Positions 1 through 64,000 of a DNA stretch of 64,000 nucleotides are shown here, in pieces. Each line of letters starts with the position of its first letter. Position 1 is the stretch's first letter. The stretch comes from Candidatus Sericytochromatia bacterium (lineage in GTDB: Bacteria; Cyanobacteriota; Sericytochromatia; UBA7694; JACMQJ01), in NCBI GenBank assembly GCA_026004035.1, contig BPII01000002.1, positions 62,001 to 126,000 of the forward strand, in the 5' to 3' direction. The translations under genes and the position numbers were made by a program. The notes under the pieces are model-generated. The model did no database searches. It had not been told where the DNA came from and saw only the letters and a list, made by a program, of their open reading frames with translations.

Positions 1-368
1 ATTTTATAAATAGGAATATTTAATTCTTCTAAGAAATCAACAGAATCTTTATTTGAAGGAGTAGAAAAAAATACCATATCTAGCTTTTCTGTTAATTCTT
101 TTAGTTCATAATGCCATTCCCAAGGTGTATAAGCTTCTTTATATAAATCATAAAAAGTCTTACCATCCCATAAAGTATCTTGTTTAATCATAAAATAATC
201 TTTTTTGGAATCAATAGTCATTGTATCAGGTGTGTATGTTTGTAATTTTACTGCATCAGCACCACTTTCTTTAATAGCATATATAGTTTCTTTAGCTATT
301 GATAAATCTTGAACATGATTACATGAAAGTTCTGCTATTATAAAAGTTTTATTAAAATCTATGAACAT
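1..368 (-). CDS. pseI: Pseudaminic acid synthase, N-terminal part (runs off left edge)
   Basis: The visible 122 or so residues are the N-terminal part of a NeuB-family sialic acid synthase, which condenses a 6-deoxy-N-acetylated hexose with phosphoenolpyruvate. Seen: the opening FIIAELSCNHVQD, then GADAVKLQTYTPDTMT, then the FFSTPSNKDSVDFL segment, in the order found in the family. The AELSCNH form (not AEAGVNH, as in the second NeuB-like gene at 6656) and the acetyltransferase directly upstream point to the pseudaminic paralogue rather than the legionaminic one. The ATG overlaps the stop of the upstream gene (TAATG), so the two are translationally coupled. The rest lies outside the window. 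Confidence 0.8.
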   Translation of the reverse strand, partial: MFIDFNKTFIIAELSCNHVQDLSIAKETIYAIKESGADAVKLQTYTPDTMTIDSKKDYFMIKQDTLWDGKTFYDLYKEAYTPWEWHYELKELTEKLDMVFFSTPSNKDSVDFLEELNIPIYK

Positions 369-702
369 TACAAAAATTCCTTATTAAATACAAAAATTTC
401 TATATCATCATAACCATTATAAAATTTATTATATTTCTTTTCTGAGCTTAAATAGATAAATCCATGTTTTTTATAAAATTCTATTGCATTTATATTTTTA
501 GAAAGAACTTCTGCTACTATTTGATTAAGTTCTAAATACTCAAAAGCAACTTTTTTAATAGAGTATATTAAATCTTTACCTCTACTCATAGTATTAAAAG
601 GATTTTTGTAAATTCCTATGAATGCTTTTTTATTAAAAAAATTTATATTGTTAAAATAAATAGTTCCTATTATATTATCATTCTTAATAACTAAACTCAA
701 TC
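368..702 (-). pseudogene. pseH: PseH-like N-acetyltransferase, 5' end removed at the IS junction
   Basis: The GNAT fold remnant (about 110 residues) aligns from memory with the C-terminal two thirds of Campylobacter PseH, which acetylates the 4-amino group of the UDP-sugar on the pseudaminic acid route. Seen: NDNIIGTIYF, then KKVAFEYLELNQIVAEVL, then NINAIEFYKKHGFIY, the usual acetyl-CoA fold end. Family members are about 160 residues, so roughly the first 50 are missing. Reading upstream, the frame stays open up to the left terminal repeat of the insertion sequence at 703 and no ATG precedes it; the first possible start is an internal TTG. The missing 5' part was not found on the other side of the element. 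Confidence 0.7.
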
Positions 703-2372
703 CAGTAACAAAGAATGAAAAAATCTTCGTATTGAAATATAAATAAATAAAGAATATTCAATATTAGAAAAAATTTTTAATAAATTTTTTATCGCAAAAA
801 AAAGAATTTTTATTACAAAATTTAATAGATTAATAGATTTAGATTTAAAAATTATGTATAAAAGAAGAGAAAAAAGAAAACCTCTAAAGTTAGAGAAGTC
901 AGAGAAAGCTGATTTTGTAAGTAGCTATGTTTACTCTATAAAGAATTTTTTTCCGGATTTAAATAATTGGATAAGTGAGTTAAAAGATTTTCGACAAAAG
1001 AAGAAATGTACTTATAAGATAAAAGAGATTATCATTTTAAGCTTGATATTATTAAGTTTTATAGGCTCAAGAAGAAACTACAATATTGAATTAAATAAAA
1101 TAGAAGCTAAAGAATTTTTAAACAAAGCATTTAAGTTAAATTTGATAAGTATTCCTAATGGAGATACTTTGGCATATTTTTGGAATAATTTTGATAAATC
1201 AGAATTGGTTGGAGAGATATAGATTAGGTATATATTATTTAGTAGCAATAGATGGTACAGAACTTTATCGTTTTAGTGAGAGGCATTGTCAGAATTGCCT
1301 CTATCAGAAAATAAATGATCAAAGACAATATTTTCATAGGGTGCTAGAAGCGAAAATAGTGACATCAAATGGATTAGCAATATCATTAGCTACAGAGTTT
1401 ATTGAAAATAAAGAAGATAAAGAGTTTGATAAACAAGATTGTGAGCTTAAAGCATTTTATCGTCTTGAAAAAAAAATAAAGAAATTATTTCCAAGATTAA
1501 AAATATGTCTTCTTCTTGATGCGTTGTATGCTAATGCTAATGTTATAAGAATATGTAAAGAAAATGATTGGAAATACATAATTACTTTTAAGGAAGGTAA
1601 TTTAAAAACAGTATGGGAAGATTTTAATGGTTTGTTTGTAAATAGAGAAACAGCAATAGGAGCAAAGATTACATTACCAGAAATTAATTATAAAGAAACA
1701 ATGTATCGTTGGATAAATGAAATTGAATATTCAGGTTATAAAATAAACATTCTTGCTAAATATTTTAATCAAGAATTAGTAAGAGCCTTTATTACAAATC
1801 TAAAAATAGATGAAAATAATTTGTTTAAAATAGAAACACACGGACAATTGAGATGGAAAATAGAAAATCAAGGTTTTGATTGTCAAAAAAATCACGGATA
1901 CAATCTTGAACATCTATACACTAAAAATCCTAATGGAATTAAGGTTGTTTATCTTTTAATTCAAATAGCACACATCATTAACCAGTTATTCCTAAAAGCA
2001 GATATTCTAAAAGTTTGTTCCAATGCTTTATCAACAAAGGCTTTATCAATAAAGTATATTTTTTCTAAAATATTAGATGGAATATTACTCGGTTGGATAA
2101 ATGAATTTGAATTAATCTTTAAAAAACTTGATAATAGAAAGTTTCAACTAAGATTTAATACATCATAAAGTCTATAACAAAACAAATTTGAAAGGAGATG
2201 ATTTATAGAGTAATTTATTATTAATTTTTTTGGTATATTATGGAAATTAATTTTCCATCTCTTTGCTATGATCAAATTTTTTTCTATTACTTTTTTTACT
2301 TTTTTGTTTAACTTTTATTTTATTTTTTCTCTTAATATTTTTATTGTTACAAAACTTCATTCTTAACTACTG
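703..2372 (+). mobile_element. Insertion sequence, 1670 bp, with terminal inverted repeats
   Basis: The left end reads CAGTAACAAAGAATGAA and the right end, on the other strand, CAGTAGTTAAGAATGAA: 14 of 17 positions match. The element is flanked on both sides by the 9-bp direct repeat AACTCAATC (694-702 and 2373-2381), consistent with a target-site duplication. It holds a single DDE transposase gene that is frameshifted in this sequence. A partial second copy of the left end lies at 20311-20359. Insertion truncates pseH on the left and abuts the end of a short inverted-repeat element on the right. The family name cannot be fixed without a database; the transposase resembles IS4-like DDE enzymes. 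Confidence 0.8.
854..2168 (+). pseudogene. DDE transposase of the insertion sequence, frameshifted
   Basis: The gene is read in two frames: 854-1222 gives the N-terminal helical part and 1158-2168 the catalytic part. The N part ends NNFDKSEL and the second frame continues ERYRLGIYYLVAIDGTELY, so one extra base lies near 1190-1215. Candidate catalytic residues: D in AIDGTEL, D in LLLDALYA, and E in RWKIENQGFD, the last fitting the Y/R-x-x-E motif of IS4-like transposases. A cysteine pair follows in HCQNCL. The shift is by +1, not the -1 slippage commonly used by IS elements, and no A6G-type slippery site is visible, so I read it as an indel rather than programmed frameshifting. Whether other genomic copies are intact is unknown. 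Confidence 0.75.
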
Positions 2373-2389
2373 AACTCAATCCCAGTGCC
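2373..2389. repeat. Right-end remnant of MITE family 1
   Basis: AACTCAATCCCAGTGCC matches the right end of the 140-bp family seen at 20172, 37947 and 53112. Only the end is present, directly abutting the insertion sequence; the rest of the repeat is not on the other side of the IS. The first nine bases double as the IS target-site duplication, so the IS may have landed in this repeat and a later rearrangement removed its left part. Confidence 0.55.
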
Positions 2390-2458
2390 TTGACAAATTA
2401 ATAAATTTGTAGTATTGTATTAACCATGTAAGCAAAAAATAAAAAAATATTCAAATTA

Positions 2459-2586
2459 CTTTATTTGGAGTAATAGCACAAAGTAATTATAATGAAGATG
2501 CTAATGGAGCAATTAATATTTTGAGAAAAGTAGATATTAATAAAGATTTTTCTTATATACTTATTCCACAAAGAATAAAAATATGA
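2459..2586 (+). pseudogene. TnpB (IS200/IS605-type) C-terminal remnant
   Basis: One frame reads NEDANGAINILRKV followed by about 20 residues and a stop. The D-x-N-G-A-x-N-I-L pattern is the conserved C-terminal RuvC motif of TnpB proteins, where it follows a zinc finger. Here the finger cysteines are gone (FGVIAQSNY stands where C-x-x-C-G-Y is expected) and nothing upstream is recognisable. It is a degraded fragment about 40 codons long. No intact right-end hairpin could be assigned; the rest of 2390-2721 holds nothing else I can name. Confidence 0.5.
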
Positions 2587-2721
2587 CGAAGTTTTCCTTA
2601 TGGAACATACGCAATAGTGAGTATATGTGAGTTATATGAGAACAAGGTAGGCAATAGACCTATAAACTTCTTATAAAGTAGTTCATAGATTAATTCTAAT
2701 AATTTTGATTTTAGTATAATT

Positions 2722-3702
2722 ATGAAAAAAATATTAGTTACAGGGGCTTCTGGTTTTATAGGTTCTCACCTAGTAGAACTTTTGTTGAGAAATGGTTTTA
2801 ATGTAAAAGCATTTATAAGATATAATTCAAGAAACAATTGGGGATTTATTGAGGATATAAATTTAAAAAATGAAATTGAGATATTTACAGGTGATATAAG
2901 AGATTATGACTCTGTTTATAAAGCATTAAAAGGATGTAGTTCTGTTTTTCATCTAGCAGCATTAATAGGAATTCCTTACTCATATATTTCTCCAAAGTCA
3001 TATATAGAGACCAATATAAATGGAACTTATAATATTTTACAGGTAGCAAATCAATTAGATATGGAACAAATTTTAATAACTTCAACAAGTGAAGTTTATG
3101 GAACAGCAAAATATGTTCCAATAGATGAAAATCATCCTTTAAATCCTCAATCACCATATTCAGCTACTAAAATAGCATCTGATCAATTATCAATGAGTTT
3201 CTATTATTCTTTTTCATTACCAATTAAAATAGTAAGACCATTCAATAACTATGGACCAAGACAATCTTCAAGAGCTGTTATTCCTAGCATAATAACACAG
3301 TTACTTTTAGGGAAAAAAGAAATAAAAATAGGTAATATAACTCCTACAAGAGATTTTACATTTGTAGAAGATACATGTAATGCTTTTTTAGAAATATACA
3401 AGTCAGAAAAACTTTTTGGTGAAATTGTAAATGTAGGAACAGGTAAAGAAATATCTATTGAAAAACTTTTCTATAAAATAATTTCTTTATTAAAAAAAAA
3501 TAAAGAAGATTTTAGTTTATTAACTGATATGCAAAGAGTTAGGAAATATGGTAGTGAAGTAGAAAGGTTATTATGTGATAATAGTAAACTATTAAAAAAT
3601 ACTAATTGGAAACAATGTTACAATCTAGATGATGGATTAAAAAAAACTATTGAATGGATATCTAATAATATTACTATATACAAAGATATTTATAATGTAT
3701 AA
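2722..3702 (+). CDS. legB: LegB-type nucleotide-sugar 4,6-dehydratase
   Basis: This 326-residue extended short-chain dehydrogenase should act on GDP-GlcNAc (in the Campylobacter route) to give the 4-keto-6-deoxy sugar, the first committed step towards legionaminic acid. Seen: the NAD-binding GASGFIGSHL at residues 8-17, the catalytic TSTSEVYG and YSATK (Y-x-x-x-K), and RPFNNYGPRQ, which is characteristic of sugar dehydratases. The product of the next gene, an aminotransferase, uses its product, and the two overlap by 8 bp. TATAAT lies at 2715-2720, too close to the ATG to serve a normal leader, so I do not call it a promoter. GDP preference is inferred from ptmE downstream. Confidence 0.85.
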   Translation: MKKILVTGASGFIGSHLVELLLRNGFNVKAFIRYNSRNNWGFIEDINLKNEIEIFTGDIRDYDSVYKALKGCSSVFHLAALIGIPYSYISPKSYIETNINGTYNILQVANQLDMEQILITSTSEVYGTAKYVPIDENHPLNPQSPYSATKIASDQLSMSFYYSFSLPIKIVRPFNNYGPRQSSRAVIPSIITQLLLGKKEIKIGNITPTRDFTFVEDTCNAFLEIYKSEKLFGEIVNVGTGKEISIEKLFYKIISLLKKNKEDFSLLTDMQRVRKYGSEVERLLCDNSKLLKNTNWKQCYNLDDGLKKTIEWISNNITIYKDIYNV

Positions 3703-4843
3703 AGATATTGCTTCTTTTATAAGAAAATTGTATTCAAACTATGATAATATAGCTTTACATGCACCTGTTTTCTTGGGTAATGAAAAAAAATACTTAACTG
3801 AATGTATAGATTCTACTTATGTTTCATATATTGGTGCATTTGTTGAAAAATTTGAAAAAGCTATTGAGAAATTTACAGGTTCTAGAAACTGTATATCAAT
3901 AGTAAATGGAACAATGGCACTATATTTAGCTTTAAAAGTTTTAGGTGTGAATTCAGATAGTGAAGTCATAACCCAAGCATTAACATTTGTAGGAACTATT
4001 AATCCAATAATATACTGTGGTGCATCTCCAATTTTTGTTGATGTTGATAGAGAAACATTGGGTATGTCTCCAGAAAGCTTGAAAAAATTTATTCTGAATA
4101 ATACTATTTTTAAAAATGGTTTGTTAATAAATAAAAGTACCCAAAAAAGAATTTCTGCAATATTACCTGTTCATATATTTGGACATCCATGTAGAATTGA
4201 TGAAATAATAGATATTGCTAAAGAATATAATATTTACGTCATAGAAGATGCAGCAGAAGCAATCGGGAGTTTTTACAAAAATAAGCATTGTGGTACTTTT
4301 GGATTAATAGGTATATTAAGTTTTAATGGTAATAAAACAATAACTACAGGAGGGGGAGGAGCTATATTAACTAATGATGATGAGTTAGCTAATAGAATAA
4401 GACATATTAGTAAAACAGCAAAGGTAAATCATAAATGGGAATATATTCATGATGAAGTTGGCTATAATTTGAGAATGCCAAATATTAATGCAGCAATAGG
4501 TTTAGCTCAATTAGAATATATTGATATTATACTTAAAAATAAGAGAGAAACAGCTAATATTTACTCAAATTTTTTTGAAGATATTAAAATAAAGTTTTTC
4601 AAAGAAAACTACAATAGTAAATCTAATTATTGGCTTAATACAATTTTTTTAAAAAATATTCAAGAAAGAAACGATTTTCTAGATTACATGTATTCTAATA
4701 AAATTCAAGCAAGACCAATATGGCAATTAATGCACAAATTAGATATGTATAAAAACTTTCAAAGAGATGAGCTTTTAAATTCAGAATACTTTTATGATAC
4801 AATTGTAAATTTACCAAGTGGATATAGATTATCTATATCTTAG
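3695..4843 (+). CDS. legC: LegC-type PLP-dependent sugar aminotransferase
   Basis: DegT/DnrJ/EryC1-family enzyme expected to transfer an amino group to the 4-keto sugar made by LegB. Seen: the substrate-binding ALHAPVFLGNEKKYL start, VEDAAEAIGSF, and the PLP lysine in SFNGNKTITTGGGG. I chose the ATG at 3695, overlapping the legB stop, because the protein then begins MYKDIASFIRKLY as in characterised LegC proteins; an ATG 45 bases upstream would add 15 unconserved residues inside legB. The protein is 382 residues from this start, normal for the family. Its 3' end overlaps the convergent gene by 15 bp. Confidence 0.85.
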   Translation: MYKDIASFIRKLYSNYDNIALHAPVFLGNEKKYLTECIDSTYVSYIGAFVEKFEKAIEKFTGSRNCISIVNGTMALYLALKVLGVNSDSEVITQALTFVGTINPIIYCGASPIFVDVDRETLGMSPESLKKFILNNTIFKNGLLINKSTQKRISAILPVHIFGHPCRIDEIIDIAKEYNIYVIEDAAEAIGSFYKNKHCGTFGLIGILSFNGNKTITTGGGGAILTNDDELANRIRHISKTAKVNHKWEYIHDEVGYNLRMPNINAAIGLAQLEYIDIILKNKRETANIYSNFFEDIKIKFFKENYNSKSNYWLNTIFLKNIQERNDFLDYMYSNKIQARPIWQLMHKLDMYKNFQRDELLNSEYFYDTIVNLPSGYRLSIS

Positions 4844-5788
4844 AAATTTGTTATTTTTAGAATCACAAATATTACAATATTTCTGATAAATTTCTTTATT
4901 AAAAATTTTTCCACCTATATAAAAAGGTAATCTTAAGTTAGAAAATTTACTTTTAAAATAAAGTAATGAATCATCTTTAGCATTTGTTCTACCTCCTCCT
5001 AACAAACAATATAGCTTATCTTTACTATGATAGTAATCAAATATGGAGTGAAAAAGGTAATACATATCATAATATTTTGTTTTATTATTATTATAATTCT
5101 TAGCTCCTAAGTGATAACTAACTATTTTTTCATCTTCTAAAAATATTGCTGATGAAGTAATGTCTCCTTGTTTATCTTTAACACAAAATAGTTTAATAAA
5201 ATCTAATTTAAATAGATTATTAAAGTAGTCATTATTAAAATAGTAAAATTCATCTGCATTGTTTTTTTTCATTGTTGAGTAATACAAATCTTTAAATTTT
5301 TGAATATCTTCTAAAGAATTTGATATTGAAAAATAACACTCTTTTTTTCCTTTAAGTATCTTATTTCTTGTAGTTGAACTATAAAACTTCCATCTTTCAT
5401 CTTTGTTCTGTTGTAAATCTACAACAACAACATCTCTATCATAACCAAAAAAATCTAAATATCTTTCAAATACATTTATAAAATTGTGAAATGGATAGAA
5501 TCTTATAAATTCAGCTATTATTTTGTTTTCCAAGCAAAAGTTTGTATATTGGTTAATAGAATCATTTACAAAATCTTCATCATAATTATTTATAAAATAT
5601 CCACCATAACCATAAGCTGTTTCTAAATCATAGAATTCTTTGTTTAAAGTAATATTATTAATTTGTTTTATTGGTTTTTTTATTGCTATATTGTAAAATA
5701 CTTTAGAAGCTTTCTTATACTCAAAATCAAATATACTATCTTCCTTATTCAAATATAAGGACACATAATTTTTGTTATAGTATAACAT
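4829..5788 (-). CDS. GNAT/FemAB-like acyltransferase, uncharacterised
   Basis: A 319-residue protein whose central part (FYSSTTRNKILKGKKE, then a long helix, then TSSAIFLEDEKIVSYHLGA and YYDMYYLFHSIFDYY) has the look of the BioF2/FemAB-like acetyltransferase fold (Acetyltransf_6). The C-terminal GGGRTNAKDDSLLYFKSKF is typical for this group, which includes peptidoglycan and sugar acyltransferases. It forms a two-gene minus-strand unit with the upstream methyltransferase (15-bp gap) and lies inside the legionaminic acid cluster. No PglD-like LegH acetyltransferase is seen in the cluster, so this is a candidate for an acylation step, but that is inference from position only. Confidence 0.6.
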   Translation of the reverse strand: MLYYNKNYVSLYLNKEDSIFDFEYKKASKVFYNIAIKKPIKQINNITLNKEFYDLETAYGYGGYFINNYDEDFVNDSINQYTNFCLENKIIAEFIRFYPFHNFINVFERYLDFFGYDRDVVVVDLQQNKDERWKFYSSTTRNKILKGKKECYFSISNSLEDIQKFKDLYYSTMKKNNADEFYYFNNDYFNNLFKLDFIKLFCVKDKQGDITSSAIFLEDEKIVSYHLGAKNYNNNKTKYYDMYYLFHSIFDYYHSKDKLYCLLGGGRTNAKDDSLLYFKSKFSNLRLPFYIGGKIFNKEIYQKYCNICDSKNNKFLRYR

Positions 5789-5803
5789 TATTGAAAATTT
5801 AAT

Positions 5804-6496
5804 TTAGTCAATTAATTTTCTTAAACATACAATATATTCTCTCAAGCACTTGATTTTATCATTGATATCATAAAAATATTCATCAAGATGTATAAATTCA
5901 TATTTCATTTTATTGTTAGAGTATAAATCATTTATATCTTTTTCATCAAGAAACCTAACAAAACCTGTTTTAGATATAGGACCCTCATAAACCTCTATTA
6001 GTTCTCTATTTTTACTATAGTCACCCCAACTATTTTTTCCAAAATGAAGTGAAATAAAAATACCACCTTTTTTTAACTTATTATATATTTTGTTTATTAT
6101 AGATTTAGATCGTTCATAACTATTGCAAATAATAGATTCAACATCTATTATACAATCAAAATAATTATTTCTAAAACTATCCAGTTTTTCATAGTAATCA
6201 CCTTCTAATAACATTTCAATTCTATCAGTTAAATTTTCCTGCTTAAATCTTTCTTGGATTTTTTTTATTGCAGATTTTGAAAATTCTATAGCACTTATAC
6301 TAAATCCTTCTCTAGCAAGATACCATATATTTGCTCCTGCACCTGCACCAACCTCAAGAATTTTTATTTTTGTTCTATCCTCAACATCATAAAAATTTTT
6401 TGCTATAACTCTTACTACGTGAAGTGATGGGTATTTTCCCCACTCTCTAGTTGAAAAAATATTTTCCCATATAACTTTATTTTTTTCTTCTAACAT
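5804..6496 (-). CDS. Class I SAM-dependent methyltransferase
   Basis: This 230-residue protein has the Rossmann methyltransferase core: motif I ILEVGAGAGANIWYLA near residue 45, the acidic end of strand 2 in AIEFSKSAI, and FDCIIDVESI as motif IV. The sequence KLKKGGIFISLHFG is the usual post-motif segment. Family members act on small molecules or sugars. The position in a nonulosonic acid cluster suggests modification of the sugar or its carrier, but the substrate cannot be read from sequence. It is the first gene of the minus-strand pair and shares the region 6497-6655 with the divergent legI. Confidence 0.75.
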   Translation of the reverse strand: MLEEKNKVIWENIFSTREWGKYPSLHVVRVIAKNFYDVEDRTKIKILEVGAGAGANIWYLAREGFSISAIEFSKSAIKKIQERFKQENLTDRIEMLLEGDYYEKLDSFRNNYFDCIIDVESIICNSYERSKSIINKIYNKLKKGGIFISLHFGKNSWGDYSKNRELIEVYEGPISKTGFVRFLDEKDINDLYSNNKMKYEFIHLDEYFYDINDKIKCLREYIVCLRKLID

Positions 6497-6655
6497 TTTG
6501 TTAATTTACTTTATATATTGTTTTTTTCTATTCTAAAAGTAAATTTTTTTTACAATTAGTTTTTTTTACAATTTTTAATATTAACTAATCTATAATAGAT
6601 ATTGTAAAAGTTTTTATAATTGATACAATTCATTTATTATCTTTAAACAAAACTT
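6497..6655. promoter_or_regulatory. Divergent intergenic region before legI, with a weak promoter candidate
   Basis: The 159-bp gap separates the minus-strand methyltransferase gene from legI. On the plus strand TTTACA (6565-6570) and TATAAT (6591-6596) are 20 bp apart, longer than the usual 16-18 bp. In such AT-rich DNA these hexamers occur often by chance, so this is only the most promoter-like place. No operator-like dyad was noticed. Confidence 0.3.
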
Positions 6656-7669
6656 ATGATATCAAGAACATTTATAATAGCAGAAGCAGGAGTTAATCAT
6701 AATGGTAAGATTGAATTAGCTGAAAGATTAATAGATATAGCTAAAGATTGTGGTGCTGATGCTGTAAAATTTCAGACTTTTAAAACAGAGAATGTAGTTT
6801 CAAGAAGTTTATCAAAAGCTGATTATCAAATTAGAAATACAAATACAAAAAATGAGACTCAATTTGAAATGTTGAAAAAATTAGAGTTAAGTTATGAGCA
6901 ATTTAAACACTTATATAAATATTCTAAAAAAAGAAATATAATTTTTTTATCAACACCCTTTGATATAGAATCTTCGAGATATTTAAAAGAACTTGGTATG
7001 GAAATTTTTAAAATACCTTCAGGAGAAATAACAAATTATCTATTATTGAAGGAAATAGGTTCATATAATAAAAGGGTTATTTTATCAACTGGAATATCTG
7101 ATTTAAAAGAAATTAAGAATGCTATTGATGTATTAGTTAGATTTGGTACAAATAAAGAAAATATAAGCATATTACACTGTAATACTGATTATCCAACATC
7201 ATATCAAGATGTTAATTTAAAAGCAATGATTACAATAAAAAACGAGTTTGGATTAGAAGTAGGCTATTCTGATCATACATTAGGTATAGAAGTATCAATA
7301 GCAGCAGTTGCATTGGGAGCTAAAATAATAGAAAAACATTTTACTATTGATAAAAATCTTGATGGGCCAGATCATAAATGTAGTTTGGAACCAGCTGAAA
7401 TGAAAGAAATGATTAAATGTATAAGAAATATAGAATTAGCATTAGGTAATGGTATAAAAAAAGTATCTGAATCAGCATTAAAAAACTTATATATTGTTAG
7501 AAAAAGTATAGTTGCAAAGGCAAAAATAAAGAAAGGTGATGTTTTTACAGAAGAAAATTTAACTGTTAAAAGAGCAGGAAAAGGAATATCTCCAATGGAG
7601 TGGGAAAATATTATAGGTAAAATTTCAAACAAAGATTATCAAGAAGATGATTTAATAGAATATGATTAA
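6656..7669 (+). CDS. legI: N,N'-diacetyllegionaminic acid synthase
   Basis: NeuB-family enzyme of 337 residues that condenses a 2,4-diacetamido-trideoxymannose with phosphoenolpyruvate. Seen: IAEAGVNHNGKIELAERL at the N-terminus, ADAVKFQTFK, FLSTPFDIESS, FKIPSGEITN, the GYSDHTLG turn and EKHFTIDK, then a C-terminal SAF (antifreeze-like) domain from about residue 280 with KSIVAKAKIKKGD. It is the second NeuB-like gene in the window; the one at the left edge differs in its opening motif and belongs to the pseudaminic acid locus. It overlaps legG by 8 bp, matching the neuB2-neuC2 order of Campylobacter. Confidence 0.9.
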   Translation: MISRTFIIAEAGVNHNGKIELAERLIDIAKDCGADAVKFQTFKTENVVSRSLSKADYQIRNTNTKNETQFEMLKKLELSYEQFKHLYKYSKKRNIIFLSTPFDIESSRYLKELGMEIFKIPSGEITNYLLLKEIGSYNKRVILSTGISDLKEIKNAIDVLVRFGTNKENISILHCNTDYPTSYQDVNLKAMITIKNEFGLEVGYSDHTLGIEVSIAAVALGAKIIEKHFTIDKNLDGPDHKCSLEPAEMKEMIKCIRNIELALGNGIKKVSESALKNLYIVRKSIVAKAKIKKGDVFTEENLTVKRAGKGISPMEWENIIGKISNKDYQEDDLIEYD

Positions 7670-8819
7670 AAAAATTTGTGTTTTCACTGGAAACAGAGCT
7701 GATTACGGAATATTAAAACCTTTGATAAATAAATTAAAATTTGATAAGGATTTTATACTACAACTTGTTATCAGCGGTTCTCATCTTTGTAAGGAATATG
7801 GGTTTACCTTTAATGATATAGATATTAGTAATATTGAACATGTAGAAAAAACAGAAATTCAATTATCATCTGATACACCAATAGGAACAATTAAATCTAT
7901 GGGGTTAGGTTTAATAAGTTTTTCTGAAATAATTTCTAAATTAAAACCTGATTTATGTTTTATACTTGGTGATAGATTTGAAGCATTATCATTTGCAATA
8001 GCTTGTTATGTTTGTAATATAGCAATTGCTCATTTACATGGTGGAGAATTAACAGAAGGAGTTTTAGATGATGGATTTAGACATTCTATTACAAAACTAA
8101 GCTATCTACATTTTACTTCTACTGAGGAATATAGAAAAAGAGTTATTCAACTTGGTGAAGAACCAGAAAGAGTTTTTAATGTAGGAGCTCTTACAATAGA
8201 AAATATAAAAAATACTAAATTTTTGTCAAAAAAAGAATTAGAAAGAAAACTTAATATAAAATTTAAAAAAAATAATTTTGTTATAACGTTTCATCCATCT
8301 ACATTAGAAAGTAATTATAATGCTAATGATTTTAAAGAACTTATAAGAGTATTAGATGAACTTGATAATTCGTTATTAATATTTACAAAAGCAAATTGTG
8401 ATCCTGGAGGAAAATTAATTAATAGTATTATTTATGAATTTGTTAGTAAAAATAATGATAAAGCGACACTTTTTGATTCTTTAGGAGATTTTTTATATTT
8501 AAATGTGTTAAAATATGTTGATGCAGTAGTAGGTAATTCTTCTAGTGGTATAATAGAAGCCCCATATTTTAAAATTCCAACTATAAATATAGGAGACAGA
8601 CAAAAAGGTAGAATAAAAGCTGAAAGTATTATAGATTGTAAATCTGATTATAATGATATAAAGAATGCATTTAAATATATTTTATCAAATGATTTAAAGA
8701 ATAAATTAAGGAATATAAAAAATCCATATGGAGATGGGAATACATCAGATAAAATAATTAAAATAATTAAAAATATTAAAATTGCTTCTTTAAAAAAAAG
8801 TTTTTACAATTTAAAATAA
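7662..8819 (+). CDS. legG: Hydrolysing UDP/GDP-sugar 2-epimerase
   Basis: NeuC-family protein of 385 residues. It would release the nucleotide and invert C2, giving the mannose-configured sugar used by LegI. Seen: the N-terminal CVFTGNRADYGILKPL, FILGDRFEALSFA, AHLHGGELTEG, the nucleotide-binding FHPSTLES and VGNSSSGIIEAP near residue 285. Length is normal for the family. The stop overlaps the start of ptmE (TAATG). The GDP-linked substrate is inferred from the guanylyltransferase next door. Confidence 0.9.
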   Translation: MIKKICVFTGNRADYGILKPLINKLKFDKDFILQLVISGSHLCKEYGFTFNDIDISNIEHVEKTEIQLSSDTPIGTIKSMGLGLISFSEIISKLKPDLCFILGDRFEALSFAIACYVCNIAIAHLHGGELTEGVLDDGFRHSITKLSYLHFTSTEEYRKRVIQLGEEPERVFNVGALTIENIKNTKFLSKKELERKLNIKFKKNNFVITFHPSTLESNYNANDFKELIRVLDELDNSLLIFTKANCDPGGKLINSIIYEFVSKNNDKATLFDSLGDFLYLNVLKYVDAVVGNSSSGIIEAPYFKIPTINIGDRQKGRIKAESIIDCKSDYNDIKNAFKYILSNDLKNKLRNIKNPYGDGNTSDKIIKIIKNIKIASLKKSFYNLK

Positions 8820-9862
8820 TGCTATTAGAAGAGTTTTTGATTAATAAAGATAAAACTATTATAGAAGCTATAAGACAGTTAGATTCTGTTACTAAAAAAA
8901 TATTATTTGTTATAGATGATAACAATAAACTTATAGGTTCTTTAACCGATGGTGATATAAGAAGATTTATACTAAAAAAAGGTAGTTTAGACGGTAAAGT
9001 GGATGAAGCTTGCTTTAAAAAAACTTTATTTATTAAAAATAGTTTCTCTGAACAAGATATTCTAAAACTTTTTAATAAAGATATTTTAGCTATACCTGTT
9101 ATTAATGAAAATAAAGAAATATTAGAGATAATATTTAATGATAAAAATAAAATCTTTAATAAAAACTTAAATGTTCCTTTGGTTATAATGGCTGGTGGAG
9201 TTGGTTCAAGATTAGAACCTATTACAAAAATAATACCTAAAGCTTTACTGCCAATTAATGATAAAAGTATAATAGAAATTATTATAGGAAATTTTTTAAA
9301 ATATGGGGTAAAAGAATATTATATATCTATAAATTATAAATCCTCTTTAATAAAATCATATTTTTCAGAAATAAATTTACCATGTGAAATAAAATATATT
9401 GAAGAAAATGAGCCACTTGGAACAATTGGTTGCTTATATATGATAAAAAATAAAATAAAATCTGAGTATTTTATACTAACCAATTGTGATATTATAATAA
9501 ATTCAGATTATTATGATATTGTTAAATTTCATGTTGATAACAATAATCTTTTAACTGTAGTTGCTTGTATAGAGAGCTACAAAATACCTTATGGTGTATG
9601 CAATATAAAAGAAGATGGAGAACTTGTGAATATAGAAGAAAAACCCGAAATAAACTTTTTATTTAATACAGGTATGTATGTTATAAATAATGAAGTATTA
9701 CAGGAAATACCAGAAAATAAATTTTTTCATATAACAGATTTGATTAATATTTTAAAACTTAAAAATAAAAAAGTATCTATTTACCCAATAAGCAAAAATT
9801 CATGGATAGATATAGGAGAATGGAGTAAATACAGTGAAACATTAAATAGATTTAAAATTTAG
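8819..9862 (+). CDS. ptmE: PtmE-like glucosamine-1-phosphate guanylyltransferase with CBS domains
   Basis: Two-part protein of 347 residues. Residues 1 to about 115 form a CBS pair (KTIIEAIRQLDSVTKK, IGSLTDGDIRRFI). From about 120 a nucleotidyltransferase domain follows with the signature MAGGVGSRLEPIT, K in IPKALLPI, and ILTNCDIII as the metal-binding aspartate region. In Campylobacter jejuni the same architecture (Cj1329, PtmE) makes GDP-glucosamine and so commits the route to GDP sugars. Neighbouring genes are in the same order as there. No break is seen. Confidence 0.85.
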   Translation: MLLEEFLINKDKTIIEAIRQLDSVTKKILFVIDDNNKLIGSLTDGDIRRFILKKGSLDGKVDEACFKKTLFIKNSFSEQDILKLFNKDILAIPVINENKEILEIIFNDKNKIFNKNLNVPLVIMAGGVGSRLEPITKIIPKALLPINDKSIIEIIIGNFLKYGVKEYYISINYKSSLIKSYFSEINLPCEIKYIEENEPLGTIGCLYMIKNKIKSEYFILTNCDIIINSDYYDIVKFHVDNNNLLTVVACIESYKIPYGVCNIKEDGELVNIEEKPEINFLFNTGMYVINNEVLQEIPENKFFHITDLINILKLKNKKVSIYPISKNSWIDIGEWSKYSETLNRFKI

Positions 9863-9948
9863 TGAAAAAATAAAAATTTTTTTTTAAAAGTTTTATTTCA
9901 AATATGTTATCATTTACAGATATTAGTTATTTTAAGAGTTCTATTTAA

Positions 9949-10857
9949 ATGAAAGCACTAATAATTGGTTATGGTTCAATAGGTAAAAGACATTTTAATA
10001 TTCTCAAAAATATTCCTTTAATATCAAAAGTAGATATAATCAGTAATCATTATGATAATTCAATTTGCAAATCAATATACGAATTCAAAGATTTTGATTA
10101 TTATGATTATTTTATTATAGCATCTAAAACTTATTTACACTATGAACATCTGTGCTATATTGAAAATAACACAAAAAATAAAATTATTTTATGTGAAAAA
10201 CCATTATTTCATGAAAAGAAAAATTTAACAATAAAAAATAATAATGTATATGTTGGTTATAACTTAAGATATCATTCTTTAATAGAAAAATTAAAGATCT
10301 TATTATCAAAAAATCACTTATCTGATATATTATATGTAGATGTATTGTGTGAAAGTTATTTACCAAATTGGAGAAAAAATGTAGATTATAGAGATTCGTA
10401 TAGTGCTAAAAAAGAAGAAGGTGGAGGAGTATTACTTGATTTAAGTCATGAAATAGATTATATTCAATTTTTATTTGGAAAAATAGTAGAAATAAAATCT
10501 TTTCAAAAAAAGTTATCAAATCTTGAAATAAACTCAGATGATTTTTTAATAGCAATAGGAAGAACTATTAAGAATATATATTTTACACTAAGATTAAATT
10601 ATTTTAGTAAGAAAAATAATAGAAAAATTTCAATCAATACTAATGATAAATACTATGAAATTGACTTGTTTGAAAATAGATGGATAGAAGTAGATTTAGT
10701 TAATGAAACAACTAATAAATTGATTCAATTTAATATTGATGAAACATACTATAAAATGCACTATGATGTTTTACAAAATAATGAATATTCTTGTGATTAC
10801 AATCAAGCTTTAGAAACAATGAGAGTAATAAGTCAAATTCAAGAGGAAAATTTATGA
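9949..10857 (+). CDS. ptmF: Gfo/Idh/MocA-type oxidoreductase (PtmF position)
   Basis: A 302-residue protein starting ALIIGYGSIGKRHFNIL, a dinucleotide-binding fold, then CEKPLFH with the EKP motif of the Gfo/Idh/MocA family and YNLRYHSLIEKLK; the GGGVLLDLSHEIDY segment is the family's conserved substrate-side helix. In C. jejuni the gene in this place (ptmF) was linked to supplying glucosamine phosphate for the GDP-sugar route together with PtmA; the exact reaction is not fixed by sequence. It is separated from ptmE by 86 bp and overlaps legF by ATGA. Confidence 0.75.
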   Translation: MKALIIGYGSIGKRHFNILKNIPLISKVDIISNHYDNSICKSIYEFKDFDYYDYFIIASKTYLHYEHLCYIENNTKNKIILCEKPLFHEKKNLTIKNNNVYVGYNLRYHSLIEKLKILLSKNHLSDILYVDVLCESYLPNWRKNVDYRDSYSAKKEEGGGVLLDLSHEIDYIQFLFGKIVEIKSFQKKLSNLEINSDDFLIAIGRTIKNIYFTLRLNYFSKKNNRKISINTNDKYYEIDLFENRWIEVDLVNETTNKLIQFNIDETYYKMHYDVLQNNEYSCDYNQALETMRVISQIQEENL

Positions 10858-11564
10858 GAGAAGATGTTATATGTACAATATGTGCTAGAGGAGGGAGTAA
10901 AGGTGTAAAAAATAAAAATATTAAACTTATAAATAATAAACCTCTTATAGCATATACAATAGAACAAGCTATAGAATCAAAACTTTTTTATAAAGTAGTG
11001 GTTAGTTCTGATTCTGATGAAATTATAAATATATCAGTTAAATATGGAGCTGAGGTTTTTTTTAAAAGAGAAGAAAATCTAGCTAATGATGAAGTTGGCA
11101 AAATAGAGGTTATAAGAGATGCTTTTTTAAAAAGTGAAAAATACTATAACAAAAAATTTAATTACTTAGTTGATTTAGACGTAACATCTCCTCTAAGAAA
11201 TGTTGATGATATAATAAATGCATTTAATTTATTTATAGAAAAAGATTATGATAATCTTTTTTCAGTTAATCCTTCAAGAAGAAATCCTTATTTTAATATT
11301 GTTGAATTTGATGATAATTATAAAATAAAACTTTGTAAAAGTAGCATGAAAACAATTTTAACAAGACAAAGTGCTCCTAAGTGTTATGATGTTAATGCTT
11401 CAATATATATATGGAAAAGAGACGTTATTTTAAATAATAATGATATCTTTTTAGATAAAACTGGTATTTATATTATGCCTTATGAAAGATCTATAGATAT
11501 TGATGATGAATTTGATTTTGAAATTGTAAGTTATTTAATTAATAAGAAATATGCTAAAAAATAA
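10854..11564 (+). CDS. legF: CMP-legionaminic acid synthetase
   Basis: Cytidylyltransferase of 236 residues that activates the nine-carbon sugar with CTP. Seen: ICARGGSKGVKNKN, the nucleotide-binding loop; SSDSDEIINI; LVDLDVTSPLRNVDDI, which carries the metal aspartates; and TRQSAPKCYDVNASIYIW. Length matches NeuA/LegF family members without extra domains. Called PtmB in Campylobacter. It overlaps ptmF by 4 bp and ptmA by 14 bp, so all three are likely co-translated. Confidence 0.9.
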   Translation: MREDVICTICARGGSKGVKNKNIKLINNKPLIAYTIEQAIESKLFYKVVVSSDSDEIINISVKYGAEVFFKREENLANDEVGKIEVIRDAFLKSEKYYNKKFNYLVDLDVTSPLRNVDDIINAFNLFIEKDYDNLFSVNPSRRNPYFNIVEFDDNYKIKLCKSSMKTILTRQSAPKCYDVNASIYIWKRDVILNNNDIFLDKTGIYIMPYERSIDIDDEFDFEIVSYLINKKYAKK

Positions 11565-12282
11565 AGTTATACTCATTATAGGTGGTTCAGGTTTAATAGG
11601 TACAAAATTAGTAAAAGCTATTTATGAAAATGGAGCTATCGTTATAGTAGGTGATAAAATAAATAATAATGATAATAATCATGAGTTTTTTTATTTAGAC
11701 ATAACTTCTGAAGATGATATAAATAAATGTATATTATTTATAGAAAATAAATATTCTAAGTTAGATGCTGTTGTTAATCTAGCCTATCCTCGTAATAAAA
11801 ATCATGGTAATCACTTTTTTGATGTAAGTTATACTGATTTTTGCGAAAATGTTAATCTTCATTTAGGGGGCTATTTTTTAGTTTTAAAATTATTTTCAAA
11901 ATATTTTTTAAAACAAGGATATGGAAACATAATAAGTTTTTCTTCAATATATGGCTTTTTAACACCAAGATTTGAAATATATCAAGGAACTAATATGACT
12001 GTTCCAGTAGAATATTCAGCTTCAAAATCAGCAATAATACATCTAACTAAATATGTTGCAAAATACTTAAAAAATAAAAATATAAGAGTCAATTGTATTA
12101 GTCCAGGAGGTATATTGGATAAACAGCCCGAAATTTTTATTGAAAAATATAATAAAAATTGTTTAAATAAAGGAATGCTATACACTGAAGACATTGTTGG
12201 AACAGTTCTATTTTTACTTTCAGATAATTCAAAATACATAAATGGTCAAAACATTATTATAGATGATGGATTTAGTTTGTAA
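11551..12282 (+). CDS. ptmA: PtmA-like short-chain dehydrogenase
   Basis: Classical SDR of 243 residues: cofactor loop [11 protein letters not shown] at residues 9-19, NLAYPRNKN in place of the usual NAG, catalytic serine in SFSSIYG, and YSASK (Y-x-x-x-K) near residue 152; RVNCISPGG follows. PtmA acts in the glucosamine-supply branch of the Campylobacter legionaminic acid route. It is the last leg gene: its 3' end overlaps metH by 20 bp, so metH is probably transcribed with the cluster. Confidence 0.8.
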
Positions 12283-15200
12283 TCTCGTGGATATAAAAAA
12301 ACTCTTAGAAAAAAGAATCTTAATTTTAGACGGTGCGATGGGCACCATGATACAAAAATATAATCTTAATGAAAATGACTATAGAGGACATATTTTTAAA
12401 AATTTTCATAAAAACTTAAAAGGTAATAATGATTTATTAAGTCTTACTAAGCCTAGTGTAATAAAGGAAATACATGAAAAATATTTAATAGCTGGTGCTG
12501 ATATTATAGAGACAAATACCTTTAATTCAAACTCAATTTCTCAAGCTGATTATGATTTGCAAGATTATATTTATCAATTAAATTATAATTCAGCAAAAAT
12601 AGCAAAAGAAATAGCATTGAAATATTCAACTGAAGATAAACCTAGATTTGTAGCAGGTTCAATTGGTCCAACAAATAAAACTTGTTCTCTATCTCCTGAT
12701 GTAAATAATCCTGATTTTAGAAGTATAACATTTGATGACATAGTTCTTTCTTATAAAGAGCAAGTAAATGCTTTAATTGATGCTGGAGTAGATATTTTAC
12801 TTATTGAGACTGTATTTGATACTTTAAATGCAAAAGCTGCAATATATGCAATTGAAGAAGTATTTGAAAATAGAAATATTAAATTACCAATAATAGTTTC
12901 TGGAACTATAACAGATAATAGTGGTAGAACATTATCAGGTCAAACTATTGAAGCTTTTTATATTTCAATATCTTATTCAAAAAATATACTAGCTATTGGT
13001 TTAAATTGTGCATTAGGACCAGAGCAAATGAGACCTTATATAGAAGAATTATCAAACATAGCAGAAAAATATATAATTTGTTATCCTAATGCTGGTTTAC
13101 CAAATCAATTTGGTAAATATGAACAAACACCTGAAATATTTTCAAAATATTTAGAAGATTTTATTAATAGTGGTTTTGTAAATATAGTTGGTGGTTGTTG
13201 TGGAACTACACCTGAACATATAGGCAAAATAAATAAAATAATAGAAAACAAAATACCTAGAAAAATACCAAAACATGAAAGACATTTAAGATTAAGTGGT
13301 CTTGAAAGTTTAATTATAAGACCTGAATCTAATTTTATAAATATAGGAGAAAGAACTAATGTAACAGGGTCAAAAAAGTTTTTGAATTTAATAGCAAAAA
13401 ATAAATTTGAGGAAGCTTTATCTATAGCAAAAGAGCAAATAGAAAATGGAGCCCAAATTATTGATATAAACATGGATGAAGGAATGTTGGATTCAAAATT
13501 ATGTATGAAAAAATTTTTAAATTTAGTATCAAGTGATCCAGATATTGCAAAAGTTCCTATAATGATAGATTCTTCAAAATGGGAAGTTATAGAAGAAGGT
13601 ATCAAATGTATTCAAGGAAAAGGTATTGTTAATTCTTTAAGTCTAAAAGATGGTGAAGAAAATTTTATTGAATTAGCTAAAAAAGTTTTGAAATATGGTT
13701 TTGCTTTAATAGTTATGGCATTTGATGAAAAAGGACAAGCAGATACATTTGAAAGAAAAATTGAAATATGCAAAAGAGCTTATGATATTTTAATAAATAA
13801 AGTAGGTTTTTCACCAGAAGATATTATTTTTGATCCTAATATACTAGCTATTGCTACAGGTATAGAAGAACATAAAAAATATGCTATTGATTTTATAAAA
13901 GCTACAAAATGGATAAAAGAAAATTTACCTTATGCAAAAGTTAGTGGAGGGATTAGTAATTTATCATTTTCATTTAGGGGAAATGAAAAAGTGAGAGCTT
14001 ATATTCATTCAGCATTTTTATATCATGCAATACAAGCAGGGCTTGACATGGGAATAGTTAATCCTTCTCAATTAGTAGTTTATGATAAATTAGATAAGGA
14101 TTTATTAGAACTTGTTGAAAATGTCATTTTTGATAAAACTGAAGATTCAACAGAAAGATTAATAAATTATGCTGATACTATAAAAAATCAAAAGTTAGAT
14201 GTAAAAGAAGATAATAATTCATGGAGAAATAATGTAGTTGAAGAAAGATTAAAATATTCATTAGTAAGAGGGATAATTGATTTTATAGAACAAGATATTG
14301 AAGAAGCTAGATTAAAATATAAAAATCCATTAGAAATAATAGAAAAACCATTAATGGAAGGTATGAATATAGTTGGAGATTTATTTGGTTCAGGTAAGAT
14401 GTTTTTACCACAAGTTGTCAAAAGTGCTAGAGTTATGAAAAAAGCAGTATCTTATCTTATTCCATTTATAGAAGAAGAAAAATTAAAAAATAATGATAAT
14501 TCAAAAAAAGGAAAAATTTTACTTGCAACAGTGAAAGGAGATGTACATGATATAGGAAAAAATATAGTTAGTGTAGTTTTGTCTTGTAATAATTATGAAG
14601 TAATAGATTTGGGAGTTATGGTACCTTGTGAAAAAATTCTTGAAGTAGCGAAAAAAGAAAATGTTGATATTATAGGATTGAGCGGTTTAATAACTCCTTC
14701 TCTCGATGAAATGATACATGTAGCAAAAGAAATGAAAAGATTGAATTTTAAAATTCCATTGTTAATAGGAGGTGCTACAACATCAAAAATACATACAGCC
14801 ATTAAAATAAGACCTTGTTATGATTATGGAGTAGTTCATGTTTTAGATGCTTCAAGAAGTGTTAATGTTGTTAATTCTCTTTTAAATGATAAAGATAATT
14901 TTTTGAATAAATTAGACGAAGAATATAGTAAGCTAATAGAAAATTACGAAAAAAGAAACTTAGAATTAGAATATATAACTATAGAAGAAGCAAGAAAAAA
15001 TAAACTTGAATTAGATTTTAGTAATATAAAAAAACCTAAAAATCTAGGTATAAAAGTTTTTGATGATATAACAATAAATGATTTAAAAGATTATATAGAT
15101 TGGACACCATTTTTTCATACTTGGAGCTTAAAAGGTAAATATCCAGAAATATTTGAAAATAAAAGATATGGTAAAGAAGCTAAAAAACTTTTTAATGATG

Positions 15201-15916
15201 CAATTTTGTTATTAGAAAAATTAGAAAAAAATAATTTAATTAAATTAAAAGGTGTTTGTGGTATTTTTAAAGCTAATTCAATTGGTGATGATATAGAAGT
15301 TTATGATGAAAATAATAAACTTTTAGGAATTATTTATAATTTAAGACAACAATTTAAAAAAAGAAATAATTCAAAAAATTTGTGCTTATCTGATTTTATA
15401 GCACCTAAAAGTTTAAAAATTCAAGATTATATAGGTGCTTTTGCAGTAACTAGTGGAAATATAGATAATTTATTGGAAGAATACAAAAAAAATAATGATG
15501 AATATAGTTCTATACTTTTAAAATCTTTGGCTGATAGGTTAGCTGAAGCTTTTGCAGAATATCTACACGAGTATGTAAGAGTGATTTTTTGGGGATATTC
15601 AGATGAAAATTTATCAAAAGAAGATTTAATAAAAGAAAAATATAAAGGTATAAGACCAGCTCCAGGTTACCCATCATGTCCTGACCATAATCAAAAAATA
15701 CTTTTATTTAATTTATTAAATGTAGAAAAAAATATTGGTATAAAATTAACTGAATCTTTAGCAATGAGTCCTCCTTCATCCGTTTGTGGTTGGTATTTTG
15801 CAAATGAAAACTCACACTATTTTACATTAGGAAAAATTTGTGAAGATCAAATAAAAGATTATTCTAATAGAAGTGGAATAGATATAAATAAGATAGAAAA
15901 GTTTATTTATTATTAA
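12263..15916 (+). CDS. metH: Cobalamin-dependent methionine synthase
   Basis: A 1217-residue protein with all four MetH modules in order. Homocysteine domain: zinc ligands in GLNCALGP (about residue 249) and [10 protein letters not shown] (about 310). Folate domain: [14 protein letters not shown] and the SLKDGE region. Cobalamin domain: cap helices, then [11 protein letters not shown] (D-x-H-x-x-G) near 759. Reactivation domain: [12 protein letters not shown] near 1131, the AdoMet-binding motif. It transfers a methyl group from methyltetrahydrofolate to homocysteine. It starts inside ptmA; the ATGATG pair leaves 12263 or 12266 as the start. No cobalamin riboswitch is possible in the overlap and none was seen elsewhere. 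The long gene carries no frameshift, in contrast to its downstream neighbour. Confidence 0.95.
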
Positions 15917-15925
15917 AATTCTAGA

Positions 15926-18550
15926 ATGAAAAAAATTATTGTCACACATAAAAATACAGATTTTGACGCTTTAGGGTCATTAGTTGCAGCTAAATTATTA
16001 TATCCTGAATTTGTACCAGTACTAGGACATATACACACTAAAAGAGTAGAAGAGTTTATAAGAATACATAAAGATTTTTTAAACTTTACTTCAACTAAAC
16101 TTATAGATTGGAACAATGTTGAAGAAGTTATAATGGTTGATTTTCAAGAAATACAAAGAAGTGAAGACTTAGATAATATTAAAAATAAAGATAAAGTAAA
16201 ATGGTTTATTTATGATCATCACCCAGAACAAAATATGGAAGTTAAAGCAGAAATTCAAGATATCAGAGAAATAGGAGCTACAAGTACAATATTATGTGAT
16301 TATTTAGTAAAAAATAATATTACTCCTGATTTTTTAACTTCCACAATAATTGCTTTAGGAATATATGCCGATACAGGTAAATTTACTTATCCTAATACAA
16401 AACCTAAAGATTTAGAAATGGCATCTTGGTTGTTAAAAAATGGAGCTGATTTAAATATTATTTCAGAATACACAACTTTGACATTAGAAGAAAATCATAT
16501 TGATTTATCTAATAGTCTAATGTCAAATTCAGAAATACTAAATTGTGGTAATATAAAAGTTTTATTTTCATACTATACACTTGAAGACTATGTTCATGAT
16601 TTATCTTTAATATCTCACAAATTATTAGAATACTACTCTACTGATGCAATAATATTAATAGTTCAAATGCAAAAATGGATATATATAATTGCAAAAAGTA
16701 ATTTATCAAATTTTAATTTAATAGAAATATTAAAAGAATATAACCCAAAAGGACACTATCAAGCAGTTTTTTGTAAAATAAGTAATATTGATATAAATGA
16801 CATTATTTTTAAAGTAAAAAATAAATTAATATCTTATAAGCTTTCAAAAATATATGCAAAAGATATTATGTCTTCACCAGTTAGAACAATTAATAAAAGA
16901 TTAGAAATAAATAAAGCAAATGATTTGTTATTAAGATATGGACATAATGGTTTCATTGTTATTGATGATAATAAAAAAGTTGTAGGTATTATTTCAAGAA
17001 GAGATATAGATAAAGCGTTACATCATAATATGGGAAACTCACTTGTAAAAGATTTTATGACAACAAATATTATTAGCATAGATGAAAATACTGAATTCAC
17101 GGAAATTGAAAAATTAATGATAAAGAAAAATATAGGAAGATTTCCAGTTTTAAAAGAAGGTAATTTAATAGGTATAGTGACAAGAACAGATATTTTAAAA
17201 ACTTTGTATAGTAAAGAAATTAAATCAAATACTTATTCTAAATCTGAAATATTTTCAGATATAAATTTAAAGGAGAAAATGAAATCATTCTTTACCAAAG
17301 AACAATTTAATTTTTTAGATTTTATAAGTAATGAAGCTGATAAATTAGGGTACAAAATTTTTTTTAGTCGGTGGAGGTGTAAGAGATTTAATATTGGAAA
17401 ATAAAGATGATATTGATATTGATATAGTTGTAGAATTAAATCAAGATAAAAACGCTATAACTTTTGCAAAACATTTGTCCGATATACTAAATTGTAAGTT
17501 AATAACACATGAAAAATATGGAACTGCAAAACTAAAACTACCATTTGGAAATATTGATATTGCTACTTCAAGAATAGAATTTTATGAATTTTCAGCATCA
17601 AGTCCAAAAGTAGATTTTAGCACAATAAAACAAGATTTATATAGAAGAGACTTTACTATCAATGCTCTAGCTATTAGTTTAAACTCAAATAATTTTGGTC
17701 AAATATTAGATTTTTTTAATGGTTATGATGATATACAAAATAAAAAAATAAGAATATTACATAATTTTAGCTTTGTAGATGATCCAAATAGAATATTTAG
17801 AGCAGTTAGATTTTCAAGAAAATTAAATTTTGAAATTGAAGAAGAAACTAAAAAAATAGCTATAAATACAATGAATTTAGGCAGATTTGATTGTTTTATA
17901 AATGATAGAATTAAAAATGAACTCAAATTAATTTTGAGTAATAAGTATGACCCTATTTCTAATATTAAAACTACTTAGTGAGTTAAATTCTTTAAGATTT
18001 TTTTCTAATGATGTTAAATACAAAAATATAGAAAGAAAAATTAAAAGAGCTTATAGATATATAAATTTATTTAAAGAATTTAACAATGATATAGAACTTA
18101 AAGAATGGATCATATACTTGATGATAATTTTTGATGAAATAAAAAATAATAATGAATATGAAAGAATAATTAATTTATTTAGATTCCAAAAAGAAGAAGA
18201 AAAAGCTATTAGAGATATAAAAAAAATAGATTTTTCTGTAAATTGGAAAGACTTTTCTGATTCTGATATATACTTTTTTTGGAAAAAATTTTCAATAGAA
18301 GTATTAATTTACTCATTAGCTACAAATGAAAATAATAGGCTACTATTAAAATCAATTTTTAAGTATTGGTTTAAATTAAGAAATATAAAAATTTTCATAA
18401 ATGGAGATTTTTTTAAAAATCAATGGTTTAAATGATGGAAAAAAAATAGGATATATTTTAGAAAGTATTTTACTTGCAAAATTAAATAGTAAAATAAGTA
18501 CTTTGGAAGAAGAAAAGGATTTAGCAATTAAACTTATTAGAAATTATTAA
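15926..18550 (+). pseudogene. cca: DHH-CBS-CCA tRNA nucleotidyltransferase, three frameshifts
   Basis: The fused enzyme adds or repairs the tRNA 3' CCA. The N-terminal DHH phosphoesterase part (NTDFDALGSLVAA, DHHPEQ near residue 97) is followed by two CBS domains (about 312-435, KDIMSSPVRTI, VKDFMTTNIISI), then the head nucleotidyltransferase (VGGGVRDL, DIDIDIV, RRDFTINALA) and a helical tail. Frame breaks: a run of eight T near 17358 where seven restore VGGGVRD; AAAA near 17967 where AAA restores the frame; and T/A runs near 18411 with one base too many. Restored, the gene ends RNY at 18550, giving about 870 residues. As an essential function it is a good test of sequencing error versus decay. 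Confidence 0.8.
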
Positions 18551-18658
18551 TAATTTTTTTATTAATTATTTTTTTTATTTAAAAAATTTGTTAATGGTAT
18601 TTAAATATTTAAGTCAATAGTTTATTATATAAGTATAACATTTTTATTAGGTAGGTTT

Positions 18659-19613
18659 ATGACTATATCATTATTTGCTACTAAATCTATGCAAGCTATA
18701 GATGATTGGCTAAAAGTATGCCAAGGCAATCTTACAGGTTCTACAAGAACTGCTTTCAAAGAAAGTATAATAATGTATTTAGGTGGTATTGTTGATATAG
18801 ATAAAGTTCCAACTAATAAAGCTTATGGCAAGATGATGGCTGAACAAGCTCTTAGCACTGGATATACTAGACTTGACTGGAGGCAAGGTGAAATTGTTTC
18901 TTCAACTCAAAATACACATTTTGCTATACAAGGAGAGGGTTTTTTCTTGGTTGTTGATCCAAAAATTAGAATTGATTTAAATAACCCAGTACATTCTAAT
19001 CCGATGCCTACAACAGGAGTTTATCTTACAAGAGATGGTGAATTTAGTTGGAGAATAGGAAGTGAGATAAATCCTAACTTAAATCAAAATGAGCTTTATT
19101 TAGTTACAAAAGAAGGGCTACTTGTTCTAGGTGACATACAAATAGAGGGTACTCCTAATTCAAGTGGAAATTCAAATAATAGATATTTTCCTATTATGAA
19201 AACTGTATTTGATATAGAAACACCTAGTCCTATTTTCCCTTTTATGCCTTATAGAGTTAGACCATCTATAGTTCAGCCTACAAGAGAAACAAATAATGCA
19301 GCTGCTCCAACTACTGCTTTTGATTATGACTTGTTAAGATTTTCAAAATATGGTTCAACTGTTTTTTCTACTGAAGGTGTTCTTTCTGTAAAAAACTATA
19401 GTAAATGGAACAGCTGGGGTACTTGAAAGTAGAGATTTAGGGGGACCAAATTTTAGATCAAAACTAGTTGAAAAAGCATTAGAAGCAAGTAATACCGATA
19501 CTGCTGCTAATGTAACTGAAATGGCAATATTAGGTAAAGTCTATAATGGTTTTGTTCAGCTAATAAAAGTTTATAATGGTGCAATGGATGAAATATTACA
19601 ATTTATCAGATAA
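18659..19613 (+). pseudogene. Flagellar hook/basal-body rod protein (FlgF/FlgG-like), one frameshift
   Basis: The N-terminal half contains QGEIVSSTQNTHFAIQGEGF, matching the conserved centre of flagellar rod and hook proteins, and YLTRDGEFSW, the usual strand after it. After a shift near 19402 (AAA where AA restores the frame: SNGTAGVLES) the tail continues as ALEASNTDTAANVTEMAI and ends in a coiled-coil helix, the FlgG-type C-terminal module (S-N-x-D-x-x-x-x-x-x-x-M). The restored protein is about 317 residues. The N-terminal 60 residues are divergent. No other structural flagellar gene is next to it. It overlaps the convergent gene by 8 bp. Confidence 0.65.
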
Positions 19614-20148
19614 GTTCAGCTTTATATTTGATTTTTTTTTCATAAGGTATATCTAACATAAAACTTATAACCTTAGCTTGCTCTATGTCTTCTAAATCTA
19701 AATTTTTTAATAATAATAAAGTTTCTTGTTTTTTGTTATTATTTTCTTCTACTTCTTTAACTATATTTATAGAAAAACGTCCGTCTTCCCTTATTGATGT
19801 AACTTGTTTTTCAACTTGTATAAATGAAAAATCATTTTTATCGTATTCATAAGATTTAAATTTCCACTTACCCATGTAGTATTTATTTATTGTAAAAGTT
19901 TTTTGCTTTTTATCTATTATTATCATAAAATTATCTTCTAAGGTCTGTAAAGTGGCTAATCCACTGAAAAATATTATTAAAAATATTAAAGTATACATTT
20001 TAAATAAAATTAAAATTATAAAAATAATACTAATAAGTATTAATGTATCTTTTGTCATTAAATCTTTATATGGTTTTTCTTTATATATTATATAAAGATT
20101 ATTTGTTTCATTAGTAAATATTTTCATAAATTTATTATATAATAGCAA
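19606..20148 (-). CDS. Small membrane protein of unknown function
   Basis: I do not recognise this 180-residue protein. It has a short polar start, two close hydrophobic segments at about residues 33-70 (LILISIIFIILILF and TLIFLIIFFSGLATL), then a soluble domain that reads like beta strands (FMIIIDKKQKTFTINKYYMG) and ends polar. A second ATG at codon 8 (MKIFTNE) is an equally good start. The gene lies convergent to the flagellar gene and its upstream side borders a MITE family 1 copy. Confidence 0.55.
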   Translation of the reverse strand: MLLYNKFMKIFTNETNNLYIIYKEKPYKDLMTKDTLILISIIFIILILFKMYTLIFLIIFFSGLATLQTLEDNFMIIIDKKQKTFTINKYYMGKWKFKSYEYDKNDFSFIQVEKQVTSIREDGRFSINIVKEVEENNNKKQETLLLLKNLDLEDIEQAKVISFMLDIPYEKKIKYKAELI

Positions 20149-20171
20149 AAATAAAAATAATAAGTAGTAGT

Positions 20172-20311
20172 GACACTGGGCTAATGTTATTTTTTGATAA
20201 GCTCAAAATCCTTTAATAGTAAGAATTTTAAATATTTATATTAAAATATACTTTAAATTTAGTATTTATAAGTTTTTTAAGGTAATTTTTTCTATAACTC
20301 AATTCCAGTGC
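20172..20311. repeat. MITE family 1, near full-length copy (140 bp)
   Basis: Starts GACACTGGGCTAATG and ends CTCAATTCCAGTGC; the ends are an imperfect inverted repeat. Inside, it shares long identical stretches with the copies at 37947 and 53112, for example CTTTAATAGTAAG and TATTAAAATATACTTTAAAT. No open frame is contained. It sits between two genes and directly touches a partial insertion-sequence end. Confidence 0.75.
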
Positions 20312-20359
20312 TTTATTTATTTATATTTCAATACGAAGATTTTTCATTCTTTATTACTG
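20311..20359 (-). repeat. Solo end of the insertion sequence at 703
   Basis: About 45 of these 49 bases match, on the opposite strand, the left end of the insertion sequence at 703-750: CAGTAAyAAAGAATG, then ATCTTCGTATTG and AAATATAAATAAATAAAG. No transposase sequence accompanies it. It begins exactly where the neighbouring MITE stops, suggesting insertion and later deletion of an IS copy at that point. Confidence 0.65.
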
Positions 20360-20452
20360 TTCACTATGTATAACATTATTTTTATTATGAAAAAATAATT
20401 AACTAAACAATATTTATGGTAAAATTCTTTATGTATTTTTGAGGAAAGTGCT

Positions 20453-21059
20453 ATGAGATTATTTATTGATTCTTCTGATATTAATGAAATTAAAGATGTT
20501 GACGGCTGGGGGATAATATCTGGTGTTAATGTTAGTAATGATATTTTACTAGATGATAATTTAAAATCTTTTGTTTTGCAAGTTTGTAGAATAATAGATG
20601 GATATGTAAATGTTGAAATCAATGGTAAGTAGTACTGAGGAAATAATTAAAAGAGGGTAGAGAAATTGCTTCTTGGCACCCTTCTATAGTAGTTAAAATG
20701 CCCATAAGCGAACAGGCAATAAAGGCTACAAAAATTCTATCTAGTGATGGGATAAAAACGAATATATCACTTAGTTTTTAATAGTAATCAAGCGTTACTT
20801 GCTGCTCTAGCTGGTGCTTCTTACGTAAGTCCTTTTATGGGTATGGATGACAGTATTTTAAATAGTGAGTCTTTGATATCTGAAATAAAAACTATTTATG
20901 ATTATTATATTTTTGATACTCAAATTGTTGCTTCTGGAATAAATACAACTAAGACAGGTTACTTATGCTGCTAAAAACGGCTCTGATGTTGCTTGTGTTC
21001 CTTATAAAATATTAAAACAAATGTTCAAGCACCCATTTCACAGAAATATCTTTAAATAA
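20453..21059 (+). pseudogene. Transaldolase / fructose-6-phosphate aldolase-like gene, frameshifted
   Basis: Joining frames gives a protein of about 200 residues: MRLFIDSSDINEIK, then REIASWHPSIVVKMP with the Schiff-base lysine, then [26 protein letters not shown] and DVACVPYKILKQMFKHP. This is the TalC/FSA subfamily. Frame breaks: near 20626, 20650 (AAAA for AAA), 20777 and 20955, each an addition (one apparently 4 bp). The usual T-T-N-P signature near residue 30 is replaced by GVNVSND, so even the repaired enzyme may be altered. A clear ribosome site (GAGGAAAG) precedes the ATG. Confidence 0.7.
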
Positions 21060-21123
21060 CTTATACTCTAAAAAGCGATTATAAAATTCCTCAGAATGTA
21101 TAAGAAAATCATCTAGATTCTCT

Positions 21124-21528
21124 TTGATAACTTTATTGCTTATAAACAATTCCTGTGAGGAAGTTCTATCAAATTTTTTTGATAGTGAAAATCTAAAAAA
21201 ATTGAGAATTGAAAATACAAATTTAAGAATACAAATAGATAAATTACAAAGAAAAATAAAAGAGAATGAAGAAAAAATTCTTGTCAAAGATTTAGTAATA
21301 TCTCTTTATGATATAAGACATGCTGTTGAAAAATATTCTGTAAATAATAGAGGTGAATATCCAGTAGCTGAAAATTTGAAGGATTTATTATCTATAGTAA
21401 AACCTTATTTACCAAAAGATTTTACAATGGATTCAACTTACATAGAAACTATAAAATCAAGTCCTAAAGGATATATATTTATTGCTAATTATAAAGATCA
21501 AAAAATAGTTGTTAGTAATTTAATATAA
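21124..21528 (+). CDS. Small coiled-coil protein with pseudopilin-like C-terminal part
   Basis: 134 residues from a TTG start. A short hydrophobic start (LITLLLINNS) followed by Cys, a coiled coil (LKKLRIENTNLRIQIDKLQR), and a globular tail LYDIRHAVEKYSVNNRGEYP then ENLKDLLSIVKPYLP. The tail resembles the Y-x-x-x-x-G-x-Y-P region of type II secretion and type IV pilin-like proteins, but no prepilin cleavage motif is seen. It is 5 bp before exbD, so the two may form a membrane unit. The function is not established. Confidence 0.55.
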   Translation: MITLLLINNSCEEVLSNFFDSENLKKLRIENTNLRIQIDKLQRKIKENEEKILVKDLVISLYDIRHAVEKYSVNNRGEYPVAENLKDLLSIVKPYLPKDFTMDSTYIETIKSSPKGYIFIANYKDQKIVVSNLI

Positions 21529-21533
21529 ACATA

Positions 21534-21920
21534 ATGAGAAGAAATAAAAGGGAAAAACTATATTTTGAAGTAATTCCCTTAATAGATATAATGATGGTTT
21601 TAGTATTATTTTTTTCTGTTGCTTCTTTTATTCCTTATTCTAAAAATTTAATAAAAGCACACTTACCTAAATCAGAAAATAATAACAAAGCTGAAAATAA
21701 TGTTTCATTTATAGTATCAATAGATAAAAATAAAGTAATTAAATTTAATAATAAAATTGTTTCAATTAATGAATTAAAAGATATACTTAAAAGTAAAGAA
21801 TATATTGATAAGACAATATTGTTAGCAGCAGATAAAGAATTGCAATATCAAGATATTATAAAATTTTTAGACATTTTAAAGCAAACTGGAAATGAAAAAG
21901 TAGGGCTTCTTACGGAGTAA
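21534..21920 (+). CDS. ExbD/TolR-family biopolymer transport protein
   Basis: 128 residues with the family layout: short basic cytoplasmic start, one transmembrane helix with the conserved aspartate (EVIPLIDIMMVLVLFFSVAS, Asp near residue 19), and a periplasmic domain ending YQDIIKFLDILKQTGNEKVG. Such proteins work with an ExbB/TolQ partner to use the proton gradient at the outer membrane; no partner lies in the window. Short gaps on both sides suggest co-transcription with its neighbours. Confidence 0.8.
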   Translation: MRRNKREKLYFEVIPLIDIMMVLVLFFSVASFIPYSKNLIKAHLPKSENNNKAENNVSFIVSIDKNKVIKFNNKIVSINELKDILKSKEYIDKTILLAADKELQYQDIIKFLDILKQTGNEKVGLLTE

Positions 21921-21923
21921 ATT

Positions 21924-22958
21924 ATGATAGAAGAACTTAAAGAAGCAAAATGGTGGGAATACGACAATAAAGGTCGTATTTTATGTACTTTATGTCCTAG
22001 ATTTTGTCATATGGCAGATGGACAAGCTGGTTTTTGTTTTATTAGAAAAAATATTGGTGGAAAGCTTTATTCTCTTGGATATGGTACATCAACAGGATTT
22101 GCTATTGATCCTATTGAAAAAAAGCCTTTAAATCATTTTTTACCAGGAACAGGAATATTAAGTTTTGGAACAGCAGGTTGTAATTTAGGATGTCAATTTT
22201 GTCAAAATTGGCATATAAGTAAAGCTAAAATACAGGATAAACAAAGCTTAAGAGCTATGCCAGAACAAATTATCGAGTTAACAAAAAAATATAATTGTCC
22301 TAGTATTGCAATAACATATAATGATCCTACAATAATAGGTGAGTTTGCTATTGACATAGGTAAGTTATGCAAAGAAGAAAATATATATTTAGTTTTAGTT
22401 ACAGCAGGTTATATAACTCCTCAAGCTAGAAAAGAAGTTTATAAAAATGTTAGTGCTGTTAATATAGATTTAAAAGGATTCACAGAAAAATTTTATTCAA
22501 AAATAACATTAAGTCATTTAGAACCTGTTCTTGATACTATAAAATGGGTAAAAAAAGAAACTAATATTTGGATGGAATTAACTAATTTAAAAATACCAGA
22601 TGAAAACGATTCTGAAGAAGAAACTAAACAAATGTGTGATTGGATTTTGAATAATTTGGGCGATAATGTACCACTTCATTTTACAGCTTTTCATCCTGAT
22701 TTCAAAATGACTAATAAAAAAAGAACCCCACCAGAAACATTAACTAAAGCTAGAGAAATTGCTATAAATATGGGTATAAAATATTGTTATGTTGGTAATG
22801 TTCATGATATATCAGGACAAACAACATATTGTCCTTCATGTAAAACTGCTGTTATTGTAAGAGATTGGCATAGAGTATTAATGTATAATTTATCAGGCAA
22901 TCTTTGTAAAAATTGCGGTAGTAAAGTTGATGGTATATTTTTCACTCATTTAATTTAA
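21924..22958 (+). CDS. amrS: AmmeMemoRadiSam system radical SAM enzyme
   Basis: 344 residues. The radical SAM cluster motif is in GCNLGCQFCQNW (cysteines near 86, 90 and 93). An N-terminal CTLCPRFCHM and a C-terminal CPSCKTAV...CKNCGSK add further cysteine pairs, the hallmark of this family, and HFLPGTGILSFGTAGC is a signature. The reaction is unknown; the family is named for its association with AMMECR1 and Memo proteins, neither of which is encoded here. The ATG is preceded by GGAG at a good distance. Confidence 0.85.
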   Translation: MIEELKEAKWWEYDNKGRILCTLCPRFCHMADGQAGFCFIRKNIGGKLYSLGYGTSTGFAIDPIEKKPLNHFLPGTGILSFGTAGCNLGCQFCQNWHISKAKIQDKQSLRAMPEQIIELTKKYNCPSIAITYNDPTIIGEFAIDIGKLCKEENIYLVLVTAGYITPQARKEVYKNVSAVNIDLKGFTEKFYSKITLSHLEPVLDTIKWVKKETNIWMELTNLKIPDENDSEEETKQMCDWILNNLGDNVPLHFTAFHPDFKMTNKKRTPPETLTKAREIAINMGIKYCYVGNVHDISGQTTYCPSCKTAVIVRDWHRVLMYNLSGNLCKNCGSKVDGIFFTHLI

Positions 22959-23116
22959 TCTACACTTAAAATTTAAATTCTAATCATTATGTTGTTTAGT
23001 ACTATTTTAATTGAATTAGCTTTTAATTTATTTTAAAAAAAATATAATTATGCTATTATTATAAAGATTATTTTTATTGATACAATAATTTATTGTATTT
23101 TTCTTTGGATTTTTTG

Positions 23117-24202
23117 ATGGATGAAATTATTTCAATAAATAACGGTACCAATGACATTGTATATCAATTATTACCAAAAATTCCGGAAGGTAAAGGCACT
23201 TTAATTATAAATTTAGTATTGGAAAAACTCTGTAATAGATTTGTCAATTTTCTTAATAGAAATAACATTGAATATGAATTGGTAGAAACAACAGTAAAAA
23301 TCAATAATATTGTTATTGAAGATTTTATCATAAAACTTATAGATGAAAATTTTATTTTTAATGATTTAGAAATGGATGCTATAAACGTTTTATTTTTGCA
23401 AAAATCTGAAAATCTAGATTTTAAAACTTTTTCTAAAATTCAACCTCTTTCAAAGATGTATAGATTAATTAAAGGAAAAGATTTAATATATATTCTTAAT
23501 AATAAAAGATTAAAAACTTATTTTCAGCCTATAATTGATGTAAGAAAAAATGAAATATACGCTTATGAATGCTTATCACGAGGTATAAAAGAAGATGGAA
23601 GTATTATGGGTTCACATCTTATTTTCAGAACAGCATTTAAAAATGATTTATTATATTACTTAGATAGGGAAGCAAGGGAAACAGCTTTAATGAGCTCATT
23701 AAAAAATAATATAAAGAAAAAAATATTTATAAATTTTGTTCCATCAGCTATATATAATCCTAAAACATCTTTAAAAGATACTTTAGAATGGGCTAAGAGA
23801 TTAGGACATAAGCCAGATAATATTGTTTTTGAAATAATAGAAACAGAAGATATAGATGATGCTAGATATCTAAAAAAATTATTAAATGAATATAGAAAAC
23901 AAGGTTTTCAAATAGCACTTGATGATATAGGTAGTGGCTATTCATCTTTAAGCATACTGGCAGAAATAAAACCTGATTATATTAAAGTTGATATGGGAAT
24001 AGTAAGAAACATAAATAAGGATAAATTTAAACAATCAATATTTAAAGGATTATCACTTATTTGTAAGGAAAATAATATAAAAGTTTTAGCTGAAGGTGTA
24101 GAAACAAAAGAAGAATTAGATTTCTGTATAAATAATGGAGCTGATTATGTACAAGGATTTTACTATGCTAAACCAAGTATTATACCTCTAGAAAAGATTT
24201 AA
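23117..24202 (+). CDS. EAL-domain protein (cyclic di-GMP phosphodiesterase type)
   Basis: The C-terminal 230 residues are an EAL domain: LKTYFQPIIDVRKNEIYAYE, EIIETEDI, ALDDIGSGYSSL (DDFG loop), DYIKVDM and VLAEGVETKEEL, with QGFYYAKP at the end. The signature EAL is ECL here but the metal-binding glutamate is kept, so the enzyme is probably active. The N-terminal 120 residues match nothing I know. I start at the ATG at 23117; an upstream TTG at 23093 would add eight residues without support. The gene lies 1 bp before tatD. Confidence 0.8.
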   Translation: MDEIISINNGTNDIVYQLLPKIPEGKGTLIINLVLEKLCNRFVNFLNRNNIEYELVETTVKINNIVIEDFIIKLIDENFIFNDLEMDAINVLFLQKSENLDFKTFSKIQPLSKMYRLIKGKDLIYILNNKRLKTYFQPIIDVRKNEIYAYECLSRGIKEDGSIMGSHLIFRTAFKNDLLYYLDREARETALMSSLKNNIKKKIFINFVPSAIYNPKTSLKDTLEWAKRLGHKPDNIVFEIIETEDIDDARYLKKLLNEYRKQGFQIALDDIGSGYSSLSILAEIKPDYIKVDMGIVRNINKDKFKQSIFKGLSLICKENNIKVLAEGVETKEELDFCINNGADYVQGFYYAKPSIIPLEKI

Positions 24203-24203
24203 T

Positions 24204-24998
24204 ATGAAAAGTTTATTATTTGATTCTCATGCACATATTAATTTGTCTCATTATGATGAAGATAGAGAGAAATTAATAGAAAATATTTTTAATTCAGGGT
24301 TAGAACATATAGTTATACCGGGAATAGATTATGAAACTATTTATTCAGCATTAGATTTATCAAAAAAATATAAAAATAAAATATTTTGTGCAATAGGTTT
24401 TCATCCTACAGATATTCATAAATGGGAAATAGATACATATAAAAAACTAAAGAAAATATATTTTGAAAATAAAGATTATATTGTAGCAATTGGTGAAACT
24501 GGTCTTGATTACTATTGGGATAAAACTCCTAAAGATTTACAAAAAGAAATTTTTATTGAGCATATAAAACTAGCTAGTGAATTAGATTTACCTTTGATAA
24601 TACATACAAGAGATTCTTTAGATGATACTCTAAATATTATAGAAAATAATAAATTTAAAAATACTAGAGGTGTTTTTCATTGTTTTTCAGGGGATAAAGA
24701 TTTTGCTTTAAAATGTATTAAAAATAATTTTTATATATCATTTGCTGGAAATATAACATTCAAAAGTGCTAATAATTTAAGAGATGTTGCTAAATATATA
24801 AATTTAGAAAATATTTTGATAGAAACAGATTCACCATTTCTTACTCCTGTTCCTTTTAGGGGTAAAAGAAATGATCCATCTAAAGTTTTTTATGTAGCAA
24901 AAACTATTTCAGATATAAAAAATATTGATATAGAAGAGGTTATACAAGTTACTAATAAAAATGCTAAAAATCTTTTTTCAATATCTAAATTTATATAA
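24204..24998 (+). CDS. tatD: TatD-family metal-dependent hydrolase
   Basis: 264 residues with the family's metal ligands: H-x-H in DSHAHINL at the start, E in AIGETGLDYYW, H in IHTRDSLD, H in GVFHCFSGD, and D in LIETDSPFLTP. Length is normal. Family members are 3'-5' exonucleases or deoxyribonucleases. It follows the EAL gene almost without gap and is followed after 2 bp by the next gene. Confidence 0.9.
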   Translation: MKSLLFDSHAHINLSHYDEDREKLIENIFNSGLEHIVIPGIDYETIYSALDLSKKYKNKIFCAIGFHPTDIHKWEIDTYKKLKKIYFENKDYIVAIGETGLDYYWDKTPKDLQKEIFIEHIKLASELDLPLIIHTRDSLDDTLNIIENNKFKNTRGVFHCFSGDKDFALKCIKNNFYISFAGNITFKSANNLRDVAKYINLENILIETDSPFLTPVPFRGKRNDPSKVFYVAKTISDIKNIDIEEVIQVTNKNAKNLFSISKFI

Positions 24999-25000
24999 AA

Positions 25001-25525
25001 ATGTTTGATTTTAAAGAGATAAATAAAAGCGAAGAAATAATAAATAAAAAATTAAAGAAAAAAAAATCCAAGGCAGATGAAATATATAAAGAAGCACTAA
25101 AAAGAATTGATGTTTTCAAAAATGAAAGAAATGAAGATGATTTAAAAATAGCAGCAAAATTATTTTTTGAAGTTATTAAAATAGATAGAAAAAAGATAGA
25201 AGCTTATGTTTGGTTATCATATATTTTCTATATAACTGATAAAGATAAATTATGTATTAAGTATCTAAAGTTAGCTGAAGAATTAGACAAAAATCATGAT
25301 AAACTAAAAGAACTAAAGTTACTAATATCAGGTAGCAATTCAGAAGAAACTGAAGAAATTGAAAATGAAACTAAATATTCGTTTTCATATAATTTCTTTG
25401 GACTGGAAAATGAAAGTTTATTAAAAAAATTAAAAATATTGTTTAATCTTTATAAAGATAAAATACATTTTAGTATTAAAGTTAAAAATAAAAATTTATT
25501 TAAACAAGGAGTAAGTGATGAATAA
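25001..25525 (+). CDS. TPR-like hypothetical protein
   Basis: 174 residues, highly charged. Residues 35-100 look like two tetratricopeptide-type helical pairs (KLFFEVIKIDRKKIEAYVWL, then KLCIKYLKLAEELDKNH). The C-terminal part is basic with aromatic residues. No catalytic motif or signal peptide. The stop overlaps the start of the enoyl-CoA hydratase gene by 8 bp. Function unknown. Confidence 0.6.
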   Translation: MFDFKEINKSEEIINKKLKKKKSKADEIYKEALKRIDVFKNERNEDDLKIAAKLFFEVIKIDRKKIEAYVWLSYIFYITDKDKLCIKYLKLAEELDKNHDKLKELKLLISGSNSEETEEIENETKYSFSYNFFGLENESLLKKLKILFNLYKDKIHFSIKVKNKNLFKQGVSDE

Positions 25526-26292
25526 TTTAATTAAATTAGAAATTAAAGAAAATATTGGTATTATTAAACTTAATAATCCTCCGGTTAATGTTTTGAATAA
25601 AGAGTTATTAAATGAATTAGAGCAAACATTAGGAAATATTGAAATAAATAAAGATATAAAAGTTTTAGTAATAACAGGAGAAGGAAAAGCTTTTTGTGCA
25701 GGAGCAGATATAAAGTCTATGCCTGATTTAAAATATGAGAGTGGTAAAGAATTAGCAACTAAAGGACAATCTATTTTCAATAAATTAGAAAATTTAGATA
25801 AAGTTTCTATATGTGCAGTAAATGGTGTTGCATTTGGGGGGGGGATTAGAACTAGTATTATCTACTGATATAAGAATATTTGCTGATAATATAAAAGTAG
25901 GATTACCAGAAATAAATCTTGGTATCATGCCAGGTTATGGTGGAACTCAAAGATTAAGTAGATTAGTTGGTAAAGCAAAAGCTAAGGAAATTATATTAAC
26001 AGGAGAAGCAATAACAGCTCAAGAAGCTTATAATATAGGACTGTGTAATAAGATTGTTTCTCAAGATGATTTATTAAATGAAGCATTTATATTAGCTTCA
26101 AAAATAGCAAGTAAAGGACAAATTGCAGTTAAAAATATAAAAAAGACTATAGATGAAGGACTAGAAAAAACTTTAAAAGAAGGATTAGAGTTAGAAGCTC
26201 ATAATTTTGGTCTTTTATGTGAGACAGAAGATAAAAATGAAGGAGTTTCAGCATTTATAGAGAAAAGAAAGCCAAATTTTAAAAATTGTTAA
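25518..26292 (+). pseudogene. Enoyl-CoA hydratase/isomerase, one frameshift in a G run
   Basis: The first half (to 25868) has the CoA-binding AFCAGADIKSM; the second half has GLELVLSTDIRIF, and EINLGIMPGYGGTQRLSRL with a catalytic glutamate. The junction is a run of nine G at 25836-25844; eight restore VAFGGGLELV. The restored protein has about 258 residues, standard for crotonases. The start ATG at 25518 has AAGGAG seven bases upstream, better than the GTG at 25515. An acyl-CoA-binding protein gene follows 28 bp downstream, pointing to fatty-acyl-CoA metabolism. A nine-G tract is conspicuous in so AT-rich a sequence. Confidence 0.85.
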
Positions 26293-26320
26293 TTTTAACT
26301 ATAAAAAAGGAGAAAATTAT

Positions 26321-26575
26321 ATGAATTTACAAGAACAATTTGAAGATGCAGTAAAAAGAGCAAAAAATTTACCAAATCAATCTAATAATACTTTATTAGA
26401 AATATATTCTCTCTATAAACAAGCAACTGAAGGTGATGTTAAAGGTGAAAGACCTAGTATGTTTGATTTTAAAGGTGTTGCAAAATATGATGCATGGTTA
26501 TCTAAAAAAGGTATGAGTAAAGAAGAAGCAATGCAAAAATATATAGATTTAATTTCAAAACTAGAAAGTAATTAA
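26321..26575 (+). CDS. Acyl-CoA-binding protein
   Basis: 84 residues covering one complete ACBP four-helix domain: EQFEDAVKRAKNLPNQSNN, LLEIYSLYKQATEGD (with the Y-x-L-Y-K-Q-A-T signature), and AKYDAWLSKKGMSKEEAM. These small cytosolic proteins bind long-chain acyl-CoA; they are common in eukaryotes and scattered in bacteria. AAGGAGAAAATT precedes the ATG. It sits between a crotonase gene and a helicase gene, 5 bp from the latter. Confidence 0.9.
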   Translation: MNLQEQFEDAVKRAKNLPNQSNNTLLEIYSLYKQATEGDVKGERPSMFDFKGVAKYDAWLSKKGMSKEEAMQKYIDLISKLESN

Positions 26576-26580
26576 TATTA

Positions 26581-29304
26581 ATGAATGATATATTAAAAGA
26601 ATTTCAAAAAAAATATAAATTTAAACTTGATAAATTTCAAATTGATGCAATAAATTCATTATTAGAAGGAAATTCTGTACTAGTAACAGCTCCAACAGGT
26701 TCAGGAAAAACTTTAATAGCAGAATTTGCTGTTTTTGATGCTTTAGATAGAAACTTAAAAGTTATTTATACAACACCACTTAAAGCTTTAAGTAATCAAA
26801 AATACTATGATTTTTGTCAAGAACATGGATATTCTAATGTTGGACTTTTAACAGGTGATATTTCAATAAATCCAAATGCACCTATAATTGTTATGACTAC
26901 TGAAATACTTAGAAATATTTTATATCAAGATATTAGACGATTAGATAGTGTTATGTATGTAGTTTTAGATGAATGTCATTATATGAATGACAAAGATAGA
27001 GGCACAGTTTGGGAAGAGGTTATAATTCATTGTCCTAAACACATATTATTTGTAGCTCTATCAGCTACTATTTCAAACTCACAAGAAGTTGCAAAATGGA
27101 TAAGATCTATACATAATAATGTTATTGTAATTAATCATGATGAAAGACCAGTTCCAATAAAATATCTATACTTCAAAGATAACAAAATATTTAATATTTT
27201 CGAAAACAATAAGGTAAATAAGTCATTATTTAAAGAGTTAAAAAATAATAAGTTAAAAAAAGAAAATCCTGTAACTGTTATAAATAAATTAAGAGATAAA
27301 CATTTGTTGCCAGCAATATTTTTTGTTTTCAGTAGAAAAGGTTGTGATAATAGATTAGAATTTTGTATGTCTCATAATTTAGATTTAACGAATCATGAGG
27401 AAAAAAATGTAATAAAAAGCTATATTGAAAAAATAGTAAATGATAATCCTGAAATATTTCATACAAGTAAATCAAGTAAAAATATTCTAAAAGCATTAAT
27501 TTATGGAATTGCAACACATCATGCAGGACTTATACCAATAATAAAACATACTGTTGAACAGTTATTTCAAAAAAATCTTATTAAAGTAATATTTGCTACA
27601 GAAACTTTAGCAGCTGGAATTAATATGCCTGCAAGAACAACAGTCATAACAAGTTTATCTAAAAGAACAGAATCAAAACATGAAATTTTATCTGTAAATT
27701 CATTCACTCAAATGACAGGTAGAGCAGGTAGAAGAGGTATGGACAAGATAGGTTATTGCTTAATAATAGATGATAACTCTGTTCCATTTTCAGAAGCATA
27801 TAGGTTAATAACAAGTCCTCCTGATATGATAAAAAGTAATTTTACTTTATCATATAATATGATTTGTAATCTTATAAAAAATTTCTCACAACAAGTAATT
27901 ATAAAATTATTACAAAAAAGTTTTGGACAATACATTAATAATCATGAAATCATAGATATGAAAATTGACTTAGAAAATCAAAAAAGTAAGTTAAATAAAA
28001 ATTTCAGTCCTTGTAAATATACTGATAATAATATATTAGAGGAAATGCCTCTTTTAGAATATAATTTATTGCAGAAAAAAATTAAAGAACAAGAATACAA
28101 AATAAATTGTTTAATAAAAAATTTAAAAGAAGAAAAAATAAAAAAAATAAATAACTTTATTTTTACTAGTAAAAGAGGTTCTATACTAGCATTTAGGTTA
28201 AGAGATAAAGAATATCCAAAATTAGGCTGTATAGTAGAAGCTTATAAAGATAAAGTTAAAGGAAAGACAAAATCATTCGCTATCATTCTTACTAATAAAG
28301 GTTTATGTAAAATTAGTTCTGACAAAATTATAGAAACTTTTGATGAATATAAGTTAATAAAAAAAAATGAAGAAGCAATTAATAAAACCATAATAGCCAA
28401 AGAAGAAACTTTTGTAAAAGATGAGTTTAATAAAAATATTTTTTCTGAAAAAGAAGAGAAAAAATTTATATCAAAAATAAAAGAAGATTATCAAAATGTT
28501 ATTGATAAAGAATTTAAAATATTAGATAACTTAAAAGATAAATTAGAAAATCATAAATGTCGGAATTGCTCAATTTTAAAAGAACACTTGAAAGAATATA
28601 ATAAAGTTAAAGATATAAATATAAGAATAAATGCTTTGAAAGATAAAATAGATTATTATTCAAATATGTATTTATTAGAGTATAAAAAACTATTAAATGT
28701 ATTATTAAGATTAGAATATGTAAATATAAAAAATAATGATGAATATCTATTAACCACAAAAGGTGAAATATTATCTTATATAAGGTCAGAAAATGATTTA
28801 GCAATAGCTGAAGTTTTAAATAATGGAATATTTGATGATTTAAACTCTGATGAAATAGCATCTATACTTTCACTTTTTTTATATGAACCTAGAAAAGAAA
28901 TGCGAAATCCAATAAAAACTTTATCTAATAAATTAAGAAATAAAGTTTCAGAAATATTAGAAATAATTCATAAAATAAATTTATTTCAATATAACGAAAA
29001 TATAAAAAAGATTATAAACATAGAAAAAGGTATAATGGACATTGTTTTACTATGGTGTAATGGCTCTGAATGGAGTAAACTTTTTAACAAAAATGAATTA
29101 GATGAAGGAGATATAATAAGAACTTTTAGAAGAATAATAGATATTTTACATCAATTAAAAAATATTCCATTTATAAGTTTAGAATTAACAAATAAATTTG
29201 AAAAAGCAATAAATTTACTTGATAGAGATTTAGTTTCTTTAAGTTTAGAAAACACTATTTTAGATGAAAGCAGTTTTGAAAAAGATCATTTAGAAGCTGT
29301 ATGA
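26581..29304 (+). CDS. Ski2/Mtr4-like superfamily 2 RNA helicase
   Basis: 907 residues. Motif I TAPTGSGKTLIAEFAVFDAL (about 35-54), motif II DECHYMND (about 130), motif III ALSATISN, the HHAGLIP segment, and motif VI QMTGRAGRRGMDKIGYC (about 376). The long helical C-terminal half contains CRNCSILKEH, a two-cysteine feature, and ends like a DSHCT domain. Bacterial relatives are widespread in cyanobacteria and actinobacteria and act on RNA. The stop and the next start overlap by ATGA. Confidence 0.85.
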   Translation: MNDILKEFQKKYKFKLDKFQIDAINSLLEGNSVLVTAPTGSGKTLIAEFAVFDALDRNLKVIYTTPLKALSNQKYYDFCQEHGYSNVGLLTGDISINPNAPIIVMTTEILRNILYQDIRRLDSVMYVVLDECHYMNDKDRGTVWEEVIIHCPKHILFVALSATISNSQEVAKWIRSIHNNVIVINHDERPVPIKYLYFKDNKIFNIFENNKVNKSLFKELKNNKLKKENPVTVINKLRDKHLLPAIFFVFSRKGCDNRLEFCMSHNLDLTNHEEKNVIKSYIEKIVNDNPEIFHTSKSSKNILKALIYGIATHHAGLIPIIKHTVEQLFQKNLIKVIFATETLAAGINMPARTTVITSLSKRTESKHEILSVNSFTQMTGRAGRRGMDKIGYCLIIDDNSVPFSEAYRLITSPPDMIKSNFTLSYNMICNLIKNFSQQVIIKLLQKSFGQYINNHEIIDMKIDLENQKSKLNKNFSPCKYTDNNILEEMPLLEYNLLQKKIKEQEYKINCLIKNLKEEKIKKINNFIFTSKRGSILAFRLRDKEYPKLGCIVEAYKDKVKGKTKSFAIILTNKGLCKISSDKIIETFDEYKLIKKNEEAINKTIIAKEETFVKDEFNKNIFSEKEEKKFISKIKEDYQNVIDKEFKILDNLKDKLENHKCRNCSILKEHLKEYNKVKDINIRINALKDKIDYYSNMYLLEYKKLLNVLLRLEYVNIKNNDEYLLTTKGEILSYIRSENDLAIAEVLNNGIFDDLNSDEIASILSLFLYEPRKEMRNPIKTLSNKLRNKVSEILEIIHKINLFQYNENIKKIINIEKGIMDIVLLWCNGSEWSKLFNKNELDEGDIIRTFRRIIDILHQLKNIPFISLELTNKFEKAINLLDRDLVSLSLENTILDESSFEKDHLEAV

Positions 29305-30170
29305 GAACTCTAATTTTTATTATTATTTTTATTATTTTTACAAGTAAATCTTACTCTCAAGAGACCAAAAATTTACCTCCTAATCCTATTAACATTCTAG
29401 AAAAAAATAACAATTTTAATAATAGTTCTTGGGTTAAACCTGCTGAAGGAAAAATACCTAATCCTTTTGGTAATAATTATAATTTTTATGGATATTATAG
29501 AGCTGGACATACTGGTATAGATATAGAAAATAAAATTGGAACAGAAATATATAGTGTTGATGATGGTATTGTTAAATTAGTAAAAAGCAAACCTAATATG
29601 AGATACGGATATTATGTTGTAATAGAACATAAAAAAGACTTATATACATTGTATGGCCATTTATCAAAATTTTTTGTTAAAGAAGGTGATAAAGTAAAAA
29701 AAGGACAAAAAATTGCATTAATGGGAGAATCAGGACTTGCTAGCTTTCCACATTTGCATTTTGAAGTTTTAAATAAATTTCCTATTAATGATGGTGCTTG
29801 GGGGTACAATTTTATCTGTAAAAAAAGAACAGATAATGAGATTAAAATATTTAAAAATAAAAAAGATATTCCTGAATCAGACTTTTTATCAGAAGATGAA
29901 ATAAATGATAAGTATGGATTTTTAAATAAAAATGAAAAAAAAATTTCATATATTTATAGAATGATTAAAAATAGATGCTTACCAAAAAAAATTATAGAAA
30001 TAACTTATTACAATCCAGAATTATTTTTACCAAGTTATGAAAAAAGTAAATTAAAATCCTTTACTTATAAATCTAAAATAAATACATTACCAATAAATAG
30101 AGTTAAGAAAAATGCTGAAAATAAAGAAAATAATAGAACAGAAAAAGATAAAAATAATATAATTCCATAA
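29301..30170 (+). CDS. M23-family peptidoglycan endopeptidase, exported
   Basis: 289 residues. Signal peptide: MRTLIFIIIFIIFTSKSYSQ. The M23 (LytM) domain spans about 45-185: zinc ligands H and D in AGHTGIDIE, and H-x-H in SFPHLHFEV, with YGHLSKFFVKEGDKVKKGQ between. All ligands are present, so it is likely active and cuts peptide crosslinks in the periplasm. The C-terminal 100 residues are lysine/asparagine-rich and unassigned. It is coupled to the helicase gene by a 4-bp overlap. Confidence 0.85.
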   Translation: MRTLIFIIIFIIFTSKSYSQETKNLPPNPINILEKNNNFNNSSWVKPAEGKIPNPFGNNYNFYGYYRAGHTGIDIENKIGTEIYSVDDGIVKLVKSKPNMRYGYYVVIEHKKDLYTLYGHLSKFFVKEGDKVKKGQKIALMGESGLASFPHLHFEVLNKFPINDGAWGYNFICKKRTDNEIKIFKNKKDIPESDFLSEDEINDKYGFLNKNEKKISYIYRMIKNRCLPKKIIEITYYNPELFLPSYEKSKLKSFTYKSKINTLPINRVKKNAENKENNRTEKDKNNIIP

Positions 30171-30197
30171 ACAAATTTTTAGTAATGAAAAATTTGT
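30171..30197 (+). terminator. Perfect AT-only hairpin after the M23 gene
   Basis: ACAAATTTTT and AAAAATTTGT form a 10-bp perfect stem with a 7-base loop, starting right after the stop codon. There is no G/C clamp and no clear T tract, so termination is uncertain; it also borders MITE family 2 copy 1. Confidence 0.3.
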
Positions 30198-30198
30198 A

Positions 30199-30376
30199 AT
30201 ACCAATTTTTATAATAAATAGTACATAATTAATAGTTAAAATTGTATAAGAAATTAAAAAAAAATATAAGTTTTTAATAAATTACTTGACATATAAGAAT
30301 TTCAGTATAATTGTACAAAATTGTAACTATAAAAAACATTAACTTTTAATGTACTATCAATTTAATAAATTGGTAT
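30199..30376 (+). repeat. MITE family 2, copy 1 (178 bp), upstream of infB
   Basis: Begins ATACCAATTTTTATAATAAA and ends, on the other strand, ATACCAATTTATTAAATTGA, an imperfect inverted repeat of about 28 bp. The whole segment matches 43305-43483 in inverted orientation with only scattered differences, for example GTAACTATAAAAAACATT and AATAAATTACTTGA in both. It has no reading frame. It fills most of the gap between the M23 gene and infB and carries the only promoter-like site there. Confidence 0.75.
30286..30311 (+). promoter_or_regulatory. Possible infB promoter inside MITE family 2
   Basis: TTGACA (30286-30291) and TATAAT (30306-30311) are both perfect matches to the sigma-70 hexamers but separated by only 14 bp. 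The second copy of the repeat keeps the arrangement with TTGATA. The site points towards infB, 160 bp downstream. The short spacer weakens the call. Confidence 0.35.
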
Positions 30377-30472
30377 AAGATATTATTTTTTATTAAAAAA
30401 GTAAAAAATAAATTTGATTTATAGAAAAAGTATTATACACTTTATAAAAAAATTATTTATGAAAAATAAAAA

Positions 30473-33067
30473 ATGGCTGATAAAGAAGAAAAATTAATTA
30501 TACCTGAAATAGCAAAAAGTCTTAATAATGTTAAATCTAGTGATATAATAAGCTATTTACAAAGTCAAGGATATGATATAAAAGAAAAAGCTTATTCAAC
30601 AAAAATATCTAAGAATAGTATATGGTATAAAAAAATAATGGAACACTTTTCTTCTAAAAATGATAAAGAAAGAAATATTAGTTCTAAAAAAAATCACTCA
30701 TTAAAAAATCAAAGAAAAGTAGAAAGTGAAATAAATAAAGAAGATTCTACTAGTAATATTTTGTTAAAAAATGAAGAATTTCAAAAAAACGATTTTGTAG
30801 AAGATAAAAGTATTATAGAAAATGATATTACTTTAGAAAATAAAGAAAAAGATAATACAATTATTAATTTTAAAGAAAAAATAAAAAATTCTTTAAAATT
30901 ACTGAAGGAAGAATTTTCTAATAAATTAAATTTAAGAGAAAGATTAAATATAATAAAAGAAAAGTCTAAATTAAATAATTTGATCAATAAAAATAAAGAA
31001 ATAAAAGATTTATTATCTTCCTTATATAAAGATGATAATAAAAATATAATTAAGGAAAAAAATAAAATTAAAGTTTTAATTACTGAACAAAAGTTTATTA
31101 AAAAAGATAAGGAAGAAAAAAAAGAATCTACAACTCAACTTGATCCTTCAAAAAATAAAAAAGTTGCAACTAAAAAAAGTGGTAAAGATAAAGATTTTAA
31201 GAAAAAACAATTAGAAGAAGAAGAAAAATTATTAGCAAAAGCTAATATTAATAAGAAAAAAAAGAAAGAAAATAAGAAAATTGAAAATGAGAATCAAGAA
31301 CCTTTAAGTATGGAAGTTAAAATATATGATGGTATGAATGTTAAGGAAATAGCGGAAAAAATAAGAGTTTCAGAAGCAGAAATTATAAAAAAATTATTTA
31401 TGCAAGGAAAAATGGTAACAGTAAATCAGTCTTTAGATAAAGAGACAATAATAAAAATAATTTCAGATTATGGATTTAGTATAAAAGAAGAGGAAGAATC
31501 TAAAGAAGATGAGTTATTAGAGTTAAAAGTAGAAGAAATTTCTCAAGATGAATCTTTATTAGAAGTAAGACCACCTGTTGTAACAATTATGGGACATGTT
31601 GATCATGGTAAAACATCATTACTAGATTGTATAAGAAAAAGTAATGTTGCTGAAAAAGAGGCGGGAGGTATAACTCAACATATAGGAGCTTATCAAGTAT
31701 CAGTAAATGACAGATTAATAACATTTTTAGACACTCCTGGTCATGAGGCATTTACAGCATTGAGAGCAAGAGGTGCAAGAGCAACAGATATAGCTGTATT
31801 AGTTGTAGCTGCTGATGACGGTGTTATGCCTCAAACAATAGAAGCAATAAATCATGCTAAAGCTGCCTCAGTTCCTATTATTGTAGCTATAAATAAAATA
31901 GATAAAGCTGATGCAAATCCCGATAAAATTAAACAACAATTATCTGACTATAACTTAATACCTGAAGAATGGGGAGGAAACACTGTAATGGTTCCTGTAT
32001 CAGCAAAAAATAAAATAGGTATAAATGATTTACTTGAAATGATACTACTAACTGCTGATTTACAAGAATTTAAAGCTAATCCAAATAAAATGTCACAGGG
32101 AGTAATAATTGAATCAAAGTTAGACAAAGGAAAAGGTCCTGTTGCAACAGTATTAGTCCAAGCAGGAACATTAAAAATTGGTGATAATTTTGTTGTTGGT
32201 TCTGTTTACGGAAAAGTAAGAGCAATGTTTAATTATTTAGGAAAACCAATAAAAGAAGCTAAACCTTCAACACCTGTTCAAGTTATAGGCTTTTCATCTG
32301 TTCCAGTAGCAGGAGAAATATTTAAAGTAGTTTCTTCTGATAAAGAAGCTAAAGAATTAGCGGAAAAAGTATTATTAGAAGAAAAAGAAAAACAAGCACT
32401 GGCATTAAAGACTGTAAAATTAGAATCTTTATCAGAGCAAATAGGACAAGGAAAAGTAAAAGAATTATCTTTAATTATAAAAACAGATGTTCAAGGTTCA
32501 GCTGAAGCTCTCACTCAATCTTTGTCAAAAATTTCTGTTGAAGATGTTAATTTAAAAATATTACATTGTGCTGTCGGTGATGTAAATGAAAATGATGTAA
32601 ATTTGGCTGTTGCATCATCAGCTATCATAATAGCTTTTAATGTCAAAGTTGATTCAAAAGCAAAAGATTTAGCAGAAAAAGAAAATATTGATATAAGAAC
32701 ATACAATATTATATATAGAGTAATAGAAGATATTGAAAAGGCACTTAAAGGACTACTAGAACCTGAAGTAGAAGAAGTTTATTCAGGAAAAGCTGAAGTT
32801 AGAGCAATATTTACAATAGGAAAAGTTAATGTTGTTGCAGGTTGTTATGTTTTAGATGGAAAAATTACAAGAAATTCTATAATAGAAGTTATAAGAAATG
32901 GTAAAGTTATACATAAAGGTAAAGTAGAATCTTTAAAAAGATTTAAAGATGATGTTAGAGAAGTAAATGCCGGCTTTGAATGTGGCATCTCTTTAGAAAA
33001 GTTTAATGACATATTAGAAAAAGATATATTACAAGCTTATATATTAAAGGAAAAAAAACTTGAATAA
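30473..33067 (+). CDS. infB: Translation initiation factor IF-2
   Basis: 864 residues. A lysine/glutamate-rich N-terminal region (1 to about 275) precedes the IF-2N fold ([20 protein letters not shown]). The GTPase domain begins near 367: G1 [12 protein letters not shown]2 [10 protein letters not shown]3 DTPGHEAF, G4 NKIDKADA and G5 SAKN. Two further domains follow, ending [11 protein letters not shown]. It brings initiator tRNA to the ribosome. The gene is intact. The usual nusA partner is not adjacent. A glycosyltransferase gene follows 5 bp later. Confidence 0.97.
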
Positions 33068-33072
33068 TTTTA

Positions 33073-34734
33073 ATGTTAAATATTGTATTTTATGCTAATT
33101 GTCCTGTATTTGATGGAAATACACCATACTTAGATTATTTGGGTGGTACAGAAAGTGCAATAGTATATATATCTGAACAATTAGCTTTACTAGGTAACAA
33201 TGTATCTGTTTTTAATAATATAAATTCTAACTCTTGTATCAGAAATGTTAATTATTATAATCTAAACTCTTTTTATGACTATTCTAATAAAAATGATATA
33301 GATATAGTAATTTTTGTTAGAAGTTTTTTAAGAAATGTTAAAGCTAAAATAGTAGCTTTTTGGTCAGAAGATGATTATGATCAAGTTTTTCCTGAAGTAT
33401 TTACACAAGAAACATTTCAAGCTAATTTAGTTGATTTAATAATTACAGTAAGTAATTATCATACTAATAATTTTATTGAATATTTTAATCTACCTTATGA
33501 AAAATTTTACACAACAAGAAATGGCATAAATCCTGATTTTTTTAGAAAAGATATAAAAAAGGAAAAATACAGACTTATATATTCTTCAACAGCTTATAGA
33601 GGTCTTGAAATATTATTAGATATTTACCCAAAAATAAGAAGTAAATTTCCACAAACAACATTACATATATTTGCATCTTTGTCTGTTTTAGATGAGCATA
33701 TATATAATAAATGTTATAAACAAATAATAACTGAACCTTCAATAAAATTACATAAACCTGTGTTACAACCTCAATTAGCTATTGAAATGCAGAAATCATA
33801 TATATTTTCTTATCCAAATATTTTTCCTGAAACATCTTGTATCTCAGCATTAGAAGCACAAGCAGCAGGAACTCCTGTTGTAACATCAGAATTAGGAGCT
33901 TTACCAGAAACTATAAAAGATAATTATTCAGGGTTTTGCATAAAAGGAAATCCTTATTCTGATGAATATAAATCTTTATTTATAAATAAAATATGTGAAT
34001 TATTTTCAAATGAAGAACTATTTAATAAAATCAGTAATAATGCTAAAAATAGAATATTTAAAGAATTTACTTGGAATATAATAGCTAAAGAATGGGAAAA
34101 TAAAATATATCAACTTTTAAATGACTATAATAATGAAAATAAAATTTATGAATCTTTAAATGGTGATTATGAAAAATATTGGTATAGAATAAAAAACATT
34201 TATAAATTTAATTCTTTATCTAGTAAAAGATTAAGCGTTTTAAAATTTTTATTAGAAAAAGTTGATAATAAAAAAATATATTATGAAATATTACAAGAAA
34301 TATGTTTATTATCATTTTATTTAAAAGAAAATACTTCAGAAAAATATTTTTTAGAAGCAATTAATTTATTAACAAGAGAAAATATTAATCTAGGAAAGGC
34401 AACTGAATTATCTTTTATTTATTTAATAGAAAAAAATATAAATAAAGATTTAAAATTATCAATAAATTATTGTAATACCGGATTGAAATATTTACCAAAT
34501 AGCTATTTATTAAATTTAAAGTTAGGTAAAATATTTTTTAATATAAATAGCAAATTTTCTGAAAATATATTAAAAAAATGTAATTTTCTTAAAAAAGAAT
34601 ATAAAAATCAAGATGAACATTTACTTTTACTTACTTATTTAGGCTTCAAAAATCAGAATGAAGATTTAAAAAAAAATTATAATTATCTTAATTTGTATTC
34701 TAAATGTGTTTTAAATAATATTCTTAAAATTTAA
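33073..34734 (+). CDS. Group 1 (GT4-like) glycosyltransferase with C-terminal helical extension
   Basis: 553 residues. The N-terminal part includes LGGTESAIVYISEQLALLG, a donor/acceptor loop typical of GT-B enzymes. The C-terminal GT4 part has ETSCISALEAQAAGTPVVTS, the E-x-x-x-x-x-x-x-E motif that holds the nucleotide sugar. From about 360 to the end there are TPR-like helical repeats (AINLLTRENINLGKATEL, NTGLKYLPNSYLLNLKLGK). The acceptor is unknown. The gene follows infB closely and may be co-transcribed. Confidence 0.75.
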   Translation: MLNIVFYANCPVFDGNTPYLDYLGGTESAIVYISEQLALLGNNVSVFNNINSNSCIRNVNYYNLNSFYDYSNKNDIDIVIFVRSFLRNVKAKIVAFWSEDDYDQVFPEVFTQETFQANLVDLIITVSNYHTNNFIEYFNLPYEKFYTTRNGINPDFFRKDIKKEKYRLIYSSTAYRGLEILLDIYPKIRSKFPQTTLHIFASLSVLDEHIYNKCYKQIITEPSIKLHKPVLQPQLAIEMQKSYIFSYPNIFPETSCISALEAQAAGTPVVTSELGALPETIKDNYSGFCIKGNPYSDEYKSLFINKICELFSNEELFNKISNNAKNRIFKEFTWNIIAKEWENKIYQLLNDYNNENKIYESLNGDYEKYWYRIKNIYKFNSLSSKRLSVLKFLLEKVDNKKIYYEILQEICLLSFYLKENTSEKYFLEAINLLTRENINLGKATELSFIYLIEKNINKDLKLSINYCNTGLKYLPNSYLLNLKLGKIFFNINSKFSENILKKCNFLKKEYKNQDEHLLLLTYLGFKNQNEDLKKNYNYLNLYSKCVLNNILKI

Positions 34735-34737
34735 AAA

Positions 34738-35184
34738 TTAAACTTTACTAACCAATGATGAATTAATCCAATTAATTAGATTTTGTTTTGACATAGCACC
34801 ACTTACTCTATTTATAACTTTACCATTATAGAATAGTATTAATGTAGGTATAGAACTTATTTGAAATTGAGATGCTAGCAAAATTTCTTTATCTGTATCT
34901 ATTTTACCTATCTTTATTTCTCCTTTTTTTTCTTTAGCTATATCATTTAAAATAGGTGCAATCATTCTACATGGTTGGCACCAAGTAGCCCAAAAATCTA
35001 AAAGAATAATACCAGGATGTTTTAAAACTTCTATTTCAAAGTTATTAGCTGTTACATTAATAGGTGATTCTGGAATTTCTAATTTTGCTTTACAATTACC
35101 ACATATAGGATTATCATCTATTTTAAACTTTTCAACTAGATTAATTTTTGAACAATTTTTACAAAGAATTTTTATTTTATTCAT
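34738..35184 (-). CDS. Thioredoxin with N-terminal zinc-ribbon-like segment
   Basis: 148 residues. Two C-x-x-C pairs at the start (CKNCSK and CGNCKAK) look like the zinc ribbon of thioredoxin 2. The thioredoxin fold follows with LLDFWATWCQPCRMIAPIL: the active site is W-C-Q-P-C instead of the usual W-C-G-P-C. The cis-proline is in SIPTLILF. Cytosolic, no signal peptide. It lies convergent to the glycosyltransferase gene, 3 bp from its stop. Confidence 0.85.
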   Translation of the reverse strand: MNKIKILCKNCSKINLVEKFKIDDNPICGNCKAKLEIPESPINVTANNFEIEVLKHPGIILLDFWATWCQPCRMIAPILNDIAKEKKGEIKIGKIDTDKEILLASQFQISSIPTLILFYNGKVINRVSGAMSKQNLINWINSSLVSKV

Positions 35185-35241
35185 ATATAATACCCCCTAT
35201 ACTATTAGTATAGCATATAATAAATGTGTAACTAATTTTTA

Positions 35242-37341
35242 TTATAAATTGTATTCAATGTATTTTTCTAATTCTTCTATTAATTTATTATCTCTAAAAA
35301 GCTTTAAGTCAAAAAATATCTTTTTTTTATTTATTGGTATTTCTAAAGATAATTTATTTTTCTCTAAAAAAAAGTCTATCTTATTTATTTTTATCCAATT
35401 TTCTTTATGATATTTAAATAAAACTAGAGAAAAATCACTATTACAAAACACTATTTTTAAATCACTATACAAGTGTAATAAATCATCACTGATAAATATT
35501 TCTACCCTATCATTTTTATTGTAGTTATATATTTTTGAATACTCAATTTCAATTAATAACAAATTATTCTTTTTAGCATATATTAGATAATTAAAATTTT
35601 CACTATTATGATACATAGTTCCAAGATGACGACAAAAATCATATTTTCTTATATTACTCCAACCTTTGTTTATATAATTAATTTCATAAGAATGTTTATC
35701 AATATATAAAGAAGATTTAAGTATTTCAGGTATATTAAGATTTAAAATTTTATAAACATTTTGAAGATGCAATCTAAATTGTAAATCAAATAAATCATCA
35801 TGTGTGCTTGAATTACCTTCACCAAACCACCAAAACCAATCACTACCTTCAGCTATATATATTTCTTCCCAAGCTTTATTTCTTTCTTCTTGATTTAATT
35901 TATTTTCATTTTCAAGTAAAATTTTTCTTGCTTCATATAAACAATCCCAAGCTTTGTTTTTTATTGGTTCTCCAATCCAAGTAGTAAAGTCTGATTTTAT
36001 CCAAGAACCAGAATATAAGTCGTTTATATTTATAATTGAATTTGTAGTATATTTTTTTAAGTAATCACTGATAGTTATTAAATCTATAGTATTATCTTGA
36101 GAAATTATTTTATAAAACTCATTTAGAAAATCATAGCCATCATTATTATAATATTCCCAACAATTTTCACCATCCAAAGCAATTGTTATTATATAAGGAT
36201 AAGAATTATCTAAAGTATTTTGAATATTTTTTATTCTACTATACAAATCATTAGCTGCATCTTTATAATAATATTTTGAATAAGAAAAACCTATCATGTC
36301 AGATAAATATATATCTCTAAAAAAAATATTAATTTTTCCTTTACTACTCTGAATTATGTATGGTTTATAAAGTATTTCAGGATTATCTAATAATTCATTA
36401 TTTCTTTTAGGAAAATGTTTAATAGTGTTAAATAATATGCCTTCATCGGTTACTACCCAATTTATATTATTTTTAATAAAATATTCTATTGATTCAGGGC
36501 TTACAGATTGTTCAGATGGCCACATACCAATAGGTTTTTTATCAAAGATTTTCTCAAATTTTTGAATAGCCCTAACTATTTGTATATTGCAATCTTCAGG
36601 ATATCTAAATCTATTATTTGGTAATTGTCCATCAGGATTAGCAATTAGAAAAGAATTAGTATCACATAATAAAGGTAATATAGGATGATAATAAGGTGTT
36701 GTTGTCAATTCTACTTGTTTATTATTATAAAATTTTTTGTATTCAGGTATTATTTTTTTTATAATTTCAAATTGTTTTATTATTAATTTGTTCCTATCAT
36801 CTAAAGAAAAATTTGAATTTTTATTAACTAAATATGATAAAAAATTATCATTAGAAATCCAAGTATAATCAAACCAAGCTAAATTAAACCAAACAGTTAA
36901 ATCTAATATTTCTTGTTCTGAAAATTCATTTGATAAAATAAAATAATTATTATTATATTTCTTTCTAAGAGATTCTCTTTTTTCTAATATTTCTCTATAT
37001 CGTGGATATTTATAAATCATATTTTGCCAATTTAAATCAAAGAAAAACTCTAGTATTTTAGCTTTTTGAGGTAATGATAAATTTTTAGGCTCTATTAAAG
37101 AAAGTTCTAAATAATTATCAATGACATTACCTTTTGAATAATCTTCTAATTGTTCTAATAATGAAGGAACTAAGTTAAAGGTTTGTTTCATATTAGAATA
37201 TTTTTCTAAAATTAAAAGCATATCCAGATAGTCTTTTATAGCATGTAATCTTACCCAAGGCATTAAATATTTTGATGTTATTATATCTTTATATAAAGGT
37301 TGGTGCATATGCCATATAAAAGCTAAGTTTAGTTTATACAT
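35242..37341 (-). CDS. Glycoside hydrolase family 57 protein
   Basis: 699 residues, no signal peptide. GH57 regions: FIWHMHQPLYKD at the start, MWPSEQSVSPESIEYF near 272 with the candidate nucleophile glutamate, and IALDGENCWEYYNNDG near 387 with the acid/base aspartate. Family members are alpha-amylases, amylopullulanases and branching enzymes; the DGENCWEYY form occurs in uncharacterised proteins of about 700 residues in many bacteria. Likely acts on intracellular alpha-glucan. It overlaps the ferredoxin gene by 8 bp. Confidence 0.85.
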   Translation of the reverse strand: MYKLNLAFIWHMHQPLYKDIITSKYLMPWVRLHAIKDYLDMLLILEKYSNMKQTFNLVPSLLEQLEDYSKGNVIDNYLELSLIEPKNLSLPQKAKILEFFFDLNWQNMIYKYPRYREILEKRESLRKKYNNNYFILSNEFSEQEILDLTVWFNLAWFDYTWISNDNFLSYLVNKNSNFSLDDRNKLIIKQFEIIKKIIPEYKKFYNNKQVELTTTPYYHPILPLLCDTNSFLIANPDGQLPNNRFRYPEDCNIQIVRAIQKFEKIFDKKPIGMWPSEQSVSPESIEYFIKNNINWVVTDEGILFNTIKHFPKRNNELLDNPEILYKPYIIQSSKGKINIFFRDIYLSDMIGFSYSKYYYKDAANDLYSRIKNIQNTLDNSYPYIITIALDGENCWEYYNNDGYDFLNEFYKIISQDNTIDLITISDYLKKYTTNSIININDLYSGSWIKSDFTTWIGEPIKNKAWDCLYEARKILLENENKLNQEERNKAWEEIYIAEGSDWFWWFGEGNSSTHDDLFDLQFRLHLQNVYKILNLNIPEILKSSLYIDKHSYEINYINKGWSNIRKYDFCRHLGTMYHNSENFNYLIYAKKNNLLLIEIEYSKIYNYNKNDRVEIFISDDLLHLYSDLKIVFCNSDFSLVLFKYHKENWIKINKIDFFLEKNKLSLEIPINKKKIFFDLKLFRDNKLIEELEKYIEYNL

Positions 37342-37624
37342 CTTTCCTTTTTATTTTTTTTATACTTTTATAATATTTTCTACCAATCCAATAAAAAAAA
37401 GCTGATATATAATTTTCATTATTATCTTCTTTAAATACATTATCAGGACATATATTTACACACTTATTACATTTAGGATGAAAACAAAAATCTTTATTCT
37501 TTATTTGAATTAATCTATATTGTTTTGAATTATACTTATCACTATATTTTATTAAGTCATTTGGACATACATCAAGACATAATCCACAAGATTTACATTT
37601 TTCTAAATCTAATTGAATAGACAT
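37334..37624 (-). CDS. Ferredoxin with two 4Fe-4S clusters
   Basis: 96 residues. The first cluster motif is CKSCGLCLDVCPND (C-x-x-C-x-x-C-x-x-x-C-P); the second is CNKCVNICPDN preceded by CHPKCNKC. A basic C-terminal tail (SIKKIKRKD) follows. It sits 5' of the GH57 gene and overlaps it by 8 bp. It could be the electron carrier subunit of a 2-oxoacid oxidoreductase, but no partner is adjacent. Confidence 0.85.
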   Translation of the reverse strand: MSIQLDLEKCKSCGLCLDVCPNDLIKYSDKYNSKQYRLIQIKNKDFCFHPKCNKCVNICPDNVFKEDNNENYISAFFYWIGRKYYKSIKKIKRKDV

Positions 37625-37802
37625 AAATTAAATTATACTTGATAAAAATTATAATTTACCAGTAATAATACAACACCTAGAAAAAATTATTAACAAATTC
37701 TAGAACCATTGTATATCAAGATTTTCAGAAAATATAAATATTAAAAAATATTAAATAGTAAAGATGAGATTTATACAAAAGTAAATAAGAATAAAAGAGC
37801 TA

Positions 37803-37946
37803 GTGATTCAGAAGGTTCCTGAACATCCTAATACAAAAGATATTTATGAAAATGAAATTTATGCTAATCATCTTGAAGCTAAGAATAGTTCTTTAAGACG
37901 TACAAGTTCTGCTTTTAGAAGAGAAACAAATACTTATGCAAAATCT
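37803..37946 (+). pseudogene. Transposase C-terminal remnant, interrupted by a MITE
   Basis: One frame reads YENEIYANHLEAKNSSLRR then TSSAFRRETNTYAKS. This is the conserved C-terminal pattern (A-N-H-x-E-A-x-N-x-x-x-R-R, R-R-x-x-N-x-Y-A-K) of a transposase group I know from IS1-like or related elements. The frame stops making sense exactly where MITE family 1 begins (37947). No other part of the gene is visible in 37625-37800. The relic predates the MITE insertion. Confidence 0.55.
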
Positions 37947-38087
37947 GGTACTGAACTAATGTTATTTTTTGATAAGTTCAAAATCCTTTAATAGTAAGCA
38001 TTTTAAAGATTTATATTAAAATATACTTTAAATTTAGTATTTATAAGCTTTTGAAGGTAATTTTTTCTATAACTCAATCCCAATACC
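37947..38087. repeat. MITE family 1, copy with worn ends (141 bp)
   Basis: Nearly identical to 20172-20311 through the interior (TTTTTTGATAAG, ATCCTTTAATAGTAAG, GAAGGTAATTTTTTCTAT). The ends GGTACTGAA and CCCAATACC differ at a few positions from GGCACTGGG/CCCAGTGCC. It is inserted in a transposase remnant and stops about 30 bp before the 3' end of the next gene. Confidence 0.75.
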
Positions 38088-38115
38088 AAAAATATTTTTT
38101 TCATTTTAATTATTA

Positions 38116-39162
38116 TTATTCTTCTTCAGTATTTCCTATATTATTTATATTTTTCATAGGTAATAATAAATTTAGATTATTAATAGGATTTGTATTATCT
38201 TCTGTAATGGTATTTAAAGGATTTATTTTAGTTAAAATTTCATTTATTGATTTTAAACTATCACTATTATTTGCTACAATATCATCTTTTATTGAAAATT
38301 CTAAAAAGTATCTTTCAACGCTTGGTTTCCAATTTACAGAGTAATTTTCACAATATTTATCACCGGCATAATCTAATAGTGATATTTTAGAGTCATTAGG
38401 TCTATCAATTGCCAAGTTATACATGGTATTTACAGCTATATTTAAACTTTCTTCAAAAGATTTTACATTATTAAAACTACCATTAACTTTAACATTAAAA
38501 GGATTTGCTATATTTTTAGCATTTTTACCAAAATTTGATTCTGCACCCATTATAGCCAATATCATAGCTGGATTTATAGTTCTAGGTCCTTTATTTATAT
38601 TTCCTGCTTTGTGACACTCTTCATATATTAATTCTCCAACTGTTTTATTACCTTGAAACTTCATATCAGCATAAGGTGAATTTTTTTTCTTTAATATAGT
38701 GTTTATTTCTTCAGCTGTTAAAGCTTTTGCATCAAAAAATTCTTCATCTGTAATTAAAGATGTATTCTTATCTAATCCTTTTATTTTTTCTAAAACATCT
38801 TTTTTTTTAGGATTAATTATATTAGGAACAATTGATGAAATATTACTTTTTAGTAATGTATCATAAGCATTTATTACATCATCTTGATTATTTACTCCCA
38901 ATAATTTAGCAATACTCGTACTATTTGAAAATCCATTATTAGAATATATACCTGGCACATTTGAGTATGGAGCATTACTAGTTTTAACATCAGTAGAAAA
39001 GTCTGTTGGAGAAAATGTTGAAGTTATATCATTTATAGCGGAATTTAACATACTAGAAAAGTCTTGGTCTATATTTACATTAGACATTATACTTCTTACG
39101 TTAGCTTTTATAATTTCAACATTTTGTAATATATGACTTGGAATAGCTTCAATAGGATACAT
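38116..39162 (-). CDS. Glucosaminidase/FlgJ-like muramidase candidate
   Basis: 348 residues without a signal peptide. The C-terminal 150 residues contain INPAMILAIMGAESNFGKNA, ANPFNVKVNG and SFEESLNIAVNTMYNL, a pattern like the glucosaminidase (Glyco_hydro 73 / FlgJ) fold with the catalytic glutamate in GAESNFG. The N-terminal 190 residues are serine/asparagine-rich with helices. Absence of a signal peptide would fit export through the flagellar apparatus, as for FlgJ, but this is inference. Otherwise it could be a peptidoglycan hydrolase of unknown role. Confidence 0.55.
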   Translation of the reverse strand: MYPIEAIPSHILQNVEIIKANVRSIMSNVNIDQDFSSMLNSAINDITSTFSPTDFSTDVKTSNAPYSNVPGIYSNNGFSNSTSIAKLLGVNNQDDVINAYDTLLKSNISSIVPNIINPKKKDVLEKIKGLDKNTSLITDEEFFDAKALTAEEINTILKKKNSPYADMKFQGNKTVGELIYEECHKAGNINKGPRTINPAMILAIMGAESNFGKNAKNIANPFNVKVNGSFNNVKSFEESLNIAVNTMYNLAIDRPNDSKISLLDYAGDKYCENYSVNWKPSVERYFLEFSIKDDIVANNSDSLKSINEILTKINPLNTITEDNTNPINNLNLLLPMKNINNIGNTEEE

Positions 39163-39234
39163 ACTAAAAATCCATCATAATTAAAAACTATTTTTATTTT
39201 ATCATATTTATTATAATTTTGATATAATTTTTTT

Positions 39235-39477
39235 ATGTTTTTAAATTTATTATTAGAAATATTTAATTGGGGATTATTAATATATTGTATTTTTAGTTTT
39301 GTAAAAACTCCTCAAACGATTAAAATATATGAATTTTTAGGAAATATATATAAACCTCTTTTAGAACCTATATCAAAGTTACTTTATCCTTTACAAAAAA
39401 ACATTGGATTAGATTTCTCACCAATAATTTTACTTATTTTAATAGATTTTATAAAAGATAATTTTCCGAAAATTTAA
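39235..39477 (+). CDS. YggT-family small membrane protein
   Basis: 80 residues with two hydrophobic helices (LLLEIFNWGLLIYCIFSF and SPIILLILIDFIKDNF) and the family's central proline-rich loop IYKPLLEPISKLLYPL. Homologues in cyanobacteria and plastids (CCB3/YlmG) act in nucleoid or membrane-protein organisation. No partner is adjacent. The gene is divergent from the glucosaminidase-like gene. Confidence 0.75.
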   Translation: MFLNLLLEIFNWGLLIYCIFSFVKTPQTIKIYEFLGNIYKPLLEPISKLLYPLQKNIGLDFSPIILLILIDFIKDNFPKI

Positions 39478-39602
39478 TTTATTTTGTATGTTAAATTATG
39501 TTAAAATATTCAAGTATTACTTAAAAATAAGCAGATTTAAAATATTTTTATTTGATGCTTTATAATGTACTGTTAAATTTTCCTTTTTAGGAGGATAATA
39601 AA

Positions 39603-40343
39603 ATGATTTTTGAAATTTTAGTTTTAGGCTCTGGTGATGCTTGTTCTTTTGGTGGTAAAAATCAAACTAGTTTTTTTATTAAAACTGATAAAAAAACTTT
39701 TCTTTTAGATTGTGGTCCATCAACACTTTCAGAGTTAAGAAGAAGAAATATAAATACTGATAAAATAGATTTTATACTAAATACACATATGCATGGAGAC
39801 CATTATGGAGGAATACCCTATTTGTTATTAGATTTAAATATAAATTATAAAATAGAAAGTTTTCTTGTAATTGGTGCTGAAGGAATAGCTGAAAGATTAA
39901 ATATTTTACAAGATTTATTATATCCAGGTTATGGTTTTGAAAAGTTTAAATTTAAAATGATTTTTGAAGAATTAAAACCATATCAAGAAATTAATGTTGA
40001 TGATATTAAAATAAAATCTTATCCTATGCTTCATTCAGCTTATTCTTATTGCTTTGGATATAAAATAGAATATAAAAATAAATCATTTGCCTATACAGGT
40101 GATACAGGTTGGACCAATGAAATAATAAATTTATCAAATAATACTGATTTATTTATAATAGAATGTTCTTACTATAATAAAGACATTAGAAACTCTCATG
40201 TTTCATATAAGGAATTGTTAGAAAATATTAATAAAATTAATACAAAAAACATTTTACTAACACATTTAAGTAAAGATGCTTATGATAACATTGATAAAAT
40301 AAGTCATGCTATTGCTTATGATGGAATGAAAATATTTATATAA
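39603..40343 (+). CDS. MBL-fold metallohydrolase (RNase Z-like)
   Basis: 246 residues. Metal ligands: H-x-H-x-D-H in NTHMHGDHYGGIPYL near residue 59, H in MLHSAYS, D in YTGDTGWT, and H in LLTHLSKDAY. The N-terminal LVLGSGDACSFGGKNQTSF matches ElaC/phosphodiesterase-like members of the family. The substrate is not defined. AGGAGGATAATAAA just before the ATG is one of the strongest ribosome sites in the window. The stop overlaps the ABC ATPase start (TAATG). Confidence 0.8.
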   Translation: MIFEILVLGSGDACSFGGKNQTSFFIKTDKKTFLLDCGPSTLSELRRRNINTDKIDFILNTHMHGDHYGGIPYLLLDLNINYKIESFLVIGAEGIAERLNILQDLLYPGYGFEKFKFKMIFEELKPYQEINVDDIKIKSYPMLHSAYSYCFGYKIEYKNKSFAYTGDTGWTNEIINLSNNTDLFIIECSYYNKDIRNSHVSYKELLENINKINTKNILLTHLSKDAYDNIDKISHAIAYDGMKIFI

Positions 40344-41084
40344 TGATTAGATTAGAAAATGTTTATAAAAGCTTTGGAAAGAAAAAAGTTTTAAATGGTG
40401 TAAATGTAACAATAGAAGATTCTAAAACAACTGTTTTTTATTGGTCCATCAGGTTGTGGTAAAAGCACAATATTAAAAATTATTTTGAGATTAATAGAAG
40501 CTGACGAAGGGAAAGATATTTATAGATGAGCAAGAAAATTACTAATTTAAAAGAATATGAGATGAATAAAATAAGAGCCAAAATTGGTATGGTGTTTCAA
40601 TCGGCAGCTTTATTTGATTCTTTAAAAATATGGGAAAATGTTGGGCTTTTGCATTATTAGAAAGAGAAAAACAGAATCCTAGAGAAGTTAGAAAAAATAG
40701 TATCAGAAAAACTTGAAATAGTAGGATTAGGTGGAAGTGAAGATTTATATTCCTTCTGAATTAAGCGGAGGAATGCAAAAAAGGGGTTGCAATTGCTAGA
40801 GCAATAGTTCCAAGAACCAAAATATTTATTTTATGATGAAACCTACAACGGGGCTTGACCCTATAACTTCAACTATAATAGAAAAAATGATGAAAGATTT
40901 ACAAGTAAATTAAAGGAATTAACAAGTGTAATTGTTACACATCAACATAGTACTATATTTAACACAGCTGATATAATAACTATGTTCAATGAAGGTAAGG
41001 TATATATAAGTACAACAAAAGAAGAATTTTTAAACTCAAATGATAAAATGATAAGAGATTTTATTGAAGGAAGAATAAGCTAAT
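40343..41084 (+). pseudogene. ABC transporter ATPase (MlaF/MkL-like), about eleven frameshifts
   Basis: Joining frames gives IRLENVYKSFGKKKVLNGVN, Walker A GPSGCGKST, Q-loop MVFQSAALFDSL, signature SGGMQKRVAIARAIV, Walker B LFYDEPTTGLDP and the switch histidine in VTHQHS. All motifs are intact, yet the frame breaks about every 50 bases between 40435 and 40910. I count about ten single-base additions (for example AAAG for AAG near 40514, GGGG for GGG near 40786, AAA for AA near 40840) and one loss near 40908. The MCE gene follows with TAATG, so the pair would be the ATPase and periplasmic parts of a lipid importer. Confidence 0.8.
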
Positions 41085-42552
41085 GTTAAAAAAAAATAAT
41101 AATTTAAAAGTAGGTGTAACATTTACAATATTTTTTTTAATATTAGCTTTCTCTATAATTTGGTTAAGTCAATTTAGATTTACTAAAAATACTTATAAAT
41201 TACAAGGTATTTTTGATAATGTAGGAGGGCTCATAGCAGGATCAAAAGTTTATTATTTAGGTGTATCTGTAGGAAAAGTTATAGCAGTTAATCCAGAATA
41301 TAATAAGGTAATAGTAGATATGGAAATAAATAGTAATATAAAAATACCTAAAAATGTTAGACTTACAATTACATCAAAGGGAATTGTTGGTGATAAATGT
41401 ATAGAATTTTTTAAAGGTATAGACCAAAAACTATCAGATGATTATTATAAAGCTGATGAAATAATAAAAGGATTCTCACCTGTAAGTGTTGATGACGTTA
41501 TAGCTGAAACAAGAAACACTTTGCTTAAGGCACAAGATTTAATAACAAATAAACAAATTCAAGATGATATAATAAAAACTATAAAAAATATACAAAACTT
41601 TTCATCAAATATATCTGAAACTTCAAATCAATTAAGTAAAGTTTCAAGTAATATAGATATATTATCTAAATCAGCTAAGGAACTTATAGATGGAAGTAAT
41701 TTAGCTATAAAAGAATTAAATAATTTTATTTCTCAAATAAATATTATAACATTAGACAATAAAAAAGAAATTGCTAAAATCATTGAGAATGTAGGTAAAA
41801 TATCTTATTTTTTAGCACAAACTACAAAAAATATTAATGATTTGATAACTGATAATACTAATCAAAAAGATGTAAAAATATCAATGAATAGTTTAAAAAA
41901 TACTACTAAAAATATTGAAGAAATATCTAAAAGCGTAGAAAGACTAATATATCAATTAGATAAAATAAGTAGTGATATAAGAGATATTACAGGTGATGAA
42001 AGTTTTAAAAAAAACTTAAAAGATATAATTGCTAATACAAAAAATATTTCAAATATAATTTCTAATCCAATTATTACTCAAGGAAACAATAATAAAACAA
42101 AAAATAATGAAACTTTAAATGCTGAATTTAGAAGTGAAATTTTACCTAGATTAGTTCATCAATTTAAAGAAAATGTAAATCCAACTTTTGATTTTGTAGC
42201 AAATTTTAATATGCTTGTAAATACCGGTTTTGAAAAATTACCATTTATACAATTAGGTATAGAAGAAATAGGACCTAAAAATCAATTTAATTTACAAGCA
42301 GGATTTTATCCATTTGAAAATTTTAGAATAAGATTAGGATTAATAAAAGGAAGATTAGGTGGAGGAACTAATTATTTTTTAAAAAATACAAATACAGAAA
42401 TAATAGGAGAATTATACGATATAAGCTCACCTTTTATAAGAATAGGTATATTGCAAAATATATATAAAGATTATGGATTAACTTTTTATTGGAATAATGA
42501 GATTCTTAAAAACATAAATGAATTTAATTTGGGGTTTCAGATGGCAACCTAA
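41083..42552 (+). CDS. MCE-domain protein (MlaD-like) of a lipid transport system
   Basis: 489 residues. A signal anchor (VTFTIFFLILAFSIIWLSQF, about 11-30), then one MCE domain (KLQGIFDNVGGLIAGSKVYY, GVSVGKVIAVNPEYNKVIV), a long amphipathic coil (about 150-320) and a C-terminal beta-rich part starting FRSEILPRLVHQFKEN. This is the layout of single-MCE, cyanobacterial or chloroplast TGD2-like proteins. The last residues read NLGFQMAT; one base fewer near 42541 would give NLGFRWQPN and a stop at about 42582, so a frameshift at the very end is possible. It needs the broken ATPase upstream and a permease not found here. Confidence 0.8.
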   Translation: MLKKNNNLKVGVTFTIFFLILAFSIIWLSQFRFTKNTYKLQGIFDNVGGLIAGSKVYYLGVSVGKVIAVNPEYNKVIVDMEINSNIKIPKNVRLTITSKGIVGDKCIEFFKGIDQKLSDDYYKADEIIKGFSPVSVDDVIAETRNTLLKAQDLITNKQIQDDIIKTIKNIQNFSSNISETSNQLSKVSSNIDILSKSAKELIDGSNLAIKELNNFISQINIITLDNKKEIAKIIENVGKISYFLAQTTKNINDLITDNTNQKDVKISMNSLKNTTKNIEEISKSVERLIYQLDKISSDIRDITGDESFKKNLKDIIANTKNISNIISNPIITQGNNNKTKNNETLNAEFRSEILPRLVHQFKENVNPTFDFVANFNMLVNTGFEKLPFIQLGIEEIGPKNQFNLQAGFYPFENFRIRLGLIKGRLGGGTNYFLKNTNTEIIGELYDISSPFIRIGILQNIYKDYGLTFYWNNEILKNINEFNLGFQMAT

Positions 42553-42633
42553 TATTTATAATAATATAGAAGAAAATAAATAATATTGTTATAGAATTAT
42601 ATTAGAGTTAATTTTTTAAAAGAGGCATTATTT

Positions 42634-43324
42634 ATGATAATAGCTATAGATGGACCAGCAGGTTCAGGAAAAAGTTCCGTAGCAAAAGAAATTGCAAGAA
42701 TATTTAAATTCATTCATTTAGACACAGGAGCAATGTATAGGGCTTTAACTCTAAAAGCATTAAGAAATAATGTAAATTTGGAAGATGAAGAAAGTTTAAA
42801 AAATTTACTATTAAATTCTGATATTAAACTTATAGATGATAAAGTTTATCTTGATAATGAAGATGTTACATTAAAAATAAGAGAACCAATAGTTACAAAA
42901 AATGTCTCATTAGTTTCTAGTTACAAGTCTATTAGAGATTTAATGGTTAAAAAACAAAGAGAATTAGCAAGTAATAATAACTATGTTTTAGATGGTAGAG
43001 ATATTGGAACAGTGGTTTTTTCCTGATGCACCTATAAAAATATATCTTACTGCAAGCCATGAAGAAAGAGCTAGGAGAAGATATAAAGAAGAAATAGAAA
43101 AAGGAATTAAAACTGATTTTAATCAAATTTTAAATGATATTAAATTAAGAGATACTTTAGATTCTACAAGAGAAATAGCACCATTAAAGCCTGCTGAAGA
43201 TTCAATCAAAATTGATACTACAAATTTATCATATCAAGATGTTGTAAAAAGTGTTAAAGAAATAATTGAAAATAAATTATCTAATTTTACCTATGTTTAT
43301 GCTAATACCAATTTATTAAATTGA
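42634..43324 (+). pseudogene. cmk: Cytidylate kinase, one frameshift, 3' end inside a MITE
   Basis: The P-loop AIDGPAGSGKSSVAKEIARI, DTGAMYRALT, and after the shift RRRYKEEIEKGI and LRDTLDSTREIAPL are the classical Cmk signature. A run of six T at 43016-43021 breaks the frame; five restore TVVFPDAPIKIYL. The restored protein has about 229 residues. Its last seven codons and stop lie in MITE family 2 copy 2 (from 43305), so the original end was replaced after KEIIENKLSNF. Cmk makes CDP from CMP and is usually essential. GAGG precedes the ATG. Confidence 0.85.
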
Positions 43325-43483
43325 TAGTGCATTAAAAATCAATGTTTTTTATAGTTACAATTTTGTTTAATTATACTAAAATTCTTATATATCAAGTAAT
43401 TTATTAAAAACCTATATTTTTTTAATTTTTTATACTTTATTTTTAACTATTAATTATGCACCATTTATTATAAAAATTGGTAT
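43305..43483 (-). repeat. MITE family 2, copy 2 (179 bp), at the 3' end of cmk
   Basis: Inverted relative to copy 1 at 30199-30376 and matching it along its full length. The ends are ATACCAATTTATTAAATT and, from the other side, ATACCAATTTTTATAATAAA. It supplies the stop codon now used by cmk. CTA on the left and TAC on the right could be a TA target duplication. The next 200 bp to 43682 hold nothing I recognise. Confidence 0.75.
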
Positions 43484-43682
43484 TACTATAAAAAAATAAA
43501 AATTTTATAAATAATTCTTACATTATTCATAACTTAAGCTTAGTTCCGCTAAAACCATTGTAATATCTACTTTATAAAATTGGTAAGTGTTGCATTTCGA
43601 GTGAAAAATTATAAATGTATTCGCTTCTTTTCAAAACAAATATTAGCTTTTATAACTTGTGTAGTGGAGTGAGAAACTTTAA

Positions 43683-44556
43683 CTAATTTTTGAGATAATT
43701 TTTAATTATATCTCTAACATTTTCCAATGGCAAACCTAAACCAGTCCATAATTTAAAAGCTTCTTCACATTGATATAACTAAGCATATCTCAAGCCACCT
43801 AATAGTTTTTAGATTTATTTTTTTCTGAAAGTTCTCAATAGTCTTGTCTTTTTATGGTAAATGATATCATAAACCAAAGTATTCTTTATCTAATTTTGAA
43901 ATTATTTCCTCTTCTAAAATACTTAAATCATCATACATACCTACTGGTGTAGAGTTTATAACCATTGAAAAATTTTCTAAATTTCAGTTTTATTTAGATC
44001 AATGTATAGTTTAGATGGATATAAATTTAATTTTTGGAAAAACAAATACCTCTATTCTCTACAAATTGTTTTGCTTTTTCGATATTCTCTTGATACTACA
44101 TAAATATTTTTTGCTCTCAAATTATTTAAAGCCGTTACTATAGCCTTGGCTGAACCTCCAGTTCCTAAAAGCAATACATCTGAATTTATAGCTTTTCTTT
44201 AGTAGTTTTCTAATGACTTACAAAATCCATAAATATCTGTATTATCACCATATAATAAATTATCTTTTTTATAAAACGTATTTACTGGCTGATGTTTTAG
44301 AAGCATTCTCACTCAGTTTGTCAAGATAGTTTATCATTCTCTCTTTAAATGGTACTGTTACATTACCGCCCTTAAAAGTTAAGTTCTTCTGAATATAGAG
44401 TTATCTAATTTACTTAAATAGTCTGGTTCTATTGGAAATGTTATATATACATAATCTAAATTATGATAGTTGAACGAGTAGTTATATATTATTGGTGATA
44501 ATGAAAAATGAAGTAGGATATCCTATTAGTACAAATAAACTTGGATTACTAAGCAA
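43683..44556 (-). pseudogene. aroE: Shikimate dehydrogenase, many frameshifts
   Basis: Across frames: FVLIGYPTSF then LSPIIYNYSF (substrate site S-x-S), GNVTVPFKERM (catalytic lysine), YGDNTDIYGF (catalytic aspartate), VLLLGTGGSAKAIVTALNN (NADP loop), VINSTPVGM, and the C-terminal CEEAFKLWTGLGLPLENVR. Every signature is present in order but at least eight frame changes separate them. The start is probably the TTG at 44556, overlapping the stop of the upstream gene. AroE reduces 3-dehydroshikimate in aromatic amino acid synthesis. No other aro gene is in the window. Confidence 0.8.
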
Positions 44557-45274
44557 TTTTATTCTTCTTCTTTCTATGGTTTAAAAAAGCAATTAAAAAT
44601 GATATTGACCATAATAAAATAGAAAAATGTTCCAAATGAAATATTTTTCACTGTAAATTCTTTTGTTATGCTTAATTGGTACTAGATAGCAAAATAAAAT
44701 TATTTGAGGTAAGCAACCTATCAATGTACCTTTTATATAATCTATAGTTTTTATTGATGTTAATGCTGAACCATAACCTATTACAGAAAATGGTAGTAAA
44801 GAACTTGACCTTACTAAGTGCTAAATATATAAATCCATCTTCTTCTACTTTTCTATTAAATAATTCCCATTTAGCTTGATTTATACCACTTTTAGCAATT
44901 TTTTCATTTATTTTCCCAAGTCCTAAGTTTTTTTGCTAAGAGAAAAACAATTATACTTGCTGAATAGCAGCCAATTATTCCCCAAAATGAGCCTTCTACT
45001 GGTCCTAACAATAAACTTACTGAAACTAAAAATATTGATGCTGGTATATTGAACAGCATTGCCGTTAAAAATATTAACAAAAATACGGGAGGTATCCATG
45101 CACCAAAAGGTTTAAGATAATTTAGAATTTTATCTCTAGTAATAAATTGATCTAAATTATAGTAGTTATATAAAAAATATTCCTGTACAAACTAAAGTAA
45201 ATATTAAGTATTATTTTTATTGCTGTTGAAGTTTGTACTTCTTTTGACTTTATTTGCCTTAATACAGCTACCAT
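44549..45274 (-). pseudogene. TVP38/TMEM64 (VTT-domain) membrane protein, frameshifted
   Basis: Across frames: a basic N-terminus (VLRQIKSKEVQ), a first helix, then PPVFLLIFLTAMLFNIPAS, EGSFWGIIGCYSASIIVFL, a helix ending AKWELFNRKVEEDGFIYLAL, then SVIGYGSALTSIKTIDYIKG and GCLPQIILFCYLV, a last helix and a basic tail ending RKKKNKIA. The GYGSALTSIKTIDYIKG loop matches the family's re-entrant segment. I count about five frame changes, mostly additions. These DedA-like proteins are linked to lipid scrambling. The stop overlaps the aroE start. Confidence 0.7.
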
Positions 45275-45276
45275 AT

Positions 45277-46282
45277 TTAAACTTTAAATATACTATCTCC
45301 TAAATCTAAATCTCTTTTTACATACTTTAATAGTCATCTTCATGATATGGCTTAGAATCTCCTTGAGTATATGCTTCCCATAATCTAACCTCATAGGTTT
45401 TAGCATCGAAACCTATGACTTCATGAGTATATTCTATTGTCTAGTTCATTAGCTCCATGTTTTCTTTAGTAACCTTTATTAAATATACTTCTTTACCACT
45501 TCCATAGTTGCTTTTCCTGTGATTTCAGCGCTGTAATCTGGGTTTGACAATCTTTTCACCATACTAAAGAAATCGCAAGATTCAGGTGTATAATTATTTG
45601 GACTAGTTATAGCATCATCATTTTGAGCAAATTCTTTAGTTATAAAGCTCAAAGCTCCACCTGGTCTAACTAAAGCTTTACCACTTCCTGAAGTATAAAG
45701 AACTTTAGCTCCTACATTACTAGGTTTTGAGTGTGATATTATTTCTAATTTTACTTGTTGTTGTGGTGATTTTCTTGTATATACTTTTAATGTTTGTTGT
45801 GTTGTTTTACTAGGATCATTTATACTTTTCTCAAACTTATCAACTTCACTTTCTATTGTTTTAGCTACTGATATATATTCCATTACTTTATCAAGAGCTT
45901 TTCTTCCTTTTGAAGCTGTTGAATTATTATCATTACTATTGCTTGTATTATTATTCCCTGAATTAATATTATTACCATTAGAAGAAGAATTGGAAGAATT
46001 ATTACTATTTCCTGAATTGTTATTATTATTTGATGAATTATTGTTGCTATTAGATGAGTTATTATTACTATTTGAATTATTACTTGAATTGTTACTATCG
46101 GAAGAATTATTATCGTTAGAACTATTATCATTGCAACAACAACAACAGTCATTTGTATTTTGTGTCATTGCAGTTTGATATATTGGTGGAATAGGTGCAA
46201 CTTCAGGATAACTACCACAAGCTGATGTAATTAAAAATATAGTTAAAGCAGACAAATTAGCTAATTTCTTCTTTGAAATCAT
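45277..46282 (-). pseudogene. Asn/Ser-rich lipoprotein with a five-cysteine run, 3' part frameshifted
   Basis: Starting at the ATG at 46282 (preceded by GGAG) there is a lipoprotein signal with Cys at residue 22 in FLITSACGS. A run of five cysteines follows at 46-50, then about 75 residues almost only of Asn and Ser, then a globular domain (LDKVMEYISVAKTIESEVD, VKLEIISHSKPS, SAEITGKATMEVV). The open frame stops at 45479, but the sequence continues as THEVIGFDAKTYEVRLWEAY and ends DLDLGDSIFKV at 45277, with frame breaks near 45480, 45440 and 45330, at least two of them apparent losses. Family unknown; probably anchored in the outer membrane. Confidence 0.6.
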
Positions 46283-46368
46283 ATTTCTTCTCCATAGCAT
46301 AAAAACTTATTATTTATATTTAGGTTAAAAATCAAAAAACTTTCGTTTAAATTTAATATAAATAAATT

Positions 46369-46402
46369 AATCTTATATTAAGATTATTAATATCTGATAT
46401 TA
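46369..46402. promoter_or_regulatory. Two adjacent perfect palindromes between divergent genes
   Basis: AATCTTA-TAT-TAAGATT (46369-46385) and TAATATC-T-GATATTA (46388-46402) are each perfect 7-bp dyads, 2 bp apart, about 28 bp before the CBS-protein ATG. They could be operators for the CBS gene or the divergent lipoprotein gene. AT-rich DNA produces such dyads by chance, so this is only suggestive. Confidence 0.3.
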
Positions 46403-46430
46403 TATTCTTAGATAGTTTAAAGGGAAATTT

Positions 46431-47312
46431 ATGTTAGAAAAAAGTGCTTCAGGTAAAAAAGAAGATGAAATGCCCGTTTTTAGAGCTGATATTATGGATG
46501 ATAAATCAGATTCTATTCCAGCAGTAGGTAGATTAGGCGGAGTTTCTGCTATATCACCAGTTAGTATTAACTCTAGCTCAATAGATGGAATAGAGATGTG
46601 GAGATATATGAGTGAAATTTATAAGGAAAGAAGATTAAATAGAGAAAAGGAAAAAGCTTTAGCTAATGCTAATAATTTGTCAGTTTCAGAAAACAAAGAA
46701 AAAGCTTTTCAAGATACCTATGAGTCAGATTCGTTAAATATAACTAGCAAAAAATCTCAAGATAAAGAATTAATGGATGTAATAATGGAAAAAATATGGT
46801 TAGCAAATTTAGATGTAAATCCTAATATAGTAAATCCTATAGATGAAGATTTAAATATACCTAATGATGGTATATTAAGAGTTGGTAATGTTATGTCAAG
46901 AAATGTAATTTCAATAATAGATTCTACAACTGTAGAGCAAATAGCAAGCTTATTTAATAGAAATAAAATTACTGGTGTGCCTGTGGTTCATTATCTAAGT
47001 AAGCATGTAGTTGGTATTGTTACAATGTCTGATGTTATAAAACATTTGCTTTCAAAAGAAGTAATATCACTATTATATACTGAAGGAACATTTTTTAAAC
47101 AAGAGAGTTTAGCAATACTAGAAAAGCCAGCAAAGGAAATAATGCAAAAAGATGTTGTAACTGTTCAACCTGATTTACCTGTAAAAGATGTGTGTAAAAT
47201 AATGAGTGAAAAAAAAATACATAGAGTTATTGTAACGAATAAATCAGATAAACTACTTGGTATATTTACATCTTTAGATGTTGTTGATTTAGTAGCTGAA
47301 GGAAAAATTTAA
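46431..47312 (+). CDS. CBS-domain pair protein
   Basis: 293 residues. The first 145 are polar and unassigned. From about 150 there are two CBS motifs: VGNVMSRNVISIIDSTTVEQ with GVPVVHYLSKHVVGIVTMSD, and AKEIMQKDVVTVQPDLPVKD with RVIVTNKSDKLLGIFTSLD. Such pairs bind adenine nucleotides and regulate a partner. No enzymatic domain is attached. AAAGGGAAA precedes the ATG. The gene faces the Roadblock gene tail to tail. Confidence 0.8.
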   Translation: MLEKSASGKKEDEMPVFRADIMDDKSDSIPAVGRLGGVSAISPVSINSSSIDGIEMWRYMSEIYKERRLNREKEKALANANNLSVSENKEKAFQDTYESDSLNITSKKSQDKELMDVIMEKIWLANLDVNPNIVNPIDEDLNIPNDGILRVGNVMSRNVISIIDSTTVEQIASLFNRNKITGVPVVHYLSKHVVGIVTMSDVIKHLLSKEVISLLYTEGTFFKQESLAILEKPAKEIMQKDVVTVQPDLPVKDVCKIMSEKKIHRVIVTNKSDKLLGIFTSLDVVDLVAEGKI

Positions 47313-47317
47313 TCTTA

Positions 47318-48403
47318 TTATCCACCAGTAGCTATTAATTGTTTTATAGAGTTCATAGTCCTTTTTGCTGATAATCTAAGTAATCCCCAATCACATTCTT
47401 TTAGAGCTTCAGCTACAAGAACTACCTTCCCTGAAACATACAATAAAGTTTTTTCTCCATTTTCTCTTTCTACAAGTAATTGTTCTATCAATTCTGAAGA
47501 ACTATCATCACCTTTTAAATTATTTTCAAAATTTGAAATTGTATTTGAAAATATACTTGCCATCATTTCTATATTAATTTCTGAATCTTCATGCTTTTTA
47601 TTATCTTTTGCTAACATTTTACCTTCTTTATCAACAATAAAAGAAGTTTTAACACCTGGTATTTGATCCATACTATCTAGAACCTTTGATATTTCTTTTA
47701 ATAAATTTTGTGACAAAGAAGAAGTATCTTGTTCATAATCAATAGCATCTTTACTTAATAAAACATTTATTAATGAGTATGCTTTAAAATAATTAGTACT
47801 ACTCCACAAAATTACATCCATTATATCTCTTTTACCATCACACAGATTATAAATTTTTTCTTCTTCTTTTGATAATGAAAAATTGATTTTCTTTCTTTTT
47901 AGTTTTGTAATATTTTTAGGAACTTTTGTTTTTAATTCTAACCAATAGCTTGAATTTTGATAAATTTCAGCTAACCAGTTATAGGATGTTGGTAATAAAT
48001 CAAATCTACCAATTTCTAGCTTTATACTAGGTCTAAACTCTACAAATAATTTTTCACATTCTAATATTTTATACAAGGTGAAAGCTATTTGATGAGAACG
48101 TAAGTAAGTTATTATTTTATCTTGGACTAATCCTTTTTCTAAAAGTAATTTATCTATTAAAAAATCATTAACATTTCCTAAATCCTTTTCTTTTTCTTCA
48201 TTTAATAAATTAAGTCTTTTTAACATTTCCTTTAAAATCAAAGTTTTAGTTGAAACTGCATGAAGTAGTTGACCATTTTGAAACCATAAAAAAGCTTTAA
48301 AATCTTTATCTTTTAGATCAAGTAATCCATTAACTTTTTTGTTAAAAAAAAGTTTTAAAACACTTGGCAACGAATTTCCAGGCAAATTTCCTAAAAGTTC
48401 CAA
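47318..48403 (-). CDS. DUF4388 plus Roadblock/LC7 protein
   Basis: 361 residues. The N-terminal ELLGNLPGNSLPSVLKLFFN then GLLDLKDKDFKAFLWFQNGQ is a DUF4388 (PatA N-terminal-like) domain, common in cyanobacteria, deltaproteobacteria and Deinococcus. The middle is helical. The C-terminal 120 residues (SMDQIPGVKTSFIVDKEGKM, EKTLLYVSGKVVLVAEALKE) fit a Roadblock/LC7 domain, usually a partner of small Ras-like GTPases such as MglA. No GTPase gene is adjacent. Confidence 0.7.
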   Translation of the reverse strand: MELLGNLPGNSLPSVLKLFFNKKVNGLLDLKDKDFKAFLWFQNGQLLHAVSTKTLILKEMLKRLNLLNEEKEKDLGNVNDFLIDKLLLEKGLVQDKIITYLRSHQIAFTLYKILECEKLFVEFRPSIKLEIGRFDLLPTSYNWLAEIYQNSSYWLELKTKVPKNITKLKRKKINFSLSKEEEKIYNLCDGKRDIMDVILWSSTNYFKAYSLINVLLSKDAIDYEQDTSSLSQNLLKEISKVLDSMDQIPGVKTSFIVDKEGKMLAKDNKKHEDSEINIEMMASIFSNTISNFENNLKGDDSSSELIEQLLVERENGEKTLLYVSGKVVLVAEALKECDWGLLRLSAKRTMNSIKQLIATGG

Positions 48404-48584
48404 ATTAATTTTTCCTCCAAATCAAGGATTATTTTTTTTACATTATAACTTATAATTTTTAATTATAAAATTTTAATTTTTAAAAATTTTAGCTTAAATG
48501 TTTGTATAAACTATTTTTTTAGTAGTATAAAACTTTTTTACTAAATGATCGTATTTTTTTTAAATTCAAATATATTATTAAACT

Positions 48585-49277
48585 CTAAATAACTAATTTT
48601 TCTATTATATCAATTTCTTGACTATCAGTATATGTATATGAGATATTTTTTATATACAACTCTATTTTAGATCTGGAAAGTTTATCTTCAATAATTGAAT
48701 AAACTTTTTGAGTGTTACTATTAAAATCATATTCTATTTTTAAACAAGAATCACCATATAGTCTTAATATATTAGTTGGATTCTCATAAAGAAGGTAATT
48801 AAATACAATATCTTCTTTATATATTTCAGAATGAGCAAAAACATGTAAGTTTATAAAGTTAAGCATATTTGGAATAGCTATTATATAATCATCTTTTTGA
48901 GCATAAAAAGTATGATTTGATAGAAATATTGCACCAGCACTATTTCCTATCTTTATAGGAGTGTTTTTTAAGTATTGTTTATACTTAGAAAATGTAGTGT
49001 ATTTATAAGGATTACCTCCATGAAAATATACTATATCAGATTTTAGAATTTCATTTTTTAAATCAAAATTATCATTATCAAATAAATTTATATTATTAGC
49101 TAATTCACAGAAAAAATTAAATATATCACTATTTTTAATATCAGAATCTTGATTTGAAAATACTAAAATATTGGGATTTTTTTTATCTATATTCTTAGAT
49201 ATATCTTTAAAAAAAAGATTTAAATTTCTATTGTTTTGATTATTACTTAATGATAGTAAATAATATAAATGTTTCAA
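48585..49277 (-). CDS. Peptidase S51-like (dipeptidase E / cyanophycinase superfamily)
   Basis: 230 residues. IVYFHGGNPYKYTTF and IKIGNSAGAIFLSNHTFYA, the latter with the nucleophile Ser in G-x-S-A-G, match the S51 fold. The histidine-glutamate partner region is less clear (LHVFAHSE). Length fits PepE-like aspartyl dipeptidases; secreted cyanophycinases are longer. No signal peptide. The substrate is unknown. It ends the segment before a 180-bp gap with no recognisable element. Confidence 0.7.
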   Translation of the reverse strand: MKHLYYLLSLSNNQNNRNLNLFFKDISKNIDKKNPNILVFSNQDSDIKNSDIFNFFCELANNINLFDNDNFDLKNEILKSDIVYFHGGNPYKYTTFSKYKQYLKNTPIKIGNSAGAIFLSNHTFYAQKDDYIIAIPNMLNFINLHVFAHSEIYKEDIVFNYLLYENPTNILRLYGDSCLKIEYDFNSNTQKVYSIIEDKLSRSKIELYIKNISYTYTDSQEIDIIEKLVI

Positions 49278-49279
49278 TC

Positions 49280-49795
49280 TTACTTATCTTTTTTTATTGC
49301 TTTTTGTAATGCTTCAGCAGCTGTTGATGCAGCAGCACCTGTTACAGCACCAGGAACTGTTCCTAGAGGACCAGCAATAGCTGTTCCAACTACAGCACCA
49401 GCAATAGCACCATTTGCAGCAGCATCTTTTAAATCATCAACATTTTCTTTAACTTTTTTAGCAGCTTCTTTAGCGCCTTCTTTTAAATGTTCTCCAGTAT
49501 TTTTTAATTTTTCCTTATTATCATCTAATGCTTTAAATGCTGAATAAGCAGCACCACCTAATACCATTCCCATTCCTATGGGTAAAGCTATAGGAGTTAT
49601 TAAAACACCTGTTGTTATAACTTTACCTTGAGGTGTTTTCATAAAATTAGAAACATCTTTTATTACCTCTTTAACACCTTCTTTTAGTTTATTAGCAATC
49701 TCTTTTTCTATAGGTGTTGGTGCAGTGCTAGCATTTCTTGATACTTCCTTTAAATCTACCTTACCTATTGAATTATTAGCTCCATTAACTGACAT
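49280..49795 (-). CDS. Glycine-zipper protein of unknown function
   Basis: 171 residues. The N-terminal 50 are polar. Two hydrophobic Gly/Ala-rich segments follow: VITTGVLITPIALPIGMGMV then the C-terminal NGAIAGAVVGTAIAGPLGTV, with G-x-x-x-G spacing as in glycine-zipper proteins. A charged lysine/glutamate helix (NTGEHLKEGAKEAAKKVKEN) lies between. No signal peptide. Such proteins insert in membranes, but I cannot assign a family. Its stop is 3 bp from the start of the S51 gene. Confidence 0.55.
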   Translation of the reverse strand: MSVNGANNSIGKVDLKEVSRNASTAPTPIEKEIANKLKEGVKEVIKDVSNFMKTPQGKVITTGVLITPIALPIGMGMVLGGAAYSAFKALDDNKEKLKNTGEHLKEGAKEAAKKVKENVDDLKDAAANGAIAGAVVGTAIAGPLGTVPGAVTGAAASTAAEALQKAIKKDK

Positions 49796-49848
49796 TTTTA
49801 CCTCCTAAAATATATATAATATTTATCGCAATAAAAAAAATTTTCTTG

Positions 49849-51171
49849 TTATAAACAATTTATTTTTTTTAAATTTTTTTTTAATTTGTAAAATTCTAAT
49901 ACTCTTTTTCTTGCAAAATCATGATTAATAATAGGTTTAGGATAAGAAAAAGTATTTATTTCAGGTAACCATTTTTTTATATATTCTAAATTCGGATCAA
50001 ATTTCTTAGTTTGTAAATTAGGATTAAATATTCTAAAATATGGTACAGAATCGCAACCAATGCTTGCACACCACTGCCAATTACCATTATTAGAAGCTAA
50101 TTCATAATCTAATAATTTTTCAGCAAAATATTTCTCACCTAATCGCCAATCTATTAATAAATGTTTTACTAAAAAACTAGCAGTTATCATCCTAACTCTA
50201 TTATGCATGTATCCTGTTTGATTTAGCTGTCTCATACCTGCATCAACTATTGGATAACCAGTTTCACCATTGCACCATCTTAAAAAATTTTCTTGATTAC
50301 TTTCCCATTTTAAGTTTTCGTATTCTTTTTTAAAACTTTTTTCTACTACATAAGGAAAATTATAAAGAATCTGCATGAAAAATTCTCTCCATATTAGTTC
50401 ATTTAAAAATACTTTATTTAATTTAAATGCTTCTTTTACTAAACTTCTTATACTAATTGTTCCAAATCTTAAATGAATACCTAAATGAGATGTTTTATCT
50501 AGATAAGGAATATCTCTATTTTTATCATAATTAGATATTATTTCTTTATTTATTTCTAGTTCAGGGTAATTTACTTTTACTCTGTTAAATCCAATTTGTT
50601 TTATATCTGGAAAATTAAATTTTTCATTATAAAAATAATCAAAATATTTTTCTGTTTCAAATTTTTCTATTATCTTATTTGTAAATAAATCAAGCCACTT
50701 ATTTTTGTAATAAGTGTAAATTGTATATGGTTTATTTTCATTATTTAATATTTCTTGTTTTTCAAAAATTACCTGATCTTTATATGAAAAAAATTCTATA
50801 CCTTTTTGATTTAAGATTTTTTTTATTTCAGAATCTCTTTGTATAGAATAAGGTTCATAGTCATGATTTAAATAGACAGATTGGATTTCAAAGTTGTTAA
50901 TTAATTCTTGCCAGATTTCTTTAGGGTATCCATATTTTATTAATAAAGATGAATTATACTTTTCTAATTCTTTATTTATTTTTTTTAACTGTTCATATAT
51001 AAAATTAACTCTTTTATCATTTTTATCTTTTAATTTATCAAGAATATTTTTATCAAATATAAATAATGGTATAACTTTTAATTTTTTATCATTTGAAAGA
51101 GCTTGATATAATGCATTATTATCTTTTAATCTTAAATCTCTTCTAAACCAAAAAAATATTACTTTATTCAC
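49849..51171 (-). CDS. phr: Deoxyribodipyrimidine photolyase
   Basis: 440 residues. The N-terminal domain starts KVIFFWFRRDLRLKDNNALY; the FAD domain has KTSHLGIHLRFGTISIRSLV, ELIWREFFMQILYNFPYV, RWCNGETGYPIVDAGMRQL, MHNRVRMITASFLVKHLL and ASNNGNWQWCASIGCDS, all diagnostic for class I CPD photolyases. The start codon is GTG at 51171, overlapping the upstream lipoprotein stop (TAGTG). Repair of UV damage implies that the organism at least sometimes sees light. Confidence 0.9.
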   Translation of the reverse strand: MNKVIFFWFRRDLRLKDNNALYQALSNDKKLKVIPLFIFDKNILDKLKDKNDKRVNFIYEQLKKINKELEKYNSSLLIKYGYPKEIWQELINNFEIQSVYLNHDYEPYSIQRDSEIKKILNQKGIEFFSYKDQVIFEKQEILNNENKPYTIYTYYKNKWLDLFTNKIIEKFETEKYFDYFYNEKFNFPDIKQIGFNRVKVNYPELEINKEIISNYDKNRDIPYLDKTSHLGIHLRFGTISIRSLVKEAFKLNKVFLNELIWREFFMQILYNFPYVVEKSFKKEYENLKWESNQENFLRWCNGETGYPIVDAGMRQLNQTGYMHNRVRMITASFLVKHLLIDWRLGEKYFAEKLLDYELASNNGNWQWCASIGCDSVPYFRIFNPNLQTKKFDPNLEYIKKWLPEINTFSYPKPIINHDFARKRVLEFYKLKKNLKKINCL

Positions 51172-51869
51172 TATCTTTTTAAATATAAATCAGGTGGAAT
51201 TTTCATAAAATGAGCTAATCTTAACAGAGAGCCATCAGTTTGAGTATAATTGGTTATTAATCCACTTCTATTTAACATTAATACCTCTAATGTTTTGTTA
51301 TCAACTTTTTGTATATATATTGTGCTTGATTTTGGACCATAAGTAACATCTAGATAAAAATCAATATTTTCTTTTTTATTTGCTAAAGCAATACTTTTAG
51401 TCTTGTATTCATTAACATCTTTTAAAGGTGGCTTAAAATATTTAGAATTTGTTTTAAAACTATCTAAAATATTTTTGTCAACAGTATCAAATTTGCCTTT
51501 GCTCCAACCTGATATTTTAGTACTTATAAGTTTTTTTATATCAGCTGTTATTTCTTCTTTCGTTTGTTTAAATCCAAATCTTTTCATAAGTTCAAAAAAT
51601 GTTTCTACATCTCTAGGCTGATTTGGATCAGGTGGATTTGGTGGAGGATTATTATTTCCAGGTTGCCCAGGAATAGGTAAATCAGCACCATCATTGGGAG
51701 GTTCATTTTGTGGAGGTTTATCACTAGGATTTTGACTAGGTTGTATGGAAGGATTATTACTATTTATTGGAGTTGGTTTTGGAAAGTCATTTGTTGGAAC
51801 TCTACCGCTACAAGAAAAAAATACAAGTAAAAAAGTTAAAATTATACTTTTTATAAAAAATTTATTCAT
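51171..51869 (-). CDS. Proline/asparagine-rich lipoprotein
   Basis: 232 residues. Lipoprotein signal MNKFFIKSIILTFLLVFFSC with the lipid-bearing Cys at 20. Residues 22-87 are rich in Pro, Asn and Gln. A globular domain of about 140 residues follows (FELMKRFGFKQTKEEITADI, YLDVTYGPKSSTIYIQKVD). I do not recognise the domain. The gene overlaps phr by one base. It shares the lipobox, long low-complexity linker and globular tail layout with the lipoprotein at 45277-46282, but no clear sequence similarity. Confidence 0.6.
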   Translation of the reverse strand: MNKFFIKSIILTFLLVFFSCSGRVPTNDFPKPTPINSNNPSIQPSQNPSDKPPQNEPPNDGADLPIPGQPGNNNPPPNPPDPNQPRDVETFFELMKRFGFKQTKEEITADIKKLISTKISGWSKGKFDTVDKNILDSFKTNSKYFKPPLKDVNEYKTKSIALANKKENIDFYLDVTYGPKSSTIYIQKVDNKTLEVLMLNRSGLITNYTQTDGSLLRLAHFMKIPPDLYLKR

Positions 51870-52111
51870 AAAATACCTTATAAGTTTAATTAAGAAAATT
51901 CATAAAATAATTATAATACAATATGTTAAGATTAATTAAATAGTTCTATACAAAAATTATTAAATATTTTTTTATCAAAAGAAATTGAATAAATTTATAT
52001 GAATATCTATTTATCAAAAAATATAAAGATTTTTTATAAAATAAGAAAAATAATAGAGTTTATATCTATATACCTATGATAAAATTAAAATAATAAGGAG
52101 ATAAAATTTTT

Positions 52112-53110
52112 ATGCAAGTAGGAAAAACATCAATAAATTTAAATAATGTTGAAACAAATCAGGTAAAACAAAATAATTCTAGTGATACTTTGAAAAGTAG
52201 TTCAAATAAAGAAATAAAGATTAATATAAATGATACAAAAATTACTTCAGATGATTTAAATAAAGGTAAAGTTCCTACTATTGCTAAAGGTATTAGTTTT
52301 TCTGATAATGAAGCTACAAATGAACCACCTGTAAAAAAAGAAAAAAATGTTACAGAAAAAAAAGGTACATTATCAATAGGTTGGGGATATGGTAGGCAAA
52401 TATATGGACCAAGTGACGTACATATCAAAGGAGAAGGACATGATTTTACTATGAGAGGTGTAAGAGCTTATGACAGACCTGCTTCTTTTAGTTTTGATAC
52501 TTATTTTAATCCTTCTAAATTAAGTATTCCTCAATACATGGCTGATTTTACTTACTTTCCAACTAATAACTTATACATAGAATTAAATCCAAATCATCAT
52601 ATGAAATGGGTTGCTGATCCTGATCAAATGGTACAGGTTACAGGTTATATAGATCCAAGTTTATCAGAAAAATATGGAGGAACTCATGAAAATACTTATA
52701 TACCAATGAAAGATATTTTTAAAATGCTAGAACATACTAATGGATATAACTATGTTAATGCAGGTGCAGGTGTAATATATCCTTTAGCTGAATCTAAAAA
52801 TGGAAAACATGCTATAAGTTTAAAAGCAGGTGTTCATGCAGGTGGTATAGTTACAAAAACAGAAGCATATTTATTTGATAAAGGAGCTGATCATCCTTTT
52901 AAATTATGTGGTTTTGGTTATGGTACTAAGGTAGGTTTAAGAGTAGATTTATTTAAGCATTTCTTTATAGAAGGGAATACCGAGTTTATGAGAGGACATT
53001 TGGATGGATTTAATACAACAGGAAAAAAAGGAGATAAAGGTTCTCAAACTATAAATACAATGAATAATTATTTTACCGTTGGAGTAAATATTCCATTAAA
53101 TAAAAAATAA
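52112..53110 (+). CDS. Predicted outer-membrane beta-barrel protein of unknown function
   Basis: 332 residues. After an 85-residue polar, disordered start come alternating strands typical of a barrel: LSIGWGYGRQIYGPSDVHIK, DFTMRGVRAYDRP, PQYMADFTYFPTNNLYIELN, HMKWV, YVNAGAGVIYPLA, GTKVGLRVDLFKHFFIEGN, and the terminal NYFTVGVNIPLN. The H-D-F-T, R-A-x-D-R-P and H-x-K-W/Y-V positions recur in a family I know only as uncharacterised barrels in Bacteroidetes and others. No signal peptide is visible. AAGGAG lies 11 bases before the ATG. A MITE begins 2 bp after the stop. Confidence 0.55.
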   Translation: MQVGKTSINLNNVETNQVKQNNSSDTLKSSSNKEIKININDTKITSDDLNKGKVPTIAKGISFSDNEATNEPPVKKEKNVTEKKGTLSIGWGYGRQIYGPSDVHIKGEGHDFTMRGVRAYDRPASFSFDTYFNPSKLSIPQYMADFTYFPTNNLYIELNPNHHMKWVADPDQMVQVTGYIDPSLSEKYGGTHENTYIPMKDIFKMLEHTNGYNYVNAGAGVIYPLAESKNGKHAISLKAGVHAGGIVTKTEAYLFDKGADHPFKLCGFGYGTKVGLRVDLFKHFFIEGNTEFMRGHLDGFNTTGKKGDKGSQTINTMNNYFTVGVNIPLNKK

Positions 53111-53111
53111 A

Positions 53112-53204
53112 GGCACTGGGCTAATGTTATTTTCTGATAATCTTAAAATCCCTTAATAGTAAGCATTTTAAAAATTTATATTAAAATATACTTTAAATAG
53201 TGCC
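53112..53204. repeat. MITE family 1, short internally deleted copy (93 bp)
   Basis: Starts with the clean end GGCACTGGGCTAATG and ends AGTGCC. The first 85 bases follow the longer copies (CTTAATAGTAAGCATTTTAA, then ATACTTTAAAT), then the part TTAGTATTTATAAG to CTATAACTCAAT is missing and the end follows. Both termini are kept, as expected for a deletion derivative still recognisable by a transposase. It begins 2 bp after the stop of the barrel gene. Confidence 0.75.
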
Positions 53205-53393
53205 GGAATATTTATACTATACTAAACTAAAACTTGTTTTCACTTTTTTAATTCCTATAAGCTTATACTATCCAGCATTTCAGTTTTAGAAAAAATATAA
53301 AATACAAAAGTTTGAGTATAGATAATAAAATAACTTATATTTAATCATGATATAATGTTTTATTATGTTTTATGAACTTCTTAGGAGTAAATT

Positions 53394-54809
53394 ATGTCTA
53401 AAATAACCTTTGGAACCGATGGTTGGAGAGGTTTAATTGCAAAAGACTTTACATTTGATAATGTCAATTTAGTTTCCAAAGCATTAGCTTTTTATGTAAA
53501 AGATAATTATAGAAATAAGCCTGTAATTATCGGTTATGATACAAGATTCTTAGCTGATAAGTTTGCTAATGAAATAGCAAAGGTTATTACAGATTTTGGT
53601 TTTAATGTATTGATGAGTGATAGTTTTATACCTACACCTGTTATAGCTTTTGCAGCAAAGTATTATAATAGTGCTGGAGCAATTATGGTTACAGCAAGTC
53701 ATAATCCTCCTGAATATTGCGGTATAAAATATATACCTGATTATGCAGGACCAGCAACAAATGATATAACAAGTGAAATAATAGCAAATATTAATTTATT
53801 ACAAGATGGTTCTTTAGAGTTTAAAGAAGCAAAGGAAAAAGGTAAAATAGAATTCTTTAATCCTAAAAAAGAATATTTTGAAAGTTTAAAAAAAGTTTTG
53901 GATATGGATAAATTTAGCAAATTAAATTTAAAAGTTTCTTATGATCCTCTGTATGCTACAGGAATAGGCTATTTTGATGAGTTTCTAAAATTAAATAGTC
54001 AATGTGAATTATTTGTCATAAATAATCATAGAGATGTTTTATTTGGTGGTGGCATGCCTGAACCATCAGAAAAATATTTGAATAACTTAAAAGATTTAGT
54101 TTTAAAAAGTAAATCAAATTGTGGTTTTTCAAATGATGGTGATTCTGATAGATTTGGAGTTATAGATGAAAACGGACATTACTATAATCCAAATCAAGTT
54201 ATATCTTTACTATTAAGACACTTAGTAAAAAATAGAAAATTTAAAGGAGCAGTTGTTAGAACAGTTGCTACAACTCACTTATTAGATAAGTTAGCAAATC
54301 ATTTTGAAATAAACTTAATAGAAACACCTGTTGGATTTAAATATGTTGGTGAAAGAATGAGAGAAACAGAAGTTATTATAGGTGGGGAAGAATCAGGAGG
54401 ATTAAGTATATTAGGACATATTCCAGAAAAAGATGGAATATTAGCTAATTTACTTATATTAGAAATGTTATCTTATGAGAATAAAACATTAAGTCAAATT
54501 TGGTATGATTTAGTAAGTGAAGTTGGTTATAAGCCTTATAATAAAAGGTTAGATATACATCTTACAGAAGAAAGAAAAAAAATTATAATGAATAAGTTTA
54601 AAAATTCTACACCTGATAAAATGTCTAATTTAAATGTTATAGGAGTAAAAACAATTGATGGTGTAAAATTATTACTAGAAGATAATCATAGTTGGGTTCT
54701 TATAAGATCATCAGGAACAGAACCTTTAATAAGAGTTTATTTAGAAAGTGATTCACAAGAAAAATTAATTAAACTTCAAGAATATATGGAGACTTTATTA
54801 AATGAATGA
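53394..54809 (+). CDS. Phosphohexomutase (phosphoglucomutase/phosphomannomutase)
   Basis: 471 residues with the alpha-D-phosphohexomutase landmarks: FGTDGWRG at the start, the phosphoserine loop TASHNPPEY near residue 100, the metal site NDGDSDRFGV near 248, sugar-binding GGEESGGLS near 330, and phosphate-binding RSSGTEPLIRVY at the C-terminus. Which sugar phosphate it prefers is not clear. It could supply glucosamine-1-phosphate to PtmE, as the mutase PgmL does in Campylobacter, but this is inference. TAGGAG precedes the ATG. It overlaps the next gene by 8 bp. Confidence 0.9.
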   Translation: MSKITFGTDGWRGLIAKDFTFDNVNLVSKALAFYVKDNYRNKPVIIGYDTRFLADKFANEIAKVITDFGFNVLMSDSFIPTPVIAFAAKYYNSAGAIMVTASHNPPEYCGIKYIPDYAGPATNDITSEIIANINLLQDGSLEFKEAKEKGKIEFFNPKKEYFESLKKVLDMDKFSKLNLKVSYDPLYATGIGYFDEFLKLNSQCELFVINNHRDVLFGGGMPEPSEKYLNNLKDLVLKSKSNCGFSNDGDSDRFGVIDENGHYYNPNQVISLLLRHLVKNRKFKGAVVRTVATTHLLDKLANHFEINLIETPVGFKYVGERMRETEVIIGGEESGGLSILGHIPEKDGILANLLILEMLSYENKTLSQIWYDLVSEVGYKPYNKRLDIHLTEERKKIIMNKFKNSTPDKMSNLNVIGVKTIDGVKLLLEDNHSWVLIRSSGTEPLIRVYLESDSQEKLIKLQEYMETLLNE

Positions 54810-56013
54810 AGAAGATTTATTAAAAAAACAATATACTTTATATCCCTATCCACCAATACCTGTCGGAGAAATGGAAGATGAAGTATTATATAGTTCAAAT
54901 TATGAATTTGTAAATTACATATGTACAAAGAAATATAAAAGTCCAGAAAATATAAAAATACTTGATGCAGGATGTGGAACAGGTTATTCTACAATGAAAT
55001 TAGCATCACAAAATCCAAGTGCTGAAATAATAGCTGTAGATATAAGTCAGTCTTCATTAGATATTGCAAAAGAAAGACTTCAAAAAGCAAATCTATATTC
55101 TGATAGAATAAAGTTTTACAATGCTGACATAGAAAATTTATCATCTTTTCTAAATCAAAAGTTTAATTATATAGTTTCATCTGGAGTAATTCATCATTTA
55201 AAAAATCCTGAAAGAGGCTTGAGTAATTTAAAAAATTTATTAGCTGATGATGGAATATTACATTTAATGGTTTATAGTGAATATGGTAGATATACACTAA
55301 AATTATTTAGAAAATTAATAGACTTAGTTAGAAAAGATAAAAATGACTTTGAAGAAGGTATAAAAGTTGGAAAAGAACTTTTGAATATATTACCAGAAAG
55401 TCATATTATAAAATATGATTATCTAAAAAGTTATAATAGTTATTTATCTAAATTTGGTAAAAATTTTGCTGATTCTGATATTCAATTTGTAGATGCTTAT
55501 CTAAATGCAAGAGAAACAAGTTATGATATTGATAAACTTTTTGAAGTACTAGAAAGACATGAATTAAAACTAATAAGATTTTTAGATGAAGCTGTAAGAA
55601 GTAAAGAGTTTATATTCTTGAAAAGTCCTTTTCTAACCGATTACATTAAAGATTTAGATAAAAAAGAAATTTACAAAATTTCAGAAATATTATATCCTGA
55701 AAGAAACTTTGCTTTTTTTTGCTCTCATAAGTCTTTAGAAATAAATAATCAAAGTTATGATAAATTGAAAAAATTTAAATTACCAAAATTCAATAAAAAA
55801 AGTAATAATATGGTTATGTCAGCAACAGGAAAAGGCATACAACTTTTAGGAATGTATAAATATATTTATGAAGAAATAGAAAAAGAAAATGATTTTGAAA
55901 CAACTTGTCAAAATGTAAGTTATAAATTTTATTGTGATTTAAACACATCAAAGAAAATAATTACAAATTTTATTAAAGATATGGATGATTGTGATTTAAT
56001 TTTTATTCTATAA
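54802..56013 (+). CDS. Class I SAM-dependent methyltransferase with C-terminal extension
   Basis: 403 residues. Motif I ILDAGCGTGYSTMKLAS near 53, VDISQSSLDIAKERL, YNADIENL and SGVIHHLKNPERGLSNLKNL form a complete methyltransferase core. An N-terminal YTLYPYPPIPVGE motif and a C-terminal 190 residues occur in a group of cyanobacterial-type methyltransferases with an N-terminal proline-rich motif. The substrate is unknown. It is coupled to the phosphohexomutase gene by overlap. Confidence 0.75.
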   Translation: MNEEDLLKKQYTLYPYPPIPVGEMEDEVLYSSNYEFVNYICTKKYKSPENIKILDAGCGTGYSTMKLASQNPSAEIIAVDISQSSLDIAKERLQKANLYSDRIKFYNADIENLSSFLNQKFNYIVSSGVIHHLKNPERGLSNLKNLLADDGILHLMVYSEYGRYTLKLFRKLIDLVRKDKNDFEEGIKVGKELLNILPESHIIKYDYLKSYNSYLSKFGKNFADSDIQFVDAYLNARETSYDIDKLFEVLERHELKLIRFLDEAVRSKEFIFLKSPFLTDYIKDLDKKEIYKISEILYPERNFAFFCSHKSLEINNQSYDKLKKFKLPKFNKKSNNMVMSATGKGIQLLGMYKYIYEEIEKENDFETTCQNVSYKFYCDLNTSKKIITNFIKDMDDCDLIFIL

Positions 56014-56034
56014 ATACCTAAAAAATCATTATCA

Positions 56035-58354
56035 ATGAAAAAAATAAAAATAGAAGGTAGCAAAGTTTTTATAAATAATGAAGAAAATATTCTTTATGGA
56101 GGAGAATTTCAATATTTTAGAATACCTAGGATATACTGGGATAATTCTTTAAAATTACTAAAAGAAGCTTGTTGTAATTTTATAAGTTTTTATATACCTT
56201 GGATATGGCATGAGTATGAAGAAAATATTTTTGATTTTCAAGGAAAAACTTATCCTGAAAGAGATTTAATAAGTTTTATAGAACTTTGTAAAAAAAATGG
56301 TTTTAATATAATTGTAAGACCTGGACCATATATATATGCTGAATATCAAGGTTTTGGAATTCCTGAATGGTTGAGACAGAAACATCCTGAAATATTAATA
56401 AAATATGAAAATGGAAAGATAAGCCATGAAATATCGTTAAATCATCCTATTTATTTAGAATATGTAAAAAAATGGTATGAAAATCTTTTTAGAATATTAA
56501 AACCATATTTTGATGAAAATTTAATATTTGCTTGTCAAATAGATAATGAAACAGGATTACCACAATTTGGTTATGTTCCTTATATGAGTGATTTTAATGA
56601 AGATACAATTTTAAAATATAGGCTTTACTGTCAAAACAGATTTACAACAATAGAGAACTTTAATTCAATATTAAAAACAAATTATAAAGATTTTGAAGAG
56701 ATAGAACCACCAAGAAAATATAAAAGTAATAAATATCATTTTAGACTATACGGTGAATTTATAGAGGATTACATAATACAATATTTACAGACTTTAAAAA
56801 GTATGATAATATCATTTGGAATAAATACATTTTTTTATTTAAATGATCCTTATTTATGTCAATGGCCACATCATAGTACTAAAAAATCAAAAATAGCTAC
56901 TATAGGTTATGATACATACCCGAAATTTTCTTTTAGTGATAGTATTTTAGATTTACCATTTTCTCTTTCTTATGCTCCAGAATTATTTAGTAGTATAAAT
57001 AATAATTCTATAACTATTGGTGCTGAAATAGGCTGTGGTTGGTTTGATCCTCATATAGAAGTTCATGAAGAATCCACTTTACAATTAGCTTTAGTTTCTC
57101 TTGCTAGAAATACAAAATTACTAGCTTATTATATTTTGCATGATGGATTAGAACATTATAATCAAGAGTGGGTATTTAAAGCACCAATAAACTTATTTGG
57201 TAAAACTACTCCAAGGTACGATGTTATAAAAAGTATTGGTATTTTTTTAAAAAATTATGGTAATAAAATATCTGAAAGTGAGCAAGCTTATAGTCCTATA
57301 ATAATAGGTGTATATATACCTCATGCAAGAGATATAATAAGGCCAAATGTAAATTATTTGTCTGTTTTAGATGAAATGAACAATGCTTTAATTCATTTTA
57401 ACGGTGCATCTAGTCTTATAGGTATGCTTGTAGAGAGTGGATATAATCCTAGAGTTTATGATTTAGAACTTTTAGATAATGAAATATTAAGAAAAACAAA
57501 AGTTTTATTTTTATTTTCAACAGGGCATATAGATAAATCTTCTTATCTAAAAATTTTGAGATTTGTTTATGAAGGTGGTACTTTGATAACAATAGGTAAT
57601 CCTATTTATGAAGATGATATTGGAGATAAAATAGAAAAAGATTATCTATACCCTGCTATACCTGAAGAGAATAATATAATTCATTTTGGAGCTATAAAAA
57701 TATTATCAAAAGTAAGCCTTGACATCATAAACTATCAAATAAGAAGAACAAAAATATCTCATAAACACTCATTGAATACTTTAGATATGATGCAGCCTTT
57801 TTCTGAAAGTATAAAGTATATTGGTAAAGATGGAGATTGGGCTGATACTTTTTTAGGTAATAAAATATGGCTTAGTAAATTTGCTTCTTTTTGGAAACCT
57901 AACTCAAAAATAATTCCTCTTATAAAATATAATGAAAAAATAGTTTCATACTATACAAGATATGGTTATGGGAAAAGCATATTTATAGGATCATTATTAG
58001 GGTTATTTTATGACTCTTCAACTTTTTATACAAAAGAAAAAAAAAAGAAAGAGTCACTTACAAGTTTTTTTTCATATTTGCTTAAAGAAAATGGTATAAA
58101 GCAATTATATAAACCTCAAAATGATATAGAAATAATAATTAGAAATACAAAAAAAGAGAAAATAATTTTTTGCATTAATAGAGGAAAGAAAAAAAAAAAT
58201 TGAAATAGAGACTGATTTTAATTTTTATCAAAATATAGAATTAGTTTATAAATATAAAAATAGTAATTTTGATATAGATTATTTTAATAAATACAATATT
58301 ATAAAAGGCATAATAGATGAAAATGATGTTATGATTTTTCTTTTAAAAGAATGA
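56035..58354 (+). pseudogene. Glycoside hydrolase family 35 (beta-galactosidase-like), frameshift near the end
   Basis: The open frame gives 722 residues. N-terminal GH35: GGEFQYFRIPRIYWDN, SFYIPWIWHEYEE, RPGPYIYAEYQGFGIPEWLR, then ACQIDNETGLPQFGYV with the acid/base glutamate, and TIGAEIGCGWFDP with the nucleophile. At 58190-58200 a run of eleven A ends the frame; ten would continue as IEIETDFNFYQNIELVYKYK and stop at 58354, overlapping the CDF start by ATGA. The restored length is about 773. No signal peptide, so cytosolic. Only the last 50 residues are affected. Confidence 0.8.
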
Positions 58355-59211
58355 TTTCTAATAATAAAGAAATAAAAAAAGTATTATTAATAACATTAGT
58401 ATTAAACCTAATAGTTTCATTTGGAAAAATATATTATGGATATTTAACAAATACAATTAGTATGATTTCTGATGGTTACCATTCATTAATGGATGGAACT
58501 TCTAATATAATAGCATTATTTGCAATTTACTTATCTTCTAAGCCACCTGATGAAAATTACCCTTATGGATATAAAAAAATTGAAGTATTTGCTTCTCTTA
58601 TAATATCATTATTATTATTTGCTACAAGTTATAATATCCTATCAAATTTATTTGAAAGAATATTTTATAAAAACTCAATACCTCATCCTAATATAGATAA
58701 TATAGTAATAATGATAACAACTATTTTTATAAATATTTTTGTTACAAGTTATGAGACTAAAAAAGGAAAAGAATTAAAAAGTAAAATTCTTATTGATGAT
58801 TCATCACATACTTTAAGTGATATATTTGTATCAATAACAGTTCTTGTAGGTATTATAGCTATAAGATATGGTCTTTACTTTGTAGATATATTGACATCAT
58901 TTATTATTGTTTTAATAATAGCTAAGATTGCTTGGAAAATATTACAAGAAAGCTTAGAAATTTTGTCAGATTCAGCTGTTATTAATAATAAAGAAATTGA
59001 AATTATAGTTAATAGTGTAAATGGCGTAAAAAGTTGTCATAAAATAAGAACAAGAGGATTAAAAAATTACATATTTATAGACTTACATATACAAGTTGAT
59101 TCTAATATTAGCATAAAAGATGCTCATAAAATAGGTCATGAAGTTCAGAAGATATTAAAAGAAAAAATAGAAGGTGTTAATGAAGTAATTACTCATGTTG
59201 AGCCGTTATAA
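58351..59211 (+). CDS. Cation diffusion facilitator transporter
   Basis: 286 residues with about six membrane helices. Metal site DGYHSLMDGTSN in helix 2 and DDSSHTLSDIFVS in helix 5 fit CDF exporters of zinc, iron or manganese (D-x-x-x-D pattern of H/D). YPYGYKKIEVFASL is the usual loop. The C-terminal cytoplasmic domain ends VKSCHKIRTRG, then LHIQVDSNISIKDAHKIGHE. The D-x-x-x-D rather than H-x-x-x-D in helix 2 is more common among iron/manganese-type members. The start overlaps the restored GH35 stop. Confidence 0.85.
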   Translation: MISNNKEIKKVLLITLVLNLIVSFGKIYYGYLTNTISMISDGYHSLMDGTSNIIALFAIYLSSKPPDENYPYGYKKIEVFASLIISLLLFATSYNILSNLFERIFYKNSIPHPNIDNIVIMITTIFINIFVTSYETKKGKELKSKILIDDSSHTLSDIFVSITVLVGIIAIRYGLYFVDILTSFIIVLIIAKIAWKILQESLEILSDSAVINNKEIEIIVNSVNGVKSCHKIRTRGLKNYIFIDLHIQVDSNISIKDAHKIGHEVQKILKEKIEGVNEVITHVEPL

Positions 59212-59222
59212 TAAAGTAAGAA

Positions 59223-62200
59223 TTAATAAATTTTTTGAAAATTAGCTTTTTTCTCATTTTTATCAGGTTTAACTTTAATAACAACTACTGTTATATCATC
59301 TTGAGGTTCCTTTACTCCTTTTATCCAATTATAATAATCTTCAAGTATTGCATTTTTTAGTTCTTCAGCTGATAAAAAACTATTTATTTTTATGAATTCT
59401 TCTAATCTTTCATAAGAATATTCTTCATTATCTATATTTCTAGCTTCTACAAGTCCATCAGTAAAATATACTAAAATATCTTTATGATTTAAACTTAATG
59501 TTGTTTCTCTAAATTTAACATTTTCTTTTACTCCTAATTGATAAGCAGGAATAACTTTTATATTTTCTAAATCTCTTATTTCATGTTTATAAAAGTAAGG
59601 TAAAGGATGTCCAGCTGATGAAATTGTAAATTTCATCTCATTTAAATCAAATATTGTATATAGAAATCCCATTCTTAATTTTCTATCCGTTTTTGTTCCT
59701 AGAATAACACTATTTAAAGCATTCATAACAGATGTAACACTAGGGTCATTTTTAGATTGTAAAAATAAGGTAGCTTTAGCCATTGTCATTAAAAGCCCTG
59801 CTGATACTCCATGTCCTGTTACATCTCCAAAAGCAAGAGCAAATTTATTATCGCCAAGCATTATATAATCATAGTAATCACCGCCTACTTCACTAGCTGA
59901 TTCAGAGAAACCTGAAATTTCTATTGGATCAAAAACAGGATCTGAAACAGGTAACATTGATTTTTGAATATTTTTAGCAATGTTTAATTCTTGTCTTATC
60001 TGTTCTTCTCTTCTTTGAACTTCTAATAACTCTAAATTATCTAATGCTAAAGCTGTTTGTGTAACAATATCTTCTAGTAGTTCTAGATCTTTGTTTGTAA
60101 AAGATTTTACAAGAGTTTTACTACTAACATAAACAAGTCCTAATATTTTTTTATTTGATATAAGTGGAACACACATTACACTTCTTATGTCAAGAGCCAT
60201 TACACTAGCCTGTGTGCTTATTGATTTATCGTCTAATGTATCTACTAATGAGATAGATTTTCCTGTGTCAATAACTTTTTGAATAATACTTGAGCTTATT
60301 CTTAGTGGTATATCTGTATTTCCATTTGAATCAAGACTTAATTCACATTTTAAATCTTCACCCATTAATACATATCCTATTTCAGCACCTGTTATTTTCA
60401 AAGAAAAGTCTAATACTTTATATAATAAATCTTTCTTTGTAAAAGCATTTGATATAGTTCTTGATAAATCATTTAATATTTGTAATTTCATATTTTTATC
60501 GTTTGTTTGAGTATGTAATCTTGCATTTATTATTGCAATACTTGCAAATCCTGAAATAGATTCTACTAAATTTAAATCTTCTTCACTAAAAGTTTTTAAA
60601 ACTGATTGTCTATCTAAATAAATAAGTCCAAAAGTTTTATCTTTATCTTTCAAGGGAACACAAATAACAGTTCTTAAATCCATAGCTAAAACACTTTTTT
60701 GAGTAGAAAATCTACTATCAGCTTGAGCATCAGCAACCCAAAGTGATTTACCTGTTTTTAAAACTTCTTCTGTAAAAGTTCTACTAAATGCTAAAAGTTT
60801 ATTTTCTCCAAAACTTCCTTCCTTTGTTTTAAATATTTGTGAATGTAATTCACCTTTATGATTTAAAAGTAGTAAAAAACCTCTATCAGCTTCTGTTATT
60901 TCCATTATTTTTTCTATAATAGTATTTAAAACACTATTTAACTCTAAATTACTCATTAACATTTGACCAAAATTACTTATAAATTCAAGTCTTTTTAGTC
61001 TTTCATGCATTATTTTATTTTCTTTTTTAATTTCTTCTTTTTCTTTATCTGATATTTCATTTTTAGTTGAACTATTAATACTTAATCCTAATGTAGAGAT
61101 TAAATCTATTAATTTAAGACCTATTTGAGTTGCTTTTTCATATTCTTTTGGTAATTCACTTTTTTCAATTTCTTTATTTTCAATTTTGCTTATTGTTTCT
61201 TCTTGTTTTTTTGTTGAAGGAATATCTTTTACAATAAGTGATGGTTTAGGTATAGAATTAAGTCTAGGGAGTATTTTATTTACTTGATATTCATTATTTA
61301 TTTCTCTAAATTTTGATATTGCTTTCTGCCATGATGTTCTTGCTAAATCAAATTTTTTCTTTTGTAACCATATTTCACCTATTGAAAATTGTGTAAAAGC
61401 TTCTTGTATATACATTTCATTTTCTTGAGCTATATTTAAGCTTTTCATTAAAAAATCATGTGCTTTTTCATAATCTTCTCTATGTGAATATATTTGAGCA
61501 TATAGTCTATAAGTATTTGTTAAATGATATGGATTTTCAAAATCCTTACTATTAGCTAATTGGTAAGATCTATTCAGATATCTTTCAGCATCTTCTATTT
61601 CATGCATTTTTATATATGCTTCAGCAAGTCTATATAGTGAAGGTATTAATTGATCATTTTTTAAATTTCCATCATCAAATTGACTTAAACTTACTGCTTT
61701 TTGTAATAACTCAACTGCTTCAATAAATTTGTTTTCTTCAATTAATATCATAGCCTCAAGTATTAACCCATTAGCTTGTTGATGTGGATTACCAAGTCTC
61801 TTACCTAGTTCTACAATTTTTTTTGTCATAAATTTTGCTTCCATAAATTGACCATTTTGTATAGCTGCAAAAGTCAGACAAATATTAAATCTATTTTCAT
61901 GTTGAATAGGTTTTCCCATTCTTTTAACCATATTCATTAATTTTTCTTGTAAATTTTTTATTTTTTCGTAATTACCTATAAGACTATATCTAACAACATC
62001 TGGATAATATGACCAAAATTCTAAATCTAAATGATTATATTCTTTTGCAATTTGATTTAAAATTTTAAAATATTTTGAATTATTATCTAATTTTTCACCA
62101 AGCCAAGCTATAGCATCTTCTCTTATAAAAGAGCTAAAACCATAAGCCCATATTAAATGTTTCGGTAATTTATCAAAGTTTTTTTCCATTATATCCACTG

Positions 62201-64000
62201 CTTCTTCCATATCTTTTACTAATTGTCTAAGTCTTCCTGTAGTAAGAAGACCATTTAATCTTCCAAAAAGCATAAGAGCTCTTACTAGAGTATTATTAAA
62301 ACTAGTATTCTCTATTATTGGATTTGTAATTGAAAAAGCTTTTTCATTTTGTCCCATCATTGTATAACTTGAAGCTCTTATGCTTTCAAATTCAGCAGTT
62401 GAATTAATATCAAATCCTTTTGATTTTAAATAATTTATTAAATTTTCTGAAGTATCAAGACATATTTTAGGTGCAATCATGTAACTTATCCAAGCTAATT
62501 TTCTATAAGATTTTTCCAAAACTAATTCTTTAGAAACTTCTTGATCTATTTCTGAATTATTTAAGATTATTGATAAATATTCTTTTAAATTTTCTGTTGA
62601 AATATTTTCTTCTTTTTCTAATAAATCATTTGCTTGTTTTATTAATTGTGATGCTTCCATTCTTACAGGAGAAGAAAAACCAGCTATAAATAAATATTTT
62701 ATAGCTTTCTGAATATTTGTACTTTTACTATAATGATAAGCTAATTCACCAGCTACATTAACTAAATTATTTATATTTTCATTTTCTATAGTTTGAGCAA
62801 CTTTTAAATGTAGTTCTTTTCGTAAATTTTCATCTAATCCATCATAAAGAGTTTCTCTAACTCTATCATGAGGAAATATATATTCATTTTCAAATTTATT
62901 TAAAAATTGTCTTTCTATTAATTCATCTATTGCATTAAATATTTCTTCTTCTTCATAATTGCTTACAGCTTTAAATAATGAAAGTTTTAATTTTCTTCCA
63001 GCAACAGCAGCAAGTTTTATTAAATTTAAAGATTTTTCACTTAAAGTTTTAAGTCGTCTTGTTACAGTTGCTTCTATACTATTTGGTAATTCCCAATTTG
63101 TATAATCTGTTGGTATAAACCAAGTACCAAATCTTAATTGTAAAATATTTTCTTCTATAAGAAATCTCATTAATTCACTTATAAAAAAAGCGTTACCACC
63201 TGTTGCGTCTTTTATTTTTTCTACAAAATCTTTTTTTAAATCAATACTTCCAAGCATTGCTTTTATAAGCTCTTTTATATTTTCTAAAGTAAAAGGTTCT
63301 AGTTTTATTAAATTTGTTATTTCTTCGTCTATTGTCTGCCATAGTGGATGTCCTGCTTGAACTTCATCATCTCTAAATGTAGCAAGAAACATTATTCTTG
63401 ATTTCTTTAAGTCTCTTATACAAGTATTTAATAAATCAATACTTGCTTGATCTATCCAGTGTAAATCATCTATAAATATAACTATAGTTTCTCTGCTTGA
63501 TATACTAGATAACCAAGCTGTAATAGTATCAAAAAGTCTTAATTTTTCTGATATACCTTTAAGATTTGGTAGTGGTTCAAATCCTTTCTCCTTTAATTCA
63601 GGTATTATTTTTACTAAAATATTGCCGTATTTTTCTAACTCTTCTTTTGATGTTAAAGGTATTAATTGTTTTAGTGCATCAGCTATTGGTTTATATGCTG
63701 ACATACCTTGTTCAAAACAATGACCAGTTACAAAAGGAATCTCTGCTAATTGAACATGTAATTTAAACTCTTGAATAAGTCTTGATTTTCCAACACCAGC
63801 AGGAGCACCTATAAATACAGCTTTACTATACGATTTATTAACTTGATTTAAAGCATTTTCAAGTATCTTTAACTCATTATCTCTACCTATTATTAAACTA
63901 CTATTTAGATAACTTTTTTTTTGTTCTATATTTTCTATAGCTATTTCTTCATTTGTTAATTCAGATAAATCTTTTATTAATTCAGAACAATTTTGATATC
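59223..64000 (-). CDS. Giant AAA ATPase-TPR-GAF-GAF-PP2C signalling protein (5' end outside window)
   Basis: At least 1592 residues are open up to the right edge; the N-terminus lies beyond. Order from the edge: Walker A GAPAGVGKSRL near 65, Walker B TIVIFIDDLHWIDQASIDLL, an AAA/STAND-type ATPase with TVTRRLKTLSEKSLNL, TPR repeats (about 400-830), a GAF domain near 1033-1160 (EADRGFLLLLN, RTVICVPLKDKDKTFGLIYL), a second GAF (1187-1313), and a SpoIIE-type PP2C phosphatase from about 1337 (GDVTGHGVSAGLLMTMAKA, SSAGHPLPYFY, YFTDGLVEARN, DDITVVVIKV). The segment before the ATPase (CSELIKDLSELTNEE) resembles the linker after a Ser/Thr kinase domain. Confidence 0.85.
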   Translation of the reverse strand, partial: YQNCSELIKDLSELTNEEIAIENIEQKKSYLNSSLIIGRDNELKILENALNQVNKSYSKAVFIGAPAGVGKSRLIQEFKLHVQLAEIPFVTGHCFEQGMSAYKPIADALKQLIPLTSKEELEKYGNILVKIIPELKEKGFEPLPNLKGISEKLRLFDTITAWLSSISSRETIVIFIDDLHWIDQASIDLLNTCIRDLKKSRIMFLATFRDDEVQAGHPLWQTIDEEITNLIKLEPFTLENIKELIKAMLGSIDLKKDFVEKIKDATGGNAFFISELMRFLIEENILQLRFGTWFIPTDYTNWELPNSIEATVTRRLKTLSEKSLNLIKLAAVAGRKLKLSLFKAVSNYEEEEIFNAIDELIERQFLNKFENEYIFPHDRVRETLYDGLDENLRKELHLKVAQTIENENINNLVNVAGELAYHYSKSTNIQKAIKYLFIAGFSSPVRMEASQLIKQANDLLEKEENISTENLKEYLSIILNNSEIDQEVSKELVLEKSYRKLAWISYMIAPKICLDTSENLINYLKSKGFDINSTAEFESIRASSYTMMGQNEKAFSITNPIIENTSFNNTLVRALMLFGRLNGLLTTGRLRQLVKDMEEAVDIMEKNFDKLPKHLIWAYGFSSFIREDAIAWLGEKLDNNSKYFKILNQIAKEYNHLDLEFWSYYPDVVRYSLIGNYEKIKNLQEKLMNMVKRMGKPIQHENRFNICLTFAAIQNGQFMEAKFMTKKIVELGKRLGNPHQQANGLILEAMILIEENKFIEAVELLQKAVSLSQFDDGNLKNDQLIPSLYRLAEAYIKMHEIEDAERYLNRSYQLANSKDFENPYHLTNTYRLYAQIYSHREDYEKAHDFLMKSLNIAQENEMYIQEAFTQFSIGEIWLQKKKFDLARTSWQKAISKFREINNEYQVNKILPRLNSIPKPSLIVKDIPSTKKQEETISKIENKEIEKSELPKEYEKATQIGLKLIDLISTLGLSINSSTKNEISDKEKEEIKKENKIMHERLKRLEFISNFGQMLMSNLELNSVLNTIIEKIMEITEADRGFLLLLNHKGELHSQIFKTKEGSFGENKLLAFSRTFTEEVLKTGKSLWVADAQADSRFSTQKSVLAMDLRTVICVPLKDKDKTFGLIYLDRQSVLKTFSEEDLNLVESISGFASIAIINARLHTQTNDKNMKLQILNDLSRTISNAFTKKDLLYKVLDFSLKITGAEIGYVLMGEDLKCELSLDSNGNTDIPLRISSSIIQKVIDTGKSISLVDTLDDKSISTQASVMALDIRSVMCVPLISNKKILGLVYVSSKTLVKSFTNKDLELLEDIVTQTALALDNLELLEVQRREEQIRQELNIAKNIQKSMLPVSDPVFDPIEISGFSESASEVGGDYYDYIMLGDNKFALAFGDVTGHGVSAGLLMTMAKATLFLQSKNDPSVTSVMNALNSVILGTKTDRKLRMGFLYTIFDLNEMKFTISSAGHPLPYFYKHEIRDLENIKVIPAYQLGVKENVKFRETTLSLNHKDILVYFTDGLVEARNIDNEEYSYERLEEFIKINSFLSAEELKNAILEDYYNWIKGVKEPQDDITVVVIKVKPDKNEKKANFQKIY

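Follow-up and report, generated by a model that had tools for sequence, protein, structure and literature searches.

A Hanks-type kinase and a SpoIIE-type phosphatase in one chain: a multidomain signaling protein of Sericytochromatia with a putatively exchangeable output head

A gene of a member of “Candidatus Sericytochromatia,” a non-photosynthetic class of the Cyanobacteriota/Melainabacteria group, encodes a kinase, an ATPase, a TPR region, two GAF domains, and a SpoIIE-type phosphatase in one chain. Comparison with relatives showed, at the level of predicted domains, a kinase-AAA-TPR-GAF body (here, the chassis) whose C-terminal head is exchanged among HATPase/HisKA, GGDEF, SpoIIE, and none. 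The protein is of interest both for uniting a PPM phosphatase with a Hanks kinase in a single polypeptide and as part of what would be a natural head-swap series, wherein heads were exchanged behind the same kind of body within one phylum and the phosphatase was most likely gained separately.

The gene lies at the right edge of the window, i.e., the whole stretch of 64,000 nucleotides that was analyzed (G000:C2:62001-126000), in an assembly (G000) of 2.64 Mb in 46 contigs that is 75% complete and 4% contaminated. Within the window, it reads as a minus-strand frame of 1591 amino acids that stays open from the right edge down to its stop codon at 59223. On the same contig the frame runs 250 codons further, to an ATG start at G000:C2:126748, for a full ORF of 1841 amino acids (G000:C2:121223-126748, minus strand); the window part (59223..64000) holds codons 251 to 1841 and the stop, and the 5' part ends 748 bases past the edge. 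The original prediction, made from the window, had described an ATPase, a long TPR array, two GAF sensors, and a SpoIIE-type phosphatase in one chain of more than 1590 residues, and had suggested a Ser/Thr kinase domain beyond the edge, such that kinase and phosphatase would share one protein. Pfam matches in the 1591-amino-acid frame agreed with the former, and extending the sequence bore out the latter: rather than a start codon near the edge and no kinase domain, it revealed a Pkinase domain (residues 11-252; 166 bits against a cut-off of 31.7) in the same single ORF. The last codons of this Hanks-type domain fall inside the window (63993..64000), and the rest lies at G000:C2:126001-126718.

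The remaining domains, all on the minus strand and numbered by residues of the full protein, begin with an AAA_16 (STAND-like) ATPase (residues 287-452; 63393..63890; 80 bits) bearing the motifs GAPAGVGKS and IFIDDLHW. The predicted long TPR array was recovered in part: TPR matches (TPR_12 at 54 bits, and MalT-like TPR at 38 bits, below its own cut-off of 45) span only about residues 957-1141 (61326..61880), while residues 453-956 had no Pfam match at an E value of ≤0.001. Two GAF stretches (106 bits) follow, at residues 1270-1406 (60531..60941) and 1439-1571 (60036..60434). The linker into the phosphatase (59853..60035; the ELNIAKNIQKSMLP stretch), delimited by orthologue alignment, contains a long helix in a moderate-confidence model of the last 600 residues, where helix 331-356 of the modeled piece corresponds to residues 1572-1597 of the protein. 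The SpoIIE domain itself (PF07228; residues 1633-1826; 59271..59852) matched at 126 bits against a cut-off of 25, with VGGDYYD just ahead of the match and then GDVTGHG, SAGH, TDG, and DDIT. No match to PF00481 or PF13672, nor to HATPase or HisKA, was found in the fusion protein at an E value of ≤0.001.

Both enzymes appear intact. In an alignment of 45 chassis kinase domains (17 from SpoIIE-headed, 11 from GGDEF-headed, 14 from HATPase-headed, and 3 from headless proteins), the window kinase keeps the beta-3 Lys (K40), the alpha-C Glu (E59), the catalytic D131, N136, and the DFG Asp (D149); with all five key residues and a Pkinase match over the cut-off, it classes as a predicted Hanks-type Ser/Thr kinase. 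Of the kinase motifs expected past the edge, DFG was present (as MDFG), whereas an HCDIKPQN loop stands in place of HRDLKPxN. The protein is not of the RD subtype, which is not required of the family, as Cys130 precedes the catalytic Asp. The residue at that position was C, S, R, S, and A in five aligned orthologues and Arg in only 5 of the 45 chassis kinases, and because an Arg is not conserved there, kinase activation may be unusual. The beta-3 Lys, the catalytic-loop Asp and Asn, and the DFG Asp are kept in all 17 SpoIIE-headed kinases, among which the alpha-C Glu is replaced by Gln once (L164), the catalytic-loop Lys by Asn in 7, and DFG by DLG in 4 and DFS in 2. The same four core residues are kept in 11/11 GGDEF-headed and 13/14 HATPase-headed proteins; among GGDEF-headed, HATPase-headed, and headless kinases, only L007 has lost the Asp of the catalytic loop together with that of DFG. 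The best phmmer matches of the window kinase in the PDB were bacterial Ser/Thr kinases (4eqm, StkP, and PknB).

The head, with its PF07228 match and conserved Asps, likewise classes as a putative SpoIIE/RsbU-type PPM phosphatase. Every one of the 16 SpoIIE heads that could be aligned (that of L131, cut by a contig end, was left out) retains Asps 1624, 1642, 1764, 1817, and 1818, while His 1714 is kept only in the window protein and its four orthologues and is replaced in all 11 other heads. A regular-expression search had pointed to one fusion (L075) as lacking both DFG and the phosphatase motifs; this was discarded, as the alignment gave DLG and all five Asps, with other motif positions differing. 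The best PDB sequence matches of the head were Rv1364c (the best), Pseudomonas aeruginosa RssB, and SpoIIE. The monomer model of the GAF-GAF-SpoIIE piece (pLDDT 66, pTM 0.38) retrieved, in Foldseek, GAF-containing proteins, among them PDE5A and the cyanobacterial adenylyl cyclase 1ykd, while RssB, Rv1364c, and SpoIIE ranked lower; at moderate confidence, it supports the domain calls and little more.

Full-length, one-frame orthologues were found in four genomes of the same order (G004, G010, G018, and G038), and because they share the domain order at 43-46% identity, the layout lies well beyond chance. All four keep the catalytic residues of the three enzymes (kinase, ATPase, and phosphatase) unchanged. 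The window gene sits in DNA of 24-25% G+C versus 55% for the G018 orthologue, and the architecture has therefore outlived a large change in base composition. Excluding ORFs cut by contig ends, a one-frame fusion was confirmed in at least 6 of the 18 class genomes searched (the above, G000, and G029). The fusion is cut by contig ends in G050 and in G035, a genome of the same family whose halves (75% and 68-70% identity) lie at two contig ends, and in G007 and G016 the contig stops short of its N-terminal part. Among the matches listed, the other 8 of the 18 showed no fusion, and the stronger matches of G032, which belongs to the same order, comprised just a 912-amino-acid SpoIIE ORF. A search of the genome contigs returned 12 loci, 4 of them this protein (L081, L082, L084, and, in part, L083).

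Outside the class, kinase-AAA-GAF-SpoIIE proteins occur in at least 6 photosynthetic cyanobacterial genomes, as at least 9 ORFs (L153-L159, L164, and L165), in a sample of 386 genomes of the phylum; domains were assigned by Pfam in L153, L155, and L164 and by phmmer matches for kinase, AAA, and SpoIIE in the remainder. The same type of fusion was found in at least 1 genome (G517; L162) of 377 from the deltaproteobacterial phylum of G389. We label the 18 non-Sericytochromatia tree genomes as photosynthetic, or oxygenic, because all 18 had a Photo_RC match (PF00124) over the cut-off (that in G212 only via short pieces at two places); none was found in the 6 Sericytochromatia genomes, some of which are incomplete, or in G517.

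What relatives have in common is the kinase-AAA body, in most cases accompanied by TPR and GAF matches; they differ at their C-terminal ends. GGDEF heads were assigned by Pfam in L126, L127, L130, and L138 and by phmmer in L132, L133, L134, L135, L136, L137, and L141. HATPase or HisKA heads were found in L007, in L140 (where a receiver domain follows), and, by phmmer, in twelve photosynthetic cyanobacterial genomes, while L125, L128, and L129 are headless. L168, L173, and L178 matched none of the head probes, and other head types may therefore exist. The proteins that were read carry the kinase at the N terminus and the head toward the C terminus. The genome of the window encodes its own paralogue, a kinase-AAA-GAF-HATPase protein (L007:3400-8634; G000:C5) whose kinase, without the catalytic Asp and DFG, is likely a pseudokinase on the same chassis.

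How the phosphatase came to the chassis was addressed with two trees, both midpoint rooted, with some long branches and with sampling that followed search matches. The chassis tree (47 rows, 660 columns) contains a branch with 100/100 support: on one side stand only Sericytochromatia proteins (with SpoIIE, GGDEF, or no head), and on the other stand the cyanobacterial HATPase- and SpoIIE-headed proteins, two HATPase-headed Sericytochromatia proteins, and G517. The window protein is separated by this branch from all 14 HATPase-headed rows, including the two from its own class. The SpoIIE label changes 8 times on this tree, each change being a gain or a loss, and 5 of the changes are forced by well-supported branches. 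A single SpoIIE origin was rejected (AU test, P = 1e-70; 17 rows), also without L075, L131, and L162 (P = 2e-7; 14 rows). In a tree of the SpoIIE domain alone (40 rows), which carries a warning of long branches meeting, the six Sericytochromatia fusion heads form one clade (99/97) and the nine oxygenic heads another (99/96), and uniting the two was rejected (P = 0.005). The sister of the Sericytochromatia heads (95/88) is a SpoIIE protein from five genomes of the same order, considered nonfused by its ORF length (<1000 amino acids); its one scanned member (L113) has SpoIIE and a weak GAF match. Because of this sister grouping and the rejected joint clade, the phosphatase head was most likely gained locally in the lineage of the window protein and separately in oxygenic cyanobacteria, i.e., in at least two lineages. 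Within the latter, one kind of SpoIIE head sits on chassis that are interspersed with HATPase-headed ones, a pattern suggestive of later shuffling.

The SpoIIE/RsbU subtype is mostly known for action on STAS anti-anti-sigma proteins. A search for such partners, as the original prediction had proposed, returned, over the cut-off, a single match each for STAS and HATPase_c_2 in the genome, adjacent to one another on contig C3; three further HATPase_c_2 matches fell below the cut-off, and the STAS_2 family had no match. Such a pair does exist, although on another contig and unlinked to the fusion gene, so that the arrangement of a partner-switching module, a phosphatase encoded together with RsbW and STAS, is not seen. 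The C3 genes form a compact run (L066:4337-7235; G000:C3:156336-159234) of an RsbW-like ATPase, the STAS protein, a 165-amino-acid protein with no Pfam match, and a GAF-GAF-GGDEF protein, and this partner-switch pair is apparently tied to the diguanylate cyclase. When ORFs of at least 90 amino acids from the locus of the window gene (L006) and from that of the RsbW/STAS pair (L066) were compared with nine orthologue loci, which reach at most about 9 kb on each side and in several cases stop at contig ends, only the fusion itself matched (E ≤ 1e-5). The fusion gene thus appears to stand alone, without a conserved neighbor in the loci compared, and its substrate must therefore be sought in trans.

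Six SpoIIE-profile matches were found in the genome: that of the window, four on contigs between 5.7 and 37 kb long, and one in a PP2C gene on contig C4 that is followed directly by the gene of a Hanks kinase that bears an NHL-repeat propeller (L071:3556-6275). Two of the four are near duplicates on the small contigs C44 and C45 (L069 and L070), whose gene content is nearly the same and whose SpoIIE proteins agree at 631 of 664 positions; these contigs are either strain variants or contamination.

We favor, with about an even chance of being right, a soluble multi-input switch in which the chassis serves an exchangeable output head, the SpoIIE head acting on a STAS phosphoserine in trans. The AAA_16/TPR part and the GAF pair would respond to ligands or to partner proteins and would dimerize, and the signal would pass through the helical linker to switch the phosphatase, as reported for RsbU, in which a helical linker dimerizes the phosphatase domains (PMC12143880, accessible text). 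The same source predicts this arrangement for the tandem-GAF phosphatase RsbZ, and its authors hypothesize that sensor domains can be interchanged between effectors of the phosphatase, histidine kinase, and GGDEF types. The phosphatase would then remove phosphate from the phosphoserine of a STAS-type anti-anti-sigma protein, for which the best candidate is the sole STAS protein found (L066:4760-5116, on C3), with the adjacent RsbW-like ATPase as its presumptive kinase. This assignment is a guess by exclusion, since four other SpoIIE-type matches over the cut-off exist besides the C4 PP2C gene and no linkage was found, and other STAS proteins may be missing because of the incompleteness of the assembly. 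The N-terminal kinase may provide a second, separate output or input, by phosphorylating the chassis itself or other proteins, and would not be the enzyme that the phosphatase reverses.

The original prediction had instead set the phosphatase in opposition to the kinase. A self-resetting switch of this sort, in which both enzymes act on the same sites of the protein itself or of a bound substrate, is doubtful. It would fit the retention of core residues in fusions that apparently formed separately (four residues in 17/17 kinases, five Asps in 16/16 phosphatases), and Rv1364c sets a precedent, its phosphatase and kinase domains acting on the same STAS serine (PMC9138534, accessible text). However, the head is of the SpoIIE/RsbU rather than the PP2C type, and in the accessible text of PMC2887360 it is the PP2c type that can oppose Hanks-type kinases, which is not clear for SpoIIE-like phosphatases. 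The head slot, moreover, holds GGDEF, HATPase, or nothing in relatives, so that the kinase does not require a phosphatase, and the genome has the separate PP2C-kinase gene pair on C4. Opposition between the two enzymes is not supported by these observations.

A broader reading, which we consider rather unlikely as a whole, would make the chassis a universal sensor platform for any dimeric head (PPM phosphatase, histidine kinase, diguanylate cyclase, or adenylate cyclase) via one shared linker, with convergent fusion at least twice and both enzymes kept as a self-resetting switch. An intramolecular relay, whereby the kinase would phosphorylate the GAF/linker or phosphatase part and so tune the phosphatase as the only real output, is quite improbable: the N-terminal kinase and C-terminal-side head, and the core kinase residues kept with SpoIIE (17/17), GGDEF (11/11), and HATPase (13/14) heads alike, are in keeping with it, but the paralogue L007, in lacking the catalytic Asp and DFG, implies that at least that member can do without phosphotransfer. 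A spurious joining of two genes, whether an assembly artefact or a gene-fusion error, is conceivable in so fragmented and incomplete an assembly but carries almost no weight given the same one-frame architecture in G004, G010, G018, and G038 and 11 more ORFs of other genomes (L075, L153-L159, L164, L165, and L162).

Returning to the favored multi-input switch, its components are in part familiar: kinase and phosphatase in one chain is already known in other forms, SypE being a further case, and so is the dual Hanks/histidine kinase chassis. PrkC-PrpC systems are gene pairs of a kinase and a PP2C phosphatase; like the window protein they combine a Hanks kinase with a metal-dependent phosphatase, but as two proteins and with the PP2C subtype (PF00481/PF13672), whose profiles the fusion does not match. 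The C4 gene pair resembles this type. Similar in plan are the cyanobacterial cbSTKIII dual kinases (PMC2176072, accessible text), which share the N-terminal kinase, GAF, and C-terminal catalytic head but end in HisKA rather than SpoIIE, so that the window protein falls outside a class that combines Hanks kinase, GAF, and HisKA/HATPase in one chain. The HATPase-headed relatives examined have kinase, AAA_16, and GAF like the window protein and, judged by architecture, would be cbSTKIII members. That 2007 survey, which includes Tery_2857, a kinase carrying GAF and CYCc, uses neither “PP2C” nor “SpoIIE” in its main text. The TOMM system kinase/cyclase fusion family (TIGR03903) matched the kinase/AAA part (best stretch, 283-689) at 225.3 bits against a cut-off of 705.75 and by name has a cyclase head, not a phosphatase, on a body related to the chassis.

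Rv1364c of Mycobacterium tuberculosis also unites a kinase domain and a PPM phosphatase in a single polypeptide, but its kinase is RsbW-like (by the title of 3ke6) rather than Hanks-type, and it has its own STAS domain and PAS instead of GAF (PMC9138534, accessible text). A review of UniProt-annotated bifunctional kinases covers AceK, HPrK/P, and Rv1364c, none of which, as described in its accessible text, combines a Hanks kinase with a phosphatase of the SpoIIE type (PMC9138534). RsbU, RsbP, and Clostridioides difficile RsbZ likewise place a PPM head behind a helical linker, with tandem GAF domains in RsbZ, but the accessible text of PMC12143880 describes no kinase, ATPase, or TPR part in them. 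According to a 2025 survey, some PP2C phosphatases harbor kinase domains, the Pkinase-bearing ones primarily in Pseudomonadota (PMC12088040, accessible text); “AAA” and “GAF” are absent from its main text. In the literature searched, mostly open and without supplements, we found no published description of a kinase-AAA-TPR-GAF-SpoIIE protein or of a Hanks kinase-SpoIIE fusion, including in the accessible text of PMC12826048, PMC11863333, PMC6213207, and PMC2877116. Within that literature, the repeated origin of the protein was not found described either.

Several other signaling genes were encountered along the way. About 44 kb from the fusion gene, an FHA-GAF-adenylate/guanylate cyclase gene (L008:4271-5863; G000:C2:170270-171862) encodes a possible phosphothreonine reader. 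An 876-amino-acid ORF on contig C26 (L072:4431-7058) has two tandem Hanks kinase domains. Two further kinase domains are broken, one by five in-frame stops (G000:C15:19720-20475) and one split over two frames (C11:25527-26298), and are either decayed genes or assembly errors. Finally, L160, suggested by its length as a kinase fusion, was rejected on finding no kinase match; it is an FHA-GAF-SpoIIE protein of 2255 amino acids (L160:1152-7916; G690), with phosphatase relatives in two other genomes (L161, 2233 amino acids, and L163, 1315 amino acids).
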